A stretch of 64,000 nt of DNA from Candidatus Jettenia caeni (GTDB lineage: Bacteria; Planctomycetota; Brocadiia; Brocadiales; Brocadiaceae), in the NCBI GenBank assembly GCA_000296795.1, contig BAFH01000003.1, positions 1,426,401 to 1,490,400 on the forward strand, given 5' to 3'. The number at the start of each line of letters is the position of its first letter. Within the stretch, counting starts at the first letter, position 1. The notes beneath the pieces were generated by a model. It worked only from the letters and a program-made list of their open reading frames with translations. It did no database searches and had not been told where the DNA came from. This document shows positions 1 through 64,000 of the stretch, one piece after another. Made by a program: the position numbers and the translations under genes.

Positions 1-1
1 A

Positions 2-559
2 AGCTTTAATAATAGCGAAGGGACGTTGATTTGTAAGGAGGTGAAGGAGATGGAGGATATTGTTGTTAGCGGCGTTGCCGTAAGCAAAGAAGATGCAAAG
101 ATTACTATTCGGGCTGTACCCGACGTTCCTGGTCAGGCTGCTAAGATATTTCATGAGATTGCCCGAAGGAATATTAACGTAGATATGATTATACAGAATG
201 CCAGTATCGAGGGTAGGGCGGATGTAACATTCACGGTGCCAAGAAGTGATTTACGAATAGCCCTGGAAACTGCAGAAAAGATAAAGAATGACCTTGGTGC
301 TAAAGAAGTAATGCATGATAGTAAGATTGCTAAACTTTCAGTGGTAGGTATTGGCATGCGGAGTCACTGCGGTGTAGCTGAAAAAATGTTTAGCGTATTA
401 GCCGACGAGAAGATCAATATTCAGATGATCAGTACTTCAGAGATTAAGATCTCCTGTGTGATTGATGACGCCCACGCTGATCGTGCCTTACGGGCTGTTC
501 ATACAGCTTTTGGACTCGATAAAGTAGAAAAGGAAAAAGAAGAGATTATTAAGGTATAA
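2..559 (+). CDS. lysC: Aspartate kinase, C-terminal ACT-domain part (5' end outside window)
   Basis: The reading frame is open from the first bases of the window, so this is the 3' part of a longer gene. Aspartate kinase phosphorylates aspartate, the first step to lysine, threonine and methionine. About 185 residues are visible. They begin with the linker typical of aspartokinases just before the regulatory region, followed by two ACT domains. The first starts near the KITIRAVPDVPGQAA motif and the second near LSVVGIGMRSHCGVAEKMF. These domains bind the feedback inhibitors. The catalytic kinase domain lies upstream of the window. An internal ATG at 50 with a GGAGG-type site could give a separate regulatory subunit, as in the alpha/beta aspartokinase of Bacillus; this is possible but unproven. 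Identification is by family motifs and confidence is high. Confidence 0.88.
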   Translation, partial: SFNNSEGTLICKEVKEMEDIVVSGVAVSKEDAKITIRAVPDVPGQAAKIFHEIARRNINVDMIIQNASIEGRADVTFTVPRSDLRIALETAEKIKNDLGAKEVMHDSKIAKLSVVGIGMRSHCGVAEKMFSVLADEKINIQMISTSEIKISCVIDDAHADRALRAVHTAFGLDKVEKEKEEIIKV

Positions 560-587
560 AGACCTGGCCATTAGTCCTCAATAATAA

Positions 588-638
588 TGTAGGGCGAGGC
601 TTTAGCCTTGCCAGGCAACCCTGAAGGGTTGCCCTACA
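588..638. repeat. 51-bp composite palindromic repeat (family A)
   Basis: The outer arms TGTAGGGC and GCCCTACA are inverted. Inside are two smaller palindromes built on GAGGC-TTTA-GCCTTGCC and GGCAACCC-TGAA-GGGTTGCC. Further copies lie at 17459-17483, 18552-18628, 22645-22816 (interrupted), 35926-36098 (interrupted) and 46014-46116. It sits just after the lysC stop, so the transcript could fold here. Confidence 0.85.
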
Positions 639-794
639 GATATTGAAATATTATTCGATACATTTCCTTATTTTCTATTCAGAAGTTGTGAGGTTGAGAA
701 TATCTGGATTCCCAACTTCACAACTCTTACAATCTCTTAACCCCGCGCTTGTATGATTTCGTATATTTTATCATAAGTCTGAGGCTTTGCTTCG

Positions 795-2012
795 CTAAAC
801 TTTGTCTGTACGGGCCAGTTTTGGCTGATAAATGCAATAAGGTTCTTCAGCCAAATAGTTGCCGGTATCGTAAAATGCCCGTGCTCTGCAACCCTCACAC
901 ACCTTCTTATATTCACATGCCCCGCATTTGCCTTCCAGAAGATCGGGATCGCGCAGCTTCTGAAAGACAGGTGAATTATTCCAGATATCTACAAACCTTT
1001 GTTTTCTTACATGACCGGCCTCTACCGGCAAATAACCACAAGGAAAGACCTCTCCCTTATGAGAAACGAAACATACACCGGTGCCAGCCAGACATCCCTT
1101 CGTCATGGCAGCCATGCCATGCGTCTTGGGTGATATGGTAACACCTTCCTCTTTGGCACGTTCCCGCATAATACGGAAATAATGGGGCGCACAGGTGGCC
1201 TTTGTTTGAATCCTGGCCTCTTTGGAAAGGTCGTAAAAATGGTTCAGTACTTCTTCATATTTCTTTGGGTGAAGCATTTGATCATCAGCAATCTGAACAC
1301 CGCATCCCACTGGTACGAGCATAAAGATATGCAATGCCTCTGCACCCATCTTAAGAGCGAGTTGATACAGATCGTCGACCTGATCGACATTATGTTTTGC
1401 AATGGTACAGTTGATTTGCATGCTCATGCCAAGGTCCTTCAATCGTTTAAACCCTGCGATAGAACGTTCGAATGAACCCGGTATCTTTCGGAATTCATCA
1501 TGAGTCCTGGCATCTGCACCATCAAAACTGATCGATACGCGGGCAATGCCTGCATCTACAATCCTTTTTGCAGTCTTATCGTCAACCAGTGTTCCATTGG
1601 TTGCTAACGCAACGCTCAGCCCTTTACTTACCGCATACTTTGCTATCTCGAAGATGTCGGGCCTGAAGAGCGGTTCACCTCCACTGAGTACCAGAATAGG
1701 TTTACCCGTTTCCGCAACGGCATCTACAAAGGCGAAAGCCTCTTTTGTAGACATGTCATCTCTGGCGAGGGTTGTGCTTACATCAAGCCTGCGACAGTGG
1801 ATACACTCCAGGTTACACCCTGCCGTTGTTTCCCAAAAAACCAGACGCAACTGATTTTTCATGTTCTTCATATACTCGGCAGCAGACTTGCCGGAAGTAT
1901 CATCTTTTATACGTGCATAGGTTTCTCGTATAGTTTCTGGCATATTACCATGCCCATGAGGTATGGAGTGACCACCTGGATGTTGACCATGTGGATGATG
2001 TGGATGCGACAT
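795..2012 (-). CDS. ahbD: Heme b synthase, radical SAM (AhbD type)
   Basis: Radical SAM/SPASM protein of about 405 residues. AhbD oxidatively decarboxylates the two propionates of Fe-coproporphyrin III to make heme b in the siroheme-dependent pathway. The N-terminus is histidine-rich (MSHPHHPHGQHPGGH), as I recall for AhbD proteins. The radical SAM motif reads CNLECIHC. The C-terminal auxiliary cluster region contains GCLAGTGVC, FPCGYLP, CGACEYKKVC and EGCRARA. The start at 2012 is chosen over an upstream ATG at 2147 because GGAGG lies 8 nt before it and the extra 45 residues do not look like the family. NirJ and AhbC were considered; the His-rich leader and the C-terminal YLAEEPYC pattern favour AhbD. 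It stands alone between lysC and cimA on the opposite strand. Confidence 0.82.
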   Translation of the reverse strand: MSHPHHPHGQHPGGHSIPHGHGNMPETIRETYARIKDDTSGKSAAEYMKNMKNQLRLVFWETTAGCNLECIHCRRLDVSTTLARDDMSTKEAFAFVDAVAETGKPILVLSGGEPLFRPDIFEIAKYAVSKGLSVALATNGTLVDDKTAKRIVDAGIARVSISFDGADARTHDEFRKIPGSFERSIAGFKRLKDLGMSMQINCTIAKHNVDQVDDLYQLALKMGAEALHIFMLVPVGCGVQIADDQMLHPKKYEEVLNHFYDLSKEARIQTKATCAPHYFRIMRERAKEEGVTISPKTHGMAAMTKGCLAGTGVCFVSHKGEVFPCGYLPVEAGHVRKQRFVDIWNNSPVFQKLRDPDLLEGKCGACEYKKVCEGCRARAFYDTGNYLAEEPYCIYQPKLARTDKV

Positions 2013-2238
2013 GTTTTTCCTCCGCTTGTAGTAAATGAAAGATAGTTTTAATAGACAGCATTGAATATTAACCATAGAGAATACAGCGTTTAGCGAGAAA
2101 ACAATAGTGCAGAATACCAACTTCTCTCTACCTCTATGGCTGAACAATTATCAAAAATCATTTTCTTATTATAAAAGAATGTCCATTGTCTGGTCAATTA
2201 ATAAAAAAACAATCTTTTTCCACGAATTTCTTTTAAAC

Positions 2239-2267
2239 TTGACAACCTATTGCACCATTGATATCAT
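2239..2267 (+). promoter_or_regulatory. Sigma70-type promoter upstream of cimA
   Basis: TTGACA at 2239-2244 is followed by a 17-nt spacer and TATCAT at 2262-2267. It would give a leader of about 130 nt before cimA. The leader ends with a small palindrome, GTACG-GTTAAA-CGTAC, at about 2378-2393. The rest of the 2013-2401 gap is AT-rich and shows no gene. Confidence 0.55.
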
Positions 2268-2401
2268 TAAAAACCTCTTTTCCCGTTACTTGATAATGAT
2301 TTTCTATAAGTTTTTTTAAACTATAGAGATAGAAAGAATATAATGATGTTTAAAATCCTCTTTTAGGTTCTTTATTATGTACGGTTAAACGTACTTCTGT
2401 T

Positions 2402-3976
2402 ATGGATAAAATTTTTATTTACGATACCACATTACGTGATGGCAGCCAATCTGAAGGGATCTCCTTCTCGTTACAGGATAAACTGGCCATTACCTTAAAG
2501 TTAGACGATCTGGGGGTAGATTATATAGAAGGTGGTTATCCTATTGCCAATCCGAAAGATGAAGCCTACTTTAAGGAAGTAAAATCGCTGAAATTACATC
2601 ATGCAAAGGTCGCATCTTTTGGAAGCACACGGAGAGCGGATAAGCATGTCGAAGATGACCGAAATGTAACAGCGCTACTACAGGCAGATACACCTGTTGT
2701 TACCATTGTCGGGAAGAGCTGGGATTTTCAGGTAACGGATGTACTGAAGGTATCACTGGATGAGAATCTTAAGATGGTTTCCGATACGGTCGCATATCTT
2801 AAATCTAAAAACCGGGAAGTCTTTTTTGACGCCGAACATTTTTTCGATGGGTATAAGAAAAACCGTGAATACGCCCTGAAGGTACTTCAGGCAGCCCAGT
2901 CCTCAGGCGCTGATGCTATCGTATTATGTGATACGAACGGGGGCAGTTTACCTGCAGAAGTGGCAGAGATCGTAAGAGACGTCAGGCAAAAAATACAAGG
3001 CATGTTGGGTATCCACGTCCATAATGACGGTGACCTTGCAGTGGCAAATACCCTTGCAGCCATAGATCAGGGAGTAAGACAGGTGCAGGGGACGATTAAC
3101 GGGTTTGGGGAGCGTTGCGGGAATGCAGATTTGTGCTCCATTATTCCCAATCTGGTTTTGAAAAGGAGATATCATTGTTTACGTGATGGCAGACTGAAAA
3201 AGCTTACCGAGGTATCCAGGTATGTTTATGAAACGGCTAATCTGCTTCTTCGGCCTAATCAACCGTTTGTAGGGACCAGCGCCTTTGCCCATAAAGGCGG
3301 GCTACATATTAATGCCATTCAAAAAAATAAGGGTACCTATGAGCACATTCCTCCGGAGTCAGTGGGAAATGAACGGAAGATATTGATCTCTGAGCTTTCA
3401 GGCAGCTCGACGATCCTTGCAAAGATAGAAAAGTTTCATCTGACCCATGATGGCGCTTTTATGAGATCTATCCTTGAAACGGTTCAAAACCTGGAGAATG
3501 AAGGATATCAATTCGAATCTGCCGAGGCGTCATTTGAACTCCTGGTAAGAAAAAAAGCCGGTCGATATAAACCCTTCTTTAACCTGCAAGGATTTCGGGT
3601 GATTGTCGAGAAGAGGGAAAACGGATTACCGATAACAGAGGCAACGGTCAAGGTGGAGGTGGATGGTATCCAGGAGCTTTCTGCAAGTGAGGGGGAGGGT
3701 CCGGTAAATGCCCTTGATTCAGCGCTACGCAAGGCATTGGAGCGGTTCTACCCGTCATTAAAAGATATGAAACTCGTGGATTATAAAGTCCGTGTCATTA
3801 ATCCACGGAAAGGAACTGCAGCCAAGGTAAGGGTATTTATTGAATCACAGGATGAAAAAAATATCTGGAATACCGTCGGTGTATCAGAAAATTTAATCGA
3901 TGCAAGCTGGCATGCCCTTGTGGATAGCATTGAATATAAATTGTTAAAAGAACAGGAGATGGTAAGTAAGAAATAG
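2402..3976 (+). CDS. cimA: (R)-citramalate synthase
   Basis: Protein of 524 residues in the LeuA/HMGL family. Citramalate synthase condenses pyruvate and acetyl-CoA to citramalate, a threonine-independent entry to isoleucine. The N-terminal barrel opens with DTTLRDGSQSEGISFS, the acyl-CoA condensation signature. The metal-binding HVHND motif and the GFGERCGNADL motif follow at roughly residues 205-245, then HKGGLHINAI near 297. The last 140 residues form the LeuA-type allosteric dimerisation domain, which normally binds isoleucine. Length and the SxGF-less substrate region fit the citramalate synthase clade (TIGR00977 type) better than 2-isopropylmalate synthase. Its position beside lysC, with only ahbD between, suggests an amino-acid biosynthesis neighbourhood. 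A good promoter lies about 135 nt upstream. Confidence 0.88.
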   Translation: MDKIFIYDTTLRDGSQSEGISFSLQDKLAITLKLDDLGVDYIEGGYPIANPKDEAYFKEVKSLKLHHAKVASFGSTRRADKHVEDDRNVTALLQADTPVVTIVGKSWDFQVTDVLKVSLDENLKMVSDTVAYLKSKNREVFFDAEHFFDGYKKNREYALKVLQAAQSSGADAIVLCDTNGGSLPAEVAEIVRDVRQKIQGMLGIHVHNDGDLAVANTLAAIDQGVRQVQGTINGFGERCGNADLCSIIPNLVLKRRYHCLRDGRLKKLTEVSRYVYETANLLLRPNQPFVGTSAFAHKGGLHINAIQKNKGTYEHIPPESVGNERKILISELSGSSTILAKIEKFHLTHDGAFMRSILETVQNLENEGYQFESAEASFELLVRKKAGRYKPFFNLQGFRVIVEKRENGLPITEATVKVEVDGIQELSASEGEGPVNALDSALRKALERFYPSLKDMKLVDYKVRVINPRKGTAAKVRVFIESQDEKNIWNTVGVSENLIDASWHALVDSIEYKLLKEQEMVSKK

Positions 3977-4090
3977 AAACATTAAATAAGTTGTCGGAAA
4001 ATTGTTTTGTAAATCAAATATTTTCACTTGTAGTAGTTCTTCGCTTGATGCATATGCCGTGCTACCCCTGTCCAATGTGGTTCGTTTTTT

Positions 4091-4507
4091 TCATTCATCG
4101 ATAGTGAATGGATCATCTGCCATCTTGCCATGAAATTTTTCTGCATGGGTAAGGGCATCTTGCCGCTGTTGAAAGGCGTGGATACGGTTGCCGTTCGCCT
4201 CATTCGTGATTAACTCACTCTCCACAAAATATGCCATATAGGAATCGATCTTATTACCTCTTACTTCATCAGTAACCAAAATATGGTCAACCGGCTGGGT
4301 ATTTTTCCTGAACCATTGAGTTGCACAGTAGACCGAGCAAAAACGATATGTTGAAGCGTCTTTAAGGACAATATCAACCTCATAAATAGGTGCAATGGGC
4401 GAGCCATCATATGCACATCGCGGATTTCTTAAAAATTTTTGATACGATACACCAATGAGTGCAATTGTTAGAGCGATAACTATTCCAATCCAAAATTTTT
4501 TCGTCAT
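4091..4507 (-). CDS. NosL-like membrane-anchored accessory protein
   Basis: About 138 residues. One N-terminal membrane segment (WIGIVIALTIALIGVS) is followed by a periplasmic domain. NosL-like features are a CAYDG metal site near the start, FCSVYCATQW, the VTDE-x-IDSYMAYFVES block and a final NRIHAF stretch. NosL proteins bind copper and assist maturation of nitrous-oxide reductase, but this copy has no nosZ nearby. It is the last gene of a minus-strand group with a polytopic membrane protein and an ABC transporter, 11 nt after the membrane protein. The start at 4507 is preceded by AGGA; a longer start at 4570 would overlap the upstream gene. The metal and partner are unknown. Confidence 0.62.
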   Translation of the reverse strand: MTKKFWIGIVIALTIALIGVSYQKFLRNPRCAYDGSPIAPIYEVDIVLKDASTYRFCSVYCATQWFRKNTQPVDHILVTDEVRGNKIDSYMAYFVESELITNEANGNRIHAFQQRQDALTHAEKFHGKMADDPFTIDE

Positions 4508-4518
4508 GTTAATCCTGT

Positions 4519-5544
4519 CTAAATAAAGATCAAATGTATCGTTACCATACCAAGAGAAGCTAACAGGCAAAAGGTGGCTAAATTGTTGATCTTTACTAAA
4601 AGCCGTTCTGTTATCGGTTGTACCTCTCCATTCTTACAAAGGAAACGCAGTATACCCATCCAACCAACAGCAAAGGTACCAATGATAAATAATCCCAAGA
4701 TAATAGGGGCGTCTGGTACCGTGCCGTTTCCCATAAAGCAATAGATGCAGTGATGGTAAGGAAGCTGCATAAGCCTTGGAGTAATGATCTCAAAAAGCGA
4801 GAGGATGACCACGGGGATATTAATAATTGCTATCGCAGCCTGGCTATAAAAGATACTGTTTTCGGATAATGATAACCACGATTGCCATTTTTTCCGAAGG
4901 GTCGTAAATAGGAAAGCAATGAGGATTATGTTTATTACATAGTAGAGAACAAACAGGATAATCTGAAAGTTGTTTCCCAGGATGGCTTGCGGGATCATGG
5001 CAGAAGGTCTTAACGGTACATCAAAGAAGGTGGCACAACAAGAGACGGACATCATCGGTTTCATACGGAGTACATAAGAGATGTCTGTAATACTGTCTGT
5101 CAAAAGTAAGCCACAGACTATGAGTAAAAAATAAAAGTTTTTTCTCGCTAGCGGTGTTGTGGGGGTGGATTTATCAACGTAATAACACAGTAACCATCCA
5201 CCCATAATAAAAAATGCGATAGGTTTGATGATTTGTAAGAAAATTACCGTAGACGGCAGGATCTGTGTAACGCCAAACATGCACATTGCCCCCGGGATTT
5301 CTGGTACGAAACTCTGGAGCATAATATAAAACCAGGGCCATGCAAGCATACGAATAGCTATAGCTACACATGCAATCAGGAAAATGAGATATCCCTTTTG
5401 TTCAAATTGGCTCCTTCTCTCAAGAGGCACGATTGCCTTAAAATTAAGGAGAGACTTTATTGTTGTATAGAGCAGAAATCCTCCCAGGAAAAGAGAAACA
5501 AATGCAACAAACAACATAATAAGGGTATATATATTTACAATCAT
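4519..5544 (-). CDS. Polytopic membrane protein of unknown function
   Basis: 341 residues with about eight hydrophobic segments spread over the whole length, so it is an integral inner-membrane protein. I do not recognise a named family. Visible features are several cysteines and histidines facing one another, including SVSCCATFFD near residue 170 and HHCIYC near residue 263, just before the last segments, which look like a possible metal site. It sits between a NosL-like gene and a GxxExxY gene, followed upstream by an FtsX/LolD-like ABC transporter, all on the minus strand. Co-transcription suggests it works with the transporter and the NosL-like protein, perhaps in metal or cofactor delivery. 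That role is inference. Confidence 0.6.
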   Translation of the reverse strand: MIVNIYTLIMLFVAFVSLFLGGFLLYTTIKSLLNFKAIVPLERRSQFEQKGYLIFLIACVAIAIRMLAWPWFYIMLQSFVPEIPGAMCMFGVTQILPSTVIFLQIIKPIAFFIMGGWLLCYYVDKSTPTTPLARKNFYFLLIVCGLLLTDSITDISYVLRMKPMMSVSCCATFFDVPLRPSAMIPQAILGNNFQIILFVLYYVINIILIAFLFTTLRKKWQSWLSLSENSIFYSQAAIAIINIPVVILSLFEIITPRLMQLPYHHCIYCFMGNGTVPDAPIILGLFIIGTFAVGWMGILRFLCKNGEVQPITERLLVKINNLATFCLLASLGMVTIHLIFI

Positions 5545-5558
5545 AGTAATAATCTAAC

Positions 5559-6092
5559 TATTTGACAGGATAACAGGATAAACAGGATAATTTTTAAATC
5601 TTGCCTACCATAAATTTTTCTAAATCCTTAATTTTACGTTTAATTTCAACTTTTCTTTCACCAAAGTTAATAACAAGGCCGACCGGTTTCCCAGTAGCAA
5701 CAAGGTAGTTAACTAATTGTACTTCATGAGCATTTATAATTTGCCGAACCGACTTCAGTTCTAGAATAATCGTATCATTAACAATAATATCTGCTACAAA
5801 TTCTCCTACAATCTCATTTTCATAATAAACTGTAATAGGCTTTTGCGATTCTGCGTTAAGCCTTGCTTTACGTAATTCTATAAGCACTATAAGCATGCAC
5901 TTCTCGTATACACTCTCAAGAAAACCAAATCCCATTCTATTATAGACACGATAAGAGCAACCAATAATCCTTTCTGTTAACTCTTTATATTCCATATTAC
6001 CCTCCTTAGATCTATTAAGATAGTCTTTGAGTTATAATACAGATTTGGCTAACAGTATTTATATCTTGTTAATCCTGTTATCCTGTCAAATA
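5559..6092. mobile_element. GxxExxY unit bounded by perfect 21-bp inverted repeats
   Basis: Positions 5559-5579 and 6072-6092 are perfect inverted copies of a 21-bp sequence beginning TATTTGACAGGATAACAGG. Similarity continues inward for about 8 more bases, with a short tandem ACAGGATA pattern on the left. The only gene inside is the GxxExxY protein. The unit lies exactly between two genes of an apparent operon: the left repeat is 14 nt from the membrane-protein start, the right one is 8 nt after the ATPase stop. There is no transposase. It looks like a movable cassette. Confidence 0.65.
5594..5995 (-). CDS. GxxExxY protein (PD-(D/E)XK-like)
   Basis: 133 residues. The family motif is GFLESVY at residues 24-30. 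A PD-(D/E)XK-like core is visible as FVADIIVNDTIILELKS at about residues 76-92 (Asp plus ExK). The end is lysine-rich. The family (PF13366 type) is common in bacteria with no settled function; a nuclease-related role is inferred from the fold. The ribosome site AAGGAGGG is very strong. It sits between the 21-bp inverted repeats described above and splits an ABC-transporter/membrane-protein operon, although it is on the same strand and so may not block transcription. Confidence 0.85.
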   Translation of the reverse strand: MEYKELTERIIGCSYRVYNRMGFGFLESVYEKCMLIVLIELRKARLNAESQKPITVYYENEIVGEFVADIIVNDTIILELKSVRQIINAHEVQLVNYLVATGKPVGLVINFGERKVEIKRKIKDLEKFMVGKI

Positions 6093-6100
6093 TTCTGTAT

Positions 6101-6763
6101 CTATTCAATCTTACCATTTTTCAGTTTAAAAACTCTATCAGCAATTTTCTCAAACCGGGCATCGTGGGTAGCAACCAAAATAGTTACCCCATTGTTCTTC
6201 AATTCAGTTAAAAGCTCTAACATATGCTCTCCGGTTTCTTCATCAATATTCGATGTGGGTTCATCAGCAATAATGATCTCAGGATCATTTATCAATGCCC
6301 GTGCAATAGCTACCCTTTGTTGCTGCCCCCCGCTCAGTTCTTCAGGTGTGTGGTCTAACCGGTCACCAAGTTCAACCTTTTCTAAAAGTAATCTTGCCCT
6401 TTCAAAACGTTTTTTGGTATCGACTCCTAACGGAATAAGGGGATAAGAGACATTCTCCCAACTGGTAAGCCGCGGGATGAGATGAAAATCCTGAAAAATA
6501 AAGCCGATCTTTTCCCGCCGTAATCTTGAAAGAGCAATATCTGAAAAAGTGGTAATATCTTCACCGTACATAAACACCTTGCCTTCGGTAGGTCTATCGA
6601 GTGTACCAATGACGTTAAGCAGGGTAGTTTTCCCGGAGCCGGAAGGTCCTTTGAATATTACAAAGCTCTTTTTCGTGATTTCTAAAGTAATATCCCGTAT
6701 GGCACGTACTTCGTGATGAAAATGACTGCTATAATATTTACTTAAATGCTCGGTTTTTATCAT
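6101..6763 (-). CDS. ABC transporter ATP-binding protein (LolD/MacB type)
   Basis: 220 residues. Walker A is GPSGSGKTT near residue 40, the Q-loop region reads GFIFQDFHLIP, the signature is LSGGQQQRVAIARAL, Walker B is IIIADEPTSNID, and the switch histidine is in VATHDARF. This size and the FHLIPRLTSWENV pattern are typical of LolD/MacB ATPases, which power extraction of lipoproteins or export of peptides and metabolites rather than import. It starts 3 nt after the permease gene, so the two are translated together. With the permease it should form a homodimeric MacB-like machine. Its substrate is unknown; the NosL-like partner hints at metal or cofactor assembly. Confidence 0.85.
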   Translation of the reverse strand: MIKTEHLSKYYSSHFHHEVRAIRDITLEITKKSFVIFKGPSGSGKTTLLNVIGTLDRPTEGKVFMYGEDITTFSDIALSRLRREKIGFIFQDFHLIPRLTSWENVSYPLIPLGVDTKKRFERARLLLEKVELGDRLDHTPEELSGGQQQRVAIARALINDPEIIIADEPTSNIDEETGEHMLELLTELKNNGVTILVATHDARFEKIADRVFKLKNGKIE

Positions 6764-6766
6764 TCT

Positions 6767-7918
6767 TCATTTCATTGATATAACAGGTGATTCGGTGGAT
6801 GCCTTCCAGGAAGAATAGATACTGCCGACCATCGTCAGTATAAAGGCAAAAAAGAAACTCAATAAACATGGCAATGGGAGAAACCTTGTTGGTAAGGTAA
6901 ATTTAGGCAGCATAGGTATCTCTGCAATAAAAAATTGGGCAATAAACGCACCATTGAAAAGTTTAACCCAGAGAATGGATAATACAATGGCTATCGTCGC
7001 TCCGAGCAAACTGATAAGTAATTGCTCAAAGGAAATAAGCTCTAAAACCTCCAGGGTATTCCATCCTGTCGCCTTCATAATACCGATCTCCCGTTTCCGT
7101 TCAGATAATCCGAAGCCTGAAGCCACTAATATGGCTGGTATACCAAGGGCAAACGCCACGGTATATAATGCAGTAAATATACCCTCCTTGAGCATAAATC
7201 CCTTTTTAAAATATAATTCAATCATCTGCTTATCTTGTAACCGGTAAGGCTCGTTTTGCAGGATATCATAGAGATCAGTAGCAATTTCTGAATTATGTCC
7301 CGGCAGACTGTGGATTTGTATATCTGTTGCAACACCCTGTTTGCCGAACAATTCACCTGCATCGTTGAAAGACATGAGTATCATAGAGGATCCCCAGATA
7401 CTGGAATCTGAAGAGAAAATCCCCACAACGGTAAAATTTTTGCGCTGTTGTCCGCGCATGCTAAACTGGTCACCTATCTGTAACTTAAAATGTTCTTTCA
7501 GTTCATGCCCCACAACCACCTCGTTTGCGTTTTCAAAAATCCTGCCTGAAATGCAGGTGATAGATTTTGGAATGTCTTCTTTATTAATACCAACGATAAC
7601 CGCCAGTTTATTTTGTAAAAAGCCTCTACCGATAATCCGTGGTATTGCCTTTGTTACGCCAAAGATTTTTTTTATTTCATCGAGATACTTGAGGGGAATG
7701 GCCGCATTCCTGCCAAATTCATCAAAAGTGATATAGAGGTCTGCACCTTCTTTAACAGAGATTAGTGATTGTGCCCTGATGCCTTCTGAGATAGCGATGG
7801 CTGTTATAAAAGGTGAAAGGATGGCAATAATACAGAGACAAACAACAACAGTCTTTGTCCTGTGCCGTAATAAATTTTCTGTTGCCAGGAGAAATAAATT
7901 AATGTGTTTATTAATCAT
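6767..7918 (-). CDS. FtsX/MacB-type ABC transporter permease
   Basis: 383 residues. One membrane segment sits near residues 25-48, then a periplasmic MacB_PCD domain (about 50-240), then three membrane segments from about residue 255 to the end. The cytoplasmic coupling region between them contains ERKREIGIMKATGW, the usual FtsX/MacB motif. This fits the MacB_PCD plus FtsX domain layout. It is the first gene of the minus-strand group (permease, ATPase, GxxExxY, membrane protein, NosL-like protein). The divergent gap to 8144 holds a promoter for the neighbouring DUF2283 gene. Confidence 0.83.
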   Translation of the reverse strand: MINKHINLFLLATENLLRHRTKTVVVCLCIIAILSPFITAIAISEGIRAQSLISVKEGADLYITFDEFGRNAAIPLKYLDEIKKIFGVTKAIPRIIGRGFLQNKLAVIVGINKEDIPKSITCISGRIFENANEVVVGHELKEHFKLQIGDQFSMRGQQRKNFTVVGIFSSDSSIWGSSMILMSFNDAGELFGKQGVATDIQIHSLPGHNSEIATDLYDILQNEPYRLQDKQMIELYFKKGFMLKEGIFTALYTVAFALGIPAILVASGFGLSERKREIGIMKATGWNTLEVLELISFEQLLISLLGATIAIVLSILWVKLFNGAFIAQFFIAEIPMLPKFTLPTRFLPLPCLLSFFFAFILTMVGSIYSSWKASTESPVISMK

Positions 7919-8018
7919 GTATCTTCAAAATCATTACTGAACTCAGCATACGAATAAACATTTTAGTATTATAACGAAAAGACATTGAGATTTTCAGTAT
8001 AATTCTTTGGACTTTTAT

Positions 8019-8047
8019 TTGACAACCGCTATGCTGTACAATACTAT
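8019..8047 (+). promoter_or_regulatory. Sigma70-type promoter before DUF2283 gene
   Basis: TTGACA at 8019-8024, a 17-nt spacer and TACTAT at 8042-8047. It lies in the divergent gap and points to the DUF2283 gene. Confidence 0.5.
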
Positions 8048-8146
8048 GCTAACAGTTATAACATAAAGATAAAAAATGAATGTTAGTTGCAGATAAATAA
8101 GGATAACGATAATAACAAATTATCCTTTGAAGAAAGGAAAAAAATG

Positions 8147-8362
8147 ATGAAAGTATATTATGATGACGAAGTAGATGCTTTGTATTTAAAGTTGGGAGAT
8201 GAGTCGCCGGAAGGAGTTATAGAATTATCTGAAGGGGTTAATTTAGATACAACTTCTGAAGACAAAATAGTAGGTATAGAAATTCTGAATGCCTCTAAAA
8301 AAATGGATTTAAAAACGATCATGACAAGAATGTGTTTCTTGAGTTGTTGCATGATGGGCTGA
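8147..8362 (+). CDS. DUF2283 protein, 3' end fused to transposon-derived sequence
   Basis: About 71 residues from the second ATG of an ATGATG pair; a GAAAGGA site precedes it. The first 50 residues match DUF2283: MKVYYDDEVDALYLKLGD, an EGVNLDTTSEDKIVGIEIL core and the closing NASKKM. DUF2283 proteins are small, often sit next to toxin or PIN genes, and have no proven role. The last 17 residues (TRMCFLSCCMMG end) are read out of frame through the adjoining transposase fragment, so the natural C-terminus was probably replaced at about 8315. No toxin partner remains. Confidence 0.65.
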   Translation: MKVYYDDEVDALYLKLGDESPEGVIELSEGVNLDTTSEDKIVGIEILNASKKMDLKTIMTRMCFLSCCMMG

Positions 8363-8640
8363 AAACTTATACTATCATCAAAGAGACGAACAAAAGTTTT
8401 GATGAAATAAAAGGGGAGCGGGGTATTCTGAGGCAAATAGCTATGGACTTGTTGTGCCGGGTTGGTGGACTCAGCGGGACTGAGATAGGAGAGATGATGG
8501 GGGTAGACTATAGTACGGTGAGCCAGAGGAGAAAACGATTACGAGAAAAACTGAAAAATGATAACCATATTGCTCAGATTATCAAAAGAGTTGAGGTTGA
8601 TTTGTCAACAATAAATATTTGATCCCATTTTCTCTGACCC
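8315..8640 (+). pseudogene. Fragment of REP-associated (Y1/RAYT-like) transposase, C-terminal part
   Basis: The frame ending at 8622 encodes a remnant rather than a full protein. It holds the end of a helix-turn-helix tail, with LLCRVGGLSGTEIGEMMG and VDYSTVSQRRKRL motifs as in the C-terminal extension of some Y1 (IS200-like/RAYT) transposases. The catalytic HUH and Tyr region is missing; a short FLELLHDG piece upstream may be all that is left of it. Right after the stop, CCCATTTTCTCTGACCCCAT resembles sequence often found at the edges of such elements. It overlaps the DUF2283 end in another frame. Confidence 0.5.
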
Positions 8641-8872
8641 CATTTTCACCCGATGGCAAATGGATAAAGAAAATCCTGAAATAACAACAACTCAGCAATA
8701 AGACCTCTCTAATGGCAGCTTTTTCATTGACATACGTGATTTTATTCTGTTATATGAAATAAACTGTATAATAACTTGACAAGCTTAAGAAACATTCAGA
8801 AACATGAGCAGAATCATTGGTTATGAAAAAACACGCCAGTTTAAGATTTTCACATTCTACGGTGGCCCTTCC

Positions 8873-8984
8873 TGTCATTCCCGAATGCCTTTATCGGGAA
8901 TCCAGCAGGCAGAAGAAACAGGAAAGGTACTGGATTTCCGATAAACTTGTCCTCGTGAAAACGGGGAATCATTCGGGAATGACA
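8873..8984. repeat. 112-bp inverted-repeat element (family F)
   Basis: TGTCATTCCCGAATG at 8873-8887 is perfectly inverted at 8970-8984. Inside, TATCGGGAATCCAG is partly mirrored by CTGGATTTCCGATA. A related degenerate piece (CTGGATTCCCGATAAAGGC) occurs near 53130. It resembles small REP/MITE-like elements. Confidence 0.7.
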
Positions 8985-9194
8985 AGTAAGACAGGGGAAT
9001 GACAAAAAACACATTCCATTCCGGTGTTTCCCGGGAGATTCATGTAATCTCCTCAAAAATCAATCAAAATCTATGGATACTCATGAAAACTTCTCGAATG
9101 TTAGGTATATCCTGGTTTGCAATCTCATGTAATGTATAGGAATTTCAAAGCGAGTCTGATAGGGATAGGGAAGACAATCATCTCCCCTCCCTCC

Positions 9195-9227
9195 GAACCA
9201 TACAGGAGGGTCTCCCGCATACGGCTC
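9195..9227 (-). ncRNA. Orphan group II intron domain V
   Basis: Read on the minus strand, the sequence starts GAGCCGTATGCGGG and ends TGTATGGTTC. The first eight and last eight bases pair (GAGCCGTA with TATGGTTC, with G-U pairs), which is the outer stem of domain V, including the AGC catalytic triad position. The inner stem is poor. No reverse-transcriptase gene is nearby, so this is a decayed end. Confidence 0.55.
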
Positions 9228-9405
9228 TCCAGTCAGTGGGTTCCCCATCGGGATTGATCAATTAGTATCTGAGCTGTGGTTACTGTGAACAAAATGAGAT
9301 ATACCTCAATCTGTTATTTCCAGCAATGTTAAAATATTCCAATTGAATTCGCTGAAAATACCAGGAAGCTCATTCACAGATTAAATATACACCAAACAAA
9401 TTTGT

Positions 9406-11394
9406 ATGGCTAAACAAAAACAGTTAAAAGAGAAAATAAAAAGTATAACTACATTTTCTGAGAAAAATCCACATCCGCTATTGTGTGTTACAGGGGATGG
9501 TACTGTTGTTTACGCTAATCCTTCAGGAAAAGCCCTTTTACAAGACTGGCATTGTGATATTGGTCAATTTGTTCCTGATTATTTACGTCAGCTCGTTATG
9601 AGTACTTTTCAAACAAGAGTAATACAAAGGAATATTGAGACCAAATATGGTAACCAAATATTCTCTTTTACGATTGTACCAGCGACTAATATTTCGTATG
9701 TTAACCTGTACGGTGTTGATATTACTGAACATAAAAGGGCAGAGGAATCTCTTAAATACAGGATCCATTTTGAAATGACTGTGGCTAATATTTCCAGGAG
9801 ATTTACTATCCTTAAGGATTTTGATGATGCTATTACTCAGTCGTTAGCTGACATTGGTCAATTAAGCAAAGCAAGTAGGGCATACTTATTCCTTTTTCGG
9901 GATGATGGCAAAATTATGGATAATACTCATGAATGGTGCTCTGAGGGCGTATCATCTGAGATCCACCATCTCCAGAATCTTCCCACTGCAAGATTTCCCT
10001 GGCTGATGAAAAGCTTTCAGCATATGAATATAATTCAAATACCTGATGTAGGTAAAATGCCCGAAGAGGCTTGCGCAGAAAAGGAGGAGTTTGAACGGGA
10101 AAATATAAAATCGATGTTACTTCTGGCAATTCGTATTGAAAGAGAATTAGCCGGGTTCATCGGTTTTGATAATGTTGTCTCTCCGGATACCTGGCGGGTT
10201 GAGGATATTAATCTGCTGAGCATTACTGCTGAGATTGTTGGAAATGCAATTGCTCGGAAAAGGATAGAAGATTCATTGCGTATGAGTGAGAGTGAGCACC
10301 GATTACTCCTCGAAAATATTCCTATGAGAATATTTTACAAAGATAAAAATTCTGTGTACATAGCTTGTAATCAAAACTTCGCCAGGGATTTATGTATGAA
10401 ACCGGAAGAAATAATAGGAAAGATAGATTATGACCTCTTTCCTAAAGAACTTGCTAATCAATGTAGGGCAAACGATAGAGAGGTTATAGAATCCGGGAAA
10501 AGAATGGATGTAGAAGAGAGATATTTTAAGGATGGACAAGAATTTATTATTCATACTATTAAAGTCCCTATAAAAAATGAAAATGGTACTATTATTGGTA
10601 TATTAGGTTCTTCCATAGATATCACTGAAAAAGTACACCTGGAAAGGGAAGCTGTAAGGTCAAGACATCTTGTCCTCCTGGGTGAATTAGCAGCAGGTGT
10701 AGCTCATGAGATCAATAATCCCATAACGGGTGTTATTAATTGTGCCCAGATATTGTTGAATAAAAGCCGTGAAGGAAGCATGGAAAAAGACCTTGCCGGT
10801 AGAATTATAAAGGAAGGGGATCGTGTAGCTACTATCGTTAGTAAACTCCTTTCCTTTGCCCGACCCGAAGAGAAAAAGAATATAGCTAGTGTACATGAAA
10901 TATTATACGATACCCTTATATTGATGAGGAAACAACTTGAAGAAGATTGTATTCAAATGAAGCTGGATATTCCTAAAGACTTACCGGAGGTATTTGCAAA
11001 TTCCCAAAAAATTCAACAGGTATTTATGAATATTATCAGTAATGCAGGGTATGCTCTGAATCAGAAATATCCGGGAGGACATGAGAATAAAATTCTCGAA
11101 ATCTTAGGTGAGAAAACAGCAATAAACAGACATTCTTATGTAAAGGTTACCTTTTGCGACCATGGCACTGGTATACCTGCCGAGATAAAAGACAAAATCA
11201 TAAATCCATTCTTTACGACAAAACCACACGGCAAAGGAACTGGATTAGGGCTAAACATAAGTTATAAAATTATTACTGATCATCATGGCAAGCTTACTAT
11301 TGATAGTGTTGAGGGCGAATATACCAGGGTTTGCATTACCTTACCAGCAAAAGACTACCACGAGAGTGCTATCATCTCAGAGCACATTGTATAA
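9406..11394 (+). CDS. Soluble PAS-GAF-PAS sensor histidine kinase
   Basis: 662 residues and no membrane segment. Domains in order are an N-terminal PAS-like region (about 15-115), GAF (about 130-285), PAS (about 295-410) ending in SIDITEKV, HisKA with the phospho-accepting His in [12 protein letters not shown] (near 435), and HATPase_c with DHGTGIP and GKGTGLGL. It autophosphorylates in response to a cytoplasmic signal and would pass phosphate to a separate receiver; none is adjacent. From the PAS to the end it is closely related to the kinase at 42262-43527, sharing long blocks such as [14 protein letters not shown] and NCAQIL, so the two are paralogues. It sits between a transposon-rich gap and an IS1182 remnant. 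Confidence 0.87.
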
Positions 11395-11501
11395 TTTTTA
11401 CTATTCATCATTTACTTTCCCATACCCATTTATCTTCCAATCTTTATCATAGACTGTAATAGAGCTATCCTGAATAATTGTCATCTTCCACTTCACGGGC
11501 A

Positions 11502-11697
11502 TTTCTCTCATCTTTTGTAAAAGAGGCTCACGAATATCTCGTGATAATTCTCTTGTCTTTGTGCATAGTGGCCGCTTCTGGCATGTACCATACTCTCCCT
11601 TTGTGAACCTTATGATTCCATTGACGGCTCTCAGTCTTCTCTGTTCTGGTCTTCCAGTATATTAACCGCTTTCCTTCCGGACATACATAGAGTGATC
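11502..11697 (-). pseudogene. Fragment of a second IS1182-type transposase
   Basis: This segment matches part of the intact neighbour (about 12172-12410) base by base over most of its length, with substitutions and an internal deletion near 11690. No open frame survives. It shows that an older, diverged copy of the same family was present before or beside the intact element. Confidence 0.72.
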
Positions 11698-11775
11698 AAT
11701 GATTGAAACCAGACAGCATATGGTGGAGACGAAGTTTTGTAAACCACATGTTATCCGGTATCGTGATCAATGTAT

Positions 11776-13658
11776 ACAGGCTGTCCGAGAAAGTGGTTAA
11801 TAAATAAGAGTAAGAGATAAAGGAAATTGTGGATAAATGAAAATACCATCGATAAACAAGCCAGGAAAAGGTTAACCTATTTTCATCCAAAACATCCTTT
11901 TATGTCAGGAGCATAAAAAGGACATGGAACTACTACCCTAAGGGCTTGTTTTCCTCGTATTACCTTAATACCGTGGCAGGCCTTATTCCCATTTTCAGCA
12001 TCTTTTTTAAATTCCATCCAATACACATCAACTGAAATTCCGCACGGACTTTTTCCAGTCCTCGTAAGAGAAAGTTTCGATACCCCACGTTGAATTTCAA
12101 ATGCCCGAAGACTGGTTCGATGATATACTGACGCATAAAATATTTTCGCCTTCCCTCATCAGATGTCAACTTCTCTCTCATCTTTTGTAAAAGAGGTTCA
12201 CGAATATCCAGGAACAATTCCCTTACCTTTGCCTTTGTGCATAATGACCGCTTCTGACATGTCCCACACTCCGTCCCCCTGTAAACCTTATGATTCCACT
12301 GACGGCTCTCTGTCTTCTCTGTTCTGGTCTTCCAATATAGTAACTGCTTTCCTTCCGGGCATACATACCTATCGCTTGCCGCATCATAGGTAAAATTGGT
12401 AGAGTGATATCGATTCTCTTCCTTTTTATATGCTCCTGACTTGTACTGCTGAAAATGATCATCCGGAATATATCCATCGATCTCTCTCTCTTCAAGATAC
12501 TCATAATTTGCATAGCTCCCGTACCCGCAATCTGCCGCAACTTCTTTAACTTTCTCCTGAGTATTTGCCTCTGTCAGCTCTAGCACAGATTTCAATTGGT
12601 TCCGGTCATTCGCTTCCGTTACCGCCTCCGATGCTACAATAATCCCACTCTCGGTTACCACTGTCTGACAGTTGTAGCCGGGACGTATGTCTTTACTTCC
12701 CCCGCTTTTCATATGATTGGCATCCCGATCGGTAAGATTGATCTTCTCTTTTCCTTCCTCCTTCATCACCTCCAGCGCCTCTTCTATCTTCTTTTTCAGG
12801 TATGTACGGTCTGATAACTTCTCCTGTAATGCCTCTTGTTCAGGATCTACTTTGCAGGTATCGTCTTCTTGTTTGTCGATCGTTTCTGCTTCCTGAAGTA
12901 ATGTCGCTATCTCCTCTTCTATCCCTGAGAGCCATTTCTCAAACCCCGCACGATCTTTCGTCCGCTTTGCCGATGCATTCCCTTTGAGCTTGGTCCCATC
13001 CAGGTATATCTTTCCTACGCTGGTATACCCCAACTCACTGAATATCCTTACGATATCCACAAAATACTTCTCTATCGCTTTGAGATTATTCTTGCGAAAA
13101 TCGCTTATTGTCCGATGGTCCGGCGTGTAGCATTGTATCAGATACATATACACATGATCGCTCAGGCATCTCTCTTCTAGCTTTCTACTACTCCTTAACC
13201 CTGTTGCATACCCATAAAAGAGCACACTTAAGAGTAACTTCGGATGATAGGTACGTTGGCCTAACAAAGAATAGGTCGCCTCTGTTGCTTCGGTGTCTAA
13301 CGAGAATACGACCTCTTTGACTAATCTGCACAGATGGTCTTTGGGTAATACCGTTTCGATATAATCTAAAAACGCTTCGGGAGTAAACCTCATCAGGGGT
13401 TTCTGGAATTCATGAAATGGTTTAAATTTCGCCATATGATTGATTCTCCTTGGATTTTCTCTTGGTAAGGCAATGAATGAATCAGCATATTTCTTCGGTG
13501 ATATCGTTGGCTCGAAGCAAAATTTTAACTGATTATTGTGGTTTTGTTTTGGGGTTCTCATTGGTACTTCATTATATCATTGTACTGGATTGCCTCAACT
13601 AAATTGTCACTCTCTTTCTAACAAAATTTGAAAAACCCTCCATTCTCGGACAGCCTGT
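11776..13658 (-). mobile_element. Complete IS1182-family insertion sequence
   Basis: 16-bp terminal inverted repeats ACAGGCTGTCCGAGAA lie at 11776-11791 and inverted at 13643-13658, giving an element of about 1.88 kb. It holds one transposase gene on the minus strand. No clear target duplication is visible (left flank AATGTAT, right flank TTACC). The same ends occur on two 120-bp MITEs at 22681 and 35942. Confidence 0.82.
11960..13435 (-). CDS. IS1182-family transposase
   Basis: About 491 residues from the ATG at 13435, chosen because AAGGAG lies 10 nt upstream; a longer frame to 13561 adds a Lys/Asn-rich stretch that is probably not translated. DDE-type transposase: an N-terminal DUF772-like helical domain (LDYIETVLPKDHL through TISDFRKNN), the first Asp in KIYLDGTKLKGNAS, the second in VAADCGYGSYANY, a Cys-rich finger-like insert (CGTCQKRSLC), and the final Glu in IEPVFGHLKFNVGYR. 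It looks intact and could be active. It may also mobilise the small MITEs that share its ends. Confidence 0.88.
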   Translation of the reverse strand: MAKFKPFHEFQKPLMRFTPEAFLDYIETVLPKDHLCRLVKEVVFSLDTEATEATYSLLGQRTYHPKLLLSVLFYGYATGLRSSRKLEERCLSDHVYMYLIQCYTPDHRTISDFRKNNLKAIEKYFVDIVRIFSELGYTSVGKIYLDGTKLKGNASAKRTKDRAGFEKWLSGIEEEIATLLQEAETIDKQEDDTCKVDPEQEALQEKLSDRTYLKKKIEEALEVMKEEGKEKINLTDRDANHMKSGGSKDIRPGYNCQTVVTESGIIVASEAVTEANDRNQLKSVLELTEANTQEKVKEVAADCGYGSYANYEYLEEREIDGYIPDDHFQQYKSGAYKKEENRYHSTNFTYDAASDRYVCPEGKQLLYWKTRTEKTESRQWNHKVYRGTECGTCQKRSLCTKAKVRELFLDIREPLLQKMREKLTSDEGRRKYFMRQYIIEPVFGHLKFNVGYRNFLLRGLEKVRAEFQLMCIGWNLKKMLKMGIRPATVLR

Positions 13659-14040
13659 TTACCTTGTACACAATGGTAGAGACGCAAGGTGTTGCGTCTC
13701 TACCCAATCCCGTAGGGATGTCATGATTATAGAAAAAGCAGAAAAAAGCCCTTCAACCCCGAAGGGGTGATATGGAATATCTGCGTTGAGATATCATCCC
13801 TTCGGGGTTGAATATTGACTGACCCCTAACAAGTCGAGTAGCGCTTAGCTTGATTGTAGAGGAATTTTCATTGTATGTAAGCGGTTTTTAGGGTGGCACG
13901 GACAAATGATCCCTACAGGGACATGATTTGTCCGTGTTGTGTTTAACTTGTCATTTTGTTATTGCGAGGGTATTGTCCGAAGCAATCTCTTGAATAGTTG
14001 AGAAAAGATTGCTTCGGGAAAAAACCCCTCGCAATGGTAA
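13659..14040. repeat. Cluster of palindromic repeats between IS elements
   Basis: No gene. In order: GTAGAGACGC-AAGGTGTT-GCGTCTCTAC hairpin (about 13677-13701), a block of about 80 bp shared with 36150-36245, a CAACCCCGAAGGGGTGATAT palindrome with its distant arm (about 13757-13811), a CACGGACAAAT/ATTTGTCCGTG hairpin (about 13893-13939), and a 75-bp inverted repeat starting ATTGCGAGGG (13961-14035) that recurs at 22320-22395. Confidence 0.7.
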
Positions 14041-14049
14041 TATGAAAAA

Positions 14050-14175
14050 GCAGCGTCCTTCCAAGGAGGTTAAAAAGCCTTGAACAGGCAATAACCTTTT
14101 GTGATATTAAATATCATAAAGGCTTGAGACCACCAATGAAGGTGGTAAGACTTTAAACCTTGGAAAGGAAGCTGT
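14050..14175 (+). ncRNA. Structured 5' end of IS110 element (possible bridge-RNA relic)
   Basis: Non-coding leader of the IS110-type gene. TTCCAAGG near 14057 pairs with CCTTGGAA near 14158; inside are an ATATTAAATAT palindrome and a CCACC-AATGAA-GGTGG hairpin. IS110 recombinases are now known to use a bridge RNA made from this flank. That this stretch served that role is inference from position and folding only. Confidence 0.35.
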
Positions 14176-14906
14176 ATGATAAAGTATATAGGATTGGATG
14201 CACATTCGTCAACCTGTACATTCAATGTAACGGATGAAAGAGGGAGGGAAGCAGACAACACTACGATTGAGAGCAACGGTCGGCTTTTGGTGAAGTATTT
14301 GAGGGGCATAGAGGGTGTTAAGAAACTGACCTTTGAAGAGTGTGAATTAAGCAACTGGCTCTATGAGATATTGAGACCAGAAGTAGATGAGCTGATCGTA
14401 TGCAATCCAGTAGCAAATGGTGACTACAAGAAGAAAAAGACGGAGAAGATGGAAGAAAGCAGGCAGGAATATGGAAAAGAGATCGTTCGATGCAGTAAGG
14501 GATTTAAAGAGATAAAATATCTCAAGAGCATTCCCGGTATTGGGAGTATCCAGGCGGCGAAGATCGTCTCCCAGGTAATAGACCCGGAGAGATTTAGCAG
14601 TAAGTACAAATATTACAGCTACTGTGGGTTGGTGAGGCATAAGAGGATAAGTGACGGCAGGGATATGGGAGTGAAAAGATTTGGGGAAATCGGATATTAA
14701 AATGCGTATACAAGATGGCAGGACATTCGGTTTTAAAGGGTAAGAGCGGTTTAAGGAACTATTACGATACCTTGCGGTTGAGAGGTATCAGTCATGACAA
14801 TGCCTATAATGCAGTATGTCGTAAGATAGCGGCAATATCTTTAAGCGTATGGAGGAAGAGTGAGAACTATAATGACAGACTGATCACCGGCAATCTCATC
14901 AAGTAA
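14176..14906 (+). pseudogene. IS110-family recombinase, deleted and frameshifted
   Basis: The first frame (14176-14700) starts with the DEDD-type N-terminus YIGLDAHSS and FEECELSNWLYE, then jumps from VCNPVANGDYKKKKTEK directly to the C-terminal domain (SIPGIGSIQAAKIVSQV, YCGLVRHKRISDGRD). The middle of the catalytic domain is missing, so this is an internal deletion. A frameshift near 14690 moves the remaining C-terminus (KCVYKMAGHSVLKG to the stop at 14906) into another frame. IS110 enzymes normally have 330-400 residues, so this copy is dead. The gap downstream (14907-15638) is its right flank plus sequence in which I see no gene. Confidence 0.78.
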
Positions 14907-15638
14907 AACAGGGTAAGAAGGCATGAAAGGCTGGTTCGCACCTGTTTTCTTGACAGAGGGATGAGATCCAGATGTCATTGACCCAAAGAGGTCCAACGCA
15001 ATGGTTGATCCGCCCTCGTTTAAATCTAAAATTACCATGCTCAGCAAAGAACACCGATAGATGACTGAAAACCGATTGCCAAAGGTATTTCAGAGAAGGT
15101 AAGAGAAAGAGAACGATAATAACCCGTTTGTCATTCATGCACTCGATACTTTAATAGCTTGATTAGCCCCAATTAAGCGGGAAGGACGCATGGCAAGAAA
15201 ACAGTTCCTTTGTTTTTTTGTCAACAGGAACATTATTTTTTCTTGACATGCTTTTTCATAGATGACATTTTCAGAATCCTCTGCATTTTATACACTTGCC
15301 TATTAGCCAAAGACTCAACTTTCTCCCTATTCTGTTCGGTTTCATCTATTGGATACTATAAAGGGGGAGAATTTTTATGGGTTGTCCAAAAAGTTCTAAA
15401 ATGAACGTGTGTGCACAATAGGTAGGAGAGAATCCTGTATTCGCGCTTATGGACGTTGCACAGGCAAATACTTTTTAGACAGCCTCTGGACATAGAAAAA
15501 ACGCACGGGTTTAACACAATATGCCATACCAGAAATTTATTGACAATGATATATGGTACGTACATACTAGTGCATATATCCGTGCATATTTCATAAAATT
15601 AGAGATGATACCCCGCAGGAAGACGGCAGGCACATAAG
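14907..15638. other. Gene-free gap after IS110 remnant
   Basis: Right flank of the IS110 remnant, then AT-rich DNA. The only coding trace is at the far end, where the frame ending at 15642 reads DDTPQEDGRHIR, which looks like the tail of a VapB-type antitoxin that overlaps the following vapC start. Confidence 0.5.
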
Positions 15639-15990
15639 ATGATTCTTATTGACACTTCAGCGTGGGTAATGCATTTCTAGAATGGCAATATCGGGCTTGA
15701 AACGCTGTTGCATGAATGCCGCGCTGTCTGTCATCCTTTCACCGTTGGTGAACTTGCTTGCGGTAATCTCAAAAACAGAGCCGAAAATACTTTCTCTTCT
15801 GCAGGCATTCCCTATGGCAATCCATGGAGAACATGAAGAAGTGATGAGATTTATAGAAGACCATAGGCTTATGGGGAAAGGGTTAGGGTATATTGACATT
15901 CATTTGATTGCCTCGGCTCTATTAACTGAGGTTTTGCTGTGGACAGTCGATAAGAGACTCAATGAGATTTCTTTAAAACTGGGGATAAAC
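15639..15990 (+). pseudogene. VapC-type PIN toxin, broken
   Basis: The start reads MILIDTSAWVMHF, the PIN-domain opening with the first catalytic Asp, but a TAG at 15678 ends it after 13 codons. The same frame continues with NGNIGLETLLHE, HPFTVGELACG and NLKNR; a frameshift then moves the rest (EPKILSLLQAFP, EEVMRFIEDHRLMGKGLGYIDIHL, LLWTVDKRLNEIS) into the next frame. PIN toxins cut RNA. At least one nonsense and one frameshift lesion make this copy inactive. The start overlaps the stop of the antitoxin remnant (ATGA), the usual vapBC arrangement. Confidence 0.75.
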
Positions 15991-15999
15991 TTATTGATT

Positions 16000-16353
16000 A
16001 GTAGCCGGATAAGAACCATCACCGGTAATCGCAGAAGGCAGTCTTTTAGCTTTTATTGCTTGCTGGAATGGTTAAATTCGCCTGTAATTTATCAGCATCG
16101 GCTTGATATTGTAGATAAGATTAAGGCCTTGATGCCGGAGTATTATTCTCCAAAATCGTGCCTCTATCATTTTACTTCACCAGAAGATCTTATACTATCA
16201 AAACTTTTCTGGGCAAAAGAAAGTTTATCAGGAATGCAGATCAGGGATGTGAGGAATCTTTTAAAAACGATACACAATCTGGATATCAATTATACTGAGA
16301 AATGGGTAAGAGAATTAGGACTTGAAGAGGTATATAACGAGGTAAAGAAATGA
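16000..16353 (+). pseudogene. C-terminal fragment of a nucleotidyltransferase-like (DUF6036-type) protein
   Basis: The frame that runs on from the PIN remnant encodes, from about 16075, a stretch with SPEDLILSKLFWAKES, MQIRDVRNLL and NINYTEKWVRELGLEE-like spacing (YTEKWVRELGLEEVYNEV). This resembles the C-terminal half of small nucleotidyltransferase-like proteins often paired with a second small gene. The N-terminal catalytic half is absent. It ends in an ATGA overlap with the next gene. The family assignment comes from memory of the pattern and is moderate. Confidence 0.45.
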
Positions 16354-16574
16354 CTGATACAGATCTTCTCATCGAATCCCGTTTTTTAGAAATGATGATG
16401 AAAAAAAGTGGACAGGAGAGATTGAAAATGGGATTTTCCATGTTTGATATGGCACGGAAGCAGGTAATGGCATCAATAAAGATGGATAATCCGCAGAGTA
16501 GCCAAAAGGATATAAAGAGAGAATCTTTTCCTGTTGTTATGTATCATTGTACTGACAAACACTTTTTAAAATAA
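16350..16574 (+). CDS. Small protein, partner of nucleotidyltransferase-like gene
   Basis: 74 residues. The start overlaps the previous stop (ATGA), so it is translationally coupled. The core LIESRFLEMMMKKSGQERL followed by KMGFSMFDMARKQVMASI resembles a common unnamed family that follows DUF6036-type nucleotidyltransferase genes. The usual ending of that family (an LFLRFYG-like motif) is replaced here by SFPVVMYHCTDKHF, so the tail may be damaged. With a broken partner it is probably a relic of a two-gene toxin-antitoxin-like module. Confidence 0.5.
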   Translation: MTDTDLLIESRFLEMMMKKSGQERLKMGFSMFDMARKQVMASIKMDNPQSSQKDIKRESFPVVMYHCTDKHFLK

Positions 16575-16599
16575 AGAAAATAGTGCTGGATAATTGTAT

Positions 16600-17082
16600 A
16601 TGTCTACTGAAAAAATAAAGCTTTGCCCAGAATGCGAATCAGAGTATTATGCGCATATTTCAGTATGCGCTGATTGCGGCGTTTCTCTGGTAATGCCGCA
16701 AGAGATCGAAAAAGAGAGAAATAAAAAATCAGACATTCCTGCACCTCTCCATGAGGAATTGGTTACCATCAGAGAAGAGGGGAAAGAAGGCATCCGGGAA
16801 TTATCGGATTTACTTTCAAGAAACGGCATTTTTTGTAAAATTGTATTGGCCCCTGGTTGCAGTACGGGGAAGTGTGGATGCCGATATCTTCTTTTGATAC
16901 CAAAAAAAGATGTGCCTGCCGCACACGGCTGTATTGAGGAGTTCTATACACAAAAGTACCCTGAAATCAAGACTTCCCAGGAATGGGAATCGCAGGGAAG
17001 ATGCCCTGCTTGCGGTTACTGTGTAGGTCCCGACATGAGAGAATGTCCTGATTGCGGACTATTGTTCATTATTGAAATCTGA
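16600..17082 (+). CDS. Zinc-ribbon protein with internal DUF2007-like region
   Basis: 160 residues from the ATG at 16600 (a TTG at 16594 is possible). An N-terminal zinc ribbon (CPECESEYYAHISVCADCG) and a C-terminal one (CPACGYCVGPDMRECPDCG) flank a middle region (about 45-120) with SDLLSRNGIFCKIVL and RYLLLIPKKDVPAA, which resembles the signal-transducing DUF2007 fold where a residue-by-residue selector sits. The CSTGKCGC insert adds more cysteines. Function is unknown; protein-protein or metal sensing is a guess. It lies 36 nt before the CDGSH gene and may share its transcript. Confidence 0.6.
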   Translation: MSTEKIKLCPECESEYYAHISVCADCGVSLVMPQEIEKERNKKSDIPAPLHEELVTIREEGKEGIRELSDLLSRNGIFCKIVLAPGCSTGKCGCRYLLLIPKKDVPAAHGCIEEFYTQKYPEIKTSQEWESQGRCPACGYCVGPDMRECPDCGLLFIIEI

Positions 17083-17118
17083 TCCAGGAGGAGTACAAAG
17101 AATGGAGAAAAGATACCT

Positions 17119-17355
17119 ATGAATAAACAAATGCCTATGACTATTGAATTAGAACCGGGTACGTATCAGTGGTGCTCGTGTGGAAATACGAAAAAAGAAC
17201 CGTTCTGCGATGGCTCACACGAGGGAACGGATAAAGCGCCGTTTAATTTTAAAATTATACTGAAAAGAAAATACATAATTTGCAATTGTTACCTGACAAA
17301 AAATCCACCATTTTGTGATGGCATATGCCGCCGTGTCAAAATTGATACAGCGTGA
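17119..17355 (+). CDS. CDGSH iron-sulfur protein, two motifs
   Basis: 78 residues. Two CDGSH-type [2Fe-2S] sites are visible. The first, CSCGNTKKEPFCDGSH (about residues 19-34), is canonical with three Cys and one His. The second, CNCYLTKNPPFCDGIC (about 56-71), keeps the spacing but has Cys in place of the final His. Small two-motif CDGSH proteins carry electrons or transfer clusters in the cytoplasm. A four-Cys site would change redox potential and pH response. The gene follows the zinc-ribbon gene. Confidence 0.85.
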   Translation: MNKQMPMTIELEPGTYQWCSCGNTKKEPFCDGSHEGTDKAPFNFKIILKRKYIICNCYLTKNPPFCDGICRRVKIDTA

Positions 17356-17434
17356 AATGTAATAGGGTATTTTGCGTTTCAGGAGGAAAACATAATTGAC
17401 AAATTCATGAAAACCATAGATAGCTTTATGAGAA

Positions 17435-17836
17435 TCATGGTATATCCTCATTGCTCTCGGCAAGGCTGAAGCCTTGCCCTACACCAACTCCGTAGTTGTC
17501 CTCGTGGTTTTTCATAATCTCTATTGCCACACCCATTTCAACATTACCCGCTATATAAGATACCGTGCCTGTATGATCCGGACAGTAACAGAAACCACCG
17601 GGGATAGGCCACTCAATACAGGGACAGCGTGGATCAATCCTGGGGTCGAAATTGATGTAACACCAGGTCGGTTTTACTGTAGCCCCAAGACCTATACTAT
17701 GCACAATGTGTTGAAAACTCTTCTCCGTGGTGTGGTCGTTTTTCTGCACATGCAATGATTCTGCGTATAGACAGGCAGCTACCGTAATTGTCAGACACAG
17801 GAGAATGCCTAAAAGGATGAGAGATCTTCTGCTCAT
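17435..17836 (-). CDS. Small exported Cys-rich protein, tail from a repeat
   Basis: 133 residues with an N-terminal signal (LILLGILLCLTITVAAC). VAAC fits a lipobox, so it may be a lipoprotein; cleavage after LYA is the alternative. The mature part has CYINFDPRIDPRCPC and GGFCYCPDH, with five or six cysteines, reminiscent of periplasmic disulfide or conjugation-type proteins, but I do not recognise the family. The final residues (VGQGFSLAES) are encoded by a family A palindromic repeat (17459-17483), which also supplies the sequence leading to the stop. Start ATG at 17836, 3 nt after the CBS gene, so co-transcribed with it. Confidence 0.6.
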   Translation of the reverse strand: MSRRSLILLGILLCLTITVAACLYAESLHVQKNDHTTEKSFQHIVHSIGLGATVKPTWCYINFDPRIDPRCPCIEWPIPGGFCYCPDHTGTVSYIAGNVEMGVAIEIMKNHEDNYGVGVGQGFSLAESNEDIP

Positions 17837-17838
17837 TT

Positions 17839-18435
17839 TTAACTATAAATTTTATCAAAGGTACTACGCAGCGATTGGATGGATTTTTCTGCGGCTTCTA
17901 ACCGTTTTCGTAAACCCAGAATTGCCTTTTCACTAACAAAGGCATTGCTGCCATAATTTAAGGCACCCACAACATGAAGGATATCGAGGGTACTGACAAT
18001 ACCAACGACACGTCCACCATCCTGGATAATAAGCCTATGGATTTTTTTATTATACATAATTTTTGCAAGGCGGTCTATCGTATCGGTGGCCTCTGCCGCA
18101 ATAACATGGGGTGTCATGATGTCTTTTACCGTAGCTTTTCCAAAATCTTTCTCCTTAGCTGCCGTATCGAAGGCCTTTGTTTGTCTTCCATTGGTATCGG
18201 TATAAAACGATCTTTTGCTGCTGAGATCTTGTTTTTTCGTTTTTTCTTTTGTATATCCAAGAATATCAGTTTTTGACACAACCCCTATAGGATTTTCCTT
18301 TCTATCAACGACAGGCACCCCATTAACACGATAGTCGGTAAGGACTTTTATCAGATCACGGATAGACGTTTCCGGATAAACACATACTACCTTTGCTGTC
18401 ATTAAATCTTTTGCCAAGAGTTTATATGTAGCCAT
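17839..18435 (-). CDS. Two-CBS-domain protein
   Basis: About 198 residues from the ATG at 18435, which has GGAGG 8 nt upstream; the ATG at 18441 is too close to that site. CBS domain 1 spans about residues 8-65 (AKDLMTAKVVCVYPETSIRD, NGVPVVDRKENPIGVVS) and CBS domain 2 about 100-160 (VKDIMTPHVIAAEATDTI, IHRLIIQDGGRVVGIVSTLDI). CBS pairs bind adenine nucleotides and act as energy sensors. A C-terminal helix (LRKRLEAAEKSIQSL) could form a coiled coil for dimerisation. It is a stand-alone sensor; its target is unknown. It heads a two-gene transcript with the small exported protein. Confidence 0.85.
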   Translation of the reverse strand: MATYKLLAKDLMTAKVVCVYPETSIRDLIKVLTDYRVNGVPVVDRKENPIGVVSKTDILGYTKEKTKKQDLSSKRSFYTDTNGRQTKAFDTAAKEKDFGKATVKDIMTPHVIAAEATDTIDRLAKIMYNKKIHRLIIQDGGRVVGIVSTLDILHVVGALNYGSNAFVSEKAILGLRKRLEAAEKSIQSLRSTFDKIYS

Positions 18436-18551
18436 AGTCATTTCCTCCTCAAATAAAAATGCCAGAGAGATGGCATTTCAGAGTAATGAAAAATAGATAA
18501 AATCACAGAATTTGCAGGCTCATAGAGTTTCATGTATAGGAATTTCGATTC

Positions 18552-18628
18552 TGTAGGGCAACCCTTTGGGGTTGCTATCCCGGTGCAGGTGTTCAGGCGG
18601 GGAACCAAGGCTAAAGCCTTGCCCTACA
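18552..18628. repeat. Family A palindromic repeat
   Basis: Outer arms TGTAGGGC/GCCCTACA with the same two inner palindromes as at 588-638, but about 25 bp of extra sequence in the middle. It is preceded by the dispersed GTATAGGAATTTC motif near 18534. Confidence 0.8.
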
Positions 18629-18651
18629 TTTTACATACAATGTAATGCTTT

Positions 18652-19524
18652 TTACTTAAATCTATTATCTACTTTTTTACATACTCTTTGCAATAGGATA
18701 TAGGTATTTTTAAATGATTTTTTATCATCTGGATGGTGGGAGAGATACTCATTCAGACATCGAAGTGCGTCCTCATAGTTCTTCTTCGCAAGGTAATTGT
18801 CCAAAAGCAGGATGACGGTACGATTATCATGAGGATTACACCGCAGCGCTTGCTGACAGTATTTCATGGATTCTTCATATTTCATATCGCTATTAGCATT
18901 GTAGGCCTTATACAGAAATAACTCTGAAATAAGTTCTTCATCCCTCATTATTTTCTTTTGGGGATGGTACTTATCTGCGTGCTTGACGATGCCGTCGCTA
19001 TGAGTATGCTCAAAGTAGTATGTTTGTTCATGGGATATTAACACATTGTATATATGTCCAGGAATAAAGACATTTTTAATATCCACATCAAAGTGCCGGC
19101 AGAGAATGGTAAACTGTATTGCGTAAGAAAGGCAGTTTCCTACTTTAAGATTAAGAGTATCTCTGAAATTGTAGCAATCGTTGTATATCCCTTCGCAGGT
19201 ATTTTCTCTTAACCAGTTAAATAGTATCTTTGCCTTTATGAGAGGATCGTTTTCTTTATGGATATCCGTTTCTTGATTAATACGGGAGATGAGAAGATCG
19301 ATTTTTGCCAGATATCCTTGCATCTTCTTACTACTGTTCACACCAGAAGCAATAAGGCATGCCTGCTCAAATGGTATATCCAGCCGGCCATCTTCTATAT
19401 CAGAGAGCAAAGATGTTTCCAGGTCGCCGGAATATTTTTTGCCAGCGTTTTGTACTGATTGGCAACCGGTAAGGCATAGTAATAGTATGATACAAAATCG
19501 TTTTATGAACAAGGAATGGCTCAT
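18652..19524 (-). CDS. Lipoprotein with transglutaminase-like and TPR domains
   Basis: 290 residues. Signal with lipobox LTGC near residues 18-21, so it is anchored to a membrane after export. A transglutaminase-like (papain-fold) domain covers about residues 80-180: the nucleophile Cys is in VGNCLSYAIQF and a His in PGHIYNVLI, followed by an Asp/Glu-bearing strand. From about residue 205 there are two to three TPR repeats (NSDMKYEESMKYCQQALRCN, KKNYEDALRCLNEYLSHHP). Such proteins usually act on peptides or serve as scaffolds. It starts 3 nt after the receiver gene, so the two are one operon and may share a stimulus. Confidence 0.75.
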   Translation of the reverse strand: MSHSLFIKRFCIILLLCLTGCQSVQNAGKKYSGDLETSLLSDIEDGRLDIPFEQACLIASGVNSSKKMQGYLAKIDLLISRINQETDIHKENDPLIKAKILFNWLRENTCEGIYNDCYNFRDTLNLKVGNCLSYAIQFTILCRHFDVDIKNVFIPGHIYNVLISHEQTYYFEHTHSDGIVKHADKYHPQKKIMRDEELISELFLYKAYNANSDMKYEESMKYCQQALRCNPHDNRTVILLLDNYLAKKNYEDALRCLNEYLSHHPDDKKSFKNTYILLQRVCKKVDNRFK

Positions 19525-19527
19525 CAG

Positions 19528-19893
19528 CTACCTTAACCTGGACTTTATCTCATCAAGTAATCTTTCCTGGGTAAATGGTTTTTCCAAAAATGTTAAATTT
19601 GGATCTATTTCAAATATGGTTTTGTATGAACGTGGTGAGAAACTGCTGGCGATAATGACAGGGATAGCAGCGCCTATAGGATTTGACTTTAACTGTTTCA
19701 GAAAGGTATCACCCGTCATTTGGTCAAGGAGTAAATCCAAAATGATAAGGTCTGGCTTATCTTCCTTTATCTTTTCAAATGCTTGTTTTCCATCGAGGGC
19801 TCTCGTGATGGTATAATCGGTGCCTTCAAGCATCATCGTATAAAAAAAGAAAAATTCATTCTCATCCTCTATGATGAGTATTTTTTTACTCAC
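19528..19893 (-). CDS. Single-domain response regulator (CheY-like)
   Basis: 121 residues, receiver domain only. The acidic pocket is IIEDE near the start, the phospho-acceptor Asp is in LIILDLLLDQMTGD (about residue 54), the Thr/Ser switch is in VIIASSF, and the conserved Lys is in FLEKPFT. With no output domain it must act by protein contact or as a phosphorelay step. It is the first gene of an operon with the transglutaminase-like lipoprotein. Its kinase is not adjacent; the orphan kinases at 9406 and 42262 are candidates by proximity only. The gap 19894-20193 upstream, towards treZ, shows no gene. Confidence 0.86.
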   Translation of the reverse strand: MSKKILIIEDENEFFFFYTMMLEGTDYTITRALDGKQAFEKIKEDKPDLIILDLLLDQMTGDTFLKQLKSNPIGAAIPVIIASSFSPRSYKTIFEIDPNLTFLEKPFTQERLLDEIKSRLR

Positions 19894-20193
19894 ATTGAAC
19901 TCCGTTTTGCTTATGATCCATTTTCTTTGGGAATTTCAATTATCTTATAATTCCCGGAGAAAAGAATTGAAGTAAGGATAAAAGGGACGTAAGATGATTT
20001 TAATGAGTGGTAAATAACCCGAACCGTAAAAGTTTAAGAATAACATCTCCTGTCCTGGTCAAAAGGATACCATCAAATGAATGCATAAAGCAAGAGATTT
20101 TCAGGTTACTCCATAAACAGGTTTCCTTTTTTATTTCTCCGGTAAATTGTATCATGAAAGGGTTATTGGCAGGGGGAAGAAAGGCGTAACACT

Positions 20194-22020
20194 ATGAGGA
20201 TTGGAATACATCGTTCAGGAAATAAAGGTTATGAATTTACCGTCTGGGGCCCTTTTCTGAAAACGGTATCATTAAAAATGGTTTCTCCGTATCAGAAAAA
20301 TATTCCCATGGAAAAGGACCAGAGAGGATACTGGAAGGCAATGGTTGAAGAAGTGACTCAAAATATTTCTTATTATTACCGCCTTGATGATGAAAGGGAT
20401 AGACCCGATCCGGCTTCTCACTTTCAGCCGGAAGGGGTGCATGGTCCTTCTCAGGTTATTGATCATTCTTTTCACTGGCAGGATGAACACTGGCGTGGGA
20501 TTGATCCCGTTGAGATGATACTGTATGAAGTCCATGTGGGAACATTTACACCAGAGGGAACCTTTGATGCAGTAATCCAGCGCCTTGATGATCTGCGGGA
20601 TCTGGGGGTAAATGCCCTGGAAATAATGCCAATCGCACAGTTTCCTGGTGAAAGAAATTGGGGATATGATGGGGTTTATCCCTATGCAGTCCAGAACTCA
20701 TACGGAGGCCCGGAAGGACTTAAACGGCTTGTGAATGAGTGCCATAAAAAAGGAATCTCAGTTGTCCTTGATGTTGTTTACAATCACATGGGGCCTGAGG
20801 GGAATTATCTCAGGGAATACGGTCCTTACTTTACCGATAAGTATAAAACGCCCTGGGGAGATGCAATAAATTTTGATGATGCATATTCTTATGAGGTAAG
20901 AAATTTTTTTATAGAAAATGCCCTTCACTGGTTCAGACATTATCACATAGATGCCCTTCGTCTGGATGCAGTTCATGCTATTTTCGACAGAGAAGCGAAG
21001 CACTTTCTTCACGAGCTTTCAGAAAGGGTTGAAGGATTCTCGCTCCAGGCGGGAAGAAGATTCTATCTTATAGCGGAAAGTGATCTGAACGATTCCCGTG
21101 TTGTAGTGTCAAGGGAACTTGGGGGACACGGTATGGACGGAGTGTGGTGTGATGATTTTCATCACTCACTCCACACCCTTCTTACGGGAGAAAACCAGGG
21201 CTATTACCTCGATTTTGGGAAGATTGAGCACCTTGTAAAATCTATAAGGGAGGGGTTCGTCTATTCAGGAGAATATTCGGAGTTCAGGAAGAGGAATCAC
21301 GGTAATTCATCAAAGAATGTGCCTGCAACGCGCATAGCAGTCTTCTCGCAAAACCATGATCAGATAGGGAACAGGATGCTTGGTGAAAGGCTCAGTGCCC
21401 TTGTGCCGTATGAGGCTCTTAAACTTGCGGCGGGAATGGTTCTTCTTTCACCGTATATTCCCCTTCTCTTTATGGGCGAAGAATATGGAGAGAGTTCACC
21501 ATTCCTTTACTTTGTAAGCCATTGCGACCCTGCCCTTGTTGAAGCGGTGAGGAAAGGGAGGAAAGAGGAATTCGGTGATTTCAAGTGGAAGGAAGAACCG
21601 CCCGATCCGCAAAGCAGAGAGACCTTTCTGAAATCAAAACTGCATTGGGAAAAGAGAACCGAAGGCAGTGGGAAGGTTTTATTGGACTTTTATAAGTATG
21701 TAATAATGTTACGGAGGACAGTTCCGGCTCTTTCATATCTTGATAAAAAAAATCTTGCTGTGGATGGTGTTGAAGAGGATAAGATTATCTTTATGCGGAG
21801 ATGGAAAGATTCAAGTCATGTATTTCTCATCTTCAATTTTAACAGCATTGATGTAAAGTTTACATCCGTATTTCCCAAAGGAATATGGATTAAGATACTG
21901 GATTCTTCAGAAAAGATGTGGAACGGGCCTGGTTCATTGCTCACAAAAGAACTCAATCCTGAGCAGGAAATAATTATAAAGGGGCATAGTTTGGTTCTGT
22001 ATAGAAACGAAAATCTCTGA
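20194..22020 (+). CDS. treZ: Malto-oligosyltrehalose trehalohydrolase
   Basis: 608 residues, GH13. TreZ cuts the alpha-1,4 bond next to the terminal trehalose unit that TreY has made on a maltooligosaccharide, releasing free trehalose. An N-terminal CBM48-like domain (YEFTVWGPFLKTVSLKM, about 10-90) precedes the barrel, which opens with ILYEVHVGTFTPEGTFDA-type sequence. Catalytic regions are DVVYNHMGPEGNY, ALRLDAVHAI (nucleophile Asp), LIAESDLND (acid Glu) and FSQNHDQIGNR (transition-state Asp). It is the first of six plus-strand glucan genes; treY, its partner, is the last. A long repeat-filled gap (22021-22897) separates it from glgE, so it may have its own transcript. Confidence 0.93.
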   Translation: MRIGIHRSGNKGYEFTVWGPFLKTVSLKMVSPYQKNIPMEKDQRGYWKAMVEEVTQNISYYYRLDDERDRPDPASHFQPEGVHGPSQVIDHSFHWQDEHWRGIDPVEMILYEVHVGTFTPEGTFDAVIQRLDDLRDLGVNALEIMPIAQFPGERNWGYDGVYPYAVQNSYGGPEGLKRLVNECHKKGISVVLDVVYNHMGPEGNYLREYGPYFTDKYKTPWGDAINFDDAYSYEVRNFFIENALHWFRHYHIDALRLDAVHAIFDREAKHFLHELSERVEGFSLQAGRRFYLIAESDLNDSRVVVSRELGGHGMDGVWCDDFHHSLHTLLTGENQGYYLDFGKIEHLVKSIREGFVYSGEYSEFRKRNHGNSSKNVPATRIAVFSQNHDQIGNRMLGERLSALVPYEALKLAAGMVLLSPYIPLLFMGEEYGESSPFLYFVSHCDPALVEAVRKGRKEEFGDFKWKEEPPDPQSRETFLKSKLHWEKRTEGSGKVLLDFYKYVIMLRRTVPALSYLDKKNLAVDGVEEDKIIFMRRWKDSSHVFLIFNFNSIDVKFTSVFPKGIWIKILDSSEKMWNGPGSLLTKELNPEQEIIIKGHSLVLYRNENL

Positions 22021-22897
22021 TAATGAATTTATGGCAAAAAGCATCTGTTTTTCGAAAATGTATGAACGAAAATGCTCTTTACTGTTTGACTGATAGGCCC
22101 GAAGGGCTGGAAGTGTATAGACAGGGATGAAGTTCCTGAAAAAAGCAATACTACAACGACAGCCCCAAAGGGGCGAAGGAAAAGGAGTATGCTATCAAGA
22201 GAATAATCTTCTTCTACCCTTTCGGGGCTAGTTTGATTGTATAGGAATTTTCATTTTATTTAAATAGGGTGTGGTAACTCCTACACTGTCAATAGAATTC
22301 ATGATAATAGGGCTGTGTCATTGCGAGGGTATTGTCCGAAGCAATCCCTTGAATATTTCAAAAGAGATTGCTTCGGGAAAATACCCCCTCGCAATGACAA
22401 ATACAAGAGAGTCTGTTATTATAAATTAAGTTGACAGTGTAGTAGGGCGGATTAAGCGATAGCGAATCCGCCTTTTCTGGAAATAGTAATGGTGGATTCG
22501 GCGTAAAAACTAACGCCTTAATCCACCCTTATATGTTATGGTGTATAGGAATTTCAAAGCGATTCTGTAGTGGCAAGGCGCGCCTTGCCACTCCTGTTAT
22601 AAAAGTTGCTGAAGGCCTAATTTAGCGTTAAGGAATTTCAATTCTGTAGGGCAACCTTTAGGGTTGCCTGGCAAGGCTAAACAGGCTGGCCGAGAATACT
22701 TTCACACGACAAATCCTATACTATATGTTGACAAAATATTAGCACGGCAACAATAATTAGTATGGCATTTGTGAGTCAATTGAATTCTCGAACAGCCTGT
22801 AAAGCCTCGCCCTACATTATGATCTATGTAACTACAGAGTGAGAGAACAATGGCCAGGAGTGTTTCTCTTTAAGTTACTTATACAGGGTAAATCCTT
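22021..22897. repeat. Repeat island between treZ and glgE
   Basis: About 880 bp without a gene and holding at least six repeat families. These are a GCCCCAAAGGGGC/CCCTTTCGGGGC palindrome (about 22153-22229), the GTATAGGAATTTC motif (22240, 22540), the ATTGCGAGGG inverted repeat (22320-22395), a GTAGGGCGGATTAAGCG repeat with a distant arm (22442-22529), a GGCAAGGCGCGCCTTGCC palindrome (about 22573-22590) and a family A repeat split by a 120-bp MITE (22645-22816). Confidence 0.8.
22681..22800. mobile_element. 120-bp MITE, copy 1, inside a family A repeat
   Basis: The ends ACAGGCTGGCCGAGAAT and, inverted, ACAGGCTGTTCGAGAAT match the IS1182 ends at 11776/13643. There is no coding capacity. The element sits in the TAAA loop of a palindrome: flanks read GGCTAA on the left and AAAGCC on the right, implying a 2-bp AA duplication. 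It is about 90 percent alike to copy 2 at 35942. Confidence 0.82.
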
Positions 22898-24883
22898 ATG
22901 CAAACTGATGGAAGAAGAAGAGTTATTATTGAAAATATAAAACCAGAGATAGCATGCGGCCGCTTTTCTGTTAAGAGAATTATTGGGGAAAAGGTAGTTG
23001 TTACAGCGGATGTTTTTTCTGATGGCCACGATGCTGTATGGGCAAATGTTTTATACCGGGGGCCTGAAGATAATGCATGGAGAGATATTCCCATGCAGTT
23101 TAAGGAAAATGACCGGTGGGAAGGGAATTTTGTTGTTGAAAAGATAGGAATGTATTTCTATACCGTTGAAGGCGGTATTGATTATTTCAAAACCTGGCAG
23201 AATGATCTTAAAAAGAAATTTGATGCTCATCAGGATATAAAAATTGATATTTCCTCAGGGATACAATATATTGAAGAGGCATCAAAAAGAGCTTCAGAAG
23301 ATGATAAAAAAAAGCTATGGGGATATATTGATTTTTTAGAAAGAGAAGAAAACAGAGAAAAGATCGTCTCCGTTATCCTGACCAAAGAACTTACCGGCCT
23401 GATGCATACCTATAAGGACAGGAGATTTGTTACAAACTATAGAAATGTGTTGACGATTGTGGTCGACAGATCAAAAGCCCTTTTTAGTACCTGGTATGAA
23501 CGATTCCCAAGATCATGTTCTTCAGAACCTAATACCCATGGAACGTTGAAAGATTGTGAAACCATTCTGCCGGAAATAGCCGAAATGGGATTTGATGTCT
23601 TCTATTTGCCGCCTGTTCATCCGATAGGAAAAACAAATCGCAAAGGTAAGAATAATTCCACGATAACTGATGTTAACGACGTAGGAAGCCCGTGGGCAAT
23701 AGGATCTCATGAAGGCGGCCATAAATCTATTCATCCACAGCTTGGAACTATCGAAGATTTTGAGCGTTTGATACAGAAAGCTAAAGATCATGGTATAGAA
23801 ATTGCTATGGATTTAGCATTCCAATGTTCACCCGATCATCCTTATGTTAAGGAGCATCCGGAGTGGTTCAAATGGCGGCCTGATGGTTCAGTACAGCATG
23901 CTGAGAACCCACCGAAGAAATACGAGGATGTATTGCCTTTAAACTTTGAGACGGAGCATTGGTTCCCGTTATGGGAGGAGTTGAGGAGTATTGTGATTTT
24001 CTGGATAGAAAAAGGTATCTCCATATTCAGGGTTGATAATCCCCATACGAAACCGTTTGCTTTTTGGGAGTGGCTGATAAAAGAGATAAAGAACAGGCAC
24101 CCTCATGTTTTATTCCTTTCCGAAGCATTTACAAGGCCAAAGGTTATGTATTATCTTGCCAAACTTGGATTTACACAATCTTACACCTACTTTACCTGGA
24201 GGAATACAAAGAAAGAACTTATCCAATACAGTACCGAACTTACCCAAACAGAGGTCAGAGAGTATTTCAGGCCTAACTTCTGGCCTAATACGCCCGATAT
24301 TCTGCCTGAATACCTCCAGTATGGAGGCACGCCGGCTTTTATGATACGACTTGTTCTTGCTGCAACGTTATCATCAAGCTACGGCATTTTTGGTCCCGCT
24401 TTTGATCTCTGTGTTCATGAGGCAATTCCCGGAAAGGAAGAGTACCTTAACTCAGAGAAATATGAGATACGATACTGGTATTGGGATAAACCAGGGAATC
24501 TTAAAGATTTTATTGCACGGGTTAATCGTATACGGAGGGGAAATTCTGCGCTTCAGACCATCTCAAATTTACAGTTTTGTGAAACAGACAATGATTACCT
24601 CCTCTCGTATGAGAAGGCAACAGAAGACCTTTCCAACATACTTCTGATAGTGGTAAATCTTGATGCTTATCACACACAGTCTGGATTTGTAAGGGTTCCT
24701 ATAGACAAGTTTGGCATAGAGAAGAGCCAGCCGTACCTGGTGCATGATCTGTTGAGTGACGATACCTATATATGGCAGGGTGAAAAGAACTATGTAGAGC
24801 TTAATCCCGGCACTCTTCCTGTCCGTATATTCAAGATAAGAAAGAGATTAAGAAAAGAGATTGACTTTGATTATTTCATGTGA
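22898..24883 (+). CDS. glgE: Maltose-1-phosphate maltosyltransferase
   Basis: 661 residues, GH13_3 type. GlgE transfers maltose from alpha-maltose-1-phosphate to the non-reducing ends of alpha-1,4-glucans. The N-terminal domain (about 1-100, with GRFSVKRIIGEKVVVTADVF and DGHDAVWA) is diagnostic of GlgE. The barrel shows FYLPPVHPIGKTNRKGKNN, IAMDLAFQCSPDHPY, IFRVDNPHTKPF (nucleophile Asp) and FLSEAFTRPKVM (acid Glu). The start ATG follows an AGGG site. The donor is made by the maltokinase half of the next gene, 9 nt downstream, so the pair is a functional unit. A MITE about 100 bp upstream may supply promoter elements. Confidence 0.94.
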   Translation: MQTDGRRRVIIENIKPEIACGRFSVKRIIGEKVVVTADVFSDGHDAVWANVLYRGPEDNAWRDIPMQFKENDRWEGNFVVEKIGMYFYTVEGGIDYFKTWQNDLKKKFDAHQDIKIDISSGIQYIEEASKRASEDDKKKLWGYIDFLEREENREKIVSVILTKELTGLMHTYKDRRFVTNYRNVLTIVVDRSKALFSTWYERFPRSCSSEPNTHGTLKDCETILPEIAEMGFDVFYLPPVHPIGKTNRKGKNNSTITDVNDVGSPWAIGSHEGGHKSIHPQLGTIEDFERLIQKAKDHGIEIAMDLAFQCSPDHPYVKEHPEWFKWRPDGSVQHAENPPKKYEDVLPLNFETEHWFPLWEELRSIVIFWIEKGISIFRVDNPHTKPFAFWEWLIKEIKNRHPHVLFLSEAFTRPKVMYYLAKLGFTQSYTYFTWRNTKKELIQYSTELTQTEVREYFRPNFWPNTPDILPEYLQYGGTPAFMIRLVLAATLSSSYGIFGPAFDLCVHEAIPGKEEYLNSEKYEIRYWYWDKPGNLKDFIARVNRIRRGNSALQTISNLQFCETDNDYLLSYEKATEDLSNILLIVVNLDAYHTQSGFVRVPIDKFGIEKSQPYLVHDLLSDDTYIWQGEKNYVELNPGTLPVRIFKIRKRLRKEIDFDYFM

Positions 24884-24895
24884 GGTGACTCGTTG

Positions 24896-27800
24896 ATGAA
24901 TCAGAAAGAAATATATTTCGAAGACGATCCCTTTTGGTACAAAGATGCCATCATATATGAGCTTCATATAAAAGCCTTTTACGACTCCAATAGTGATGGA
25001 ATCGGGGACTTTAGAGGTCTTACGGAAAAGTTGGATTACCTGGAAAATCTTGGTATAACCGCTCTATGGCTTCTTCCCTTTTATCCGTCTCCCCTTAAGG
25101 ATGATGGGTATGATATAGCAAATTACTTCGGCGTTCATCCTGACTATGGTTTATTAAGAGAATTTAAGGAATTTATCAAAGAAGCCCACCGGCGAGGCAT
25201 AAGGGTTATTACAGAACTTGTCCTCAACCATACCTCAGAACAGCACTCATGGTTTCAAATGGCGAGGAAGGCGAAACAGAGTTCGACACTGTGGAATTTT
25301 TACGTTTGGAACGATACCTCAGAAAAATATAACGATGCAAGGATAATATTCAAGGATTTTGAACACTCGAATTGGGCATGGGATCCGGTGGCGAAAGCTT
25401 ACTATTGGCATCGCTTTTATTCACATCAGCCTGATTTAAATTATGATAACCCTCATGTGCAGAAAAAAATGCTCAGGGTTATTGATTACTGGTTGGATAT
25501 GGGTGTTGACGGATTGCGTTTAGATGCCGTTCCTTATCTTTTTGAAAGAGAGGGAACCAATTGTGAAAATTTGCCGGAAACTCATCAATTTCTGAAAAAG
25601 CTCAGGGCACATGTTGACAGTAATTTCAAAAATAAAATGCTCCTTGCTGAAGCAAACCAGTGGCCGGAGGACGCTGTGGCCTACTTTGGAAATGGGGACG
25701 AGTGCCATATGTCTTTTCATTTTCCTCTGATGCCCAGGCAGTTTATGGCCCTCTGGATGGAAGACAGATTTCCCTTAATTGACATCCTCGAACAGACGCC
25801 ATCAATACCAGAAATGTGCCAATGGGCGCTCTTTTTAAGAAATCACGATGAACTTACCCTTGAGATGGTAAGTGATGAAGAAAGAGATTATATGTACAGG
25901 GTGTATGCAAGAGATCCGATTGCAAGGATAAACCTCGGTATTCGGCGCCGTCTTGCTCCACTGCTCGGAAACAACAGAAGGAAGATGGAGCTTATGAATA
26001 TTCTTTTGTTTTCCCTTCCCGGAACTCCTATTATTTACTATGGAGATGAGATCGGAATGGGAGATAACTACCATCTTGGTGACAGGAATGGTGTAAGAAC
26101 GCCCATGCAGTGGAATATAGACAGAAATGCCGGTTTTTCGAGAGCAAATCCTCAAAAACTGTATCTGCCGATCATTATGGACCCGGAGTATCACTACGAG
26201 GCTGTCAATGTAGAGAGTCAGGAGAAGAATCAAGCATCTTTTCTCTGGTGGATGAAAAGAGTTATTGCCATGCGGAAGCGTTTTAAGGCATTTGGAAGGG
26301 GAAATATTGAGTTCTTATTTCCCGATAATCCAAAAGTATTTGCATTTCTGCGCCGATATCAGGAGGAGAATATCCTTGTGGTAGTAAATCTCTCACGGTT
26401 TTCTCAGTTGGTAGAACTTGATTTATCGAAATTTTCGGGGTATTTCCTTAAAGATGCATTCAGTGGCAATAAATTTCCTAAAATAAAGGATTCTCCCTAT
26501 ATCCTTACCCTTGGCCGTCATGACTATTACTGGTTTGTGGTGCAAAAAGAAGAAGAAGGCGTGAAGTTTAAAAAGATCCGGACTATTCCGGAGTTACAGG
26601 TAAGCGGAAGCTGGGAAACGGTCTTTAAAGGAAAGACAAAAGAAAAGTTACAAGGAGAGTGTTTGTCTTCTTATCTGGCGGGATGCCGATGGTTTGGTGG
26701 TAAATCAGAAGAGATACAGGAGATTAAAATTATCGAGGATATTCCGATTCGGGAAAATACCTATGCTACACAGATTCTCTTGCTTGAAGTGAGATATACC
26801 GCACGGTTATCTGATACCTATCTTTTACCACTTTCTTTTTCATCCGGAGACAAGGCAGAAAGCATTGTCGTGGAAAATTTTTCTGCAGTAGTCGCTCACA
26901 TTAAAGGTGAAAATTTTGAAGGAATTATCTACGATAGTATCTATGATGAAGAGTTCCGGAAACATCTTCTTTGGATATTTGCAAGAAGACTTACTATTCG
27001 CGGACTTCAGGGACAGCTTATCGGCTATACCGGAAAGGCCTTTAAAAAGTACAAACTCAAAGAGCTCTTTTTAGAAAAACCCCAGGTTCTTAAAGCAGAA
27101 CAGAGTAATTCATCTCTTCTTTACGGTAAGTCGCTCTTTTTAAAACTTTACCGGCGACTTGATGAAGGCATAAACCCCGAACTGGAAATTGGAAAGTTCC
27201 TTACCGAGAAGGTTCCTTTTACCCATGTCCCGCCATTCGCAGGGGCAATAGAGTATAGAAGACAAGGTTCCGAGCCAATGGTTATTGGCATGCTTCAGGC
27301 ATTTGTCCCTCACGAGGGAGATGCATGGACATACACGCTTGATTGGGTGGAAAGATATTTTGACAAGGTTCTTGCGAAAAGGACTGAAATTCAGGAAATA
27401 CCAAAAGTGCCAATGTCTTTTTTAGAGATTGCTTTCCAACAAATACCAGTACCTCTTCAGGAATTGATGGAAGGTGTGAACCTTCAGATGATATCACTTC
27501 TGGGAAAAAGAACCGCTGAGCTTCACGTATCGCTTTCTTCTGAGAGAGAAGATCCGGATTTTACGCCCGAACCCTTTTCAGTCCTTTATCAACGATCTCT
27601 TTATCAATCCATGCAGGCCCTTACAAAAAGAGTTTTTGGGCTTCTGAGAAGAAATATAAAGAATTTGCCAGACTATATAAAAGTGTCTGCCAATGAGATG
27701 TTAAATTCCGAAAAAAAGATAATGGAACGCTTCGGCGCCCTCTTAAAAATCAAAATGCCAGCAATGAAAATAAGAGTTCATGGTGATTATCATTTGGGGC

Positions 27801-28225
27801 AAGTTCTCTATACAGGAAATGATTTTATTATCATTGATTTTGAAGGAGAACCCGAAAGGCCTTTAAGTGAAAGAAGATTAAAGAAATCGTCATTAGTAGA
27901 CGTTGCTGGTATGATACGGTCCTTTCATTACGCAACGCATAGCGCCCTTATGAAACACTCATCCATAAGGCGGGAAGACATCCCTGTGCTGGAGCCCTGG
28001 GCGGATTTGTGGTACCGGTATGTCGGAGGCGCTTTTTTAAAATCATATTACGATACTGTAGAAAATACCTCTTTTATCCCAAAGGATAAAGAAGTGTTTG
28101 GTGTCTTGCTCAGAGCCTTCCTTTTAGAGAAGGCAGTGTATGAACTCGGATATGAATTAAATAACCGCCCTGAATGGGTAATCATTCCCCTGAGAGGAAT
28201 AAAACATCTGCTGGAGATACAATAA
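24896..28225 (+). CDS. treS: Trehalose synthase/maltokinase fusion
   Basis: 1109 residues from the ATG at 24896; a TTG at 24893 is also possible, both served by GAGGTG. Residues 1 to about 555 are TreS, which isomerises trehalose and maltose: [61 protein letters not shown] and [13 protein letters not shown]. From about 580 the protein is a maltokinase (Pep2/Mak) with CRWFGGK, a kinase-like fold and [14 protein letters not shown], then [18 protein letters not shown]. The fusion converts trehalose to maltose-1-phosphate, the substrate of GlgE encoded just upstream. The stop overlaps the glgB start (TAATG), so translation is coupled. Confidence 0.94.
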
Positions 28226-30174
28226 TGCCGGATAAAAAACAAAATGAAGCAGGCGTATATAATGCAAGTCTCCTTACCGATCACGATATCTATCTCTTCA
28301 AAGAAGGAAGTCATTTTAAGCTGTATGATAAATTAGGCTCTCATAGTACCGTTGTAGATGGGATTAAGGGCACTTATTTCGCTGTATGGGCTCCAAATGC
28401 GCAAAAGGTTTTGGTTATAGGAGATTTTAATCAATGGAATAAGGAGACCCATCCTTTAAAGGTGCGGGCTGATGGCTCTGGTATATGGGAGGGATTCATC
28501 CCGGGTATTGGGAATGGAAGCGCTTATAAATACCATATCATCTCCCGGTATAATAATTATAAGGTGGATAAAGGCGACCCCTATGCCTTTCGATGGGAAG
28601 TTTCTCCCAAAACCGCTTCGTTGGTATGGGATTTGAATTATGAATGGGGCGACAATGATTGGATGAAAACAAGGAATACACGCAATGCCCTCGATGCACC
28701 CTTTGCTGTATATGAAGTCCATTTCGGTTCATGGAGAAGGGTGCCTGAAGAAGGAAACAGATTCCTCACCTACAGAGAGATGGCGCATTACCTTGCCGAT
28801 TATGTAAAAGAGATGGGTTTTACCCATGTTGAATTTTTACCGATTATGGAACATCCCTTTTATGGGTCCTGGGGATACCAGACGGTTGGGTATTTTGCGC
28901 CTACAAGCAGGTATGGAACCCCTCAGGATTTTATGTATTTGATCGATCATCTTCATCAGAACGGGATAGGTATTATTCTTGACTGGGTGCCTTCTCATTT
29001 TCCAAGCGATGAACACGGACTTGTCTACTTTGACGGCACATATCTTTATGAGCATTCAGACCCCAAGAAGGGATTTCATCCCGAATGGAATAGTTATATT
29101 TTTAATCACGGAAGGTACGAGGTGCAGTCTTTCCTTATTAGCAGCGCCCTCCTCTGGCTTGATAAATACCATATTGACGGTCTCAGGGTAGATGCCGTGG
29201 CCTCAATGCTCTATCTTGATTATGCAAGAAGAGACGGTGAATGGATACCAAACAAGTACGGAGGAAAGGAGAATCTTGAGGCAATAACCTTCATAAAGAA
29301 ATTTAACGAGGCGGTCTACAAAGCCCATCCCGATACCCAGACGATAGCAGAAGAATCAACGGCATGGCCTATGGTATCAAAACCCACCTATATTGGCGGT
29401 CTTGGATTTGGCATGAAATGGAATATGGGATGGATGCACGATACCCTCAAATATACCTCAAAAGACCCTATTTACCGGAAGTATTATCACGACCAGCTTA
29501 CCTTTAGTATATGGTATGCCTTTGCGGAGAATTTTGTTCTTCCTTTATCACATGATGAAGTGGTTTATGGGAAAGGCGCTCTTATAGGAAAGATGCCAGG
29601 CGATGAATGGCAAAAGTCTGCAAATCTTAAGCTCTTATTCGGATATATGTATGGACATCCCGGCAAGAAACTCCTTTTTATGGGGGGAGAATTTGCTCAA
29701 TGGAAGGAATGGAATCATGAGGAAAGTTTGGAATGGCATGCGCTCCAATATCCTTCTCATCAGGAGGTACAAAGGTGGGTTAAAGACCTGAACGCCTTTT
29801 ACCGGAGTGAACCGGCAATGCATGCATTGGATTTTGATATCCATGGATTTGAATGGATAGATTTTCATGATTGGGAGCATAGCAATGTAAGTTTTATAAG
29901 AAAGGGCAGGAATGCGGATGATATTGTCCTCGTTGTCTGTAATTTTACCCCGGTTCCCTGGTACAATTACCGGATTGGAGTTCCCCGGGGAGGTTTCTGG
30001 AAAGAGGCGATAAACAGCGATGCAAAGATATATGGAGGTAGTGGGCATGGAAATTTTGGGGGTGTTGAAGCTGCCCCCATACCTGCACACGGAAGATACC
30101 ATTCCCTTTCTCTCACTTTGCCGCCTTTAGGTATTGTTTTCTTTAAAAGCGAAGGCGAGGAGAAACGCAGGTAA
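28225..30174 (+). CDS. glgB: 1,4-alpha-glucan branching enzyme
   Basis: 649 residues, GH13_9. The enzyme cuts alpha-1,4 chains and re-attaches them as alpha-1,6 branches. The start at 28225 overlaps the treS stop by one base. A CBM48 domain ([22 protein letters not shown]) comes first, then a barrel with [57 protein letters not shown] (nucleophile), [10 protein letters not shown] (acid) and [12 protein letters not shown]. The C-terminal beta domain ends near PPLGIVFF. The missing long N1 domain makes it the short bacterial form. It supplies branched acceptors for GlgE and branches for TreY-exposed chains. Confidence 0.94.
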
Positions 30175-30241
30175 TTACTCAATATTACCATGAGTTGTTA
30201 ATCCCCCTTAGTCCCCCCTTCTACTCATTATAGAATTACAA

Positions 30242-30272
30242 GTAGGGTGGATTAAGCGGAGCGAATCCACCA
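30242..30272. repeat. GTAGGG-GGATTAAGCG repeat (family B)
   Basis: GTAGGGTGGATTAAGCGGAG followed by CGAATCCACC makes a short inverted repeat (GGTGGATT/AATCCACC). Other copies are at 22442 and 39598. It lies in the glgB-to-GH57 gap, just before the ribosome site AAGGAG of the next gene. Confidence 0.72.
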
Positions 30273-30300
30273 TAGCATCTTATAAGGAGCGAATCAGACC

Positions 30301-32739
30301 GTGGACAGATATATTTGTGTGCATGGACATTTTTATCAACCACCAAGAGAAAACCCGTGGCTTGAGGCCATAGAGATACAGGACTCAGCGTATCCCTATC
30401 ATGATTGGAATGAAAGGGTAAATGCGGAGTGCTATGCCCCTAATACCGCATCACGGGTAAGGGATGGAGACGGGCGTATACTCGATATTGTCAACAACTA
30501 TGCCAAAATAAGTTTTAACTTTGGTCCAACGGTTCTCTCATGGATGAAGGCATATTCCCCGGAAATTTATCAGGCCATACTGGATGCCGATCGTCTGAGC
30601 ATGGAGTATCGTTCCGGTCATGGAAATGCGCTTGCGCAGGCATACAATCACGTAATAATGCCTCTTGCTAACAGCCGCGACAAGCGTACCCAGATTATAT
30701 GGGGAATAAAAGACTTTGAGCACAGGTTCAATCGATTCCCTGAAGGGATGTGGCTTCCGGAGACAGCGGTGAATATGGAAACCCTTGAGCTTCTTGCTGA
30801 ATTTGGAATAAAATTTACTATCCTTACGCCTCATCAGGCGGCAAGAGTGAAGAATGATACAGAAAAATGGGAAGATGTCAGCGGGGGAAGGATTGATCCA
30901 ACCATGGCTTATCGTTGCAGATTGCTGTCAGGCAGTATAATAAATATCTTTTTTTACGATGGTCCCATATCGCATGCCGTAGCTTTTGAAAAACTCCTGC
31001 ACAGGGGAGAAAATTTTGCAATCCGGCTTTTAGGCGGTTTTTCTGATCTCAGACAATGGCCTCAGATATTAAATATTGCTACGGATGGGGAGACGTACGG
31101 GCATCATCATAGGTTTGGCGAAATGGCCCTTGCATTTGCCCTGAATTATATAGAGACAAAAAATTTAGCAAAATTAACCAATTACGGCGAATATCTCGAA
31201 AAATATCCACCGACTCATGAGGTAGAAATCATTGAAAATACCTCATGGAGTTGTGCTCGCGGAATAGAACGATGGAGAAGCAACTGTGGTTGTAATTCCG
31301 GAGGGCATCCCGGATGGAGCCAGGAATGGCGGGCGCCACTGCGCGATTCTATGGATTGGCTGAGAGGACAGTTAGAGTTACGCTATGAGAATAGCGGAAA
31401 GGAATATTTGACCAGCCCATGGGAAGCCAGGAATGAATATATCGAGGTTATTCTTAACCGTTCTGAGAAAAACAGGAACAGATTTTTTGAAAGACATGCT
31501 GTAAGAAATCTCAATGATGATGAAAAGATACTGGTGCTTAAACTCCTTGAGATCCAGAGGCATGGGATGTTGATGTACACAAGCTGTGGATGGTTTTTTG
31601 ATGAAATTTCAGGTATCGAAACCATACAAGTCATCCAGTATGCAGGCAGGGCCATCCAATTATCGGATGATATATTTCATGACGGCCTTAAAAATACCTT
31701 TTTAGAAAAACTTGCTGCAGCAAAGAGCAACATACCAGAATATAAGGATGGAGCGTACCTGTATGAGAAATTTGTTGAGCCAGTCGTAATAGACCTCAAG
31801 AAAGTCGGTGTGCATTATGCCATCAGTTCGCTTTTTGAGGACTATCCTGAAAGCACGAGGATTTATTGTTATACGGTTACCAAAGGAGATTATAAGAAGA
31901 TACAAGCAGGCAGGTTTAAACTTGCCGTTGGTTGTATTCGTCTTATATCAGAGATAACGGGAGAAGGGGAATATATAACGTTCGGTGTTATACACCTTGG
32001 TGATCATGTTTTTCATGGGGGCGGACACACCTTTGCTGGAGATGAGGCGTATCAATACATGAAGGAAGAAATAATCGCAGCATTTGAGAGAGGGGCTTTT
32101 GCAAATATCATAAGGCTGATGGATAAATATTTTGGCATGCATAATTACTCCCTCAGAGAGTTATTCAAAGATGGCCAGCGTAAAATCCTGAACCTTATCA
32201 TGAGCGCGACATTAGAAGAGTTTGAAACATCCTATCGTACGATGTATGAGAACAACAGTATTCTTATGGGGTTTTTAAAAGACACCGGAATGCCTGTGCC
32301 AGGGGTGTTTTATACGGCTGCAGAATTTACCCTTAACCATGATCTGAAAAAGGCGTTTGAGGAAGGACTGGATGCCGATAAGATACGGGGCATTGTTCAT
32401 GAAATAAAGCGATGGAATGTTACGGTAGATTCTTCTGCCCTTGAATTCATAGTTCGTCGCAAAATTGAAAAGTTAATGGATGAATTGTATAAGAATATAC
32501 CGGATATATCCTTACTTCGGAAGATGGAGAAAAAGCTGCAGATACTTAGCTTGCTGCCCTTTGAGGTAAACCTCTGGTATGTACAGAATATTTATTACAA
32601 AATGGCAAAAACAATCTACAAAGATTTCCTTCTCAGGACAAAATTTGATGAGAGAGATAAATCCTGCTGGGTGGAGGAGTTTAAGAAGATTGGAAGAATC
32701 TTGTCTTTTAATACCGATATCGTGTTGCCGAAAGACTAG
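30301..32739 (+). CDS. GH57 family glycoside hydrolase with DUF3536
   Basis: 812 residues with a GTG start preceded by AAGGAG. The N-terminal GH57 barrel opens with YICVHGHFYQPPRENPW and continues with RVRDGDGRI, INFGPT-like FNFGPTVLSW, GMWLPETAVN and ATDGETYGHHHRFGEMAL. The second half carries the DUF3536 region (CARGIERWRSNCGCNSGG onwards). GH57 enzymes act on alpha-glucans as amylases, branching enzymes or glucanotransferases by a retaining mechanism; the conserved acidic pair lies in the LPETA and TDGETYGHH regions. This subgroup is uncharacterised to my knowledge. Its place between glgB and treY points to trimming or transferring glucan chains, which would be its likely job. There is no signal peptide. 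Confidence 0.82.
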   Translation: MDRYICVHGHFYQPPRENPWLEAIEIQDSAYPYHDWNERVNAECYAPNTASRVRDGDGRILDIVNNYAKISFNFGPTVLSWMKAYSPEIYQAILDADRLSMEYRSGHGNALAQAYNHVIMPLANSRDKRTQIIWGIKDFEHRFNRFPEGMWLPETAVNMETLELLAEFGIKFTILTPHQAARVKNDTEKWEDVSGGRIDPTMAYRCRLLSGSIINIFFYDGPISHAVAFEKLLHRGENFAIRLLGGFSDLRQWPQILNIATDGETYGHHHRFGEMALAFALNYIETKNLAKLTNYGEYLEKYPPTHEVEIIENTSWSCARGIERWRSNCGCNSGGHPGWSQEWRAPLRDSMDWLRGQLELRYENSGKEYLTSPWEARNEYIEVILNRSEKNRNRFFERHAVRNLNDDEKILVLKLLEIQRHGMLMYTSCGWFFDEISGIETIQVIQYAGRAIQLSDDIFHDGLKNTFLEKLAAAKSNIPEYKDGAYLYEKFVEPVVIDLKKVGVHYAISSLFEDYPESTRIYCYTVTKGDYKKIQAGRFKLAVGCIRLISEITGEGEYITFGVIHLGDHVFHGGGHTFAGDEAYQYMKEEIIAAFERGAFANIIRLMDKYFGMHNYSLRELFKDGQRKILNLIMSATLEEFETSYRTMYENNSILMGFLKDTGMPVPGVFYTAAEFTLNHDLKKAFEEGLDADKIRGIVHEIKRWNVTVDSSALEFIVRRKIEKLMDELYKNIPDISLLRKMEKKLQILSLLPFEVNLWYVQNIYYKMAKTIYKDFLLRTKFDERDKSCWVEEFKKIGRILSFNTDIVLPKD

Positions 32740-32808
32740 CGAGGCGAAGCCTCATAAGGTAAAGGTGAATTGTTGCTAGAAATTTTTAAGGTTTACGAGG
32801 AATAATGT

Positions 32809-35784
32809 ATGGAAACAGAAGGATTTTCTGCAATAAGAATACCCAGTGCTACCTATAGACTCCAGTTCAATGTACACTTCAAATTTACGGATGCCAGAGA
32901 CATTATCTCTTACCTTCACGATATCGGCATCAGTGATATATATGCATCTCCTTATTTTAAGGCAAAAGAGGGCAGTCTTCATGGCTATGATATTGTTGAT
33001 CATAATACCCTGAATCCGGAAGTTGGCACCGAAGAGGAATACAACGGGATGATACAGGAACTCTGGAAATACGGGATGGGACAGATGCTTGACATCGTTC
33101 CAAATCATATGTGCATTGCCAGTAAGGAAAATATCTGGTGGATGGACATTCTTGAGAATGGCCCAAGTTCTCGCTATGCAGATTTTTTCGATATACGTTG
33201 GGAGCCAGTAAAGAGAGAATTAAAAAATAAGATACTTCTTCCTGTTTTAGGCGACCAGTATGGAAAGATTCTTGAGGAACAGGAATTAAAACTCGTCTTT
33301 GAGACAGGCGCCTTCTTTATTTATTATTACGATCATAAGCTTCCGGTAATGCCGAATACCTATAGAGAGATAGTGCAATACCGCATCAATGATCTGAAAG
33401 AACAGCTCTCTTCTGAAAATCCCCATTTTGTTGAACTCTTAAGTATTATTACTGCACTGAATCACCTGCCTCTTTATACCGAAAAGAACCCGGAAAAGAT
33501 TGCTGAAAAGTACCGTGAAAAGGAGATTATCAAGAGGCGTCTCTGGAGTCTCTATAGCGAAAGTCCTGAGGTTAAGGGATTTTTGGATGAAAATGTGAGG
33601 TTGTTTAATGGGACTAAAGGTGAACCGAAAAGTTTTGATCTCCTCGATGATCTTCTGAATAAACAGGTATACAGACTCTCGCATTGGAGTGTAGCTACTG
33701 ATGAGATAAATTACAGGAGATTTTTTGACATTAATGACCTCGCAGCAATCAAGGTAGAAAATCCTGCTGTCTTTAGGGAAACGCATACATTAGTATTCAA
33801 ACTCATAAAAGAAGGCAAGGTCACCGGCCTGAGGGTAGATCACCCCGATGGACTATACAATCCTTTATTATATTTTCAGATGTTGCAGAGGCGTTGTTTT
33901 CTTTACACGAAGCTCGGCTCTATGAAAAATGTTGAAGAAACCCCTGATGCAGAGGCAACCATTTTAAAACAGTATGATGAACTGTTGTTATCGAATCCAC
34001 AGGCAAAGCCCTTTTTTATTATTAGCGAGAAAATCCTTATTAAAGGGGAAAAGATGCCTGAAGATTGGCCTGTTTTTAGCACAACAGGCTATGTTTTTTT
34101 AATATCCCTCAATGGTATTTTTGTTGAAACAGCGAATGCAAAGGCATTCGATACCCTCTACTCCAGAATCATGAAATCAAAAGGCAACTTTCAGGATATT
34201 GTGTATGAGAAGAAGAAGTTCATCATGGAGGTGTTTATGTCCAGCGAAGTAAATACCCTGGGCCATTTTCTGGATGAGATATCAGAAAAGAACAGACATA
34301 CCCGGGATTTTACCTTAAATAGTCTTACCAGTATTATAAAAGAAACGATTGCTTTTTTCCCTGTATACAGAACCTATATAACGACACCGGAGGTAACTGA
34401 GAGAGATACCCGGTATATAGAGCTTGCGATAGCAAAGGCAAAGAGAAAGAATCCGATTATTAACGAATCGATCTATGATTTTCTTAAAGAAATTCTTATG
34501 CTCAAATATTTTAAAAATCTTGATAACGATGCTAAAAGGGAATGGGTTGATTTTGTAATGAGGTTTCAGCAGATTACAGGACCTGTTATGGCAAAAGGGC
34601 TTGAGGATACTGCGCTGTATGTTTATAATCGCCTTGTCTCCCTTAACGAGGTGGGCGGAAGTCCTGACAGATTTGGCACACCTTTAGAGACCTTTCACGG
34701 GCAGAATATAGAGACAAGTAAGCTCTGGCCCAATGCCCTTATTGCTACCTCTACGCACGATTCGAAGCGCAGTGAAGATGTAAGGGGAAGGATTAATGTC
34801 CTTTCAGAGATTCCTGATGAATGGAGGGAGTGCTTGATGCGATGGAGGCGGCTCAATAAAAAAAAGATGGTTATTTCCGAAATACAAATGGCGCCGGATT
34901 CGAATGAGGAATACCTTCTGTATCAAACCCTTCTTGGCGCATGGCCTGTTGAGCACATGAATACGTCCGAATACGGGATATTTATGAAACGGATTAAAGA
35001 TTATACTTTAAAGGCATTACGGGAGGCAAAGGTCAATACAAGCTGGAAGAGTCCCAACGTAACGTATGAGAATGCCGTAATGGATTTTGTAGAAGCTATT
35101 CTGAAGGATGTTCGTGGTAATCTTTTTCTTAAAGATTTTCAACTATTTCAGAAGAGGATTTCCCATTACGGTATGTACAATTCCCTCTCACAAACGCTGC
35201 TGAAGATGACTTCCCCCGGTATTCCTGACTTTTATAATGGTACTGAAATATGGGATTTTAGTCTTGTTGACCCCGACAATCGAAGACCCGTTGATTATAG
35301 GGTAAGGATGAAAATACTCGAGGAATTGAAAAAGCAAGAATCAGAAATTTCTTTAGAGAAACTTGCAAGAGAATTAACGGTGAAGAGAGAAAATGGAAAA
35401 ATAAAACTGTATGTAATATATAAAGCTTTAAACTACCGGAAAGAGCAGAGAGAACTATTTGAAAGAGGAGAATACATTCCGCTGACAGTAACAGGAGGGA
35501 AGAGTTACAATATTTGTGCCTTCGCAAGACGGTTTGAATCCAAAAATATCATCACCATTGCCCCAAGATTTTTTACAAAACTTATTCCGCAAGTGGAGAT
35601 GCTTCCACTTGGGAATGAGGTATGGAAGGATACTTGCATCGTAATACCCTTTGCTGAAACCGGGACAAAATATCGTAATATCTTTACCGGGGAGATAGTG
35701 GCAGCAAAAGAACAACAGGGAACAGTCCTCCCGCTTTCTGAGGTTTTTACCAATTTTCCCGTGGCGCTCATGGAAGGGGTATAG
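32809..35784 (+). CDS. treY: Malto-oligosyltrehalose synthase
   Basis: 991 residues, GH13_26, of the usual large size. TreY turns the reducing-end glucose bond of a maltodextrin into an alpha,alpha-1,1 bond, making the substrate for TreZ. It opens with the family pattern IPSATYRLQFNVHFKFTDA and YASPYFKAKEGSLHGYDI, followed by DIVPNHMC, WWMDILENG and the catalytic GLRVDHPDGLYNP. Also typical are GPVMAKGLEDTALYVYNRL and the SKRSEDVRGRI block. The C-terminal region has GIPDFYNGTEIWDFSLVDPDNRRPVDY. It ends the cluster that began with treZ; a GAGGA site lies close upstream. Confidence 0.94.
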   Translation: METEGFSAIRIPSATYRLQFNVHFKFTDARDIISYLHDIGISDIYASPYFKAKEGSLHGYDIVDHNTLNPEVGTEEEYNGMIQELWKYGMGQMLDIVPNHMCIASKENIWWMDILENGPSSRYADFFDIRWEPVKRELKNKILLPVLGDQYGKILEEQELKLVFETGAFFIYYYDHKLPVMPNTYREIVQYRINDLKEQLSSENPHFVELLSIITALNHLPLYTEKNPEKIAEKYREKEIIKRRLWSLYSESPEVKGFLDENVRLFNGTKGEPKSFDLLDDLLNKQVYRLSHWSVATDEINYRRFFDINDLAAIKVENPAVFRETHTLVFKLIKEGKVTGLRVDHPDGLYNPLLYFQMLQRRCFLYTKLGSMKNVEETPDAEATILKQYDELLLSNPQAKPFFIISEKILIKGEKMPEDWPVFSTTGYVFLISLNGIFVETANAKAFDTLYSRIMKSKGNFQDIVYEKKKFIMEVFMSSEVNTLGHFLDEISEKNRHTRDFTLNSLTSIIKETIAFFPVYRTYITTPEVTERDTRYIELAIAKAKRKNPIINESIYDFLKEILMLKYFKNLDNDAKREWVDFVMRFQQITGPVMAKGLEDTALYVYNRLVSLNEVGGSPDRFGTPLETFHGQNIETSKLWPNALIATSTHDSKRSEDVRGRINVLSEIPDEWRECLMRWRRLNKKKMVISEIQMAPDSNEEYLLYQTLLGAWPVEHMNTSEYGIFMKRIKDYTLKALREAKVNTSWKSPNVTYENAVMDFVEAILKDVRGNLFLKDFQLFQKRISHYGMYNSLSQTLLKMTSPGIPDFYNGTEIWDFSLVDPDNRRPVDYRVRMKILEELKKQESEISLEKLARELTVKRENGKIKLYVIYKALNYRKEQRELFERGEYIPLTVTGGKSYNICAFARRFESKNIITIAPRFFTKLIPQVEMLPLGNEVWKDTCIVIPFAETGTKYRNIFTGEIVAAKEQQGTVLPLSEVFTNFPVALMEGV

Positions 35785-35925
35785 CTTTGTACTCTTGGCA
35801 CGAAAATACTCCTCACTCAGACATTCTCCTATAAGGGGCGAGAGAACTTTGGGGCTGTCGAAAAATTCCTGAAAACTACTGCATACCAAATCAGGCCTTC
35901 GGCTACTTTTATCTTTTATGCAAGA

Positions 35926-36098
35926 TGTAGGGCAAGGCTTTACACGCTGTCCGAGAATGCTTGCACACGACAAATCCTATACTATATGTTGACAAAATAT
36001 TAGCACGACAACAATATTTAGTCTGGCATTTGTGGGTCGATTGAATTCTCGGACCGCTTGTTTAGCCTTGCCAGGCAATCCTAAAGGGTTGCCCCTAC
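35926..36098. repeat. Family A palindromic repeat split by MITE copy 2
   Basis: TGTAGGGCAAGGCTT lies left and TTAGCCTTGCC with GGCAATCC/GGGTTGCC right of a 120-bp insert. Without the insert the repeat is 53 bp, close to the 51-bp form at 588. No gene lies between 35785 and 36415. Confidence 0.8.
35942..36061. mobile_element. 120-bp MITE, copy 2
   Basis: Same length and about 90 percent alike to the copy at 22681. The ends are ACACGCTGTCCGAGAAT and, inverted, ACAAGCGGTCCGAGAAT. The flanks GGCTTT and TTAGCC imply a 2-bp TT duplication in the TTTA loop of the host palindrome, the same site as copy 1. Confidence 0.82.
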
Positions 36099-36149
36099 GG
36101 AATGGAAATTTCTCAATGTTAAACGCAGAGATACAAGATACACAATGTT

Positions 36150-36245
36150 GCAATGGTAGAGACGCAAGATATTGCGTCTCTCCTTTATCAAATCCCGTAG
36201 GGATGTCATGATTATAGAAAAAGCAGAAAAAAGGCCTTCAACCCA
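36150..36245. repeat. Shared repeat block cut by an IS
   Basis: Near-copy of 13671-13760: GTAGAGACGCAAGATATTGC hairpin, then CCGTAGGGATGTCATGATTA and a tract ending in CTTCAACCC. Where the other copies continue with CGAAGGGG, this one stops and an IS4-type element begins. Confidence 0.7.
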
Positions 36246-37361
36246 ATACTGTTCGGCACGGTGTTTGAGAAGTGATCAAGAGGTATAAATAAGAGAGTAG
36301 TTTTTCTGAGAAGGAGCAGGGAAAAGCAAGGGTGAGTCAGTGCTGGGAATGCCGTTGAAAAATGAAGACATACCTTTCCCCTGAGAGGACAATGGCGATA
36401 CTGTTTCCTCTGTGGCTATGGTTGTTTTTGTTCTTTGGATTTCAGTTGTTCGATATGTTCTATGAGTTCCTCCAGGGTAGCCCAACCCTGAAAGTACAGA
36501 CATATCATTTCGAAGGTGCGTTTGGTCGGCTTGCGGCCTGTCCATAATCGGATCAGCAGACTGGCAATCAAAGCACAATAGACTTGAAGGGTAACCCCAT
36601 TTTCTGAGTGTGCCAGGAGATGTTTACATCCTAAAACGCATTTAAACCATCGGAAGAAGAGCTCGATCTGCCAGCGATACCGATACATGAGCATGATAAG
36701 TTCTGCCGGTAAATCCATACGGTCAGTAACGATAAGCAAGGTTTTTCTAACGGATGGAGTCCTGCATGTTTTCTTGCTGGAGGGACGAGTGGTACGTGGG
36801 AGACCTGAAGGTGTCCGTTCATCATGATAGCGAAGCTGTATAATTCTGACAGGTCTTGAGAGTTTATTGTGCGTGCTTGTACTTCCCAGCCAAACGACCC
36901 TGTCAAATTCAATTCCGGCTTTGCGGTCAGTTTCACTCAGGGCACGTTCCTGGATAAGCTCATAGGAGGCATTATTATGGAGTCGCACAATAAAGGAACT
37001 GGACTGTTGGAGAATCGTGTTCAGGAAATGATACTTTCTGTATCCGGCATCCAGGCAGTACAGTTTGCCCGGCGATAACAGGGACTCAAGCTGAGCGATT
37101 TCGCTCGTATTGGCATCGGTAACGCGAGCTTCGAGAGGAATACCTTTGAGGATGTCGAATTCCAGATGCATCTTCGCAGCACGGCGGTCTTCGTCCATCC
37201 ACAATGCCCAGAGCATCTTGGGAAGTGCTTTTATCAGCGTGCCATCAACAGCGACGAGCGTCATGTCAAGGTCATGAAAACGATCTTGAAAGGGAAGGCG
37301 GTACGCATCATGTGCGAGTTCATTGATGAGGGGAGTCAAGAGCTGTGGGTCAAAGACATGA
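36246..37361 (-). mobile_element. IS4-family element, 5' part removed
   Basis: Its left end lies inside the CTTCAACCC repeat. Its right part is cut off by the IS1634-like element at 37362. No matching continuation was recognised beyond 38897, so the rest is deleted or too diverged. Confidence 0.62.
36416..37361 (-). pseudogene. IS4-family transposase, N-terminally truncated
   Basis: The frame ends with a stop at 36416 and is open past the apparent TTG at 37339 up to the IS junction (reading HVFDPQLLTPLINELAHDAYR), so its N-terminus was removed by the neighbouring insertion. DDE features are the first Asp in VAVDGTLIKALPK, the second in YCLDAGYRKY, and the IS4 signature Y-x2-R-x3-E-x6-K in YRYRWQIELFFRWFK. 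The C-terminus is complete. Roughly the first 80-100 residues are missing, so the enzyme should be inactive. Confidence 0.8.
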
Positions 37362-38897
37362 CTAGCGTGACTTTACTAAAGTAAAGCCGAAGCAAAGTCA
37401 TAAGATATTGACATATAAGGAGAAGATGAGCAATTTGAGTGTATACACTGATATATAGAGCAATAAGGGGGAAAGGATGTGATAGGAGAGGAGAGTAGGA
37501 TTAAGCAAATATATCCAATAATTATCAGATGGACGTCATTGACCCAAAAGAAATACCTTTCATCGAAGAAGAGATAATCAAAGTGCTCCTTGATAAACAG
37601 CAAATAAATCTTGATACCTTGCTGTGTGATACGAGTAATTTTTTTACCTACATTGATTCTGGCAACAGGCAGTGCGATGTTGCCCGGAGGGGATATAATA
37701 AACAAAAGAGAATGGACTTGAAGCAGTTTGGATTATTTCTTTTAGTTTCCCGTCAGGATCAAATTCCCCTTTTTCATAAGATATATCAGGGAAATCTTTC
37801 AGATAGAACGATTTTTCAAGAGCAATTCAGAGATATGGTAAATCGATTTAAAGCCATTTCCGGCTCATTAGAGGACATAACCCTGGTATTTGACCAGGGA
37901 AATAACTCCAAGAAGATATTACAAGAGGTAAACAGCACAGTGAGTTTTGTCGGCTCTGTATCACCCTATCACCAGAGGTCTCTTATAGAAGAGGCCAATA
38001 GATCGATGAGCAAAATACAGGTAAAGGATCGTAGTGTTGATTGTTGTCGGATAAGAACCAACCTTTGGCAGATGGATCTTACGGTAGTGGTATATATTTC
38101 CGAGAAACTTCGGCAGGGACAACTCAGAGGAGTTGAGCAAAGCATAAAGAAACTCTTTGAAAAACTCAAGGGTATTCAGGAAAAAATCAAGGCACCGACT
38201 CAAAGAGGTAAAAAGAGAGACCGTGAGGAGTTAGAAGCGAGAATAACAGCACTCATTGCTTCTTCCGTACCGGAGGGTCTTATTGACTGGCGTATTGAAG
38301 ATGGGAAAAGAGATGCATTTGAACTGGACTTTTGGATAGAGCAAGAGCGGTTTGAGTATTTGAAAGAACATTGGTTTGGGCGTCGTATAGTAATCACCAA
38401 CCGTCATAAATGGGATACAGAGGAGATTATCCTGGCTTATTGGGGACAACATAAGGTGGAATATGTTTTTAAAAATCTTAAAAATCCCTTTCACTTGGCA
38501 GTGCGGCCGCAGTATCACTGGACAGACCAGAAGATTGAAGTTCATGGATTTATTTGGGTGCTTGCATTTCTTCTGGGCATGATTGCTTATAAAAGAGCCA
38601 AAGAAAAAGCACGTTTCCAGGGATCAATCTCTACACTCCTGGAGAAACTCTCATCGATAAGGCTTGCAACATTCATTGAAGGCCCTTCAGAGAAATCGAA
38701 AGGGAAATATAAGACAACTCAACATCTTGAAGAAATGGATGAAGACCTTTTAGCTCTTGTAAACGCTCTAGGAATATCTCATGCACTAGAAAAGTCTTCA
38801 ATCCCTTTCAGTGTATACAACTAAAAAATTCGCTTTCCTCATATATCTCAACACCTTAGGACTTTATTTTGACTTTACTTTAGTAAAGTCACGCTAG
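37362..38897 (+). mobile_element. IS1634-like element with 25-bp perfect ends
   Basis: Positions 37362-37386 and 38873-38897 are perfect inverted repeats of 25 bp starting CTAGCGTGACTTTACTAAAG. The ends themselves contain a smaller palindrome (CTTTACT/AGTAAAG). CTAG at each outer edge is palindromic, so it may instead be a 4-bp target duplication. Total length 1536 bp, short for the family. Confidence 0.82.
37529..38824 (+). CDS. IS1634-like transposase, probably N-terminally deleted
   Basis: 431 residues; relatives usually have about 500-600, and the helical N-terminal part is missing although both element ends are perfect. The DDE core starts with TLLCDTSNFFTYIDS (first Asp), then RRGYNKQKRMDLKQFGL, VFDQGNNSKK (second Asp) and VEYVFKNLKNPFHL with the final Glu and a Lys seven residues on. 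DWRIEDGKRDAF and IVITNRHKWDTEEI are typical of this branch. The 140 bp before the ATG have no matching frame, so an internal deletion of the element is likely. It may depend on a helper enzyme. Confidence 0.75.
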   Translation: MDVIDPKEIPFIEEEIIKVLLDKQQINLDTLLCDTSNFFTYIDSGNRQCDVARRGYNKQKRMDLKQFGLFLLVSRQDQIPLFHKIYQGNLSDRTIFQEQFRDMVNRFKAISGSLEDITLVFDQGNNSKKILQEVNSTVSFVGSVSPYHQRSLIEEANRSMSKIQVKDRSVDCCRIRTNLWQMDLTVVVYISEKLRQGQLRGVEQSIKKLFEKLKGIQEKIKAPTQRGKKRDREELEARITALIASSVPEGLIDWRIEDGKRDAFELDFWIEQERFEYLKEHWFGRRIVITNRHKWDTEEIILAYWGQHKVEYVFKNLKNPFHLAVRPQYHWTDQKIEVHGFIWVLAFLLGMIAYKRAKEKARFQGSISTLLEKLSSIRLATFIEGPSEKSKGKYKTTQHLEEMDEDLLALVNALGISHALEKSSIPFSVYN

Positions 38898-39045
38898 AAT
38901 CATTTTACTCCTTTGAGGTTGAATGTGGTATGTTTGGTTTTCATACAGAGGGTACTATAGATCATCCATACAAAATCAGGTTTTTACACTTTATTACGCG
39001 CCATGAGTAACATATCTATCACGAAAAGAATTTACCTAATTTGAC

Positions 39046-39073
39046 TTGACTTTAGCTTAGCTGAATATATAAT
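39046..39073 (+). promoter_or_regulatory. Strong sigma70-type promoter
   Basis: TTGACT at 39046-39051, a 16-nt spacer and a perfect TATAAT at 39068-39073. A second TTGACT overlaps upstream (39041). It drives the small gene at 39141. Confidence 0.65.
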
Positions 39074-39140
39074 CTTTAGCGAATTTTACAAAGATTCATT
39101 TTTACTATTTTTATAAAACTTTTTCGTGGAGATGTATAAA

Positions 39141-39308
39141 ATGATTTTAGAGGTAAATTATTCTACAGATAGTCAGCGTAAGAAAATTGAACGGCTCGCA
39201 TTTATTAAAGAGCGATACAAAAAACTCGTGCTTGATCCGAGAAGAGAAATTGAATTTGAAATAGAAAGGGCATTGGATGATGAAGACGGTGATATCGACG
39301 CTATGTAA
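39141..39308 (+). CDS. Small charged protein of unknown function
   Basis: 55 residues from the ATG at 39141, with GGAG 9 nt upstream; ATG or GTG codons at 39132/39126 are alternatives. The sequence is strongly charged, with YSTDSQRKKIERLAFIKERY followed by an acidic tail ending DDEDGDIDAM, and is predicted mostly helical. No known family. It has a clear promoter with a perfect -10 box 70 nt upstream and stands alone beside an IS element. The gap after it (39309-39590) holds only AT-rich DNA and a partial family B repeat. Confidence 0.5.
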   Translation: MILEVNYSTDSQRKKIERLAFIKERYKKLVLDPRREIEFEIERALDDEDGDIDAM

Positions 39309-39590
39309 TTATTAATTGAATACTCTACCTAATTATTTATTCCTCTATGTTACTTCCTAAGTATCTTCGAATATAAATTTCCAGTTACAATCTTCACAAA
39401 AATATACATGAATCAATAGTATGTTACGGTAAATGTACTATCGATATTTTTTATGAAATTTGGACCTGGAATATTCCCTATCAGTTTTTCTGATTAAACT
39501 ATCTGTCTGCATAAAAACCATGCAGACAGATAGGAAAACGGGTATCTCTTTGGTGATTTCGCTCCGCTTAATCCGCTACTCACTCCTCAA

Positions 39591-40754
39591 TCATTCGGTA
39601 GGGCGGATTAAACGGAGTGAATCCGCCATTGTATCTTTACCTTGCCGGTGTTTATATTTCAAAAAACCTTCAATAACAACATCATCTGAGAATCTTTTTA
39701 TCGTTATTTCGTTAACTTTTACGGATTCAGCTATAGCATCGATACCTTTTCCAAGTACAGGGGAATTTGCGCCCTGACCTCCAATAATAATCGGAGCGAT
39801 AAAAACAATAACTTTATCGGCAAGGCAATCCTCGAGTACTGCAGTAATGACTCTGCTGCCACCCTCCACTAAAATATTTGTCATTTTCATCTCACCAAGC
39901 TGCCGGAAGAGTTCCTGTAAGTCTACCCGACCGCTCATAGTGTTTGTTTGAATAACCTCACATCCCAACTGTCTGAGTTTCTTAATACGCTCGGGCAATG
40001 CGTTCCTGCTCACAGCAACTACTATTTCGCTTTCATGAATTGTCTTTAAAAGACGGGAATGTAAGGGCAACGAGGCGTTACTATCGATGATAATTCTCTT
40101 CGGATTCCTTCCTCCCTCAAGGCGGCAGGTCAGGAGAGGATCATCGCGCAATACGGTGTTAATTCCAACTAAAATCCCATCCACCTGCCCACGGACCTTA
40201 TGTGCATATACCCGTGATTCTTCGCACGTAATCCATTTTGAGTCTCCTGTATGAGTAGCAATCTTTCCATCGAGTGACATTGCCCACTTCACTATCACAT
40301 AAGGCAATCCTTGCTGCATTAATTTAAAAAAAGAGGCGTTCAATTTCATTGCCTGGAATTCCATAACCCCCAGCTTAATCTCAATCCCTGCCTCCTTTAA
40401 TTTTCGTATTCCTTTACCTGATGTAATAGGGTTAGGATCGATAATTGCAGCTATCACCTTCCCGATACCTGCCTTAACAATGGCATCAACACATGGCGCC
40501 GTCTTACCATAATGCGCGCAGGGTTCCATGGAAACATAGAGTGTTGCCCCCTTGCAGTTTGCTCCTCCCTCATGAATTGCATGCACTTCTGCATGCGCCC
40601 CCCCAAAGATCTGGTGATACCCTGTTCCGATAATCTCGTCATTTTTTACAAGTACGGCGCCTACCATGGGATTAGGCTCTACTTTTCCCCTTCCCTTTTC
40701 TGCCAATTCCAGCGCAAGCATCATGTATTTTTCATCAGTATTTACTGTAGTCAT
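39591..40754 (-). CDS. ribD: Riboflavin biosynthesis deaminase/reductase
   Basis: 387 residues. RibD deaminates the pyrimidine ring and then reduces the ribose side chain in riboflavin synthesis. The deaminase domain (about 1-145) has the zinc site GAHAEVHAI and PCAHYGKTAPCVDAI. The reductase domain (about 150-370) has VKWAMSLDGKIATHTGDSKWIT, DGILVGINTVLRDDPLLTCR and ILVEGGSRVI. The last 12 residues (MADSLRLIRPTE) are encoded by a family B repeat at 39598-39628, so the natural end was replaced or extended by a repeat. It starts 11 nt after aroA and is surely in the same transcript. Confidence 0.93.
   Translation of the reverse strand: MTTVNTDEKYMMLALELAEKGRGKVEPNPMVGAVLVKNDEIIGTGYHQIFGGAHAEVHAIHEGGANCKGATLYVSMEPCAHYGKTAPCVDAIVKAGIGKVIAAIIDPNPITSGKGIRKLKEAGIEIKLGVMEFQAMKLNASFFKLMQQGLPYVIVKWAMSLDGKIATHTGDSKWITCEESRVYAHKVRGQVDGILVGINTVLRDDPLLTCRLEGGRNPKRIIIDSNASLPLHSRLLKTIHESEIVVAVSRNALPERIKKLRQLGCEVIQTNTMSGRVDLQELFRQLGEMKMTNILVEGGSRVITAVLEDCLADKVIVFIAPIIIGGQGANSPVLGKGIDAIAESVKVNEITIKRFSDDVVIEGFLKYKHRQGKDTMADSLRLIRPTE
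39598..39628. repeat. Family B repeat inside ribD 3' end
   Basis: GTAGGGCGGATTAAACGGAG and GAATCCGCC form the same short inverted repeat as at 22442 and 30242. It lies within the last codons of ribD. Confidence 0.78.
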
Positions 40755-40765
40755 AACGCAGCAAA

Positions 40766-42034
40766 CTATGGCCGTAACTCCTCTAATCTCCGGAAGTAAT
40801 CAGGAAATGTCTTGGATACGCACTCCGGATGTTTTATAGATATTCCCTGTGCGCGCAGCCCAATCAACGCAAAACTCATAGCCATACGATGGTCATCGTA
40901 GGTTTCTATTTCTGCCGGTTGAGGCAGAGATGGTTCAATCTCAAAACCATCCTCATATTCTACTGCTGAAATCCCCATCCGGCGCAATTCATTCACGACA
41001 GCAGAAATACGGTCAGTTTCCTTTATACGCATATTTTTCACATTCCGTACCCGCGTTTTACCGCGGGCGAATACCGCTACAGATGCCAAAGTCTGCACCA
41101 CATCCGGCATATCCCCCATATCGACGTCCACCCCATGCAGCGTATCTCCCTGCACCTCAATCCAATCAACATGCATCGTAACCTTACAACCCATTTCCTT
41201 AAGGACGTCTACAAAGTGAATATCTCCCTGCAGGGAATCACTTCCGATTCCTTCAACTCTAACCTTTCCACCGGTAATTGCCGCAGCAGCAAAAAAGTAA
41301 GAAGCGGCTGATGCATCTGCCTCCACCTCATAATGCATAGCGCGATAACGTTGCCCGGATTTGACGAAGAATGTTCTGTAGTTATCGTTGCTAACGTTTA
41401 CCCCAAACTGACGCATTAATGCAAGAGTCATATCTACATAACGCTTCGAGACCAGGCTGCCTTTCACTTCTATAACGATATCCTTCTGAGCATAAGGAGC
41501 TGTCATTAATAAGGCGCTAAAGTATTGGCTGCTTAAATCTCCCTTTACAACAGCCGATCCACCGGATAATCCCTTTCCTCCGACGAGTACCGGCGGACAA
41601 CCATTATGGTATTTCGAGCTGACATCTGCCCCAAGCTGTCTTAAACCATCAAGTAAATCCTGTATAGGCCTTTCCCTCATGCGCGAAACACCGTCTATCT
41701 CATAGACCCCTTTTCCCAGGGTTAGCATAGCAGTTAAAAATCTCATCGCTGTACCTGCATTTCCAATAAACAAATTTGCCTGCTTTACTGGAATAGTTCC
41801 GCTCTTACCGTATACCACAAACCTATTAACATTTTGCTCTTCTTTAACGGGTATTCCCAGGGTATTTAAACTAGATGCCATGTATTTAGTATCATCACTA
41901 AAAAGGGCATGAGAAATTATAGATTGTCCGTCAGCCAGTGCAGCCGTAACAAGGGCGCGATTTGTATAACTCTTTGAGCCTGGAGCCTTAACTACTGCAT
42001 TGACTTTTCCTTTTATTGGTTTTATTTCGATCAC
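40766..42034 (-). CDS. aroA: 3-phosphoshikimate 1-carboxyvinyltransferase (EPSP synthase)
   Basis: 422 residues. It joins shikimate-3-phosphate and PEP in the aromatic amino-acid pathway. The family signatures are APGSKSYTNRALVTAALADG near the start, LFIGNAGTAMRFLTAMLTLG (about 82-101), RPIQDLLDGLRQLGA, SSQYFSALLM, DASAASYFFAAAAITGG, and the closing RIKETDRISAVVNELRRMG and TYDDHRMAMSFALIGLR. Length and motifs are complete. It is the first gene of an aroA-ribD transcript on the minus strand. The 227-bp gap upstream to the kinase gene shows no gene. Confidence 0.95.
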   Translation of the reverse strand: MIEIKPIKGKVNAVVKAPGSKSYTNRALVTAALADGQSIISHALFSDDTKYMASSLNTLGIPVKEEQNVNRFVVYGKSGTIPVKQANLFIGNAGTAMRFLTAMLTLGKGVYEIDGVSRMRERPIQDLLDGLRQLGADVSSKYHNGCPPVLVGGKGLSGGSAVVKGDLSSQYFSALLMTAPYAQKDIVIEVKGSLVSKRYVDMTLALMRQFGVNVSNDNYRTFFVKSGQRYRAMHYEVEADASAASYFFAAAAITGGKVRVEGIGSDSLQGDIHFVDVLKEMGCKVTMHVDWIEVQGDTLHGVDVDMGDMPDVVQTLASVAVFARGKTRVRNVKNMRIKETDRISAVVNELRRMGISAVEYEDGFEIEPSLPQPAEIETYDDHRMAMSFALIGLRAQGISIKHPECVSKTFPDYFRRLEELRP

Positions 42035-42261
42035 TTTATAGCTTACCTATGAAAAATTTCCGTACTATGATATTTCGCCAGCACTGCTTTGGGGGGGACA
42101 TGAAAATCTGTTCATCAATACACCCAAACGGTCCCAAAGTCCCTCATAAGCCTTAACCTATTCCTGATTAGAAATTTAAAACGAATATATTTTAGTTTAT
42201 TTGAAACAACTATGCAATAGTATCGTGGATATGATTTTAACGAAGAAATGAAGAAAATCTG

Positions 42262-43527
42262 CTATGTCGGTTTGAATGCTGGCAGAACTATAATAACCTT
42301 GGTAAATACACCTTCAACACTATCAATGGCAAGCCTACCCTCATGGTCCCTGATAATACTGTAACTGATGCTTAATCCTAAGCCCGTTCCTTTACTCCGG
42401 GGCTTTGTGGTATAAAACGGTTCTACTACTCTATCTCGTATCCTGGCAGGTATACCCGTGCCATGATCATAGAAGGTAATCCTTACCGCCGGACGGTTGT
42501 CTATCGTTGTTTCTTCCCCGATAATCTCAAGGATTTTATTCTCATGCACCTCTGGATATTTCTGGTTTAAGGCATATCGCGCATTACTGATAGCATTCAG
42601 AAAGACTTGCTGTATCTGCTGAGGGTGCGCAATAATTTGGGGCAATTTTGGAGAAACGTCTAACTTTATCGTAATACCCTCTTTTCGCAATTGCGCCTTT
42701 ATCAGGACAAACGTATTCGCCACTATCTCGCGGATGCTAACGATGCTCTTCTTCTCCTTTGAATCGCCAAATCTTGCAAAAGAAAGAAGACTGCTGGTTA
42801 TGTTCGCTATACGGTTAGCCTCTTTGATAATCCGGCCGGCAATATCCCTTTCCTTACTTCCTTCGCTACTTTTATTAAATAGTATCTGGGCACAGTTAAT
42901 AACACCGGTTATGGGGTTATTGATCTCGTGGGCTACACCCGCAGCCAGTTCACCTAATGATGCCAGATGTCTGGACCGTTCAGCTTCTCTTTGCAAGGTT
43001 ATCTTTTCCGTGATGTCCAGAAATGCGCCTAAGATGCCAAGAACATTACCCTTTTCATCTTTTATCGGGGTTCTCACCATCCTGACAATCAATTCCTGTC
43101 CATCTACGATATATTTCTCTTCTCTGTCATCTGTCTGCCCTGATTCTATAACCCGCTTATCCTCAGTTCTATATTTCTCGGCAAGTTCTTTGGGGAAAAA
43201 ATCATAATCGGTCTTTCCGGTAATCTCGTCTGGCCTGATATGGAGATCTCTGGCTAAATTCTCGTTACAAGACATGTATACGAAATTTTTATCCTTAGAA
43301 AATATTCTCTGAGGAAGACTCTCAAAGAGGAGCCGATATTTACTTTCGCTTGCACGAAGCGTCTTTTTAGCACGTTTACGCCTGATAATGTTACGGACAA
43401 TACTCCAAAAGCCAACAACAGAGGGAATAAACTGTTTGTATAACCATTCTGCACAAAACCAGTTCTTTGTATGGAAAGCAAAAATAGGGATTGTTACAAA
43501 GAATTTCGAGACGTGAGATAATAACAT
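42262..43527 (-). CDS. PAS sensor histidine kinase under riboswitch control
   Basis: 421 residues. A short hydrophobic N-terminus (FFVTIPIFAFHT and IPSVVGFWSIVRNIIRRKR) may touch the membrane. PAS domain about 60-175 (LFESLPQRIFSKDKNFVYM), then HisKA with the phospho-His in [16 protein letters not shown] (about 205), then HATPase_c with NARYALNQ, DHGTGIP and KGTGLGLSISYS. It is a close paralogue of the PAS-to-end part of the kinase at 9406-11394. The start ATG is fixed by AAGGGG 7 nt upstream. That site is paired within a stem directly joined to a c-di-GMP-I aptamer, so translation should respond to c-di-GMP. No receiver gene is adjacent. Confidence 0.87.
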   Translation of the reverse strand: MLLSHVSKFFVTIPIFAFHTKNWFCAEWLYKQFIPSVVGFWSIVRNIIRRKRAKKTLRASESKYRLLFESLPQRIFSKDKNFVYMSCNENLARDLHIRPDEITGKTDYDFFPKELAEKYRTEDKRVIESGQTDDREEKYIVDGQELIVRMVRTPIKDEKGNVLGILGAFLDITEKITLQREAERSRHLASLGELAAGVAHEINNPITGVINCAQILFNKSSEGSKERDIAGRIIKEANRIANITSSLLSFARFGDSKEKKSIVSIREIVANTFVLIKAQLRKEGITIKLDVSPKLPQIIAHPQQIQQVFLNAISNARYALNQKYPEVHENKILEIIGEETTIDNRPAVRITFYDHGTGIPARIRDRVVEPFYTTKPRSKGTGLGLSISYSIIRDHEGRLAIDSVEGVFTKVIIVLPAFKPT

Positions 43528-43585
43528 GCCAGCACCCCTTTATAAAATTTGGCCGTAACAAACACAGCGGCCTATGGAGTGCTGT
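43528..43585 (-). promoter_or_regulatory. Expression platform sequestering the kinase ribosome site
   Basis: On the minus strand CAGCACTCC, just after the aptamer, can pair with GGGGTGCTG next to the ATG, hiding the AAGGGG ribosome site. A GGCCG/CGGCC hairpin fills the loop. There is no U-tract, so control is likely at translation. Confidence 0.62.
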
Positions 43586-43681
43586 ATTCGCCCGGCAACC
43601 CTGCTACCATATTCTTAATGAAGATTTAGGCCAGTGGCTTTGCGTCCCATCCTTTCGAATGGTTTGCCTTTATCAGGTTTC
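43586..43681 (-). promoter_or_regulatory. c-di-GMP-I (GEMM-I) riboswitch aptamer
   Basis: Read on the minus strand: GATAAAGGCAAACCATTCGA, then AAGGATGGGACGCAAAGCC, then ACTGGCCTAAATC and finally GGTAGCAGGGTTGCCGGGCG. All conserved GEMM-I parts are present: GGCAAACC, a short P1b hairpin with GAAA loop, GGGACGCAAAGCC, GGCCTAA pairing with the GGTAGC side, and the closing GTTGCC. The ligand-contacting G (second G of GGCAAA) is kept, favouring c-di-GMP over cGAMP. Confidence 0.92.
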
Positions 43682-44075
43682 AAAAATTAACTTTATAGAT
43701 ACAAACGTTACGTTTAGCATTTTACATACCAATAAACGATATAGCAACTACAAATCGTTAATAGTGCTCAATATTTATCATATTTTTCATCTTAACATAC
43801 GTATTGTATGAAATAGGTTCAAAAAATTTTACATGACAAAAATGTATCTTGTAGTACACAAATGTTCCTTGATACAGAGTATTCAGAGATATATCCATTG
43901 TTTTTTCTTTCTCAATTTTATATTATTTGCATAGAGCATTGCCCGATCTCAGATCTGCTTATCATAAGCAGAGAGAGAAAACTATTGTGCTCACAGACAG
44001 CTCATAGTAAAATTATCATGAAAGATTCATTTTTCACATTATCTTTAGTATTATCTATAATAAAAGGCTTTTAAA
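43682..44075. other. Divergent regulatory gap with operator-like palindrome
   Basis: No gene. Upstream DNA of two divergent genes. On the plus strand TTCACA (44033-44038), a 17-nt spacer and TATAAT (44056-44061) form a good promoter whose transcript would begin only about 8 nt before the radical SAM start at 44076. TCTGCTTATCATAAGCAGA at 43954-43972 is a perfect 9+1+9 palindrome that could be an operator. Confidence 0.5.
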
Positions 44076-45962
44076 ATGAATTACAAACCCTATGCAATCT
44101 CCTGGAACACGACCTATCGATGCAACTTGCGTTGCAGCCATTGTTACCTCGATACCAATGCATTAACCAGGCAATCCGCCAATGAGCTTAGCACTCAGGA
44201 AGGGTTTAAGCTTATAGATCAAATGGCAGAGCTTAATCCTAACTTGCTGCTAATCCTTACGGGTGGAGAACCACTATTAAGGAAGGATATTTATGATCTT
44301 GCCTCCTATGCCTCTCAGAAAGGGATGATGATAGTGCTGGGCACGAATGGGAATTTAATTGATGATGATGTGGCAAAGAGATTGAAACAAAGTGGTGTAA
44401 CCGGTATTGGTATTAGCCTTGATTCTATAATGCCTGAAAGACATGACAAATTCAGGGGGATTTCACGTGCATGGGATGATACCCTCAACGGAATTGAGGC
44501 ATGCCGCAGGCAAGGCATCGAATTCCAAATACAAACAACCGTCACGAAAGAGAATTTTCATGAGATTGCCAATATTATCGAATTCTCATATAATCTTGGT
44601 GCCAGGGTATTTAACCTATTCTTTCTGGTCTGTACCGGTAAAGGTCAGGAGTTGACCGATATTACACCGCAGCAGTACGATCAGGCATTGCACCAGCTTT
44701 ATACTATACAAAAGAACTATCAGGGGAAAATGATGGTGGGAGCAAAATGCGCACCACACTACCGAAGGATTGTGTATGAACATGATACCACCTCTCCACT
44801 CATCAGGACGTATGCTGGCGGTTGTCCGGCTGCTACCCACTACTGCAGGATCACACCGGAAGGCGATGTTACACCGTGTCCTTATATGCCTAATGTTTCC
44901 GGAAATGTAAGAGAGAAAAGTTTTGTGGAGATTTGGAAAAATACCCCCGATTTTCAAACTTTGCGAAATACTGATCTGAATGGCAGATGCGGTGTCTGTG
45001 AGTTTAAGTACATCTGCAAAGGATGCAGGGCAAGGGCGCTTGCAACCTCAGGGAACCAGATGGATGAAGATGGATGGTGCAATTATATCCCGGGGAAATA
45101 TGGCAATACAGTTATCCAATTAGCACCAGCCGAAACCTTTGGGGTTGAAGAAAACTTCACCATGAGCTGGAGTTCCGAGGCAAAAAATATCCTGAAACAA
45201 ATCCCCTCTTTCGGACGGGGTATGGTCATTAAAAATGTTGAAGGTTATGCAGCAAAGAGCAACCATCATGAAATAACCTTGGAAGTAATGAGGGCCTCAC
45301 GGGAAGAGATGATAGCAAAGAAAAGAACTGCATTCCCGACAAAAAGTGAAAGTAAAGCTGGCACTAACACAGAAGATGGAGGCCAGGTACATCAGGATGG
45401 TGAAATCCCCTGGGCTGAGGAGGCGCGAAAACGTGTTGCAAATGCGCCGGATTTTGTACGGCCAGGTATTTATAAGCTTATGCAGAAAAAGGCGCGCCAG
45501 CATGGTTATAAAGAGATTACTTCTAAATTCCTTTCCGAAATACGGGATGAATCTATGCAGCTCGCATCAAAACGTATTAAGAATATCGGATTTGATGAAC
45601 TAAGGATGGATGCATGGGATAAGGCCAAAGAAAAGTTAAAAAGTGCACACAAAAAAGAGGTTATTGATACTATTAAGGCATTTCTTGATGAACGTACTAT
45701 CAGGAATGAGGGCATCATTACTAAATTTCAGGCATATTTGAAGGATTCAGGTACGACAATGCAAAAAGAACCTCCTTCTTCACCTATATGGACAGAGGAA
45801 GCAAAGCAACGTCTGGAGAAGGCGCCTATATTTATCAGAGGCAGGGCAAAAAAAGCAATTGAAGGCTTCGCGATCCGGCGAGGTGCTGCAATGATTACCT
45901 GCGAAATGATCGATCAATACATGAAAGATATTCCTTCTTTTGTTAAGAATAAACTCAAGTAA
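44076..45962 (+). CDS. NirJ/AhbD-like radical SAM protein with three PCP_red-like repeats
   Basis: 628 residues. Residues 1 to about 350 form a radical SAM/SPASM protein: SAM-cluster motif CNLRCSHC near residue 14, LTGGEPLLRKDIY, GISLDSIMPERHDKFRG, and a C-terminal cluster region with CGVCEFKYICKGCRARAL. This part resembles NirJ/AhbD enzymes that trim tetrapyrrole side chains. The remainder holds three copies of a module of about 45-60 residues like the C-terminal domain of protochlorophyllide reductase (PCP_red): WSSEAKNILKQIPSFGRG, WAEEARKRVANAPDFVRPG and WTEEAKQRLEKAPIFIRGR, each followed by a G-x-x-x-IT motif. The fusion suggests work on a tetrapyrrole, perhaps a modified heme. The substrate is not known. 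Confidence 0.78.
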   Translation: MNYKPYAISWNTTYRCNLRCSHCYLDTNALTRQSANELSTQEGFKLIDQMAELNPNLLLILTGGEPLLRKDIYDLASYASQKGMMIVLGTNGNLIDDDVAKRLKQSGVTGIGISLDSIMPERHDKFRGISRAWDDTLNGIEACRRQGIEFQIQTTVTKENFHEIANIIEFSYNLGARVFNLFFLVCTGKGQELTDITPQQYDQALHQLYTIQKNYQGKMMVGAKCAPHYRRIVYEHDTTSPLIRTYAGGCPAATHYCRITPEGDVTPCPYMPNVSGNVREKSFVEIWKNTPDFQTLRNTDLNGRCGVCEFKYICKGCRARALATSGNQMDEDGWCNYIPGKYGNTVIQLAPAETFGVEENFTMSWSSEAKNILKQIPSFGRGMVIKNVEGYAAKSNHHEITLEVMRASREEMIAKKRTAFPTKSESKAGTNTEDGGQVHQDGEIPWAEEARKRVANAPDFVRPGIYKLMQKKARQHGYKEITSKFLSEIRDESMQLASKRIKNIGFDELRMDAWDKAKEKLKSAHKKEVIDTIKAFLDERTIRNEGIITKFQAYLKDSGTTMQKEPPSSPIWTEEAKQRLEKAPIFIRGRAKKAIEGFAIRRGAAMITCEMIDQYMKDIPSFVKNKLK

Positions 45963-46013
45963 AAACAGGGGCTTAAGGGCATGAAAACACATGAGGCCTC
46001 TATAGTTTTATGA

Positions 46014-46116
46014 TGTAGGGCAAGAGTTTTATGATGTAGGGCAAGGCTTTAGCCTTGCCTCCTCTCGCTTAAACGTGCACGGGGGATAGGATAGCAACCC
46101 TAAAGAGTTACCCTGA
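46014..46116. repeat. Family A repeat with partial tandem duplication
   Basis: A TTTTATGATGTAGGGCAAG unit appears twice in tandem (about 46006 and 46027), followed by GGCTTTAGCCTTGCC and a decayed GCAACCCTAAAGAGTTACCC arm. The remainder of 45963-46270 has small palindromes (GGTTCA/TGAACC, TTGAAT/ATTCAA) but no gene. Confidence 0.65.
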
Positions 46117-46270
46117 ATTAAAAATTCCTGTACATCAAATGATGCCACCTTTCAGCAACAATTTTGCTGGTTCAATCGTCCTTGGCTGAACCAAGGCATA
46201 TTGAATTTCCCAAGTATTCAATAAGGGCGAACACCGAGTACTTCTCTATAAGCTCATAAAAGAACTTGTC

Positions 46271-48337
46271 ATGAATACTATAGTGCTCATAAAACAGCTC
46301 TTGCAAAGATACCGAAACTACGAGAATATCTTTCCTGAGGCTTTCAATAAACTCCATATACTTTCCTGTAAATCGATACGAACAAAGATTATTATTTCTT
46401 CTATTCTGCTTTCTGTATTTCCTATTTTTATTATGCGGGTATTTATTTATCCCACAGAAAAAAAGGCCTTGCAGGATTCCCTAATACAAAATCTTGAGGG
46501 GGTCGGACATAAGCAGTCGGAACTCATTGTACGATGGATCGAGGAAAGGAAGGCTGATGCCAGGATTATAGCAGAAAACCCGAATGTACCTGGTGTAATC
46601 TATAAATCCGAGGGGAGTGAAAATTTTTATAGGCTGCTTCATCATTTAAATACCCTTAGAGAGGCTTATGGTTATAAAGAAATCTTCATCTGTGACCGCC
46701 ACGGAGATTTAAAAATCACTACCTCAACGGGAAAGGTAATCACGAATGTGGCGGGATATGAATTCTTCAAAAATGCCGTAAATGGCATCACCTTTGTATC
46801 ACCCATTGCACCCTCGGTAATTCCCTTAGAAAATGAATACGGAAGATTAGAATTCGGTTTACCTACCCTCTATATCACTACGCCGGTGATTTATGAAAAT
46901 AAGATTATCGGTGTCGTATGCTTACGGGTAGATGTAATGGAAATTAGTAGACTTATGAGAAGTGTCCGGTTAGGAGAAACGGGAGAAACATACCTGATTA
47001 ATAAACATGGATATATGATCTCTGAATCGAAATTTTTACGGGATCTCAAGGATTTTGGAATAGTCCATCAAAGAACAACCCTTGAGCTTAAGGTTATTAA
47101 TCCGACAACAGGAAAGTTTACCCGAAGTGTTGAGGAATGTCTGAAGGGAGGGCATGGATACGATGGAGAGGGTTATACAGACTACCGGGGTATACAGGTA
47201 TTAGGCTTTTGGCAATGGATTCCTGAACTCAACTGGGGCATTATTGCAGAGATTGATGTAAAGGAAGGTTACGGTCCGGTCAAGAGATTGCACATGGTTG
47301 TTGCTCCCATCATGGTTCTGATAACCATCGTTGTTATCTCCTTTGCCTTCTTTTTTGGAAAGAAAATATCAGATCCTATTCTTTACCTTACCGAGATAAC
47401 AAAAAGTATTTCTGAAGGTGATTATAGTAAACGGGTGAAAATTATCTCCCATGATGAAATTGGAGAATTATCGAATTCTTTTAATAAAATGGCTTGTTTC
47501 CTGGAAGAAAAAACACAGATACTTAAGGAATATACCTCCAACCTGGAGAGAACCGTAGAAGAAAGGACAAAAGACTTAATCCTTACTAACCAGGAACTTG
47601 AAAAACAGAGCAGCAATCTGGAGAAGGCATATAAGGAGTTACTTACCCTTGATCAGATGAAGGATAAAATGATACGCGATGTATCTCACGAACTCAAGTC
47701 TCCCGTTGCCCAGGTACAGATGGCAATTGATCTCTGGTCTAAAGAAGTAAAAAAAGAACATATAGACCGCTCAAAAGAAGAAAAATTCAGTAAAATTATT
47801 AACGACAGCCTGCAAAGATTACAAAAGACTATCGGAAGCATTCTTGATCTTTCTGTTTTAGAATCGGGTCGTTTAGTATTTAAAAAAGAAATTCTTCATC
47901 TGAATGAGCTAGCTACTCAAACTATTACCTGTATGAGGCTCCTGGCAGAGAAGAAAGGATTGGCCATAATAGGCCATATCCCCGATACCGTACCTCCCGT
48001 AATTGGAGATAAGGATGAAATCCAGCGAGTAATCACCAATCTTATCGATAACTCTATAAAATATACGGAATGTGGAGAAATTCATATTTCTATAGAAAAA
48101 AAAAATCCTTATGTAGAATTTGCTATCAGGGACACTGGAGTAGGCATCGGATTGCCAAAAGAGCAATTTTCCAGGTTATTTGAGCGATTTTTCCAGGAAC
48201 GTCCAAGAATCGATGGGGCAGGTGTAGGTCTTGCGATATGTAAAAACATTATTGAAGCACACAAAGGACAGTTATGGGTAGAAAGCGATGGACCTGGGAA
48301 AGGGTCGACTTTTAAGTTTACTTTGCCAATAGCATGA
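46271..48337 (+). CDS. Cache-HAMP sensor histidine kinase
   Basis: 688 residues. A first membrane segment (about 38-56, IIISSILLSVFPIFIMRVF) is followed by an extracytoplasmic dCache domain (about 60-335, with RVDVMEISRLMRSVRLGETGE and WIPELNWGIIAEIDVKEGY), a second membrane segment (about 342-362), HAMP (KKISDPILYLTEITKSISEG), a coiled coil, HisKA (phospho-His in RDVSHELKSPVAQ) and HATPase_c (NLIDNSIKYTE, DTGVGIG, GAGVGLAICK). It senses a small extracellular ligand. Its sensor part is related to the output-less Cache protein at 51920-53008 (shared GLGETGE/RLGETGE and WILLVKIDVKEA/WGIIAEIDVKEG blocks). No receiver is adjacent. Confidence 0.88.
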   Translation: MNTIVLIKQLLQRYRNYENIFPEAFNKLHILSCKSIRTKIIISSILLSVFPIFIMRVFIYPTEKKALQDSLIQNLEGVGHKQSELIVRWIEERKADARIIAENPNVPGVIYKSEGSENFYRLLHHLNTLREAYGYKEIFICDRHGDLKITTSTGKVITNVAGYEFFKNAVNGITFVSPIAPSVIPLENEYGRLEFGLPTLYITTPVIYENKIIGVVCLRVDVMEISRLMRSVRLGETGETYLINKHGYMISESKFLRDLKDFGIVHQRTTLELKVINPTTGKFTRSVEECLKGGHGYDGEGYTDYRGIQVLGFWQWIPELNWGIIAEIDVKEGYGPVKRLHMVVAPIMVLITIVVISFAFFFGKKISDPILYLTEITKSISEGDYSKRVKIISHDEIGELSNSFNKMACFLEEKTQILKEYTSNLERTVEERTKDLILTNQELEKQSSNLEKAYKELLTLDQMKDKMIRDVSHELKSPVAQVQMAIDLWSKEVKKEHIDRSKEEKFSKIINDSLQRLQKTIGSILDLSVLESGRLVFKKEILHLNELATQTITCMRLLAEKKGLAIIGHIPDTVPPVIGDKDEIQRVITNLIDNSIKYTECGEIHISIEKKNPYVEFAIRDTGVGIGLPKEQFSRLFERFFQERPRIDGAGVGLAICKNIIEAHKGQLWVESDGPGKGSTFKFTLPIA

Positions 48338-48474
48338 TAGAGCAAATAAGGAAAACTTACTTTAATTACGTCTTCAGCAACTGTATCTGTGATCATACGT
48401 AAGGGCGAAGCATTTGCTGTTCAGCGTATAAGACTACACAGTACCCTCTGTATGAGACCGGACATACCGCATTT

Positions 48475-48600
48475 AACCCCGAAGGGGTAAAATGACGCTG
48501 GATAACATATACCCTACCATGAAATTATGAAGGGATGTCATCTCAACGCAGACATCCCATGTTACCCCTTCGGGGTTGAAGGGCTTTTTTTGCTTTTTGC
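48475..48600. repeat. Long inverted repeat with T-tract, shared terminator region
   Basis: AACCCCGAAGGGGTAA near 48475 and TTACCCCTTCGGGGTT near 48563 are inverted, and each arm is itself nearly palindromic. The right arm is followed by GGGCTTTTTTT. It lies between two convergent genes (the kinase and guaA), so it could end transcription from the left. Relatives lie at 13757-13811 and, cut short, at 36237. Confidence 0.62.
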
Positions 48601-48607
48601 TATGATT

Positions 48608-50158
48608 TTATTCCCACTCAATAGTACTTGGTGGTTTGGTGCTAATATCATACACAACACGATTGACACCCTTTATCTCATTAATAACCCGATTTGAAAT
48701 GGTTCCCAATACCTCATGGGGAATGCGATACCAGTCGGCAGTCATAAAGTCAGTTGTTTCTACAGCGCGAATGGCAATGACATTTTCATAGCTTCTTTCA
48801 TCGCCCATAACCCCCACGGTACTGAGCGGCAGAAGTACAGCAAAGCACTGTGAGACAGAACGGTAGAGCCCTGCCTTGCGTATTTCTTCGATAACGATTT
48901 TATCTGTATTGCGAAGGATCTCTAAACGGGGTTTTGTTACTTCTCCGATAATCCGGATGGCTAGTCCCGGACCGGGGAAGGGATGACGCCATACCAGTTC
49001 TTCCGGCAGGCCAAGCTCCTCTCCTATTTTGCGCACTTCGTCCTTAAAGAGAAATCGGAGCGGTTCAACCAGCTCAAACCCTAATTCTGCCGGTAAACCA
49101 CCGACATTGTGATGACTTTTAATGGTTACTGTTGGACCTCCATGGGCTGGAATACTCTCGATGACATCGGGATAAAGTGTGCCTTGTGCCAGAAATTTTA
49201 CCCCGGATATCCTTTTTGCCTCTTCCTTAAAAATCTCAATGAATTCATGTCCGATAATCTTCCGTTTTTTTTCCGGATCAATTACCCCTTTTAATTTATC
49301 TAAAAATCTCTCCCGTGCATGAATAACGTGCAGGTCTACGGTGAAATTATCTTTGAATGTTTTGACAACTTCATCTGCCTCATAATCCCTTAAAAGTCCA
49401 TTATCGACAAAAATGCAGGAGATATGATTTCCGATAGCTTTATGGATAAGCGCCGCCGTTACTGCTGAATCAACCCCGCCCGATAACCCGCATACTACTC
49501 TTCCGTCACCAACCTGGCTATGGATATCATGTAAGGATTTTTCGATATATGAATCTATCTTCCAGGTGCCGGTACAGCCACAAATTTCATAAAGAAAATT
49601 ACGGATAATTTGGCTTCCTTGCAGAGTATGGGTAACTTCAGGATGGAATTGTACACCATAAAATGCCTTTTTCTTGTGTTTCACCCCTGCATAGGGACAA
49701 TTGTGAGTAAATGCAAGAGACTCGAATTCTATGGGCAATTCAACAACCTGGTCTCCATGACTCATCCACACAATGATATCCTTATCAACTGATTTGAATA
49801 GTTTGCTTTGATCATTAACTATGCAAGTCGTTCTTCCGTATTCCCGTGAGACGGTAGGCTTTACCGTAGCTTTTAGCATCTGGCAGCCCAGTTGCATTCC
49901 ATAGCAGATGCCTAAGATAGGTATTCCCAAATCAACAATTTCTTCATCACATTGTGGAGCATTCTTTACATATACACTGGCCGGACCGCCAGTAAAGATA
50001 ATACCCTTTGGGTTGATCTTTTTGATTTGCTCTGCGGTAATCTTGTGTGAGACTATCTCACTGAAAACATTATTTTCTCTTACCCGTCGTGCGATAAGTT
50101 GAGCATATTGTGAGCCAAAATCGAGGATTAAGACTTTTTCATTATTCTCTTCAATCAT
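48608..50158 (-). CDS. guaA: GMP synthase (glutamine-hydrolysing)
   Basis: 516 residues, complete. It aminates XMP to GMP with ammonia from glutamine. The class I glutamine amidotransferase domain (about 1-195) has [13 protein letters not shown] (nucleophile Cys) and FHPEVTHT (catalytic His/Glu). The ATP pyrophosphatase domain follows with [20 protein letters not shown] (P-loop), and the C-terminal dimerisation domain ends in STIEWE. It is divergent from the next gene with a gap of only 65 bp, and its 3' end abuts a repeat. Confidence 0.96.
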
Positions 50159-50223
50159 GTTATTTTCCTGGATATAATTTTATATGTCATTATTGTAACA
50201 TACTTAAGCAAAATTGACAAAAA

Positions 50224-51969
50224 ATGGCAATGAAAAATATTCCTTATAAAGTACCAAAACATAATAAAGAGATTTTTATTGATCCGTCAATAGATAGTAT
50301 TCCAAATTCAGTACTGGCAAATAAGCATAAGATACATACTTATAAGATCAAGGTGGCTGGTATTCCATTGAGGGAATTGCGGGATAAAACCCGGGAAGAA
50401 TTGCTATACAAGGCTGCTGATTATACGAGCATGATTGCATCTCTTTTCCCTAAGAGCCAGGCGAGAACGCTCTCTTCTGTGCAGCATAATAACAAGAGGA
50501 ATACCTCATGGCTGGCAGTCCAGGATAAGCTGCATGTTAAAGGACAGGCTTTGGACTATGAGTCAATTAAAAGTATTCCTATTATACAGACTGGCCATGA
50601 GCCTATTTTCTATTATCCGGGAGTATGGATAAAGAACCATCTTGCCTATCATGTAGCTGAAAAAGTTGGTGGCATTGGTGTTAATATGATTGTGGACAAT
50701 GATGCTTGTAATATGGGCTTTATGCACATGCCGGTTTTATCCAATACATCAGCATCTATTCAGAAGGTACTCTTTGTAAGGGATAAATATAAGACGGCGT
50801 ATGAGGAGATCAGGTTTGATGATTTTGGAACGATACCTCGATTCAGAGAAGAGGTCTTAAGCCTCTTCAAAAAAAATATCTCTGATAAGAATAACAACGT
50901 GAAAATAACCATCGAACATATGCGGTCTATGTTCGAAAGGTTTATGAATTGTATGGTAGAAAGCTATCAGCAAGGCTGTATTGATATGGTAGGTTTGTTA
51001 ACATCTGCACGATGTGCCCTGGAGAAGGATTTTTTTATTCATAATCTGGAAATTCCTGTTTCCTCTATGTGTAGTACGGATGGATTTTATTATTTTTTAT
51101 TGCATATTCTATATGAAGCAGGCCGGTTCTCAAAAATATATAATGAGAAGCTAAGTGAATACCGGCGGATTCATAAAATTCGCTCACACGCTAATCCATT
51201 GCCGGATTTAAAGATTAGCGGAAATTTAATAGAATTACCTTTTTGGACATGGAATGCGGGGGGGCAGAGAGGTAAATGCTATGTATTGGATGAGGGAGAA
51301 TGTATAAAAGTTACTCAGGGGGGGGATGTTTTGATTACTCTGAAGAAAACCGGAGAGGTTGATAAGAATCTATCGAGGCTAAGAGCATTATTACATACGG
51401 ATATTAAAATACGTCCACGGGCAATTACAACAACAATGTTTTCCCGCTTATTTTTCTCGGATGTATTTATTCACGGAATTGGAGGAGCAAAATACGATAC
51501 GATTACTGATGAAATTATCAAAGAATTTTTTAGGATAGACCCTCCAACCTTTATTACCGTTTCTGCTACCCTGTTTTTGCCGTTTGATACCTTTGATTCT
51601 GATATTGGAACCGCACAACGACTGCAGAATGACCTTAGGAATATGACTTATAATCCGGATTTATATGCTTCGAAGGAGATACAAAATGATACAGAATTTA
51701 TGGATAAAGCCAGGGAAAAGCAAACATTATTAAAGACGGCAGATTGTACTGCAGATGAGAAAAGGCAGCGCTTTAATAAGATTAGAGAATTGAACAAGCT
51801 CATGTTGAATCAAATCCATGCTGAATTTCTTAAGAAGCAACAGGAGTTAAACACGGTAAGTGAGAATCTTGCATATAACGGGGTTGTAAGATTTCGTGAA
51901 TATCCGATTTATATATACCCTATGGAAGTTCTGCATCAGTACTTTTTATCTGCTTTTTCCGAAGGGTAA
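50224..51969 (+). CDS. Large protein distantly resembling BshC
   Basis: 581 residues with no membrane segment or signal. Not a recognised named family. Two blocks recall BshC, the last enzyme of bacillithiol synthesis: IIQTGHEPIFYYPGVWIKNH near residues 118-137 (BshC has a TGQQ-glycine-rich nucleotide-binding start at this point) and IRPRAITTTMFSRLFFSDVF plus IHGIGGAKYDTITD near 395-430, where BshC has its RP and GGPGE blocks. PFWTWNAGGQRGKCYV precedes it. A role in thiol or amino-sugar ligation is only a possibility. It starts without a clear ribosome site. Its 3' end overlaps the opposite gene (stop near 51969). Confidence 0.5.
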   Translation: MAMKNIPYKVPKHNKEIFIDPSIDSIPNSVLANKHKIHTYKIKVAGIPLRELRDKTREELLYKAADYTSMIASLFPKSQARTLSSVQHNNKRNTSWLAVQDKLHVKGQALDYESIKSIPIIQTGHEPIFYYPGVWIKNHLAYHVAEKVGGIGVNMIVDNDACNMGFMHMPVLSNTSASIQKVLFVRDKYKTAYEEIRFDDFGTIPRFREEVLSLFKKNISDKNNNVKITIEHMRSMFERFMNCMVESYQQGCIDMVGLLTSARCALEKDFFIHNLEIPVSSMCSTDGFYYFLLHILYEAGRFSKIYNEKLSEYRRIHKIRSHANPLPDLKISGNLIELPFWTWNAGGQRGKCYVLDEGECIKVTQGGDVLITLKKTGEVDKNLSRLRALLHTDIKIRPRAITTTMFSRLFFSDVFIHGIGGAKYDTITDEIIKEFFRIDPPTFITVSATLFLPFDTFDSDIGTAQRLQNDLRNMTYNPDLYASKEIQNDTEFMDKAREKQTLLKTADCTADEKRQRFNKIRELNKLMLNQIHAEFLKKQQELNTVSENLAYNGVVRFREYPIYIYPMEVLHQYFLSAFSEG

Positions 51970-53008
51970 AATAGAGGTACGTGACGGTAATGATGGTAAT
52001 TATAGTCCCAATGATAATCAGGTCTGTTTTTATAGCAAGAACGGAATGAAGGGCTTCTTTCACATCAATTTTTACTAACAGTATCCAGTTAACGTCCCTG
52101 AGATTTTCAAGCGGTGTGTATGCGCTGATTACGGGGATATTACGATAATCCTTTATGATTTTTATATCGGTATTTCCACGAAAAGCGTCTCGAGTGCCTT
52201 CTGTGTCAATTTCAAGTTTGAGAATAGTATTTTGTGTAAAAAATCTTGATTTTGAGCGTATAAAATTATCATCGCCCACAATATAAATTTCACCCGTTTC
52301 ACCTAATCCGTCTCTCTGGGATAAAAATACATCAATCTTGGAGTAGGGTACTTCAACAATAATAACACCCAGGAGCCTATTGGTAAGATCGAATACAGGA
52401 GCGGCTGCCATAAAGGTAAAATCTTTTGAATCCTCACACCAGCTTAAATCAGAGAATTTAATATGATTTAATCCCTCTTTAAATACTTCTCCGATAGAAA
52501 ACGAACTGTATTCTCCTGTTTTCAAGTTTGTTCCGATGTGTTCATCCTTTCTAACACAGAATACAACATTACCATCTATATCCACTAAAAATATGTTATT
52601 GTAACCGTATTGCCTGAGAAAATGCTCCAGCAGCGGACCATAATACGTATCTACCTGTCTGTAATCAGAGCTGTCAAAGCCGCCATCCTTAAAGGCATTT
52701 GAGAACCGTGGTAAGCTTTGAATAACTAATGGATTTTTGGAAAGCACATTGACGTCTCCGTATCTTTCATAAAAAAAGTTTTGGATTTGCATCTTTTTAA
52801 TTTCCCGGACGGAGACTAAATGGTTGAGAACTTCATTCCTTAGGGCAGGAACAAGGGTTTTGTATGTTAACGGACCCATAATGATTAAAAAAACCAAAAG
52901 TGCAATGCCTGATACGATAATTATTCTATTTATAGGTTTCAATTTGATAAAGTTACATCTAAGAATTGTTTCTATTCTATTAAGGGATAAGTAATACCAA
53001 AAATACAT
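51920..53008 (-). CDS. Cache-domain membrane sensor without output domain
   Basis: 362 residues. Membrane segments lie near residues 27-47 and 328-350, with a dCache domain (about 50-325) between them: NNIFLVDIDGNVVFCV, GLGETGEIYIVGDDNFI and NWILLVKIDVKEAL. After the second segment only about 12 residues remain, so there is no HAMP, kinase, cyclase or methyl-accepting domain. Either it is a free sensory module that works through another protein or it is truncated by a rearrangement. It is convergent with the BshC-like gene and overlaps its end by 50 bp. Its Cache domain is related to that of the kinase at 46271. Confidence 0.72.
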   Translation of the reverse strand: MYFWYYLSLNRIETILRCNFIKLKPINRIIIVSGIALLVFLIIMGPLTYKTLVPALRNEVLNHLVSVREIKKMQIQNFFYERYGDVNVLSKNPLVIQSLPRFSNAFKDGGFDSSDYRQVDTYYGPLLEHFLRQYGYNNIFLVDIDGNVVFCVRKDEHIGTNLKTGEYSSFSIGEVFKEGLNHIKFSDLSWCEDSKDFTFMAAAPVFDLTNRLLGVIIVEVPYSKIDVFLSQRDGLGETGEIYIVGDDNFIRSKSRFFTQNTILKLEIDTEGTRDAFRGNTDIKIIKDYRNIPVISAYTPLENLRDVNWILLVKIDVKEALHSVLAIKTDLIIIGTIITIITVTYLYFTLRKKQIKSTDAELP

Positions 53009-53280
53009 ATCTTACAAATTAGATTTTGTTTGTCAAGCCTTTTCAAGTTGGGCGGGAATTCAAAAAGGTATGAAAATTCAGACATTAATTTATAAGAACT
53101 ATATGATGTGAAAATTCTCAGAAGGCCAATCTGGATTCCCGATAAAGGCAATCAGGAATGACATGGAGGACTACCGTAGATTCAAACCCACAGCCCTTGT
53201 TGCTTTCATAAATAACCGGTTACATGAGATAACAAGAACCTTATTGTGGAATCTCCGGAGCCAGACAATAAACAATAAAT
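53009..53280. other. Gap with degenerate family F piece
   Basis: No gene. CTGGATTCCCGATAAAGGC near 53130 and AGGAATGACATGG resemble a decayed copy of the inverted repeat at 8873-8984. Confidence 0.4.
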
Positions 53281-54186
53281 TTAAGTAATTGATTGATACG
53301 TTTGAATAAAAAAGGCTATATCTTTCAAGTCCCCACCTAATATTTCAATAGTGAAGTGAGTAATATGATTTTTTTTGAGAATTCTGATTACCTTATCCAT
53401 ATCCATATCATATTCTCTGGAAAAATGTGAGTGTGTATCGCCATACGGACTTTTAAAGTTCCAATTCAAAGAGGTTTGATTCGTATTTATATGCACTCCA
53501 ATTACCTGGCATTGTGTACAAATCTCTTCAAGACCTCTATAGAAATCAAATTTATTGAGAAGAGAGGATGCCCATAAATGGCCGGTATCGAGCCAAACGG
53601 GACAATTGAGGTATATAAGATGCGCTGGCGTCTGATTTCCATTGCCAATACCAGGAAAATCATTTTCTATACAGAGGGTATATGATGGGTATCTCTCCCT
53701 CAGTCGTTCCATGTTCATTTTCACGGTATTTTGATAATTTCTGAACTCTTCTGTTTCTAAAAACCTTGGGTTCATGACTCGTGTATCATTGAGCCGATAT
53801 TTGCTATTTATGGCATCACGTAATACCTTTCCATAGTTGTTTGGATCATTTTTAATAGGGTTTTGGGTCATAAAGAAACCGTGAAATAACGCGGTTTTCG
53901 CCTGGAGTGACTGCATAACGCATGCGGTATTTTGGAATCCTGCAAGAATACTATCGAAATTATTATGAGCAAGATTGATGAAATGATTTGAGAATACCGG
54001 GGCGTGAACAGTAAACGCAACATCGAGGTCTTTAATGGTATCGTATACGTCTTTTGTTATCGAATTATGCAATTGTATACCAAAGGTAAAACCGTAGGAT
54101 TCGATTACATTGCGGCATCGTTTTATCTTTGCAAGTATATCTCCATGATAAAAACACATCGTGCTTAGCTCAATTTTTACCCACAT
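53281..54186 (-). CDS. Xylose isomerase-like TIM-barrel protein
   Basis: 301 residues in the sugar-isomerase/AP-endonuclease-2 superfamily. Features are VHAPVFSNHFIN (about 80-91), FHGFFMT, CIENDFPGIGNG with a metal-binding Glu, VWLDTGHLWAS with an Asp-x-x-His metal pair, GVHINTNQTSLNW and IEILGGD with the final Glu. The metal-binding set Glu/Asp-His/His/Glu is present, so it is likely an active isomerase, epimerase or endonuclease; the substrate cannot be told. It stands alone, far from other genes of sugar metabolism. Start ATG 54186 is chosen by ORF extent only. Confidence 0.7.
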   Translation of the reverse strand: MWVKIELSTMCFYHGDILAKIKRCRNVIESYGFTFGIQLHNSITKDVYDTIKDLDVAFTVHAPVFSNHFINLAHNNFDSILAGFQNTACVMQSLQAKTALFHGFFMTQNPIKNDPNNYGKVLRDAINSKYRLNDTRVMNPRFLETEEFRNYQNTVKMNMERLRERYPSYTLCIENDFPGIGNGNQTPAHLIYLNCPVWLDTGHLWASSLLNKFDFYRGLEEICTQCQVIGVHINTNQTSLNWNFKSPYGDTHSHFSREYDMDMDKVIRILKKNHITHFTIEILGGDLKDIAFFIQTYQSIT

Positions 54187-54789
54187 TGAATTTATATAAT
54201 CCTTATCGTTATGAATAGTTGACTCATAGCCTTGATGCTTGAATTTTGATGAAAATATTATGTATAAAAAATGGGAAAGTCAAGAATTTATTAACATGGA
54301 TCTGACATCCGAATTCATAATATCATAAAATTTGGAAAATAGAACTGTATACTATTATATACCAGAAAGACAAAAGTGTATGTTGTTTGGTACGGCACTG
54401 TATGTTTTTCAAGACATGCGAAGTTTGGTATAAGGGGTATTTTTAAAGTTATTTATGATAATTTTGATTATAAATGTATGAATAACATACAAAAATAATG
54501 ATTAAGATTTCTCTTTTATAGAAGAGAAAAACAACATTAATAAATGAAATACACGTATTGTAATAAGTTATATTTTAAATGGTTATGCATCACCTTTCTC
54601 AGGATTTTCATAGAAATGATTTTTTGGCAAACACATTGCTAATCATAGCAGCGCCATGCAGACCTAAAGTTAATTCTTTGTAAGTTCTTGTACCCATTTG
54701 ATGAAAGGAGAAAATAAAAAATATCTTTCGCTAGTTGCTTATGTATCTTGCATAAGATTTGTAACATAATAATTTAAGAAGGAGGGGAA
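54187..54789 (+). promoter_or_regulatory. Long AT-rich leader of secreted beta-helix gene
   Basis: No gene in about 600 bp. From 54628 it reads GGCAAACACATTGCTAATCA followed by TAGCAGCGCCATGCAGACC; TGCTA/TAGCA forms a hairpin. This recalls the start of a c-di-GMP-I aptamer (GGCAAAC then hairpin), but the conserved GACGCAAAG is absent, so I do not call it one. The ribosome site AAGGAGGGG precedes the gene at 54790. Confidence 0.4.
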
Positions 54790-57700
54790 ATGAGAAGGTT
54801 GAAGGGTAAATTATGGAAATTTCTTTTCTGTAAGTTAGTAGTCCTGTGTTGCTTGTCAGGCGCTTCATATGCCGGCACAATTCATGTGCCAAAGGATTAT
54901 TCCACGATTAAGGCTGCTGTAAGTAATGCATCGTCCGGTGATGTTATCATTATTGCTCCCGGAACCTACCGTGAAAATGGCATCGATATCAATAAAAAGC
55001 TTACCATTACTTCCCAGTATTATACAACAAAAGATACCAAGTATATAAATCAAACCGTTATCGATGGAGGCAGGGCTACGGTATTTGAGACTATCAATGG
55101 CAAGGGAGTAAATGTAGAGATTAGCGGTCTGAAATTTACCAATGCCTCTAAGCCGATCATCATAAACGATTTAGTCACCATAAAAAATAATATCTTTAGC
55201 GATAACGGAGGTGATGCCATTAGTTTTGAATCGGACGGCTACGGCTATGTTGGCTATAATACGATTGAAAATACCAGTGATGATGGGATTGATGTTGATG
55301 GAAGGCGGGGGTATTATACCATCGAACATAATATGATTTTAAATAATGAGGACGATGGCATAGAAATCCGTTTGTACAAGTATTCCGGTCCGACGGTAAA
55401 ATACACCATTAATAACAATACCTTATCGGGAAATGGTGAGGATGGCATTCAATTAATTGATTATTCTGATGTATCGGATAGGGTGTTTTCTATTTTCAAT
55501 AATGTCATTGTAAACAATGCTATGGCTGGTGTAGGATGCATGCCGGACGGAAACACTAAGGAGAATTATGGCGGATCATCCATGAAGGAAAGGGCGTATC
55601 TTTACCATAATACTATTGTGGGTAATGTGGTAGGTGTTACGGGCGCAGACAACATGATTGCCCTGAATAACATTATAGCAAATAATAAGAATGAGGGAAT
55701 CAAAAGGTTCAAGATGGATTCCGTTGTAGGGTATAGTATTTTTTACAATAATGGGTTACATATAAAAGACTGTATTACCGCTGACGGTATCCGGGAGGAT
55801 GTTAATCCGAAGTATGATTCCAATTACCATCTTTTGGATGGAAGTCCCTGCATAGACAAAGGGACGGCTTATTTTGTATGGCATTCTGATGTTGTTTTAA
55901 ATATACCATCATCCTCCTATAAGGGATCATCGCCCGATCTGGGAGCGAAGGAATCGGGAAGTTCAACTGAGCCTCCGAAAAACCAGCCTCCAACAGTAAA
56001 TGCCGGGAGTCTTGAGGTAATTTACGATCCTACTGACTATCTTACTCTTGGTGGACAGGTAAGCGATGATGGATTGCCGGATGATACGTTAGAGACTTTT
56101 TGGAGTATGGTAAGTGGTCCTGGCACGGTGACCTTTTCTGATCCGAGGGATACAGATGCCACAGCTACCTTCTCCAAGCAAGGTACGTATAAATTAAAAC
56201 TAACGGCAAATGATGGTGAGTTAGAGGCAAGTGATACGATAACGGTCCGGTATGTAGAAGATGGTGATGGGGATACGGTTACGATTGCAGCTCCGAACAC
56301 GGTACCATTTGAAGCAGAAAAGTATGCATGGCTTGTCGGAACGGCAAAGAAGGTAAGTGACGCAGATGCATCGGGTGGTACAGCGATTACTGCACCGGAG
56401 GGAATGGGAGATTGGGCATATGCAGAATACTCCCTCATAGTTACCGAGGAGAATTATCCATATTATGTTTGGATTCGTGCGAAGGGAAGTGATGATAGCG
56501 GCAATTCCCTGTCGGTTTCCTTTAATGGTGATTCTAAAATAACGGTACCTACTTCTTCCAATGGAACTTATTCCTGGATTAAATTGCCAAAGAGCCTTTC
56601 TACTCCGCCGGGAAACTACCCCTTTGTTATCGGGGCAGCCGAAGATGGAGTGACATGGGATAAAGTAATCATCACTACGGATCCTTCTTATAATCCCACA
56701 GATACAACGGATAAGGATGATGGTGATGTAAGAAAAATAAATGTCGCTATAGACCGAGGGAATGATGACGTGGAGGAAAGAGGTGGCGATGATGATATGA
56801 TAATGGACAGTACAGATCTGGAACTGGTTGAGGATAACGATAAAATACAGAAAATTGGATTGAGGTTCAATTCTCTTGACATTCCATCAGGAGTTGTGAT
56901 CACCAAAGCCTATATACAGTTTACGGCTGATCAACCAGGCTCAGAGGCGACGACTCTTGTAATAAAAGGTGAGGCTTCAAGCGACGCTGATCCTTTTGAT
57001 AGAGATAATGGCAGTGTCTCTTCCCGGAATAAAACGGCAGCCTATATTACCTGGAATCCTGCTTCCTGGGATAAAGAGGGAGAATCAGGACAAGACCAGA
57101 AAACACCGGACCTTACTTCCATTGTTCAGGAGATAATAAATCAACCCGATTGGGCAGCAAACAATGCAATGGTATTTATTATTACAGGCACAGGAAAGAG
57201 AGTGGCAGAGTCTTACGAAGGCGCAGCAGAGCATGATGACCTTAGTAAAGCTCCCCAATTATATGTCGAATACCAGGAATCATCTGGTACGGAGAGTAGT
57301 GTTGATGTCCTCATATCAGACTATAAAGATGATGTTGAAGAAATGGAAGATGGGACCATATACTCTAATAGCAGTGATCTCGAATTGGTAGAGGCTGCTA
57401 CGAACCAAGCCGTTGGACTGAGATTTCATTCTGTCGCCATTCCACCAGGATCTGTGATTACCAAAGCCTACCTACAGTTTACGGTTGATGAAATAACCTC
57501 AGATGCGGCGAGTCTTACCATAAAGGGCGAGGCCTCAGGCGATGCCAATCCTTTTGTTATCGATAATGGTAATGTCTCTTCCCGGAATAAAACGGCAGCC
57601 CATGTTATCTGGAATCCTCCCGCCTGGAATACCGAAGGAGAATCAGGACAAGACCAGAAAACACCGGACCTTACTTCCATCGTTCAGGAAATAGTAAATC

Positions 57701-57843
57701 GGTCCGGCTGGTCTGAAAACAATGCAATGGCATTCATTATTACAGGTACAGGAAAGAGAGTGGCTGTATCTTATGAATGTGCCAGGAAAAATGAGAGCCC
57801 TGAGAAAGCTCCTAAATTGCATATTAAGTACGAGAAAAAGTAA
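54790..57843 (+). CDS. Secreted beta-helix/PKD/CBM-like multi-domain protein
   Basis: 1017 residues with signal peptide (LVVLCCLSGASYA, cleavage near 30). Domains in order are a right-handed parallel beta-helix (about 35-390, with IHVPKDYSTIKAAVSNASSG, YRENGIDINKKLTITSQY and many N-N-I/D-G-I repeats), a PKD-like domain (about 395-480, GGQVSDDGLPDDTLETFWS), a CBM6/35-like beta-sandwich (about 495-625, WAYAEYSLIV, VTWDKVIITTD), then two copies of a module of about 155 residues (from about 645 and 838). Each module has a DLELVE start, SSRNKTAA, TPDLTSIVQEI and ITGTGKRVA motifs. The ribosome site AAGGAGGGG is perfect. It is probably a cell-surface or exopolymer-matrix protein. The same module recurs in the protein at 60272. 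Confidence 0.85.
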   Translation: MRRLKGKLWKFLFCKLVVLCCLSGASYAGTIHVPKDYSTIKAAVSNASSGDVIIIAPGTYRENGIDINKKLTITSQYYTTKDTKYINQTVIDGGRATVFETINGKGVNVEISGLKFTNASKPIIINDLVTIKNNIFSDNGGDAISFESDGYGYVGYNTIENTSDDGIDVDGRRGYYTIEHNMILNNEDDGIEIRLYKYSGPTVKYTINNNTLSGNGEDGIQLIDYSDVSDRVFSIFNNVIVNNAMAGVGCMPDGNTKENYGGSSMKERAYLYHNTIVGNVVGVTGADNMIALNNIIANNKNEGIKRFKMDSVVGYSIFYNNGLHIKDCITADGIREDVNPKYDSNYHLLDGSPCIDKGTAYFVWHSDVVLNIPSSSYKGSSPDLGAKESGSSTEPPKNQPPTVNAGSLEVIYDPTDYLTLGGQVSDDGLPDDTLETFWSMVSGPGTVTFSDPRDTDATATFSKQGTYKLKLTANDGELEASDTITVRYVEDGDGDTVTIAAPNTVPFEAEKYAWLVGTAKKVSDADASGGTAITAPEGMGDWAYAEYSLIVTEENYPYYVWIRAKGSDDSGNSLSVSFNGDSKITVPTSSNGTYSWIKLPKSLSTPPGNYPFVIGAAEDGVTWDKVIITTDPSYNPTDTTDKDDGDVRKINVAIDRGNDDVEERGGDDDMIMDSTDLELVEDNDKIQKIGLRFNSLDIPSGVVITKAYIQFTADQPGSEATTLVIKGEASSDADPFDRDNGSVSSRNKTAAYITWNPASWDKEGESGQDQKTPDLTSIVQEIINQPDWAANNAMVFIITGTGKRVAESYEGAAEHDDLSKAPQLYVEYQESSGTESSVDVLISDYKDDVEEMEDGTIYSNSSDLELVEAATNQAVGLRFHSVAIPPGSVITKAYLQFTVDEITSDAASLTIKGEASGDANPFVIDNGNVSSRNKTAAHVIWNPPAWNTEGESGQDQKTPDLTSIVQEIVNRSGWSENNAMAFIITGTGKRVAVSYECARKNESPEKAPKLHIKYEKK

Positions 57844-57882
57844 GTTCTTTTCCCAAAGTATAGTTCTGTGGAAAATGTAGGG

Positions 57883-57926
57883 AACAGACTGGCCTCATCT
57901 TTTTAAGATGAAGCTGGTCTGTTTTT
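57883..57926 (+). terminator. Intrinsic terminator after beta-helix gene
   Basis: ACAGACTGGCCTCATCTT pairs with AAGATGAAGCTGGTCTGT and is followed by a T-tract (GTTTTTAT). It lies 40 nt after the stop at 57843. Confidence 0.82.
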
Positions 57927-58194
57927 ATGATTAGAGAAGTGACTTGTGAATGAAATAATCAATACATAATTTAGTTGATAGCTTATCGGTTTTCAAAAAG
58001 CTTTATCATTTTCCTTGAAAAAGATATCATTTTTTGTATAATTTACCGAACCTGTATAAATAAGTTTTAAATTTACAGCACTTCTGATAGCAAACAGGGT
58101 AAATTTTGCAGGAATTGGTGTACAAAATAGACAGGGTTTCAAGCGTGATATTTTTATTTAAGCCTGCTGTGTAATGTTTTGATAAGCGAGTTAT

Positions 58195-58268
<74 letters not shown>

Positions 58269-58311
58269 TTGTTTATTACATAAATATTAAGTTTTTTCTC
58301 CTATAGAGTGT

Positions 58312-58386
58312 GGTGAGCGTAGCTCAGATGGTTAGAGCATTAGACTGTGGCTCTAAGGGTCGCGGGTTCGAATCCCGTCGCTCACC
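58312..58386 (+). tRNA. tRNA-His (anticodon GTG)
   Basis: The acceptor GTGAGCG/CGCTCAC has an extra 5' G (58312) opposite the C after the stem, the mark of tRNA-His. The anticodon loop CTGTGGC holds GTG; the T arm is GGGTTCGAATCCC. The last 21 nt and the following CCAT are copied again at 59496-59520, so this tRNA is a DNA integration site. Confidence 0.95.
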
Positions 58387-58390
58387 CCAT
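58366..58390 (+). other. attL-like repeat: tRNA-His 3' end
   Basis: 25 bp beginning GTTCGAATCCCGTCGCTCAC, identical to 59496-59520 in direct orientation, 1130 bp apart. Phages and integrative elements use exactly this part of tRNA genes as attachment sites. Confidence 0.75.
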
Positions 58391-58860
58391 AACATACTGA
58401 TATCAGTCTGGTTTTCTTTGCTGCTTCTCTGGCATTACATTTACAAGCAAGATAGTTCATAACAAATAGCCTGTATTTGTCATATCTTGCTGCACAGACA
58501 TCGACATGTTTCAGATGTTGATGAGTATTTTTTCATTTGTAACCATTTCCAGAGATTCTTTTTGCCATATTTATCACAGTCAGGAAACTTAACCACCACC
58601 GTATCCCTAGTACTGTCGGACGAAAGGAAGGGGAAGAGATAGGCCAACCTAAACTATATAGATCCAGTGCCTTACTCTATCCAGAATTCCCATTATCATT
58701 AGTCGGTAATAAGCTCTCAGTTTTATTATTAATTGCGTTAAGATTGCTTTCCACAATTCTTCTTAACAATATATACATAAATGGTTACAAGTGTTATGTA
58801 AAGTATGAATGTTAAATATCATTTTAAATTTGAGGAGTAATAATATAGGAGTAATAATAA
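58391..58860. other. Gene-free stretch of tRNA-His island
   Basis: 470 bp with no frame I trust. Directly before the DUF433 start the segment AGGAGTAATAATA is tandemly repeated (about 58832 and 58847), giving two ribosome-site-like copies. Confidence 0.45.
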
Positions 58861-59091
58861 ATGAAGGTGTTTGATAGGATTGAGATTAATCCGCGAGTAT
58901 GTAATGGTAAGCCAGTAATTAAAGGCACCAGGATACCTATATCAGTAATTCTTGAACTGATAGCAGAGGATAAGTCATGGCAAGAAATACTCGATGGTTA
59001 TCCTGAGCTGACGAAAGGCGATATCTATGCAGCTTTGCATTATGCAAAGGTATCACTTGATCATAGTGAATTAGAAGAAATTAATGTCTAA
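58861..59091 (+). CDS. DUF433 antitoxin-like DNA-binding protein
   Basis: 76 residues. DUF433 pattern: RIEINPRVCNGKPVIKGTRI, then PISVILELIAEDKSWQEILD and GYPELTKGDIYAALHYA, a winged-helix/HTH-like fold of the VapB-type antitoxin group. In known pairs such proteins neutralise and repress a PIN-like partner. It starts after AGGAG-TAATAATAA and overlaps the DUF5615 start by 8 bp (ATGTCTAA), so the two are co-translated. Both are inside the tRNA-His island. Confidence 0.88.
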   Translation: MKVFDRIEINPRVCNGKPVIKGTRIPISVILELIAEDKSWQEILDGYPELTKGDIYAALHYAKVSLDHSELEEINV

Positions 59092-59464
59092 GCCGTTAAA
59101 ATTATACTTAGACCAAATGTTTCATGTGAATGTTGCCCAAGCTTTGCGTGAACAAGGATGTGATGTATTGCGTGCTTCTGAAACGGGCCAGGCAAGAGCG
59201 GACGACTATCAGATTTTAGAAAAGGCAATATCCGAAAATCGTATATTAATTACCCTTGATGAGCATTTTGGAGATTGGGCGGTATTACCACTCAGTAGCC
59301 ATCCAGGGGTTATTCGAATTAAGGTGAATCCAACCACTTCCGGAAAAGTTATTAAACTTCTTTTGCATTTCTTACGCAAGAATCATACATCAGAACAATT
59401 TAAAGATCATTTAGTTATACTATCAGAAAAATGTGCAAAATGGATTCTAACTGTAACATATTAA
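59084..59464 (+). CDS. DUF5615 PIN-like toxin
   Basis: 126 residues. PIN-like fold: LYLDQMFHVNVAQALREQGC with the first acidic residue, ADDYQILEKAISENRILITLDEHFGDW with the second cluster (the D-x-D/H-F-G block), and HPGVIRIKV near the middle. DUF5615 proteins pair with DUF433 proteins and are proposed RNases. It is complete, with the acidic residues present, so it could be active. Upstream overlap is 8 bp; 32 bp downstream lies the right copy of the tRNA-His end. Confidence 0.87.
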   Translation: MSKPLKLYLDQMFHVNVAQALREQGCDVLRASETGQARADDYQILEKAISENRILITLDEHFGDWAVLPLSSHPGVIRIKVNPTTSGKVIKLLLHFLRKNHTSEQFKDHLVILSEKCAKWILTVTY

Positions 59465-59495
59465 TAATAAAAAGCTTAAGAAAAAGGTACGACGA

Positions 59496-59520
59496 GTTCG
59501 AATCCCGTCGCTCACCCCAT
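59496..59520 (+). other. attR-like repeat: second copy of tRNA-His 3' end
   Basis: 25 bp identical to 58366-58390. The rest of a tRNA is missing: sequence to the left (AAGAAAAAGGTACGACGA) does not fold as one. So it is a site copy, not a gene. Confidence 0.75.
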
Positions 59521-59911
59521 TACTCTTTTAATCAAAAGGGATCACGTTTGTGATTCTCATACCTTACAATAAAGATTCGCTCTCTGTGTCCATGCTTGTG
59601 AAGTTTATTGTACATCCCCTGGATTTAGCCAGCCTGATTTAAGTGAATCATAAGAGCTTGCCTGACTCCATTAACCATCCAAAATTATCTCCTTTTCAAG
59701 TAGTTACTATTCCTCTCCATGATAGTCTTCAAAATTAAAAATAAAATAAAATTGATTTTTTTGTGTTCTATGATATATTCACGTAAACGTAAAATAAATT
59801 TTACTTTGCTATACATCATTATATAGTAATGCTTTAAAATCATATGGGTAATTATAGATAAGGTAAACTAAAAATATAAAATTTATTTAGATTCATTATG
59901 AATGCGTAAAG
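59521..59911. other. AT-rich gap before riboswitch
   Basis: No gene is visible. A promoter for the following leader is expected here but I cannot choose one with confidence. Confidence 0.4.
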
Positions 59912-60064
59912 TCTTCCGATAAAGGCAAACTCTGAGTAATCAGGGGGCGCAAAGGAAAGGGTCTTGTAACCGTGGACAGTGTTCGTGAACAGTGTCAGTA
60001 TAAGTAAAAGACACTTACACCCATAACTGGAACGATGAAAATAAGATAGCCTTACTGCCGAAGA
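59912..60064 (+). promoter_or_regulatory. c-di-GMP-I (GEMM-I) riboswitch aptamer with enlarged P2 arm
   Basis: TCTTC (59912) pairs with GAAGA (60060) as the outer stem. GATAAAGGCAAAC, then a P1b hairpin TCTGA-GTAA-TCAGG with a GNRA loop, then GGGCGCAAAG and GGGTCTT follow. The P2 3' strand AAGATAGCC and the closing CTTACTGCCG complete the aptamer. The P2 arm carries about 77 nt of extra hairpins (for example TAAGT/ACTTA). The ligand-contact G of GGCAAA (59925) is kept. Confidence 0.85.
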
Positions 60065-60099
60065 TATTTCTATAAATATCTTTGCAGTAAGGCTTTTTT
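60049..60099 (+). terminator. Intrinsic terminator overlapping the riboswitch
   Basis: GCCTTACTGC (60049-60058) pairs with GCAGTAAGGC (60084-60093), continued by GAAGATATTT/AAATATCTTT and then six T. The left arm is also the 3' part of the aptamer (P2/P1 strands). Ligand binding would therefore prevent the terminator, an ON switch. Confidence 0.85.
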
Positions 60100-60271
60100 G
60101 TTTTATGGCCAGCAGGAAGAGATTTCTCATAATAACTACGTATTAATTTTAAAGTATTTATTATAACAAAATTATCACAGGATGTAGATAGAAAGTTAAT
60201 GAAAAACAAACCAGTTTGCCTTTATTAACGACCAGGGTATTGTCATCTGATAAATTAAGGGGGGGATTTAA

Positions 60272-63200
60272 ATGTGCTGTGCGTACTGGCGTAAAATTCT
60301 TTTAATCTACTCAATGCTCTTTGCTGTGTTTATTTCCCTTTTTTCACTCGTAATCAACTCAGCAACATTTGCTCTGGATACCGATGCTTACGTCAGCCTG
60401 GTTCGGTCTGTAGAGACTGGTTATCATAACATCCCAAACCCTGCGGGTCTTGCTTTCTCTCCAAGAGCCAGGAAATTCTTTATTGTGGATGCCCCCAAAT
60501 CTGCCTTGCCTTCAGCAAAAATTTTCGACATCATGATGATGACTTCTTCTGGTGATTTGGTTAGTTCAGTTCGTACACAGATAACGGATCCTGTTAACAT
60601 AGCTTTTGATAGCAAGGCCAATCGCTTGTTAATCTATCAGCCGGCTGTCCATAAATTGATTGCCGTAAAGGCTATGGCTGACGGCAATCTGGATCCTGCT
60701 AAGGTTACTAGTTTTGATGCCCGGAAGTTTGGTCTTCGGAGGCCTAACGGTATGACTATTGACCCGTCCAGCGGAGGTCTTTTTATCCTTGATAGTGCTG
60801 TGCCGGAAATTATCCATGTTACGCCAAATGCGGATCAGGGTTTTGATGATGCATCGATTTCCTATGTATGTTTAGAGCAAATCGGCATATCTGATATTCG
60901 GGGTATTGCCTTCAATCCTGCCAATGGCCATCTCTATATCCTGAGTTTTACTGAGAAAAAGCTGTACGAATTCACGAAGTCAGGAAAGGTTGTTGCGATA
61001 CGTGATGTATCAGAATTTAATCTCAAAAACCCACAAGGTATGATTTTCGCTCCGAGTGGAGATCTAACGGATGATCCATCACAAATGAACCTGTACATTG
61101 CCGATTACGGTCCTGACAATAAGAGAAGCCAAAAAGCCCATGTGTTGAAAAATGCACAGACATATGATGGTAAAGAAAAAGATGGAAAGCAAATGCAGGG
61201 TAAAATTGTTGAGTTATCTCTTACTCAAACACCTGGTGTGGCATCTACAAGCAGCTCTTCCCTGGTGCAGACTATGGATCTCTCTCTACTTTCTCCACCC
61301 AGCCCGGATCCGGCAGGTATTACCTACCTTTTATCCTCTAATACGCTCCTTGTTTCTGATGGTGAAGTTGATGAAATGCCTATCTTTGTCGGTGTTAATC
61401 TTTTTGAAATGAGCCTGACCGGTAACTTACTGGATACCCTCAGTACAACATCTTTTTCGTTTGAGCCGGCAGGTTTAACGATTAATCCTGTTAATAAGCA
61501 TCTCTTCTTTACTGACGATAATGTATGTAAGGTATTTGAGTTAGACCCCGGGGTTGACGGACTTTATGATACCTCGGATGATATAGTTACTTCTTTCAGT
61601 ACGTCAGACTTCAGTTGTTTCGATCCTGAGGGGATTGCTTACGATAGCACACAAGGAGCACTTTTTATAGCAGATGGTGTGAGTTCTGAAATCCATCGGG
61701 TTGCACCGGGAGATAACGGTGTTTTCAATGGTGTGCCACCGACGGGTGATGATCGGGTGACACATTTCGATACGGCGATTCTTGGAGTGACTGATCCTGA
61801 GGGTATTGAGTTTAATCCGGATAATGGCCATTTGTACCTGATCGGTAAGCCTCCAAATATATTGGCTGAGATAACAACATCAGGTACCCTCAGGCGGGTG
61901 TTTGATATTTCTGCTGCGAATGCCCGGAAACCGGCGGGCCTTGGCTTAGCTCCCGGCAGTTTAGACCCCAATATCAAGAACATTTATATCGTTGACCGGG
62001 GAGTTGATAATGATCAAAATCCAAATGAAAATGATGGCAAAGTATATGAAATATCTCTGCCTCCAATTTCGCCGGGCAATCAAGTACCCACGGTTGATGC
62101 TGGATCCGACCAGACAATTATCTTACCGGCGGATGCCTCTCTGGATGGCTCTGTTTTTGATGATGGTCTGCCGAATCCTCCCGGTGCAGTGACCGTTACC
62201 TGGAGTAAGATTCGCGGGCAAGGTATTGTTACCTTTGCTAATGCCAATGCTATTGATACGACTGCCAGCTTTCCGGAAGTGGGAACGTATGTGCTTCGCC
62301 TGACTGTTGACGATGGTGAACTAATCAATAGCGATGATGTAACCATCGTTGTTTTGGGTAGAGGCGATGAAGAATTTGTAGACGTCAGGGTTGCAGCCAG
62401 TACAGATGATGCGGAAGAGAAATCCACAGGTAATGTGGCGCTCACGAGCGCTGATCTCGAAATGGTTCTTGATGGAAGCGACCAGACCGTGGGGTTGCGC
62501 TTCAATGGAATCAATATTCCAAAAAATGCCATAATTATTAATGCATATATTCAATTCAAGGCTGATGAGAGAAACTCGGAAGCAACTTCGCTTTCGATTC
62601 AAGGCGAGAATGTTGATAATGCTACGACGTTTACCTCTGTTAGCAGGAATATATCATCCAGACCGAGGACAATAGCTGCGATATCATGGTTTCCTGCGCC
62701 ATGGACAAAGCTGGGAGAGCTGGGTCTTAATCAGCGGACACCTGATATATCTTCGATTATTCAAGAGATTGTGAATCGGTCAGGTTGGTCTAGTGGTAAC
62801 TCATTAGCAGTTATTATTAGCGGGACTGGGAAGCGTGTAGCCGATGCATTTAATGGGGATACAGGTGGGGCGCCCTTGCTTCATGCGGTATATTATTTAG
62901 CAGATCACCAGCCGCCAATAGTTGATGCAGGACCGGATCAGACGATTGCACTGTCTGGCCATGCTATTTTAGATGGTACGGTATCTGATGATGGTTTACC
63001 GAGTCCGCCTGGATCAGTAATCACAACCTGGAGTCAAATTAGCGGGACTGGTGAAGTTACCTTTGGCGATATAAATGCCATAGATACAACGGCAAGCTTC
63101 TCAGAGGCAGGGACGTATGTGCTCCGCCTGACAGCCGATGATGGCGAGTTGATCGAAAGTGATGATATTACCGTTGTTGTTAACGGCGCCACTATGGTGA

Positions 63201-64000
63201 GAGAGATCCGGGTCTCAGCCAGCACAGATGATGCAGAAGAGAGGCCTTCAGGTAGCATGCTACTCTCCAGTACCGATCTGGATCTGGTATTTGATAAGTA
63301 CAATCAAATAATAGGTATACGTTTTAATGGGATTACTATTCCGGAAGGTGCTACTATTACAAATGCCTATATTCAGTTTAAGGCAGATGAGATAACCTCG
63401 GAGGCAACTTCACTAACGATTCAAGGCGAGCATGTTGATAATGCTACGGCGTTTACCTCTTCCATCGGGGATATATCGTCCAGGCCAAGAACAACAGCCG
63501 CAGTATCGTGGTCTCCTGCGCCGTGGACGACGGTGGGGGAAGTTGGCCCTAATCAACAGACGCCTGATATATCTTCGATTATTCAGGAAATTATGAACCG
63601 GCCGGGTTGGTTAAGCGGCAATTCGGTAGTAGTTATTTTCACGGGAACTGGTAAGCGCGTAGCAGAGGCATATGATGGGAATCAGGCAGAAGCGCCATTA
63701 CTCCATATTGAGTATAGCGTAGCCCAGGTTAATCAGTCTCCCACAGCTAATGCAGGGGCAGATCAATCGATCACCTTACCGGATAATGCAATCCTGAATG
63801 GTACCGTTACCGATGATGGCTTGCCGAATCCTCCTGGAGTAGTAACGGCAACCTGGGGTGTGGTGAGCGGTACAGGTACGGTAAGCTTCGGTGATGTGAA
63901 TGCCGTGGATACAACGGCAAGCTTCTCGGAGGCAGGGACGTATGTGCTGAGTCTAACGGCCGATGATGGTGAATTGAATACGAGCGATAAAGTAACCATC
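60272..64000 (+). CDS. Giant secreted beta-propeller/PKD repeat protein (3' end outside window)
   Basis: The frame is open for 1243 codons to the window edge with no stop, so it is partial. ATG at 60272 follows GGGGGGATTTAA. A signal or anchor (LIYSMLFAVFISLFSLVINS) comes first. Residues about 45-605 hold at least eight NHL/SdiA-regulated-like propeller units (PAGLAFSP, PNGMTIDP, RGIAFNPANGHLYIL, PEGIEFNPDNGHLYLIG). After that a PKD-type domain (DAGSDQTI to DDGELINSDDV) alternates with a module of about 155 residues (SADLEMV, ISSRPRT, TPDISSIIQEI, GTGKRVA); two full PKD-module pairs and the start of a third PKD are visible. It is a probable adhesin or matrix protein. A c-di-GMP riboswitch lies 170 nt upstream. 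Confidence 0.88.
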   Translation, partial: MCCAYWRKILLIYSMLFAVFISLFSLVINSATFALDTDAYVSLVRSVETGYHNIPNPAGLAFSPRARKFFIVDAPKSALPSAKIFDIMMMTSSGDLVSSVRTQITDPVNIAFDSKANRLLIYQPAVHKLIAVKAMADGNLDPAKVTSFDARKFGLRRPNGMTIDPSSGGLFILDSAVPEIIHVTPNADQGFDDASISYVCLEQIGISDIRGIAFNPANGHLYILSFTEKKLYEFTKSGKVVAIRDVSEFNLKNPQGMIFAPSGDLTDDPSQMNLYIADYGPDNKRSQKAHVLKNAQTYDGKEKDGKQMQGKIVELSLTQTPGVASTSSSSLVQTMDLSLLSPPSPDPAGITYLLSSNTLLVSDGEVDEMPIFVGVNLFEMSLTGNLLDTLSTTSFSFEPAGLTINPVNKHLFFTDDNVCKVFELDPGVDGLYDTSDDIVTSFSTSDFSCFDPEGIAYDSTQGALFIADGVSSEIHRVAPGDNGVFNGVPPTGDDRVTHFDTAILGVTDPEGIEFNPDNGHLYLIGKPPNILAEITTSGTLRRVFDISAANARKPAGLGLAPGSLDPNIKNIYIVDRGVDNDQNPNENDGKVYEISLPPISPGNQVPTVDAGSDQTIILPADASLDGSVFDDGLPNPPGAVTVTWSKIRGQGIVTFANANAIDTTASFPEVGTYVLRLTVDDGELINSDDVTIVVLGRGDEEFVDVRVAASTDDAEEKSTGNVALTSADLEMVLDGSDQTVGLRFNGINIPKNAIIINAYIQFKADERNSEATSLSIQGENVDNATTFTSVSRNISSRPRTIAAISWFPAPWTKLGELGLNQRTPDISSIIQEIVNRSGWSSGNSLAVIISGTGKRVADAFNGDTGGAPLLHAVYYLADHQPPIVDAGPDQTIALSGHAILDGTVSDDGLPSPPGSVITTWSQISGTGEVTFGDINAIDTTASFSEAGTYVLRLTADDGELIESDDITVVVNGATMVREIRVSASTDDAEERPSGSMLLSSTDLDLVFDKYNQIIGIRFNGITIPEGATITNAYIQFKADEITSEATSLTIQGEHVDNATAFTSSIGDISSRPRTTAAVSWSPAPWTTVGEVGPNQQTPDISSIIQEIMNRPGWLSGNSVVVIFTGTGKRVAEAYDGNQAEAPLLHIEYSVAQVNQSPTANAGADQSITLPDNAILNGTVTDDGLPNPPGVVTATWGVVSGTGTVSFGDVNAVDTTASFSEAGTYVLSLTADDGELNTSDKVTI

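Follow-up and report, generated by a model that had tools for sequence, protein, structure and literature searches.

RAYT/REP (TnpA-REP) systems consist of a single small gene within short inverted sequences, of which many gene-less copies also exist; the RAYT protein is a Y1/HUH transposase and the REPs are single palindromes. Insertion sequences and MITEs have terminal inverted repeats round one gene, ectopic copies, and internally deleted derivatives. PD-(D/E)XK homing endonucleases and free-standing homing genes place a small nuclease gene between host genes, at a recurrent site and with no duplication; known homing genes have no inverted multi-unit arms. In Beggiatoaceae, short quasi-tandem units (TAACTGA heptamers) are dispersed as direct repeats in intergenic gaps near start codons; no partner gene has been described for them, and a mobile origin has been considered (PMC4679880).

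The unit considered here lies in the window, the whole stretch of 64,000 nucleotides of Candidatus Jettenia caeni DNA that was analysed, and shares traits with all of these systems. Its protein is a clear member of the GxxExxY family (TIGR04256/PF13366 PDDEXK_3), a family named by its motif only. The earlier note on this DNA had likened the unit to RAYT/REP pairs; a loose functional likeness stands and the closer one does not, since the unit encodes no Y1/HUH transposase and its arms differ from REP palindromes. Instead, it has a predicted Cas4-like PD-(D/E)XK nuclease, multi-unit helically phased inverted arms, and many sequence subtypes. It differs from insertion sequences and MITEs in having no transposase and no detectable target-site duplication, in ending in unit arrays, and in strongly preferring short operon junctions, and from homing genes in its inverted unit arms, ectopic copies, and gene-less derivatives. 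Four-helix-bundle (TIGR02436) genes and 23S rRNA intervening sequences resemble it in having a small ORF in inverted quasi-tandem-unit arms that sits in operon gaps of the same genomes, but their protein is unrelated and their units are 7 bp rather than 9-10 bp long; the Beggiatoaceae heptamers, as 7-bp direct repeats with no partner gene, are nearer to the arms of these four-helix-bundle elements. We know of no named kind of element that combines unit-array arms round a lone Cas4-like nuclease, the absence of a transposase, and a sister class with another protein. The searchable literature, outside which most subscription journals lie, yielded no description of inverted arms, dispersal, or mobility for the GxxExxY family; an earlier description elsewhere is possible. 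Within it, the name GxxExxY appears in two papers, one of which does not concern mobility, the family accessions in one on microalgae, and the unit sequences in one on Bacteroides capsule loci.

Anatomy and Operon Setting

The whole mobile unit is 534 bp long (5559-6092, minus strand), as indicated by homology that is restricted to the element and by empty sites in nine relatives. Its left arm (5559-5589, plus strand) is made up of the three units GACAGGATA-ACAGGATAA-ACAGGATA, and its right arm (6062-6092, minus strand) is an inverted copy of the left, 94% identical over 31 nt; in both arms the three short units are quasi-tandem, with ACAGGAT at 8-9 bp spacing. The outer 21 nt (5559-5579 and 6072-6092; sequence TATTTGACAGGATAACAGGAT) form a perfect inverted repeat. 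The 15-mer ACAGGATAACAGGAT occurs at two places in the whole 4.09-Mb genome, both of them the window arms, and its reversed control at none; this unique pair, together with the inverted-repeat scores of neighbouring genes and shuffled sequences given below, rules out a chance repeat.

The arms enclose a single gene, the GxxExxY gene (5594-5995, minus strand, 133 aa), which is identified by profile matches, conserved motifs, and a predicted model. A 66-bp leader (5996-6061, minus strand) extends from the right arm to the start codon; it was defined from sequence only, as was the short purine-rich stretch within it just 5' of the ATG. On the outer side, the left arm lies 14 bp from the start codon of a membrane-protein gene with no Pfam or NCBIfam match (4519-5544, minus strand), and 8 bp separate the right arm from the stop codon of an ABC transporter ATPase gene recognised by profile search (6101-6763, minus strand), so that all three genes are read from the same strand. 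The earlier note's description of a lone GxxExxY gene within perfect 21-bp inverted repeats, whose outer bounds fall between two genes of a tight operon, is accurate in each part, and if anything too modest.

Other features of the window include a transposase gene (DDE_Tnp_1_6/DUF772; 11960-13561), an Rfam group II intron match just above the gathering score and with no adjoining large reverse transcriptase ORF (9159-9229, minus strand), and two c-di-GMP-I riboswitch aptamers (43591-43678, minus strand; 59914-60062, plus strand). A DUF2283 gene followed by a small helix-turn-helix gene (sigma-70 region 4-like), with a 31-bp overlap (8087-8622), is possibly a two-gene cassette.

The GxxExxY Protein

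TIGR04256 is the only NCBIfam model matched by the window protein (E=5.8e-39; 133 bits, cut-off 35), and PF13366 PDDEXK_3 the only Pfam model (E=7e-38; 130 bits, cut-off 22). The protein contains E27, D69, E79-x-K81, and Q93-x3-Y97, which match the RecB/Cas4 motif set; across an alignment of 77 sequences D69, E79, Q93, and Y97 are invariant and K81 is present in more than 90%. A sequence search of solved structures with the window protein gave no match, and a predicted model was therefore used. The AlphaFold model built from the 77 sequences (mean pLDDT 89.9, pTM 0.84) has the Cas4 protein SSO0001 as its best fold match (Foldseek E 1e-4; VIA-align Z 11.3, 3.4 A over 106 residues), with further matches to lambda and LHK exonucleases, AddAB, Hjc, and restriction enzymes. 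On this model the PD-(D/E)XK-like core that had been proposed for the protein is supported and would be specifically of the Cas4/RecB/lambda-exonuclease type; nuclease activity is predicted from fold and motifs.

The protein is not Cas4 proper. Cas4 profiles match it weakly (E about 1e-3), the 77-sequence alignment contains no invariant or nearly invariant cysteine and no conserved cysteine cluster of the kind that would hold an Fe-S centre, and there are no cas genes, cas1 and cas2 included, beside the gene at the window locus. Nor does the element encode a Y1/HUH, DDE, serine, or tyrosine transposase by profile search, its sole gene being the PDDEXK_3/TIGR04256 gene.

Arms Across the GxxExxY Family

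For flank analysis 80 loci from many phyla were taken, and an inverted-repeat score was computed between the 200 bp upstream and the 200 bp downstream of each gene, with a threshold of 24. This score was reached by 75% of 73 GxxExxY genes from other genomes, against 3.3% of 92 neighbour genes and 3.0% of shuffled sequences (GxxExxY versus controls, Mann-Whitney p=7e-21). After Brocadiales copies were added and near-duplicates removed, 94 of 111 non-redundant loci scored 24 or more; detectable arms were absent at the remaining 17. Armed loci are found in Planctomycetota, Desulfobacterota, Bacteroidota, Chloroflexota, Nitrospirota, Patescibacteria, and others, as well as in one Methanoperedens archaeon. 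The flanks of other family members thus do carry inverted repeats, as the earlier note's reading of a boxed gene implies; in one copy (L063) the arms are perfect.

GxxExxY arms consist of two to four imperfect units of 9-10 bp that read inward from both ends, and the autocorrelation of pooled arms peaks at 9-10 bp. The spacers between units are often unequal in the two arms of an element while the units are kept. Unit sequence varies from copy to copy: the window genome has six further GxxExxY places, most of them with inverted arms of other sequence, in which CACAAAG, CACGAAG, or CACAGAT units replace ACAGGAT. A single repeat sequence for the whole family is thereby ruled out, and because the units differ between copies, a search for repeats of the ACAGGATAACAGGAT type alone, as had been suggested, would miss most family members; it is the inverted architecture that is common. 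Arm similarity nevertheless rises with protein identity (Spearman rho 0.375; Mantel test, 0 of 999 permutations as high, maximum 0.17), whereas at the same loci the similarity of sequence outside the arms does not track protein identity.

Elements Encoding Four-Helix-Bundle Proteins

TIGR02436 genes of the same genomes were chosen as a negative control and proved to be boxed as well, with 20 of 24 loci (L225-L254, Brocadiales genomes) scoring at least 24. Their arms are built of 7-bp quasi-tandem units (AGTAGCC, AGGCTGA, TTACTGA, CGGATTT, and others), with an autocorrelation of 0.59 at lag 7 and 0.55 at lag 14, and homology between these elements (70-75% identity) is again limited to the element. 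TIGR02436, which is not a nuclease family, is known as the 23S rRNA intervening-sequence protein; the window gene has no TIGR02436 match. The four-helix-bundle loci probably form a sister class, and their arms show that the anatomy extends beyond GxxExxY and is not specific to nucleases. Unit length goes with protein family, 9-10 bp for GxxExxY and 7 bp for TIGR02436.

Empty Sites and Re-Used Junctions

The joined flanks of seven window-genome copies were searched in 34 relatives and the matching regions were read. The window junction is empty in nine of them (G003, G005, G006, G009, G011, G016, G017, G019, and G041), and at most of these empty junctions the two host genes overlap or are almost contiguous. 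Copies of the same subfamily fill the junction in G002 and G012, the G002 copy being interrupted by another insert; G005, a congener of G012, is empty at the junction that G012 has filled. A 72% match running through the flanks suggests, from sequence comparison, that a copy in G023 occupies the same site. These empty sites rule out a single locus fixed in all relatives, which would have spoken against the mobile gene proposed earlier.

The same junction can also hold other units. In G001, of the same genus, the window junction is a 186-bp gap with a noncoding unit bounded by CACGAAT arms, and in G015 it contains a 162-bp unit with CACGGA arms. An RND efflux junction holds a CACAGAT-armed gene copy in six genomes (G000, G002, G003, G018, G030, and G032) and a CGCAGAG-armed copy in eight (G001, G008, G013, G015, G020, G024, G029, and G044), and is empty in G016. 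That the same junctions hold different subtypes suggests a target preference, and vertical inheritance or transfer of whole operons may account for part of the occupied junctions. A search for close empty sites within genus g11 led mostly to junctions that carry other insertions; the nearest empty site, that of L004 in G008, is about 88% identical.

At the L004-orthologous junction of G009 (L149) at least two arm-bounded units stand in series in one intergenic gap, and one of these has an internal deletion. In G002, two GxxExxY copies (L120, window-orthologous, and L176, L009-orthologous) are each split by a related insert, about 400 bp long, which starts with TATAGTGATCAACGACTGAAACCGAACA and ends with a partly inverted copy of it: another small mobile element that hits these genes. 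A repeat of about 48 bp in the flank of L263 (positions 1393-1440 of the query) recurs at many dispersed places in the genomes of genus g11.

Dispersal, Selection, and Derivatives

Related units occur at unrelated sites. In G053 a pilin-type operon holds a unit (L213) that shares 79% identity with the window element, limited to window positions 5563-6094, and beside a thiolase-like gene in G050, from another family of the order, lies one (L220) that shares 80% identity with it, only over 5561-6005; in both the homology stops at or inside the arms. Three copies in G052 are 86-88% identical over about 480 bp and have unrelated flanks, a second copy group shows 86-93% identity between and within genomes that is limited to the element, and a Desulfobacteraceae copy is 80% identical to Scalindua copies over 426 bp. 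Copy number ranges from 0 to 14 between related genomes. Only eight plasmid records and no phage records have a match, and a plasmid or phage vehicle was rejected on this ground. With empty sites, ectopic copies, and family-wide arms, the mobility of the unit at 5559-6092 is well supported, and the small mobile gene boxed by inverted repeats that the earlier note had suspected is supported.

Between related copies at different sites dN/dS is 0.04-0.23; the protein has thus been kept under selection during spread, which counts against its being a mere passenger. Derivatives with no intact gene exist alongside: internal-deletion copies of 170 bp (L135) and 271 bp (L143) at the L007 site are MITE-like, and noncoding copies of 160-190 bp carry the arms of a coding relative (L119, L133, and L141). 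Some arms of the window genome stand alone or in short pairs, at a distance from all GxxExxY genes. When a generic arm pattern of three units was scanned with its reversed control in 59 Brocadiales genomes, it gave 896 matches against 14 for the control. The 48 genomes that have a GxxExxY match carry 18.4 arm motifs on average, and the 11 that lack one carry 1.3; this correlation of arm count with gene count is partly phylogenetic, and it also holds within family f1 (rho 0.48, p=0.005).

Routes of Movement

The best-supported reading is that the unit is an element, autonomous or mobilised in trans within its family, whose small protein recognises its own unit arrays; the family-specific unit length, the co-inheritance of arm and protein, the selection on the protein, and the dependence of arm copies on the gene all argue that the protein reads its own arms. 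We consider it probable, with some reserve, that the unit is a minimal transposable element moved by its own nuclease acting on its phased-unit arms. The arms (two to four helically phased 9-10-bp units) and the single Cas4/RecB-like gene would travel as one unit; the nuclease would recognise the phased units of its own subfamily's arms and nick or trim the ends, possibly with the arms paired as a hairpin or cruciform. Host repair or replication would then seal the unit into a new short operon junction with no detectable target-site duplication, and internal-deletion copies and solo arms would be left behind. Recognition and cutting of the arms by the protein, a DNA intermediate, the joining step, and the choice of target are inferred from the pattern of the observations given above.

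TIGR02436 elements share the architecture without sharing the nuclease family, so both kinds might be moved by a common mobiliser and not by the protein they enclose. On that view the arms would be what is mobile, and any arm-bounded unit would be moved by shared machinery, trans-acting or of the host (reverse transcriptase, replication slippage, or another recombinase), with the GxxExxY and four-helix-bundle genes as passengers or accessory factors. The boxing of two unrelated protein families by the same arm architecture, the noncoding copies, and the lack of a transposase in the element are all consistent with such machinery. It would not by itself account for a unit length that is specific to the protein family or for strong purifying selection on the protein between copies. 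CAC-type arm motifs are scarce where TIGR02436 is present with little or no GxxExxY, as in G033, G036, and G040; the TIGR02436-rich, GxxExxY-poor G033 and G036 have none. We regard shared machinery as unlikely.

The insertion sites bear on whether movement passes through RNA. None of the 91 elements with neighbours on both sides lies inside an ORF, the median distances to the neighbours being 9 and 17 bp; 75 of the 91 lie between codirectional genes, and 69 of these 75 are co-oriented with their neighbours, as are all 13 four-helix-bundle elements so placed. Symmetrical ends alone would predict 50% co-orientation, and an IVS-like element could explain the excess if its arms paired in the operon transcript, looped out or released the gene, and spread by an RNA step. 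The role of TIGR02436 as the 23S rRNA intervening-sequence protein fits this, as does the closer match of the arms within an element to each other than to the arms of the nearest relative, a comparison biased by selection on the inverted-repeat score. Ordinary genes at the same loci are, however, co-oriented about as often (100 of 112), so the co-orientation of the elements alone does not establish an RNA step; the differing spacers with conserved units fit protein recognition better than pairing, and the element has no reverse transcriptase. An RNA-level route appears improbable. One element (L271, in G013) was seen by eye to lie between a reverse transcriptase-like gene and a cas1-like gene, and a GxxExxY gene beside a CRISPR-like reverse transcriptase is reported for another record (PMC8934634).

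Slightly less probable still is a homing-like process, in which the nuclease would cut the empty junction and repair with homologous flanks would copy the element in. It would suit the occurrence of different subtypes at one junction in different genomes, as at the RND efflux site, and the lack of a detected target-site duplication: shared words outside the arms are not in excess (4.37 versus 4.52 in shuffled sequences, P=0.93), the empty sites compared being at most about 88% identical. It would also suit a shift in flank identity across the element at the L006-orthologous junction of G001 (L158), where identity to the window genome falls from 93% to 81%, a jump that may mark elements as recombination breakpoints. 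On the other hand, the presence of near-identical units at sites that are unrelated requires ectopic insertion, and homing genes are not known to carry inverted multi-unit arms. A vertically inherited housekeeping gene with regulatory repeats can be set aside as negligible: the arms could be operators, and many relatives have an element at certain junctions, the RND site among them, but the empty sites, the dispersal of three copies within one genome, homology across phyla that is limited to the element, and the variation in copy number refute it.

Concluding Remarks

Movement of the unit by its own nuclease, if correct, may be one instance of something wider. We suggest tentatively, and with more doubt than conviction, a new mode of DNA mobility in which phased-unit arms serve as the address for a small family-specific protein (a Cas4-like nuclease for 9-10-bp units, a four-helix bundle for 7-bp units), so that transposase-free units enter operon junctions in bacteria and archaea and become a source of many short dispersed repeats in environmental genomes. 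At the least, this is apparently an undescribed and widespread kind of mobile DNA, present in many bacteria and at least one archaeon, with no known transposition enzyme. It would add to the transposable elements one that has no known transposase, a unit of about 450-600 bp whose only protein is a minimal Cas4/RecB-like nuclease, and its confinement to operon junctions raises the question of how DNA is added inside operons so often with no visible damage. The protein-family-specific unit length (9-10 versus 7 bp) makes the recognition code directly testable. A very common gene family whose role is unknown would thereby gain a name and a mechanism open to test, as would many of the so far unexplained short repeats that lie between genes in environmental genomes.

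What the first reader, a model, noticed from the sequence alone, without database searches (positions are those of the whole stretch)
22645..22816. MITE inserted in the loop of a palindromic repeat, same site as a second copy
Removing 120 bp restores a 52-bp family A repeat with outer arms TGTAGGGC/GCCCTACA. The insert splits the TAAA loop with a 2-bp AA duplication. The copy at 35942 splits the TTTA loop (the same loop, opposite strand) with TT duplicated. Two independent insertions at one base position argue for selection of a hairpin or cruciform loop as target.
Basis: seen in the sequence. Interest (0 to 1): 0.74.

Follow-up and report, generated by a model that had tools for sequence, protein, structure and literature searches.

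The report
Mini-transposons targeting loops of palindromic repeats
Short, gene-less transposons in an anammox-type bacterium land again and again in the 4-base centre of one family of palindromic repeats, most likely because the IS1182-type transposase presumed to move them (one copy lies in the same window) reads a symmetric DNA sequence that these repeats happen to match, rather than because it recognises a folded hairpin.

Summary
The insertion is real. The element is 118 bp (22682-22799) with a 4-bp target duplication (TAAA; TTTA at the second copy, 35943-36060), not 120 bp plus 2 bp. A sister genome has both orthologous palindromes empty, each with a single loop. At the first site a second sister genome carries a different MITE subfamily in the same loop, so insertion there happened at least twice. 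Genome-wide (22 copies here, 48 in two sister genomes) 48 of 70 insertions sit in the 4-bp loop of a palindrome; 0.9% of comparable sites would do so by chance. The likely parent, an IS1182-family element with the same 16-bp ends, lies in the window (11777-13657). Non-palindromic insertions share a symmetric motif, about GKCANNNC-TNNA-GNNNTGMC. A matrix trained only on those predicts heavy palindrome use. Hairpins without the motif are common but almost unused. About one palindrome insertion in five has an inverted duplication (TTTA..TAAA), best explained by later hairpin-templated correction. Verdict: a REP-targeting IS1182 MITE family, a new variant of a known kind.

The parts
22682..22799 (.). 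MITE copy 1, 118 bp, ends CAGGCTGGCCGAGAAT / ATTCTCGAACAGCCTG
   Evidence: boundaries fixed by empty site in G001
22678..22681 (.). left copy of the 4-bp target duplication (loop TAAA)
22800..22803 (.). right copy of the 4-bp target duplication (loop TAAA)
22645..22816 (.). interrupted family A repeat (TGTAGGGC..GCCCTACA); arms GGCAAGGC 22670-22677 and GCCTCGCC 22804-22811; a second, uninterrupted palindrome GGCAACC-TTTA-GGGTTGCC at 22650-22668
35943..36060 (.). MITE copy 2, 118 bp, same subfamily (90% identical)
35939..35942 (.). left copy of the target duplication (loop TTTA)
36061..36064 (.). right copy of the target duplication (loop TTTA)
35926..36099 (.). interrupted family A repeat; arms GGCAAGGC 35931-35938 and GCCTTGCC 36065-36072 (outer limits approximate)
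11777..13657 (-). full-length IS1182-family element with the same 16-bp ends (CAGGCTGTCCGAGAAA / ATTCTCGGACAGCCTG), probable source of the transposase
11960..13561 (-). IS1182-family transposase, 533 aa, intact frame
   Evidence: NF033551, 378 bits, cut-off 270; Pfam DDE_Tnp_1_6, DUF772
593..612 (.). empty family A palindrome loop (GGCGAGGC-TTTA-GCCTTGCC)
46040..46059 (.). empty family A palindrome loop (GGCAAGGC-TTTA-GCCTTGCC)

Best explanation
The inserts are MITEs mobilised in trans by an IS1182-family DDE transposase, one intact copy of which lies in the window. A transposase dimer binds a roughly 20-bp symmetric duplex target, half-site about G-K-C-A-N-N-N-C on each side of a 4-bp core TNNA, cuts with a 4-nt stagger, inserts the element and duplicates the core. 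Family A palindromic repeats (stems GGCAAGGC, GGCAACCC, GGCAAACC around TAAA/TTTA) are among the best matches to this target in the genome and present in a hundred or more copies, so most insertions fall precisely in their loops. An insert framed by palindrome arms makes a longer imperfect hairpin, in which template switching later rewrites one flank to match the other, giving inverted duplications TTTA..TAAA. Shown: target duplication, empty sites, independent re-insertion, shared motif, same ends on the IS. Inferred: trans-mobilisation, dimer binding, the correction step.
For: Same 16-bp ends on MITEs and on IS1182-type elements in this window and in Jettenia, an Aminicenantes MAG, Brocadia pituitae and order-level relatives. 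48/70 118-class copies in palindrome loops, background 0.9%. Empty orthologous sites for both window copies, and a different MITE subfamily in the same loop in G002. Symmetric half-site in non-palindromic sites and in the 98-bp subfamily, whose bases next to the core pair only 19% of the time; GGGGTCAxxxC-TTTA flanks in other genera. The non-palindrome matrix ranks family A loops at the top and allots 55% (118-class only: 83%) of weight to palindromes. Motif-free hairpins (180 of 211) receive 1 of 48 hairpin insertions. Inverted duplications: flanks remain collinear in relatives at L162, L167, L174, L179; at L174 and L179 the rewritten left arm is the exact complement of the right arm.
Against: The motif matrix rests on 32-67 half-sites and its prediction interval is wide (19-97% for the 118-class), so an added contribution of hairpin structure cannot be excluded; family A stems are both palindromic and motif-bearing, so for them the two causes are confounded. 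The MITE-IS link rests on the 16-bp ends; the subterminal sequence differs. Many motif-free 'hairpins' in the census are short and AT-rich and may not extrude. No transposition has been observed.
Confidence: 0.78

Rival explanations
1. The transposase recognises an extruded hairpin or cruciform and attacks its loop, as proposed for IS1272 (pathway c of Wan et al. 2017: loop-only duplication); sequence plays little part.
For: Strong loop preference with three different stems; a member of the same family, IS1272, is reported to target inverted repeats of unrelated sequence (PMC5678879); a second IS1182 element of this genome also sits at the centre of a different palindrome.
Against: Non-palindromic sites share the half-site; motif-free hairpins are almost unused; in the 98-bp subfamily the bases next to the core do not pair.
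Confidence: 0.15
2. Repeat and MITE spread together as one composite element, so the shared position is inherited rather than targeted.
For: Nearly all occupied repeats belong to one repeat superfamily.
Against: Orthologous palindromes without the MITE exist in sister genomes for both window copies and for other loci; several subfamilies use the same position; one orthologous loop holds different subfamilies in two genomes; insertions outside repeats carry normal 4-bp duplications.
Confidence: 0.02
3. Inverted duplications (TTTA..TAAA) are a record of insertion into an extruded cruciform: the gaps are filled while the arms are folded, leaving mismatched loops on re-absorption.
For: Ten inverted cases, in motif-bearing palindromes, and flanks unrearranged at tested loci.
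Against: At L174 and L179 the outer arm was rewritten as well, which correction after insertion explains better; direct duplications predominate.
Confidence: 0.12
4. Inverted duplications come from crossing-over or gene conversion between MITE copies at different repeats.
For: Chimeric stems exist (L196, L198); copies are numerous.
Against: Left and right flanks of four inverted loci are adjacent and collinear in sister genomes, which excludes reciprocal crossing-over there; short conversion tracts remain possible.
Confidence: 0.25

Closest known systems
IS1182 family (including IS1272)
   Same: transposase scores 378 bits against NCBIfam NF033551; some members are reported to target palindromes (PMC5678879, citing Siguier et al.)
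   Different: IS1272 is reported to replace the whole inverted repeat, without duplication and without a target sequence; here the palindrome is kept, 4 bp are duplicated and a symmetric sequence motif is shared
IS1397 / ISKpn1 (IS3 family) inserting into palindromic units (REPs)
   Same: insertion specifically into a repetitive extragenic palindrome (PMC1525189)
   Different: unrelated transposase family; full IS rather than MITEs
IS621, ISPpu9, ISPpu10, ISPa11 and other REP-targeting ISs (five families listed in PMC1525189)
   Same: REP-type repeats as landing sites
   Different: IS1182 is not among the five families found there (IS3, IS110, IS4, IS256, IS5)
Quasipalindrome correction by template switching
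   Same: makes inverted-repeat arms identical (PMC7202029, PMC8604942; abstracts only)
   Different: here it would act on palindromes lengthened by a MITE insertion, converting direct into inverted target duplications

Membership tests
IS1182 family (for the element at 11777-13657) | transposase matches the family model above its curated cut-off | tested here: met
   NF033551, 378 bits versus 270
IS1182 family (for the element at 11777-13657) | terminal inverted repeats bounding one transposase gene, about 1.7-1.9 kb | tested here: met
   16-bp ends, 1720-1903 bp in relatives, 1881 bp here
IS1182 family (for the element at 11777-13657) | target duplication at this full-length copy (not a strict criterion; the family is described as heterogeneous) | tested here: inconclusive
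   flanks TATA and TTTA, no exact duplication, may be decayed or rearranged; another full-length copy shows TCAA/TCAA (L238)
MITE of an IS1182 element | short, no coding capacity, same terminal repeats as an autonomous element in the genome | tested here: met
MITE of an IS1182 element | target duplication of one constant size | tested here: met
   of 42 copies in G002, 32 have an exact direct 4-bp duplication, 9 an exact inverted one, 1 is mismatched; empty sites
MITE of an IS1182 element | mobilised in trans by the IS1182 transposase | not testable with these tools
   needs a transposition assay
IS1272-type stem-loop replacement | target stem-loop deleted, no target duplication | tested here: not met
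   palindrome arms retained, loop duplicated (one possible exception, L196, loses the segment between two loops)
REP-targeting insertion element | most copies inserted in repetitive extragenic palindromes | tested here: met
   48 of 70 118-class copies

The most novel reading that the evidence does not exclude
The transposase inserts into extruded cruciforms of REP-type repeats, and inverted target duplications (TTTA..TAAA) are a readable genomic trace of insertion into a folded target.
Probability: 0.12. Interest if true: 0.7.

Novelty: new variant of a known kind. Interest (0 to 1): 0.42.

Why it matters
It is a natural test of whether transposons that hit palindromes see structure or symmetric sequence: three genomes of one genus give 70 insertion sites, empty orthologous sites and at least one loop hit twice by different subfamilies. 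The result favours sequence symmetry, in contrast to the structure-only view published for IS1272. It also gives a simple account of why MITEs accumulate in intergenic repeats, and describes inverted target duplications that standard TSD-based annotation would miss.

Tried and rejected
Composite spread of repeat plus MITE: rejected by empty orthologous sites. Two-bp duplication with a 120-bp element: rejected by non-palindromic copies with 4-bp duplications and by the empty sites. Hairpin as sufficient cue: rejected by the census of motif-free hairpins. The 1714-bp element at C3:1008856 as autonomous parent: no IS1182 hit there; its frames look to me like a broken IS110-type transposase, a reading from memory not tested with a family search. 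Crossing-over as source of inverted duplications: rejected for four loci by collinear flanks. L161 was uninformative because its right flank is repetitive. I first took the element-internal sequences to be unrelated; the 115-119-bp subfamilies in fact share internal TACTATATATTG-like inverted repeats (read by eye). No paper on MITEs in Brocadia was found.

Full report
Setting. The window is C3:1426401-1490400 of a 4.09-Mb genome in four contigs. Relatives of the transposase found here come mostly from Brocadia and Jettenia, and a family-level relative (G234) has a contig of exactly the length of the Candidatus Brocadia pituitae record (4,075,302 bases), so the host is inferred to be an anammox planctomycete of that family.

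The observation. A 118-bp element, CAGGCTG..CAGCCTG, lies at 22682-22799 between two TAAA tetranucleotides inside GGCAAGGC-TAAA-GCCTCGCC; a 90% identical copy lies at 35943-36060 between two TTTA inside GGCAAGGC-TTTA-GCCTTGCC. Because the sites are palindromic, the data at these two sites cannot tell 118 bp + 4 bp from 120 bp + 2 bp. Copies outside palindromes can: their duplications are CTAA, TTAA, ATAG, TCTG, TCAA. In sister genome G001 both orthologous sites are empty and hold one TAAA and one TTTA respectively.

Copies. In the home genome a search for the 16-bp end with up to two mismatches gives 60 ends, which I paired into 25 elements plus isolated ends. The elements fall into several subfamilies: a group of 115-119 bp that shares internal inverted repeats, and a 98-99-bp group. 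Sister genome G002 has 42 pairs with exact ends, G001 has 6. Of the 118-class copies, 14/22 (home), 31/42 (G002) and 3/6 (G001) have at least 6 of 8 complementary bases flanking the 4-bp core; among 23,036 TNNA sites in 284 kb of home sequence 0.9% do, among TTTA/TAAA sites 1.3%, and among CTTTAG/CTAAAG sites 16.6%. After removal of one shared orthologous insertion there are 47 palindrome sites and 24 others.

Independence. The locus of the first window copy holds a 119-bp element of a different subfamily in the same loop in G002, and nothing in G001. A second likely case is C4:331269 (home) versus L170 (G002), whose right flanks are orthologous and whose subfamilies differ. So insertion into one loop has happened more than once, and the repeat did not arrive with the MITE.

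Sequence or structure. Three results argue for a symmetric duplex motif instead. First, the 24 non-palindromic 118-class sites keep G at -8, C/T at -6, A at -5 and C at -1 on both sides, and the 98-bp class keeps GTCA at -8 to -5 (T 0.81, C 0.81, A 0.75), while the bases adjacent to its core pair in only 19% of cases. In other genera the ends are preceded by GGGGTCAxxxCTTTA or GGGGTCAxxCCTTGA. Second, a matrix made from these sites only, with family A half-sites left out, ranks family A loops at the top of all TNNA sites and gives 55% of its weight to palindromes; trained on the 118 class alone it gives 83% (bootstrap 19-97%), against 69% observed. Third, of 211 TNNA hairpins in the sample 180 have no half-site, but only one of 48 hairpin insertions (L173, where the motif is shifted by one base) lacks it. 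The caveats are the wide interval and the confounding of motif and palindrome within family A.

The transposase. The window carries an IS1182-family element at 11777-13657 with the same ends and an intact 533-aa transposase. Homologous elements in Jettenia, an Aminicenantes MAG, Brocadia pituitae and others have the same ends at similar distance from the gene. A second IS1182 element of this genome, with six transposase genes of identical score (29% identical to the first), sits in most copies at the centre of a different palindrome, CCCCTCCC..GGGAGGGG. Palindrome choice thus looks like a habit of the family, with a different sequence for each transposase; this is inference from two elements.

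Inverted duplications. Ten palindrome insertions have TTTA on one side and TAAA on the other; only three palindrome copies show other mismatches, so random mutation is an unlikely source. At L162, L167, L174 and L179 the flanks are adjacent and collinear in relatives, so crossing-over between dispersed copies is excluded there. Orthologous empty sites show which side changed. At L174 and L179 the left arm was rewritten to be the exact complement of the right one. The best reading is template switching within the long imperfect hairpin formed by arms, duplications and terminal repeats, a process known to make inverted-repeat arms identical (PMC8604942, PMC7202029). Insertion into an extruded cruciform, or short conversion tracts, remain possible.

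Comparison with the literature. IS1397, ISKpn1 and IS621 insert into REPs, and five IS families (not IS1182) were linked to REPs by Tobes and Pareja (PMC1525189). IS1272, an IS1182-family member, was reported to replace inverted repeats without target duplication and without sequence preference (PMC5678879); their model includes a loop-duplicating pathway, which is the outcome seen here. The present case is therefore a known kind (REP-targeting element, IS1182 with palindrome preference) in a new variant: MITEs, loop duplication, and evidence for symmetric sequence as the cue.

Verdict. Real, well supported, of moderate interest. The most open point is how far hairpin structure adds to the motif.

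Noticed in passing
L092-L097 (six loci of the home genome): A second IS1182-type element in six near-identical copies, ends GAGACTGTGTC, sits in most copies at the centre of a CCCCTCCC..GGGAGGGG palindrome that also occurs empty (L090:17534).
   Followed up: partly
L196:401-518: MITE joined on the left to a GGCAACCC loop and on the right to a GGCAAGGC-type loop, as if the segment between the two loops of one repeat had been deleted; a possible one-step replacement or recombination between two MITEs.
   Followed up: no
L071:2001-3714 (C3:1008856-1010569): 118-class ends 1714 bp apart enclosing frames that look like a broken IS110-type transposase, probably a nested insertion; not checked with a family search.
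   Followed up: partly
window 11600-11690: Stretch resembling part of the transposase gene next to the full-length IS1182 element, possibly a truncated second copy.
   Followed up: no
L176:401-518 (G002): MITE of one subfamily inserted inside a MITE of another subfamily, with ATAG duplicated.
   Followed up: no
window 22442-22530: About 88-bp repeat (GGGCGGATTAAGCGATAGCGAATCCGCC..) present in many copies in G001 and G002.
   Followed up: no
window 43591-43678 (-) and 59914-60062 (+): Two c-di-GMP-I riboswitches above the Rfam gathering score.
   Followed up: no
window 9159-9229 (-): Group II intron domain match, 43 bits versus 40.
   Followed up: no

What the first reader, a model, noticed from the sequence alone, without database searches (positions are those of the whole stretch)
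43528..43681. c-di-GMP riboswitch hiding the ribosome-binding site of a histidine kinase
The minus-strand aptamer is close to the canonical c-di-GMP-I sequence. Its 3' edge runs straight into CAGCACTCC, which can pair with GGGGTGCTG over the AAGGGG site of the kinase gene. This links a second messenger directly to the amount of a two-component sensor, an unusual wiring that also places two c-di-GMP switches of different mechanism (translation and transcription) within 17 kb.
Basis: partly seen in the sequence, partly recalled or inferred. Interest (0 to 1): 0.8.

Follow-up and report, generated by a model that had tools for sequence, protein, structure and literature searches.

The report
c-di-GMP translational switch on chimeric kinase
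An anammox bacterium carries an RNA switch for the messenger c-di-GMP in front of a shortened sensor-kinase gene, and comparison with relatives indicates that the messenger turns kinase production down, with the switch having been copied onto the kinase from genes for secreted surface proteins.

Summary
Window 43678-43591 (-) is a c-di-GMP-I aptamer (RF01051, 84.1 bits, gathering 35), with the guanine at position 20 that marks c-di-GMP rather than cGAMP binders. The CAGCACTCC/GGGGTGCTG pairing over the kinase ribosome-binding site is present. On this one sequence it is not beyond chance (a helix as long in 12% of shuffles), but it persists in 13 related leaders of three Jettenia genomes, with two compensated pairs. 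I add the missing half: a second hairpin, 43596-43581 with 43568-43552, uses the aptamer's own GCCGGG (ligand contact plus P1 strand) and the same CAGC, so it cannot coexist with the ligand-bound aptamer or with the sequestered site. Folding with the aptamer held closed removes this hairpin and hides the site in the kinase leaders. The predicted switch is translational OFF, like Vibrio Vc2. The kinase gene is a chimera: about 390 bp (promoter region, riboswitch, first ~19 codons) resembling leaders of secreted beta-helix genes, joined inside a PAS domain of a 1200-aa kinase paralogue; the PAS-kinase part is under purifying selection. A c-di-GMP riboswitch before a histidine kinase has a precedent (C. 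difficile cmrRST). Nothing was tested at the bench.

The parts
43591..43678 (-). c-di-GMP-I (GEMM-I) aptamer: P1 5' strand 43677-43674 (CCUG), J1/2 43673-43668 ending in G20-equivalent 43668, P2 with GAAA loop, P3, J1/3 43596-43595 (C92-equivalent 43595), P1 3' strand 43594-43591 (CGGG)
   Evidence: cmscan RF01051 84.1 bits, E 4e-15; junction register from the cGAMP riboswitch description in PMC6274999 and checked on 14 leaders
43576..43584 (-). anti-SD strand B, CAGCACTCC
   Evidence: 9 contiguous pairs with 43538-43530; retained and partly compensated in related leaders
43530..43538 (-). strand D, GGGGTGCTG, overlapping the Shine-Dalgarno tract AAGGGG (43540-43535), 2 nt upstream of the ATG
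   Evidence: SD unpaired probability 0.41 free to 0.18 with the aptamer held closed
43552..43596 (-). competing anti-sequester hairpin: GCCGGGCGAAUACAGC (43596-43581) with GCUGUGUUUGUUACGGC (43568-43552); shares GCCGGG with the aptamer and CAGC with the anti-SD strand
   Evidence: MFE of the isolated platform when UGCC is included, lost when it is cut away; two compensated pairs in A2
43551..43572 (-). inner hairpin GGCCG/CGGCC (43572-43568 with 43555-43551) of the sequestered (OFF) state
   Evidence: part of the MFE in the OFF state
42262..43527 (-). 421-aa orphan histidine kinase: signal-like N-terminus, PAS_4, HisKA, HATPase_c; no Cache, HAMP or receiver domain
   Evidence: ORF; Pfam; dN/dS 0.10-0.18 for the PAS-kinase part between Jettenia orthologues
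43471..43864 (-). captured cassette: upstream region, riboswitch, RBS and first ~19 codons, 76% identical to the a3 leader of a secreted-protein/EPS locus (L086)
   Evidence: blastn 7.5e-79 over 424 columns; shared N-termini MLL(S/F)H..K
43422..43423 (-). junction of a 153-nt in-frame deletion relative to the orthologues of the two other Jettenia genomes; it removed most of the remnant half PAS domain
   Evidence: alignment of orthologues
59914..60098 (+). second c-di-GMP-I riboswitch, terminator type; the 5' arm of the terminator is the aptamer's 3' end, so c-di-GMP = ON is predicted
   Evidence: terminator -26.9 kcal/mol, z -8.7

Best explanation
A class-I c-di-GMP riboswitch that represses translation of an orphan, sensor-less histidine kinase. 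Without ligand, the aptamer's last nucleotides (GCCGGG) pair on into GCCGGGCGAAUACAGC/GCUGUGUUUGUUACGGC; this ties up the anti-SD strand and leaves the SD open (ON). With c-di-GMP, P1 (CCUG/CGGG) and the binding pocket hold GCCGGG, the hairpin is excluded, CAGCACUCC pairs with GGGGUGCUG and the SD is covered (OFF). The leader reached the kinase as a cassette (promoter region, riboswitch, RBS, start of a signal peptide) like those of secreted beta-helix genes in an exopolysaccharide locus, fused in frame into a PAS domain of a multi-PAS kinase. Shown: aptamer, both helices, their conservation, chimera, selection. Inferred: binding, direction, size of effect, cell role.
For: Aptamer; G at position 20, A47 and C92 equivalents present. 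Sequester helix kept in 14 leaders (7-9 of 9 pairs); in A2 two pairs changed on both sides, against 0-1 when slid. Competing hairpin: 95.5% of cells paired, two pairs with double changes, slid registers 26-46% and none. Folding: SD unpaired 0.41 to 0.18 (window), 0.91 to 0.19 and 0.86 to 0.20 (orthologues); sequester helix to 1.00 in all three, competing hairpin to 0; platform shuffles reach the orthologues' change in 0.5% and 1.5%. Cutting away the 5' UG (C) flips the isolated platform from one fold to the other. Same layout, anti-SD close behind the aptamer, in deltaproteobacterial loci picked only by an aptamer motif. Vc2 is a known translational OFF switch worked by P1 (PMC9262584). GGDEF (10) and EAL (3) domains in the genome.
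Against: For the window sequence itself the predicted change is modest and shuffles reach it in about 11%. Covariation rests on few, closely related sequences (18/500 and 29/500 shuffles). Some paralogous leaders (a3, x) are predicted to stay sequestered and G016 a1/a2 do not sequester. Energy models ignore tertiary contacts, cotranscriptional kinetics and ribosomes. No binding or expression data.
Confidence: 0.72

Rival explanations
1. Translational ON switch: the bound aptamer still allows the shortened CGAAUACAGC/GCUGUGUUUG hairpin, which frees the SD, and the unbound RNA is the sequestered one.
For: A shorter version of the hairpin without GCC is still formed in some leaders when the aptamer is closed but P1 is not imposed (a2-type leaders); secreted matrix genes, from which the leader derives, are usually raised by c-di-GMP (general knowledge).
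Against: The long hairpin competes with, rather than needs, the ligand-bound aptamer; once P1 is imposed, the sequester helix rises to 1.00 in all kinase leaders and to 0.85-0.91 in four of six a1/a2 leaders.
Confidence: 0.1
2. The aptamer binds c-di-GMP, but the platform no longer switches: it came along as a passenger with the captured promoter and start codon.
For: Other copies of this leader feed only 39-56 codon ORFs (a3, x); SD change for the window sequence is within the reach of shuffles.
Against: In the kinase orthologues the aptamer is nearly invariant, both helices persist and the predicted change is largest (0.91 to 0.19), while the remnant half PAS drifted at dN/dS 1.25.
Confidence: 0.13
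3. Control is on transcription (intrinsic or Rho termination in the leader) rather than on translation.
For: Most other c-di-GMP-I switches of this genome end in terminators; one weak terminator-like site at 43568-43552.
Against: That site has 3 G-C pairs and only CAAATTTTAT behind it, with 0.5 such sites expected by chance; no clear T-run follows the leader hairpins, unlike the terminator switches of the same genome.
Confidence: 0.05

Closest known systems
Vibrio cholerae Vc2 c-di-GMP-I riboswitch (translational OFF, tfoX-like gene)
   Same: Same aptamer class; P1 formation is the switching element and ligand binding lowers translation (PMC9262584, PMC6366702).
   Different: Target is a histidine kinase in an anammox planctomycete; direction here is predicted only.
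Clostridioides difficile cmrRST with riboswitch Cdi-2-2
   Same: A c-di-GMP riboswitch in front of genes that include a histidine kinase (CmrS) (PMC6837544).
   Different: Class II aptamer, raises transcription, operon with two response regulators and an invertible element; here class I, translational, lone kinase, predicted lowered.
Deltaproteobacterial GEMM-I leaders before fibronectin-type III-like secreted proteins
   Same: Share the exact 21-nt aptamer 3' motif and an anti-SD strand, in six of seven 6-9 nt behind the motif; GEMM-regulated FN3 genes are described in Geobacter (PMC2996986).
   Different: They drive secreted proteins, not a kinase.
Second switch of the window (59914-60098) and most other RF01051 copies of this genome
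   Same: Same aptamer class, same genome.
   Different: Terminator platform in which the aptamer 3' end is the terminator arm, hence predicted ON.

Membership tests
c-di-GMP-I riboswitch (RF01051) | Covariance-model score above the gathering threshold over the full model | tested here: met
   84.1 bits against 35, positions 1-87/87
c-di-GMP-I riboswitch (RF01051) | Ligand-contact nucleotides G20, A47, C92 (Vc2 numbering) | tested here: met
   43668 G, GACGCAAAG core, 43595 C in the alignment and junction check; roles from published structures
c-di-GMP-I riboswitch (RF01051) | GAAA loop of P2 with receptor in P3 (CCUAA...UAUGG) | tested here: met
   UUCGAAAGGA and CCUAAAUC...AUAUGG in the sequence
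c-di-GMP-I riboswitch (RF01051) | Binds c-di-GMP | not testable with these tools
   needs in-line probing or ITC
GEMM-Ib cGAMP riboswitch | A at the position equivalent to G20 (A14 in the Geobacter structure) | tested here: not met
   G in all 14 leaders; position identified through PMC6274999
Translational OFF c-di-GMP-I switch (Vc2 type) | P1 strand shared with a competing helix whose loss covers the RBS | tested here: met
   in silico; covariation
Translational OFF c-di-GMP-I switch (Vc2 type) | Lower protein output with c-di-GMP | not testable with these tools
   needs a reporter
cmrRST-type arrangement | Class II aptamer, operon with response regulators | tested here: not met
   class I aptamer; next genes aroA and ribD-like
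Orthodox sensor histidine kinase | HisKA and HATPase_c domains intact | tested here: met
   dN/dS 0.10-0.18
Orthodox sensor histidine kinase | Extracytoplasmic sensor domain | tested here: not met
   no Cache or HAMP, unlike the 1200-aa paralogue

The most novel reading that the evidence does not exclude
An RNA aptamer has replaced the sensor domain of a histidine kinase. A riboswitch cassette with the start of a secretion signal was duplicated from a matrix gene and fused into a kinase paralogue, deleting Cache, HAMP and most PAS domains, so that the input of this two-component protein is now its own translation rate set by c-di-GMP.
Probability: 0.4. Interest if true: 0.6.

Novelty: new member of a known kind. 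Interest (0 to 1): 0.42.

Why it matters
It would show how a second-messenger input can be moved to a new gene in one step, as a promoter-riboswitch-start-codon cassette, and it would couple c-di-GMP to phosphorelay signalling in anammox bacteria, whose growth in granules and biofilms depends on matrix control. It also puts two c-di-GMP switches of opposite predicted sign 16 kb apart, so rising c-di-GMP would raise one gene and lower the other. The RNA mechanism itself is not new.

Tried and rejected
cGAMP specificity: rejected, G at position 20 in all leaders. Transcription terminator in the kinase leader: only one weak site. Pairing judged from the window alone: not significant, so comparative evidence was used instead. 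P3 strand CACUGGCCUA pairing with UAGGCCGCUGUG as an anti-aptamer: noticed by eye, not needed once the GCCGGG hairpin was found, and not tested. Constraining only P2/P3 without P1 gave weaker switching; with P1 it is clear. MAFFT misplaces the a1/a2 leaders (A1), so pair counts use the 8-sequence alignment A2 and the register table. Homologous platforms outside Jettenia in the family: the DNA search matched only aptamer parts, mostly query bases 6-46. Plasmid collection: no match. Literature: no paper found on c-di-GMP riboswitches in Jettenia; the library is incomplete.

Full report
What is there. On the minus strand, 43678-43591 matches Rfam c-di-GMP-I from first to last position with 84.1 bits, more than twice the gathering score. 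The nucleotide that separates c-di-GMP from cGAMP binders (G20; A14 in the cGAMP riboswitch, PMC6274999) is G here and in every related leader. Using the junction register of that paper, P1 is CCUG (43677-43674) with CGGG (43594-43591), and the C92 equivalent is 43595. The kinase ORF (42262-43527) begins 63 bases after the aptamer ends: PAS_4, HisKA, HATPase_c. The proposed CAGCACTCC/GGGGTGCTG helix is real, 9 contiguous pairs with one G-U.

Is the pairing more than chance? In this sequence alone, no: 356 of 3000 shuffles of the stretch between aptamer and SD give a helix as long, and the platform does not fold better than shuffles. Relatives decide. In all of them strand B can pair with the SD strand over 7-9 of 9 positions. 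At pair 8 the window has C-G, its orthologues U-G, the a3 leaders U-A with a changed SD (GGAGG); at pair 3 G-C becomes A-U in G017_x. On alignment A2 95.8% of cells pair against 38-57% in slid registers, with two doubly changed pairs (18 of 500 shuffles as high). The sequences are few and related, so this is good but not overwhelming support.

The switching part. The leader contains a second hairpin, GCCGGGCGAAUACAGC (43596-43581) with GCUGUGUUUGUUACGGC (43568-43552). It takes the C92 equivalent and the P1 strand of the aptamer and the CAGC of the anti-SD strand, so it excludes both the ligand-bound aptamer and the covered RBS. It is conserved with its own double changes (95.5% of cells, slid registers 26-46%); in G016_x a G-U position of the window is C-G and the helix is continuous (by eye). 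The isolated platform folds into this hairpin when UGCC is present and into the sequestered form when the fragment starts at CCGGG or CGGG. With P1, P2 and P3 imposed, the hairpin falls to zero and the sequester helix rises to 1.00 in the window and both orthologues; mean SD unpaired probability goes 0.41 to 0.18, 0.91 to 0.19 and 0.86 to 0.20. Shuffled platforms reach the change of the orthologues in 0.5% and 1.5% of cases, that of the window in 11%. The cost of closing the aptamer is 3.9, 9.4 and 6.1 kcal/mol. This predicts translational OFF, the same logic as Vc2, described as a translational OFF switch in which P1 decides (PMC9262584). Some paralogous leaders do not fit the simple picture: a3 and x stay sequestered and two G016 copies do not sequester.

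A wider family. Nine stretches of the genome collection hold the exact aptamer motif ATGGTAGCAGGGTTGCCGGGC: two from Jettenia, seven labelled Desulfobacteraceae, Geobacteraceae or other deltaproteobacterial groups. In six of the seven a strand complementary to the RBS region starts 6-9 nt behind the motif, and in the seventh 27 nt behind; helices of 8-18 pairs, e.g. AGTACCTCCTTG/CAAGGAGGTATT. Most of the genes behind them look like fibronectin-III-type secreted proteins (by eye), as reported for Geobacter GEMM genes (PMC2996986). The layout is thus a known type. In the window's own genome most other copies carry terminators instead, including the one at 59914-60062, whose terminator arm is the aptamer's own 3' end (-26.9 kcal/mol, z -8.7), which implies c-di-GMP = ON.

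How the kinase got it. The leader paralogues a1 and a2 stand before secreted proteins with right-handed beta-helix domains in a locus with glycosyltransferase-like genes. All copies share not only the leader but the start of the protein, MLL(S/F)(H/D)..K. Homology between the kinase leader and a3 runs over window 43864-43471, i.e. upstream region, riboswitch and about 19 codons (76% identity). From about codon 26 the orthologous kinases match the C-terminal part of a 1200-aa paralogue with Cache, HAMP and several PAS domains; the junction falls inside a PAS domain. In the orthologues the remnant half PAS evolves without detectable constraint (dN/dS 1.25, 83 codons) while the PAS-kinase part is constrained (0.13); in the window 51 codons of that remnant are deleted in frame. 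The kinase part is under purifying selection against both orthologues (0.10, 0.18). None of the other kinase paralogues listed in this genome starts close behind an RF01051 match (positions compared by eye).

What is shown and what is not. Shown by sequence: aptamer, both competing helices, conservation, chimera, selection. Inferred: ligand binding, sign, magnitude, partner response regulator, physiological role. The genome encodes GGDEF and EAL proteins, so the ligand is probably made. Novelty: the RNA is a new member of a known kind; a c-di-GMP riboswitch before kinase-encoding genes is known from cmrRST (PMC6837544), though class II, transcriptional and ON. The fusion origin is the most interesting part. 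From memory, a 4-contig, 4.09-Mb assembly fits Ca. Jettenia caeni KSU-1; this was not tested.

Noticed in passing
L005 / L089 2519-4228 (G000:C4:469774 region): Another c-di-GMP-I riboswitch of the same genome, apparently terminator type, stands before a protein with response-regulator receiver, partial GGDEF and methyltransferase domains; the aptamer is conserved in the two other Jettenia genomes.
   Followed up: partly
G003-G013 (genus g3 of the family): Genomes of one sister genus carry 20-56 RF01051 matches each, very high numbers for one riboswitch class.
   Followed up: no
window 59914-60098: Terminator-type c-di-GMP-I switch, predicted ON, opposite in sign to the kinase switch; drives a secreted-looking protein starting near 60270.
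   Followed up: partly
L086 10230-10400 (G000 a3) and L090/L092 (x leaders): Complete copies of the leader feed only 39-56 codon reading frames with a signal-like N-terminus; remnants of lost genes or small proteins.
   Followed up: partly
window about 10231-11349 (+): Another paralogue of the kinase module (62% identity, 669-aa open frame) lies in the same window without a nearby riboswitch.
   Followed up: no
window 9159-9229 (-): Rfam group II intron match just above the gathering score (43.3 against 40).
   Followed up: no
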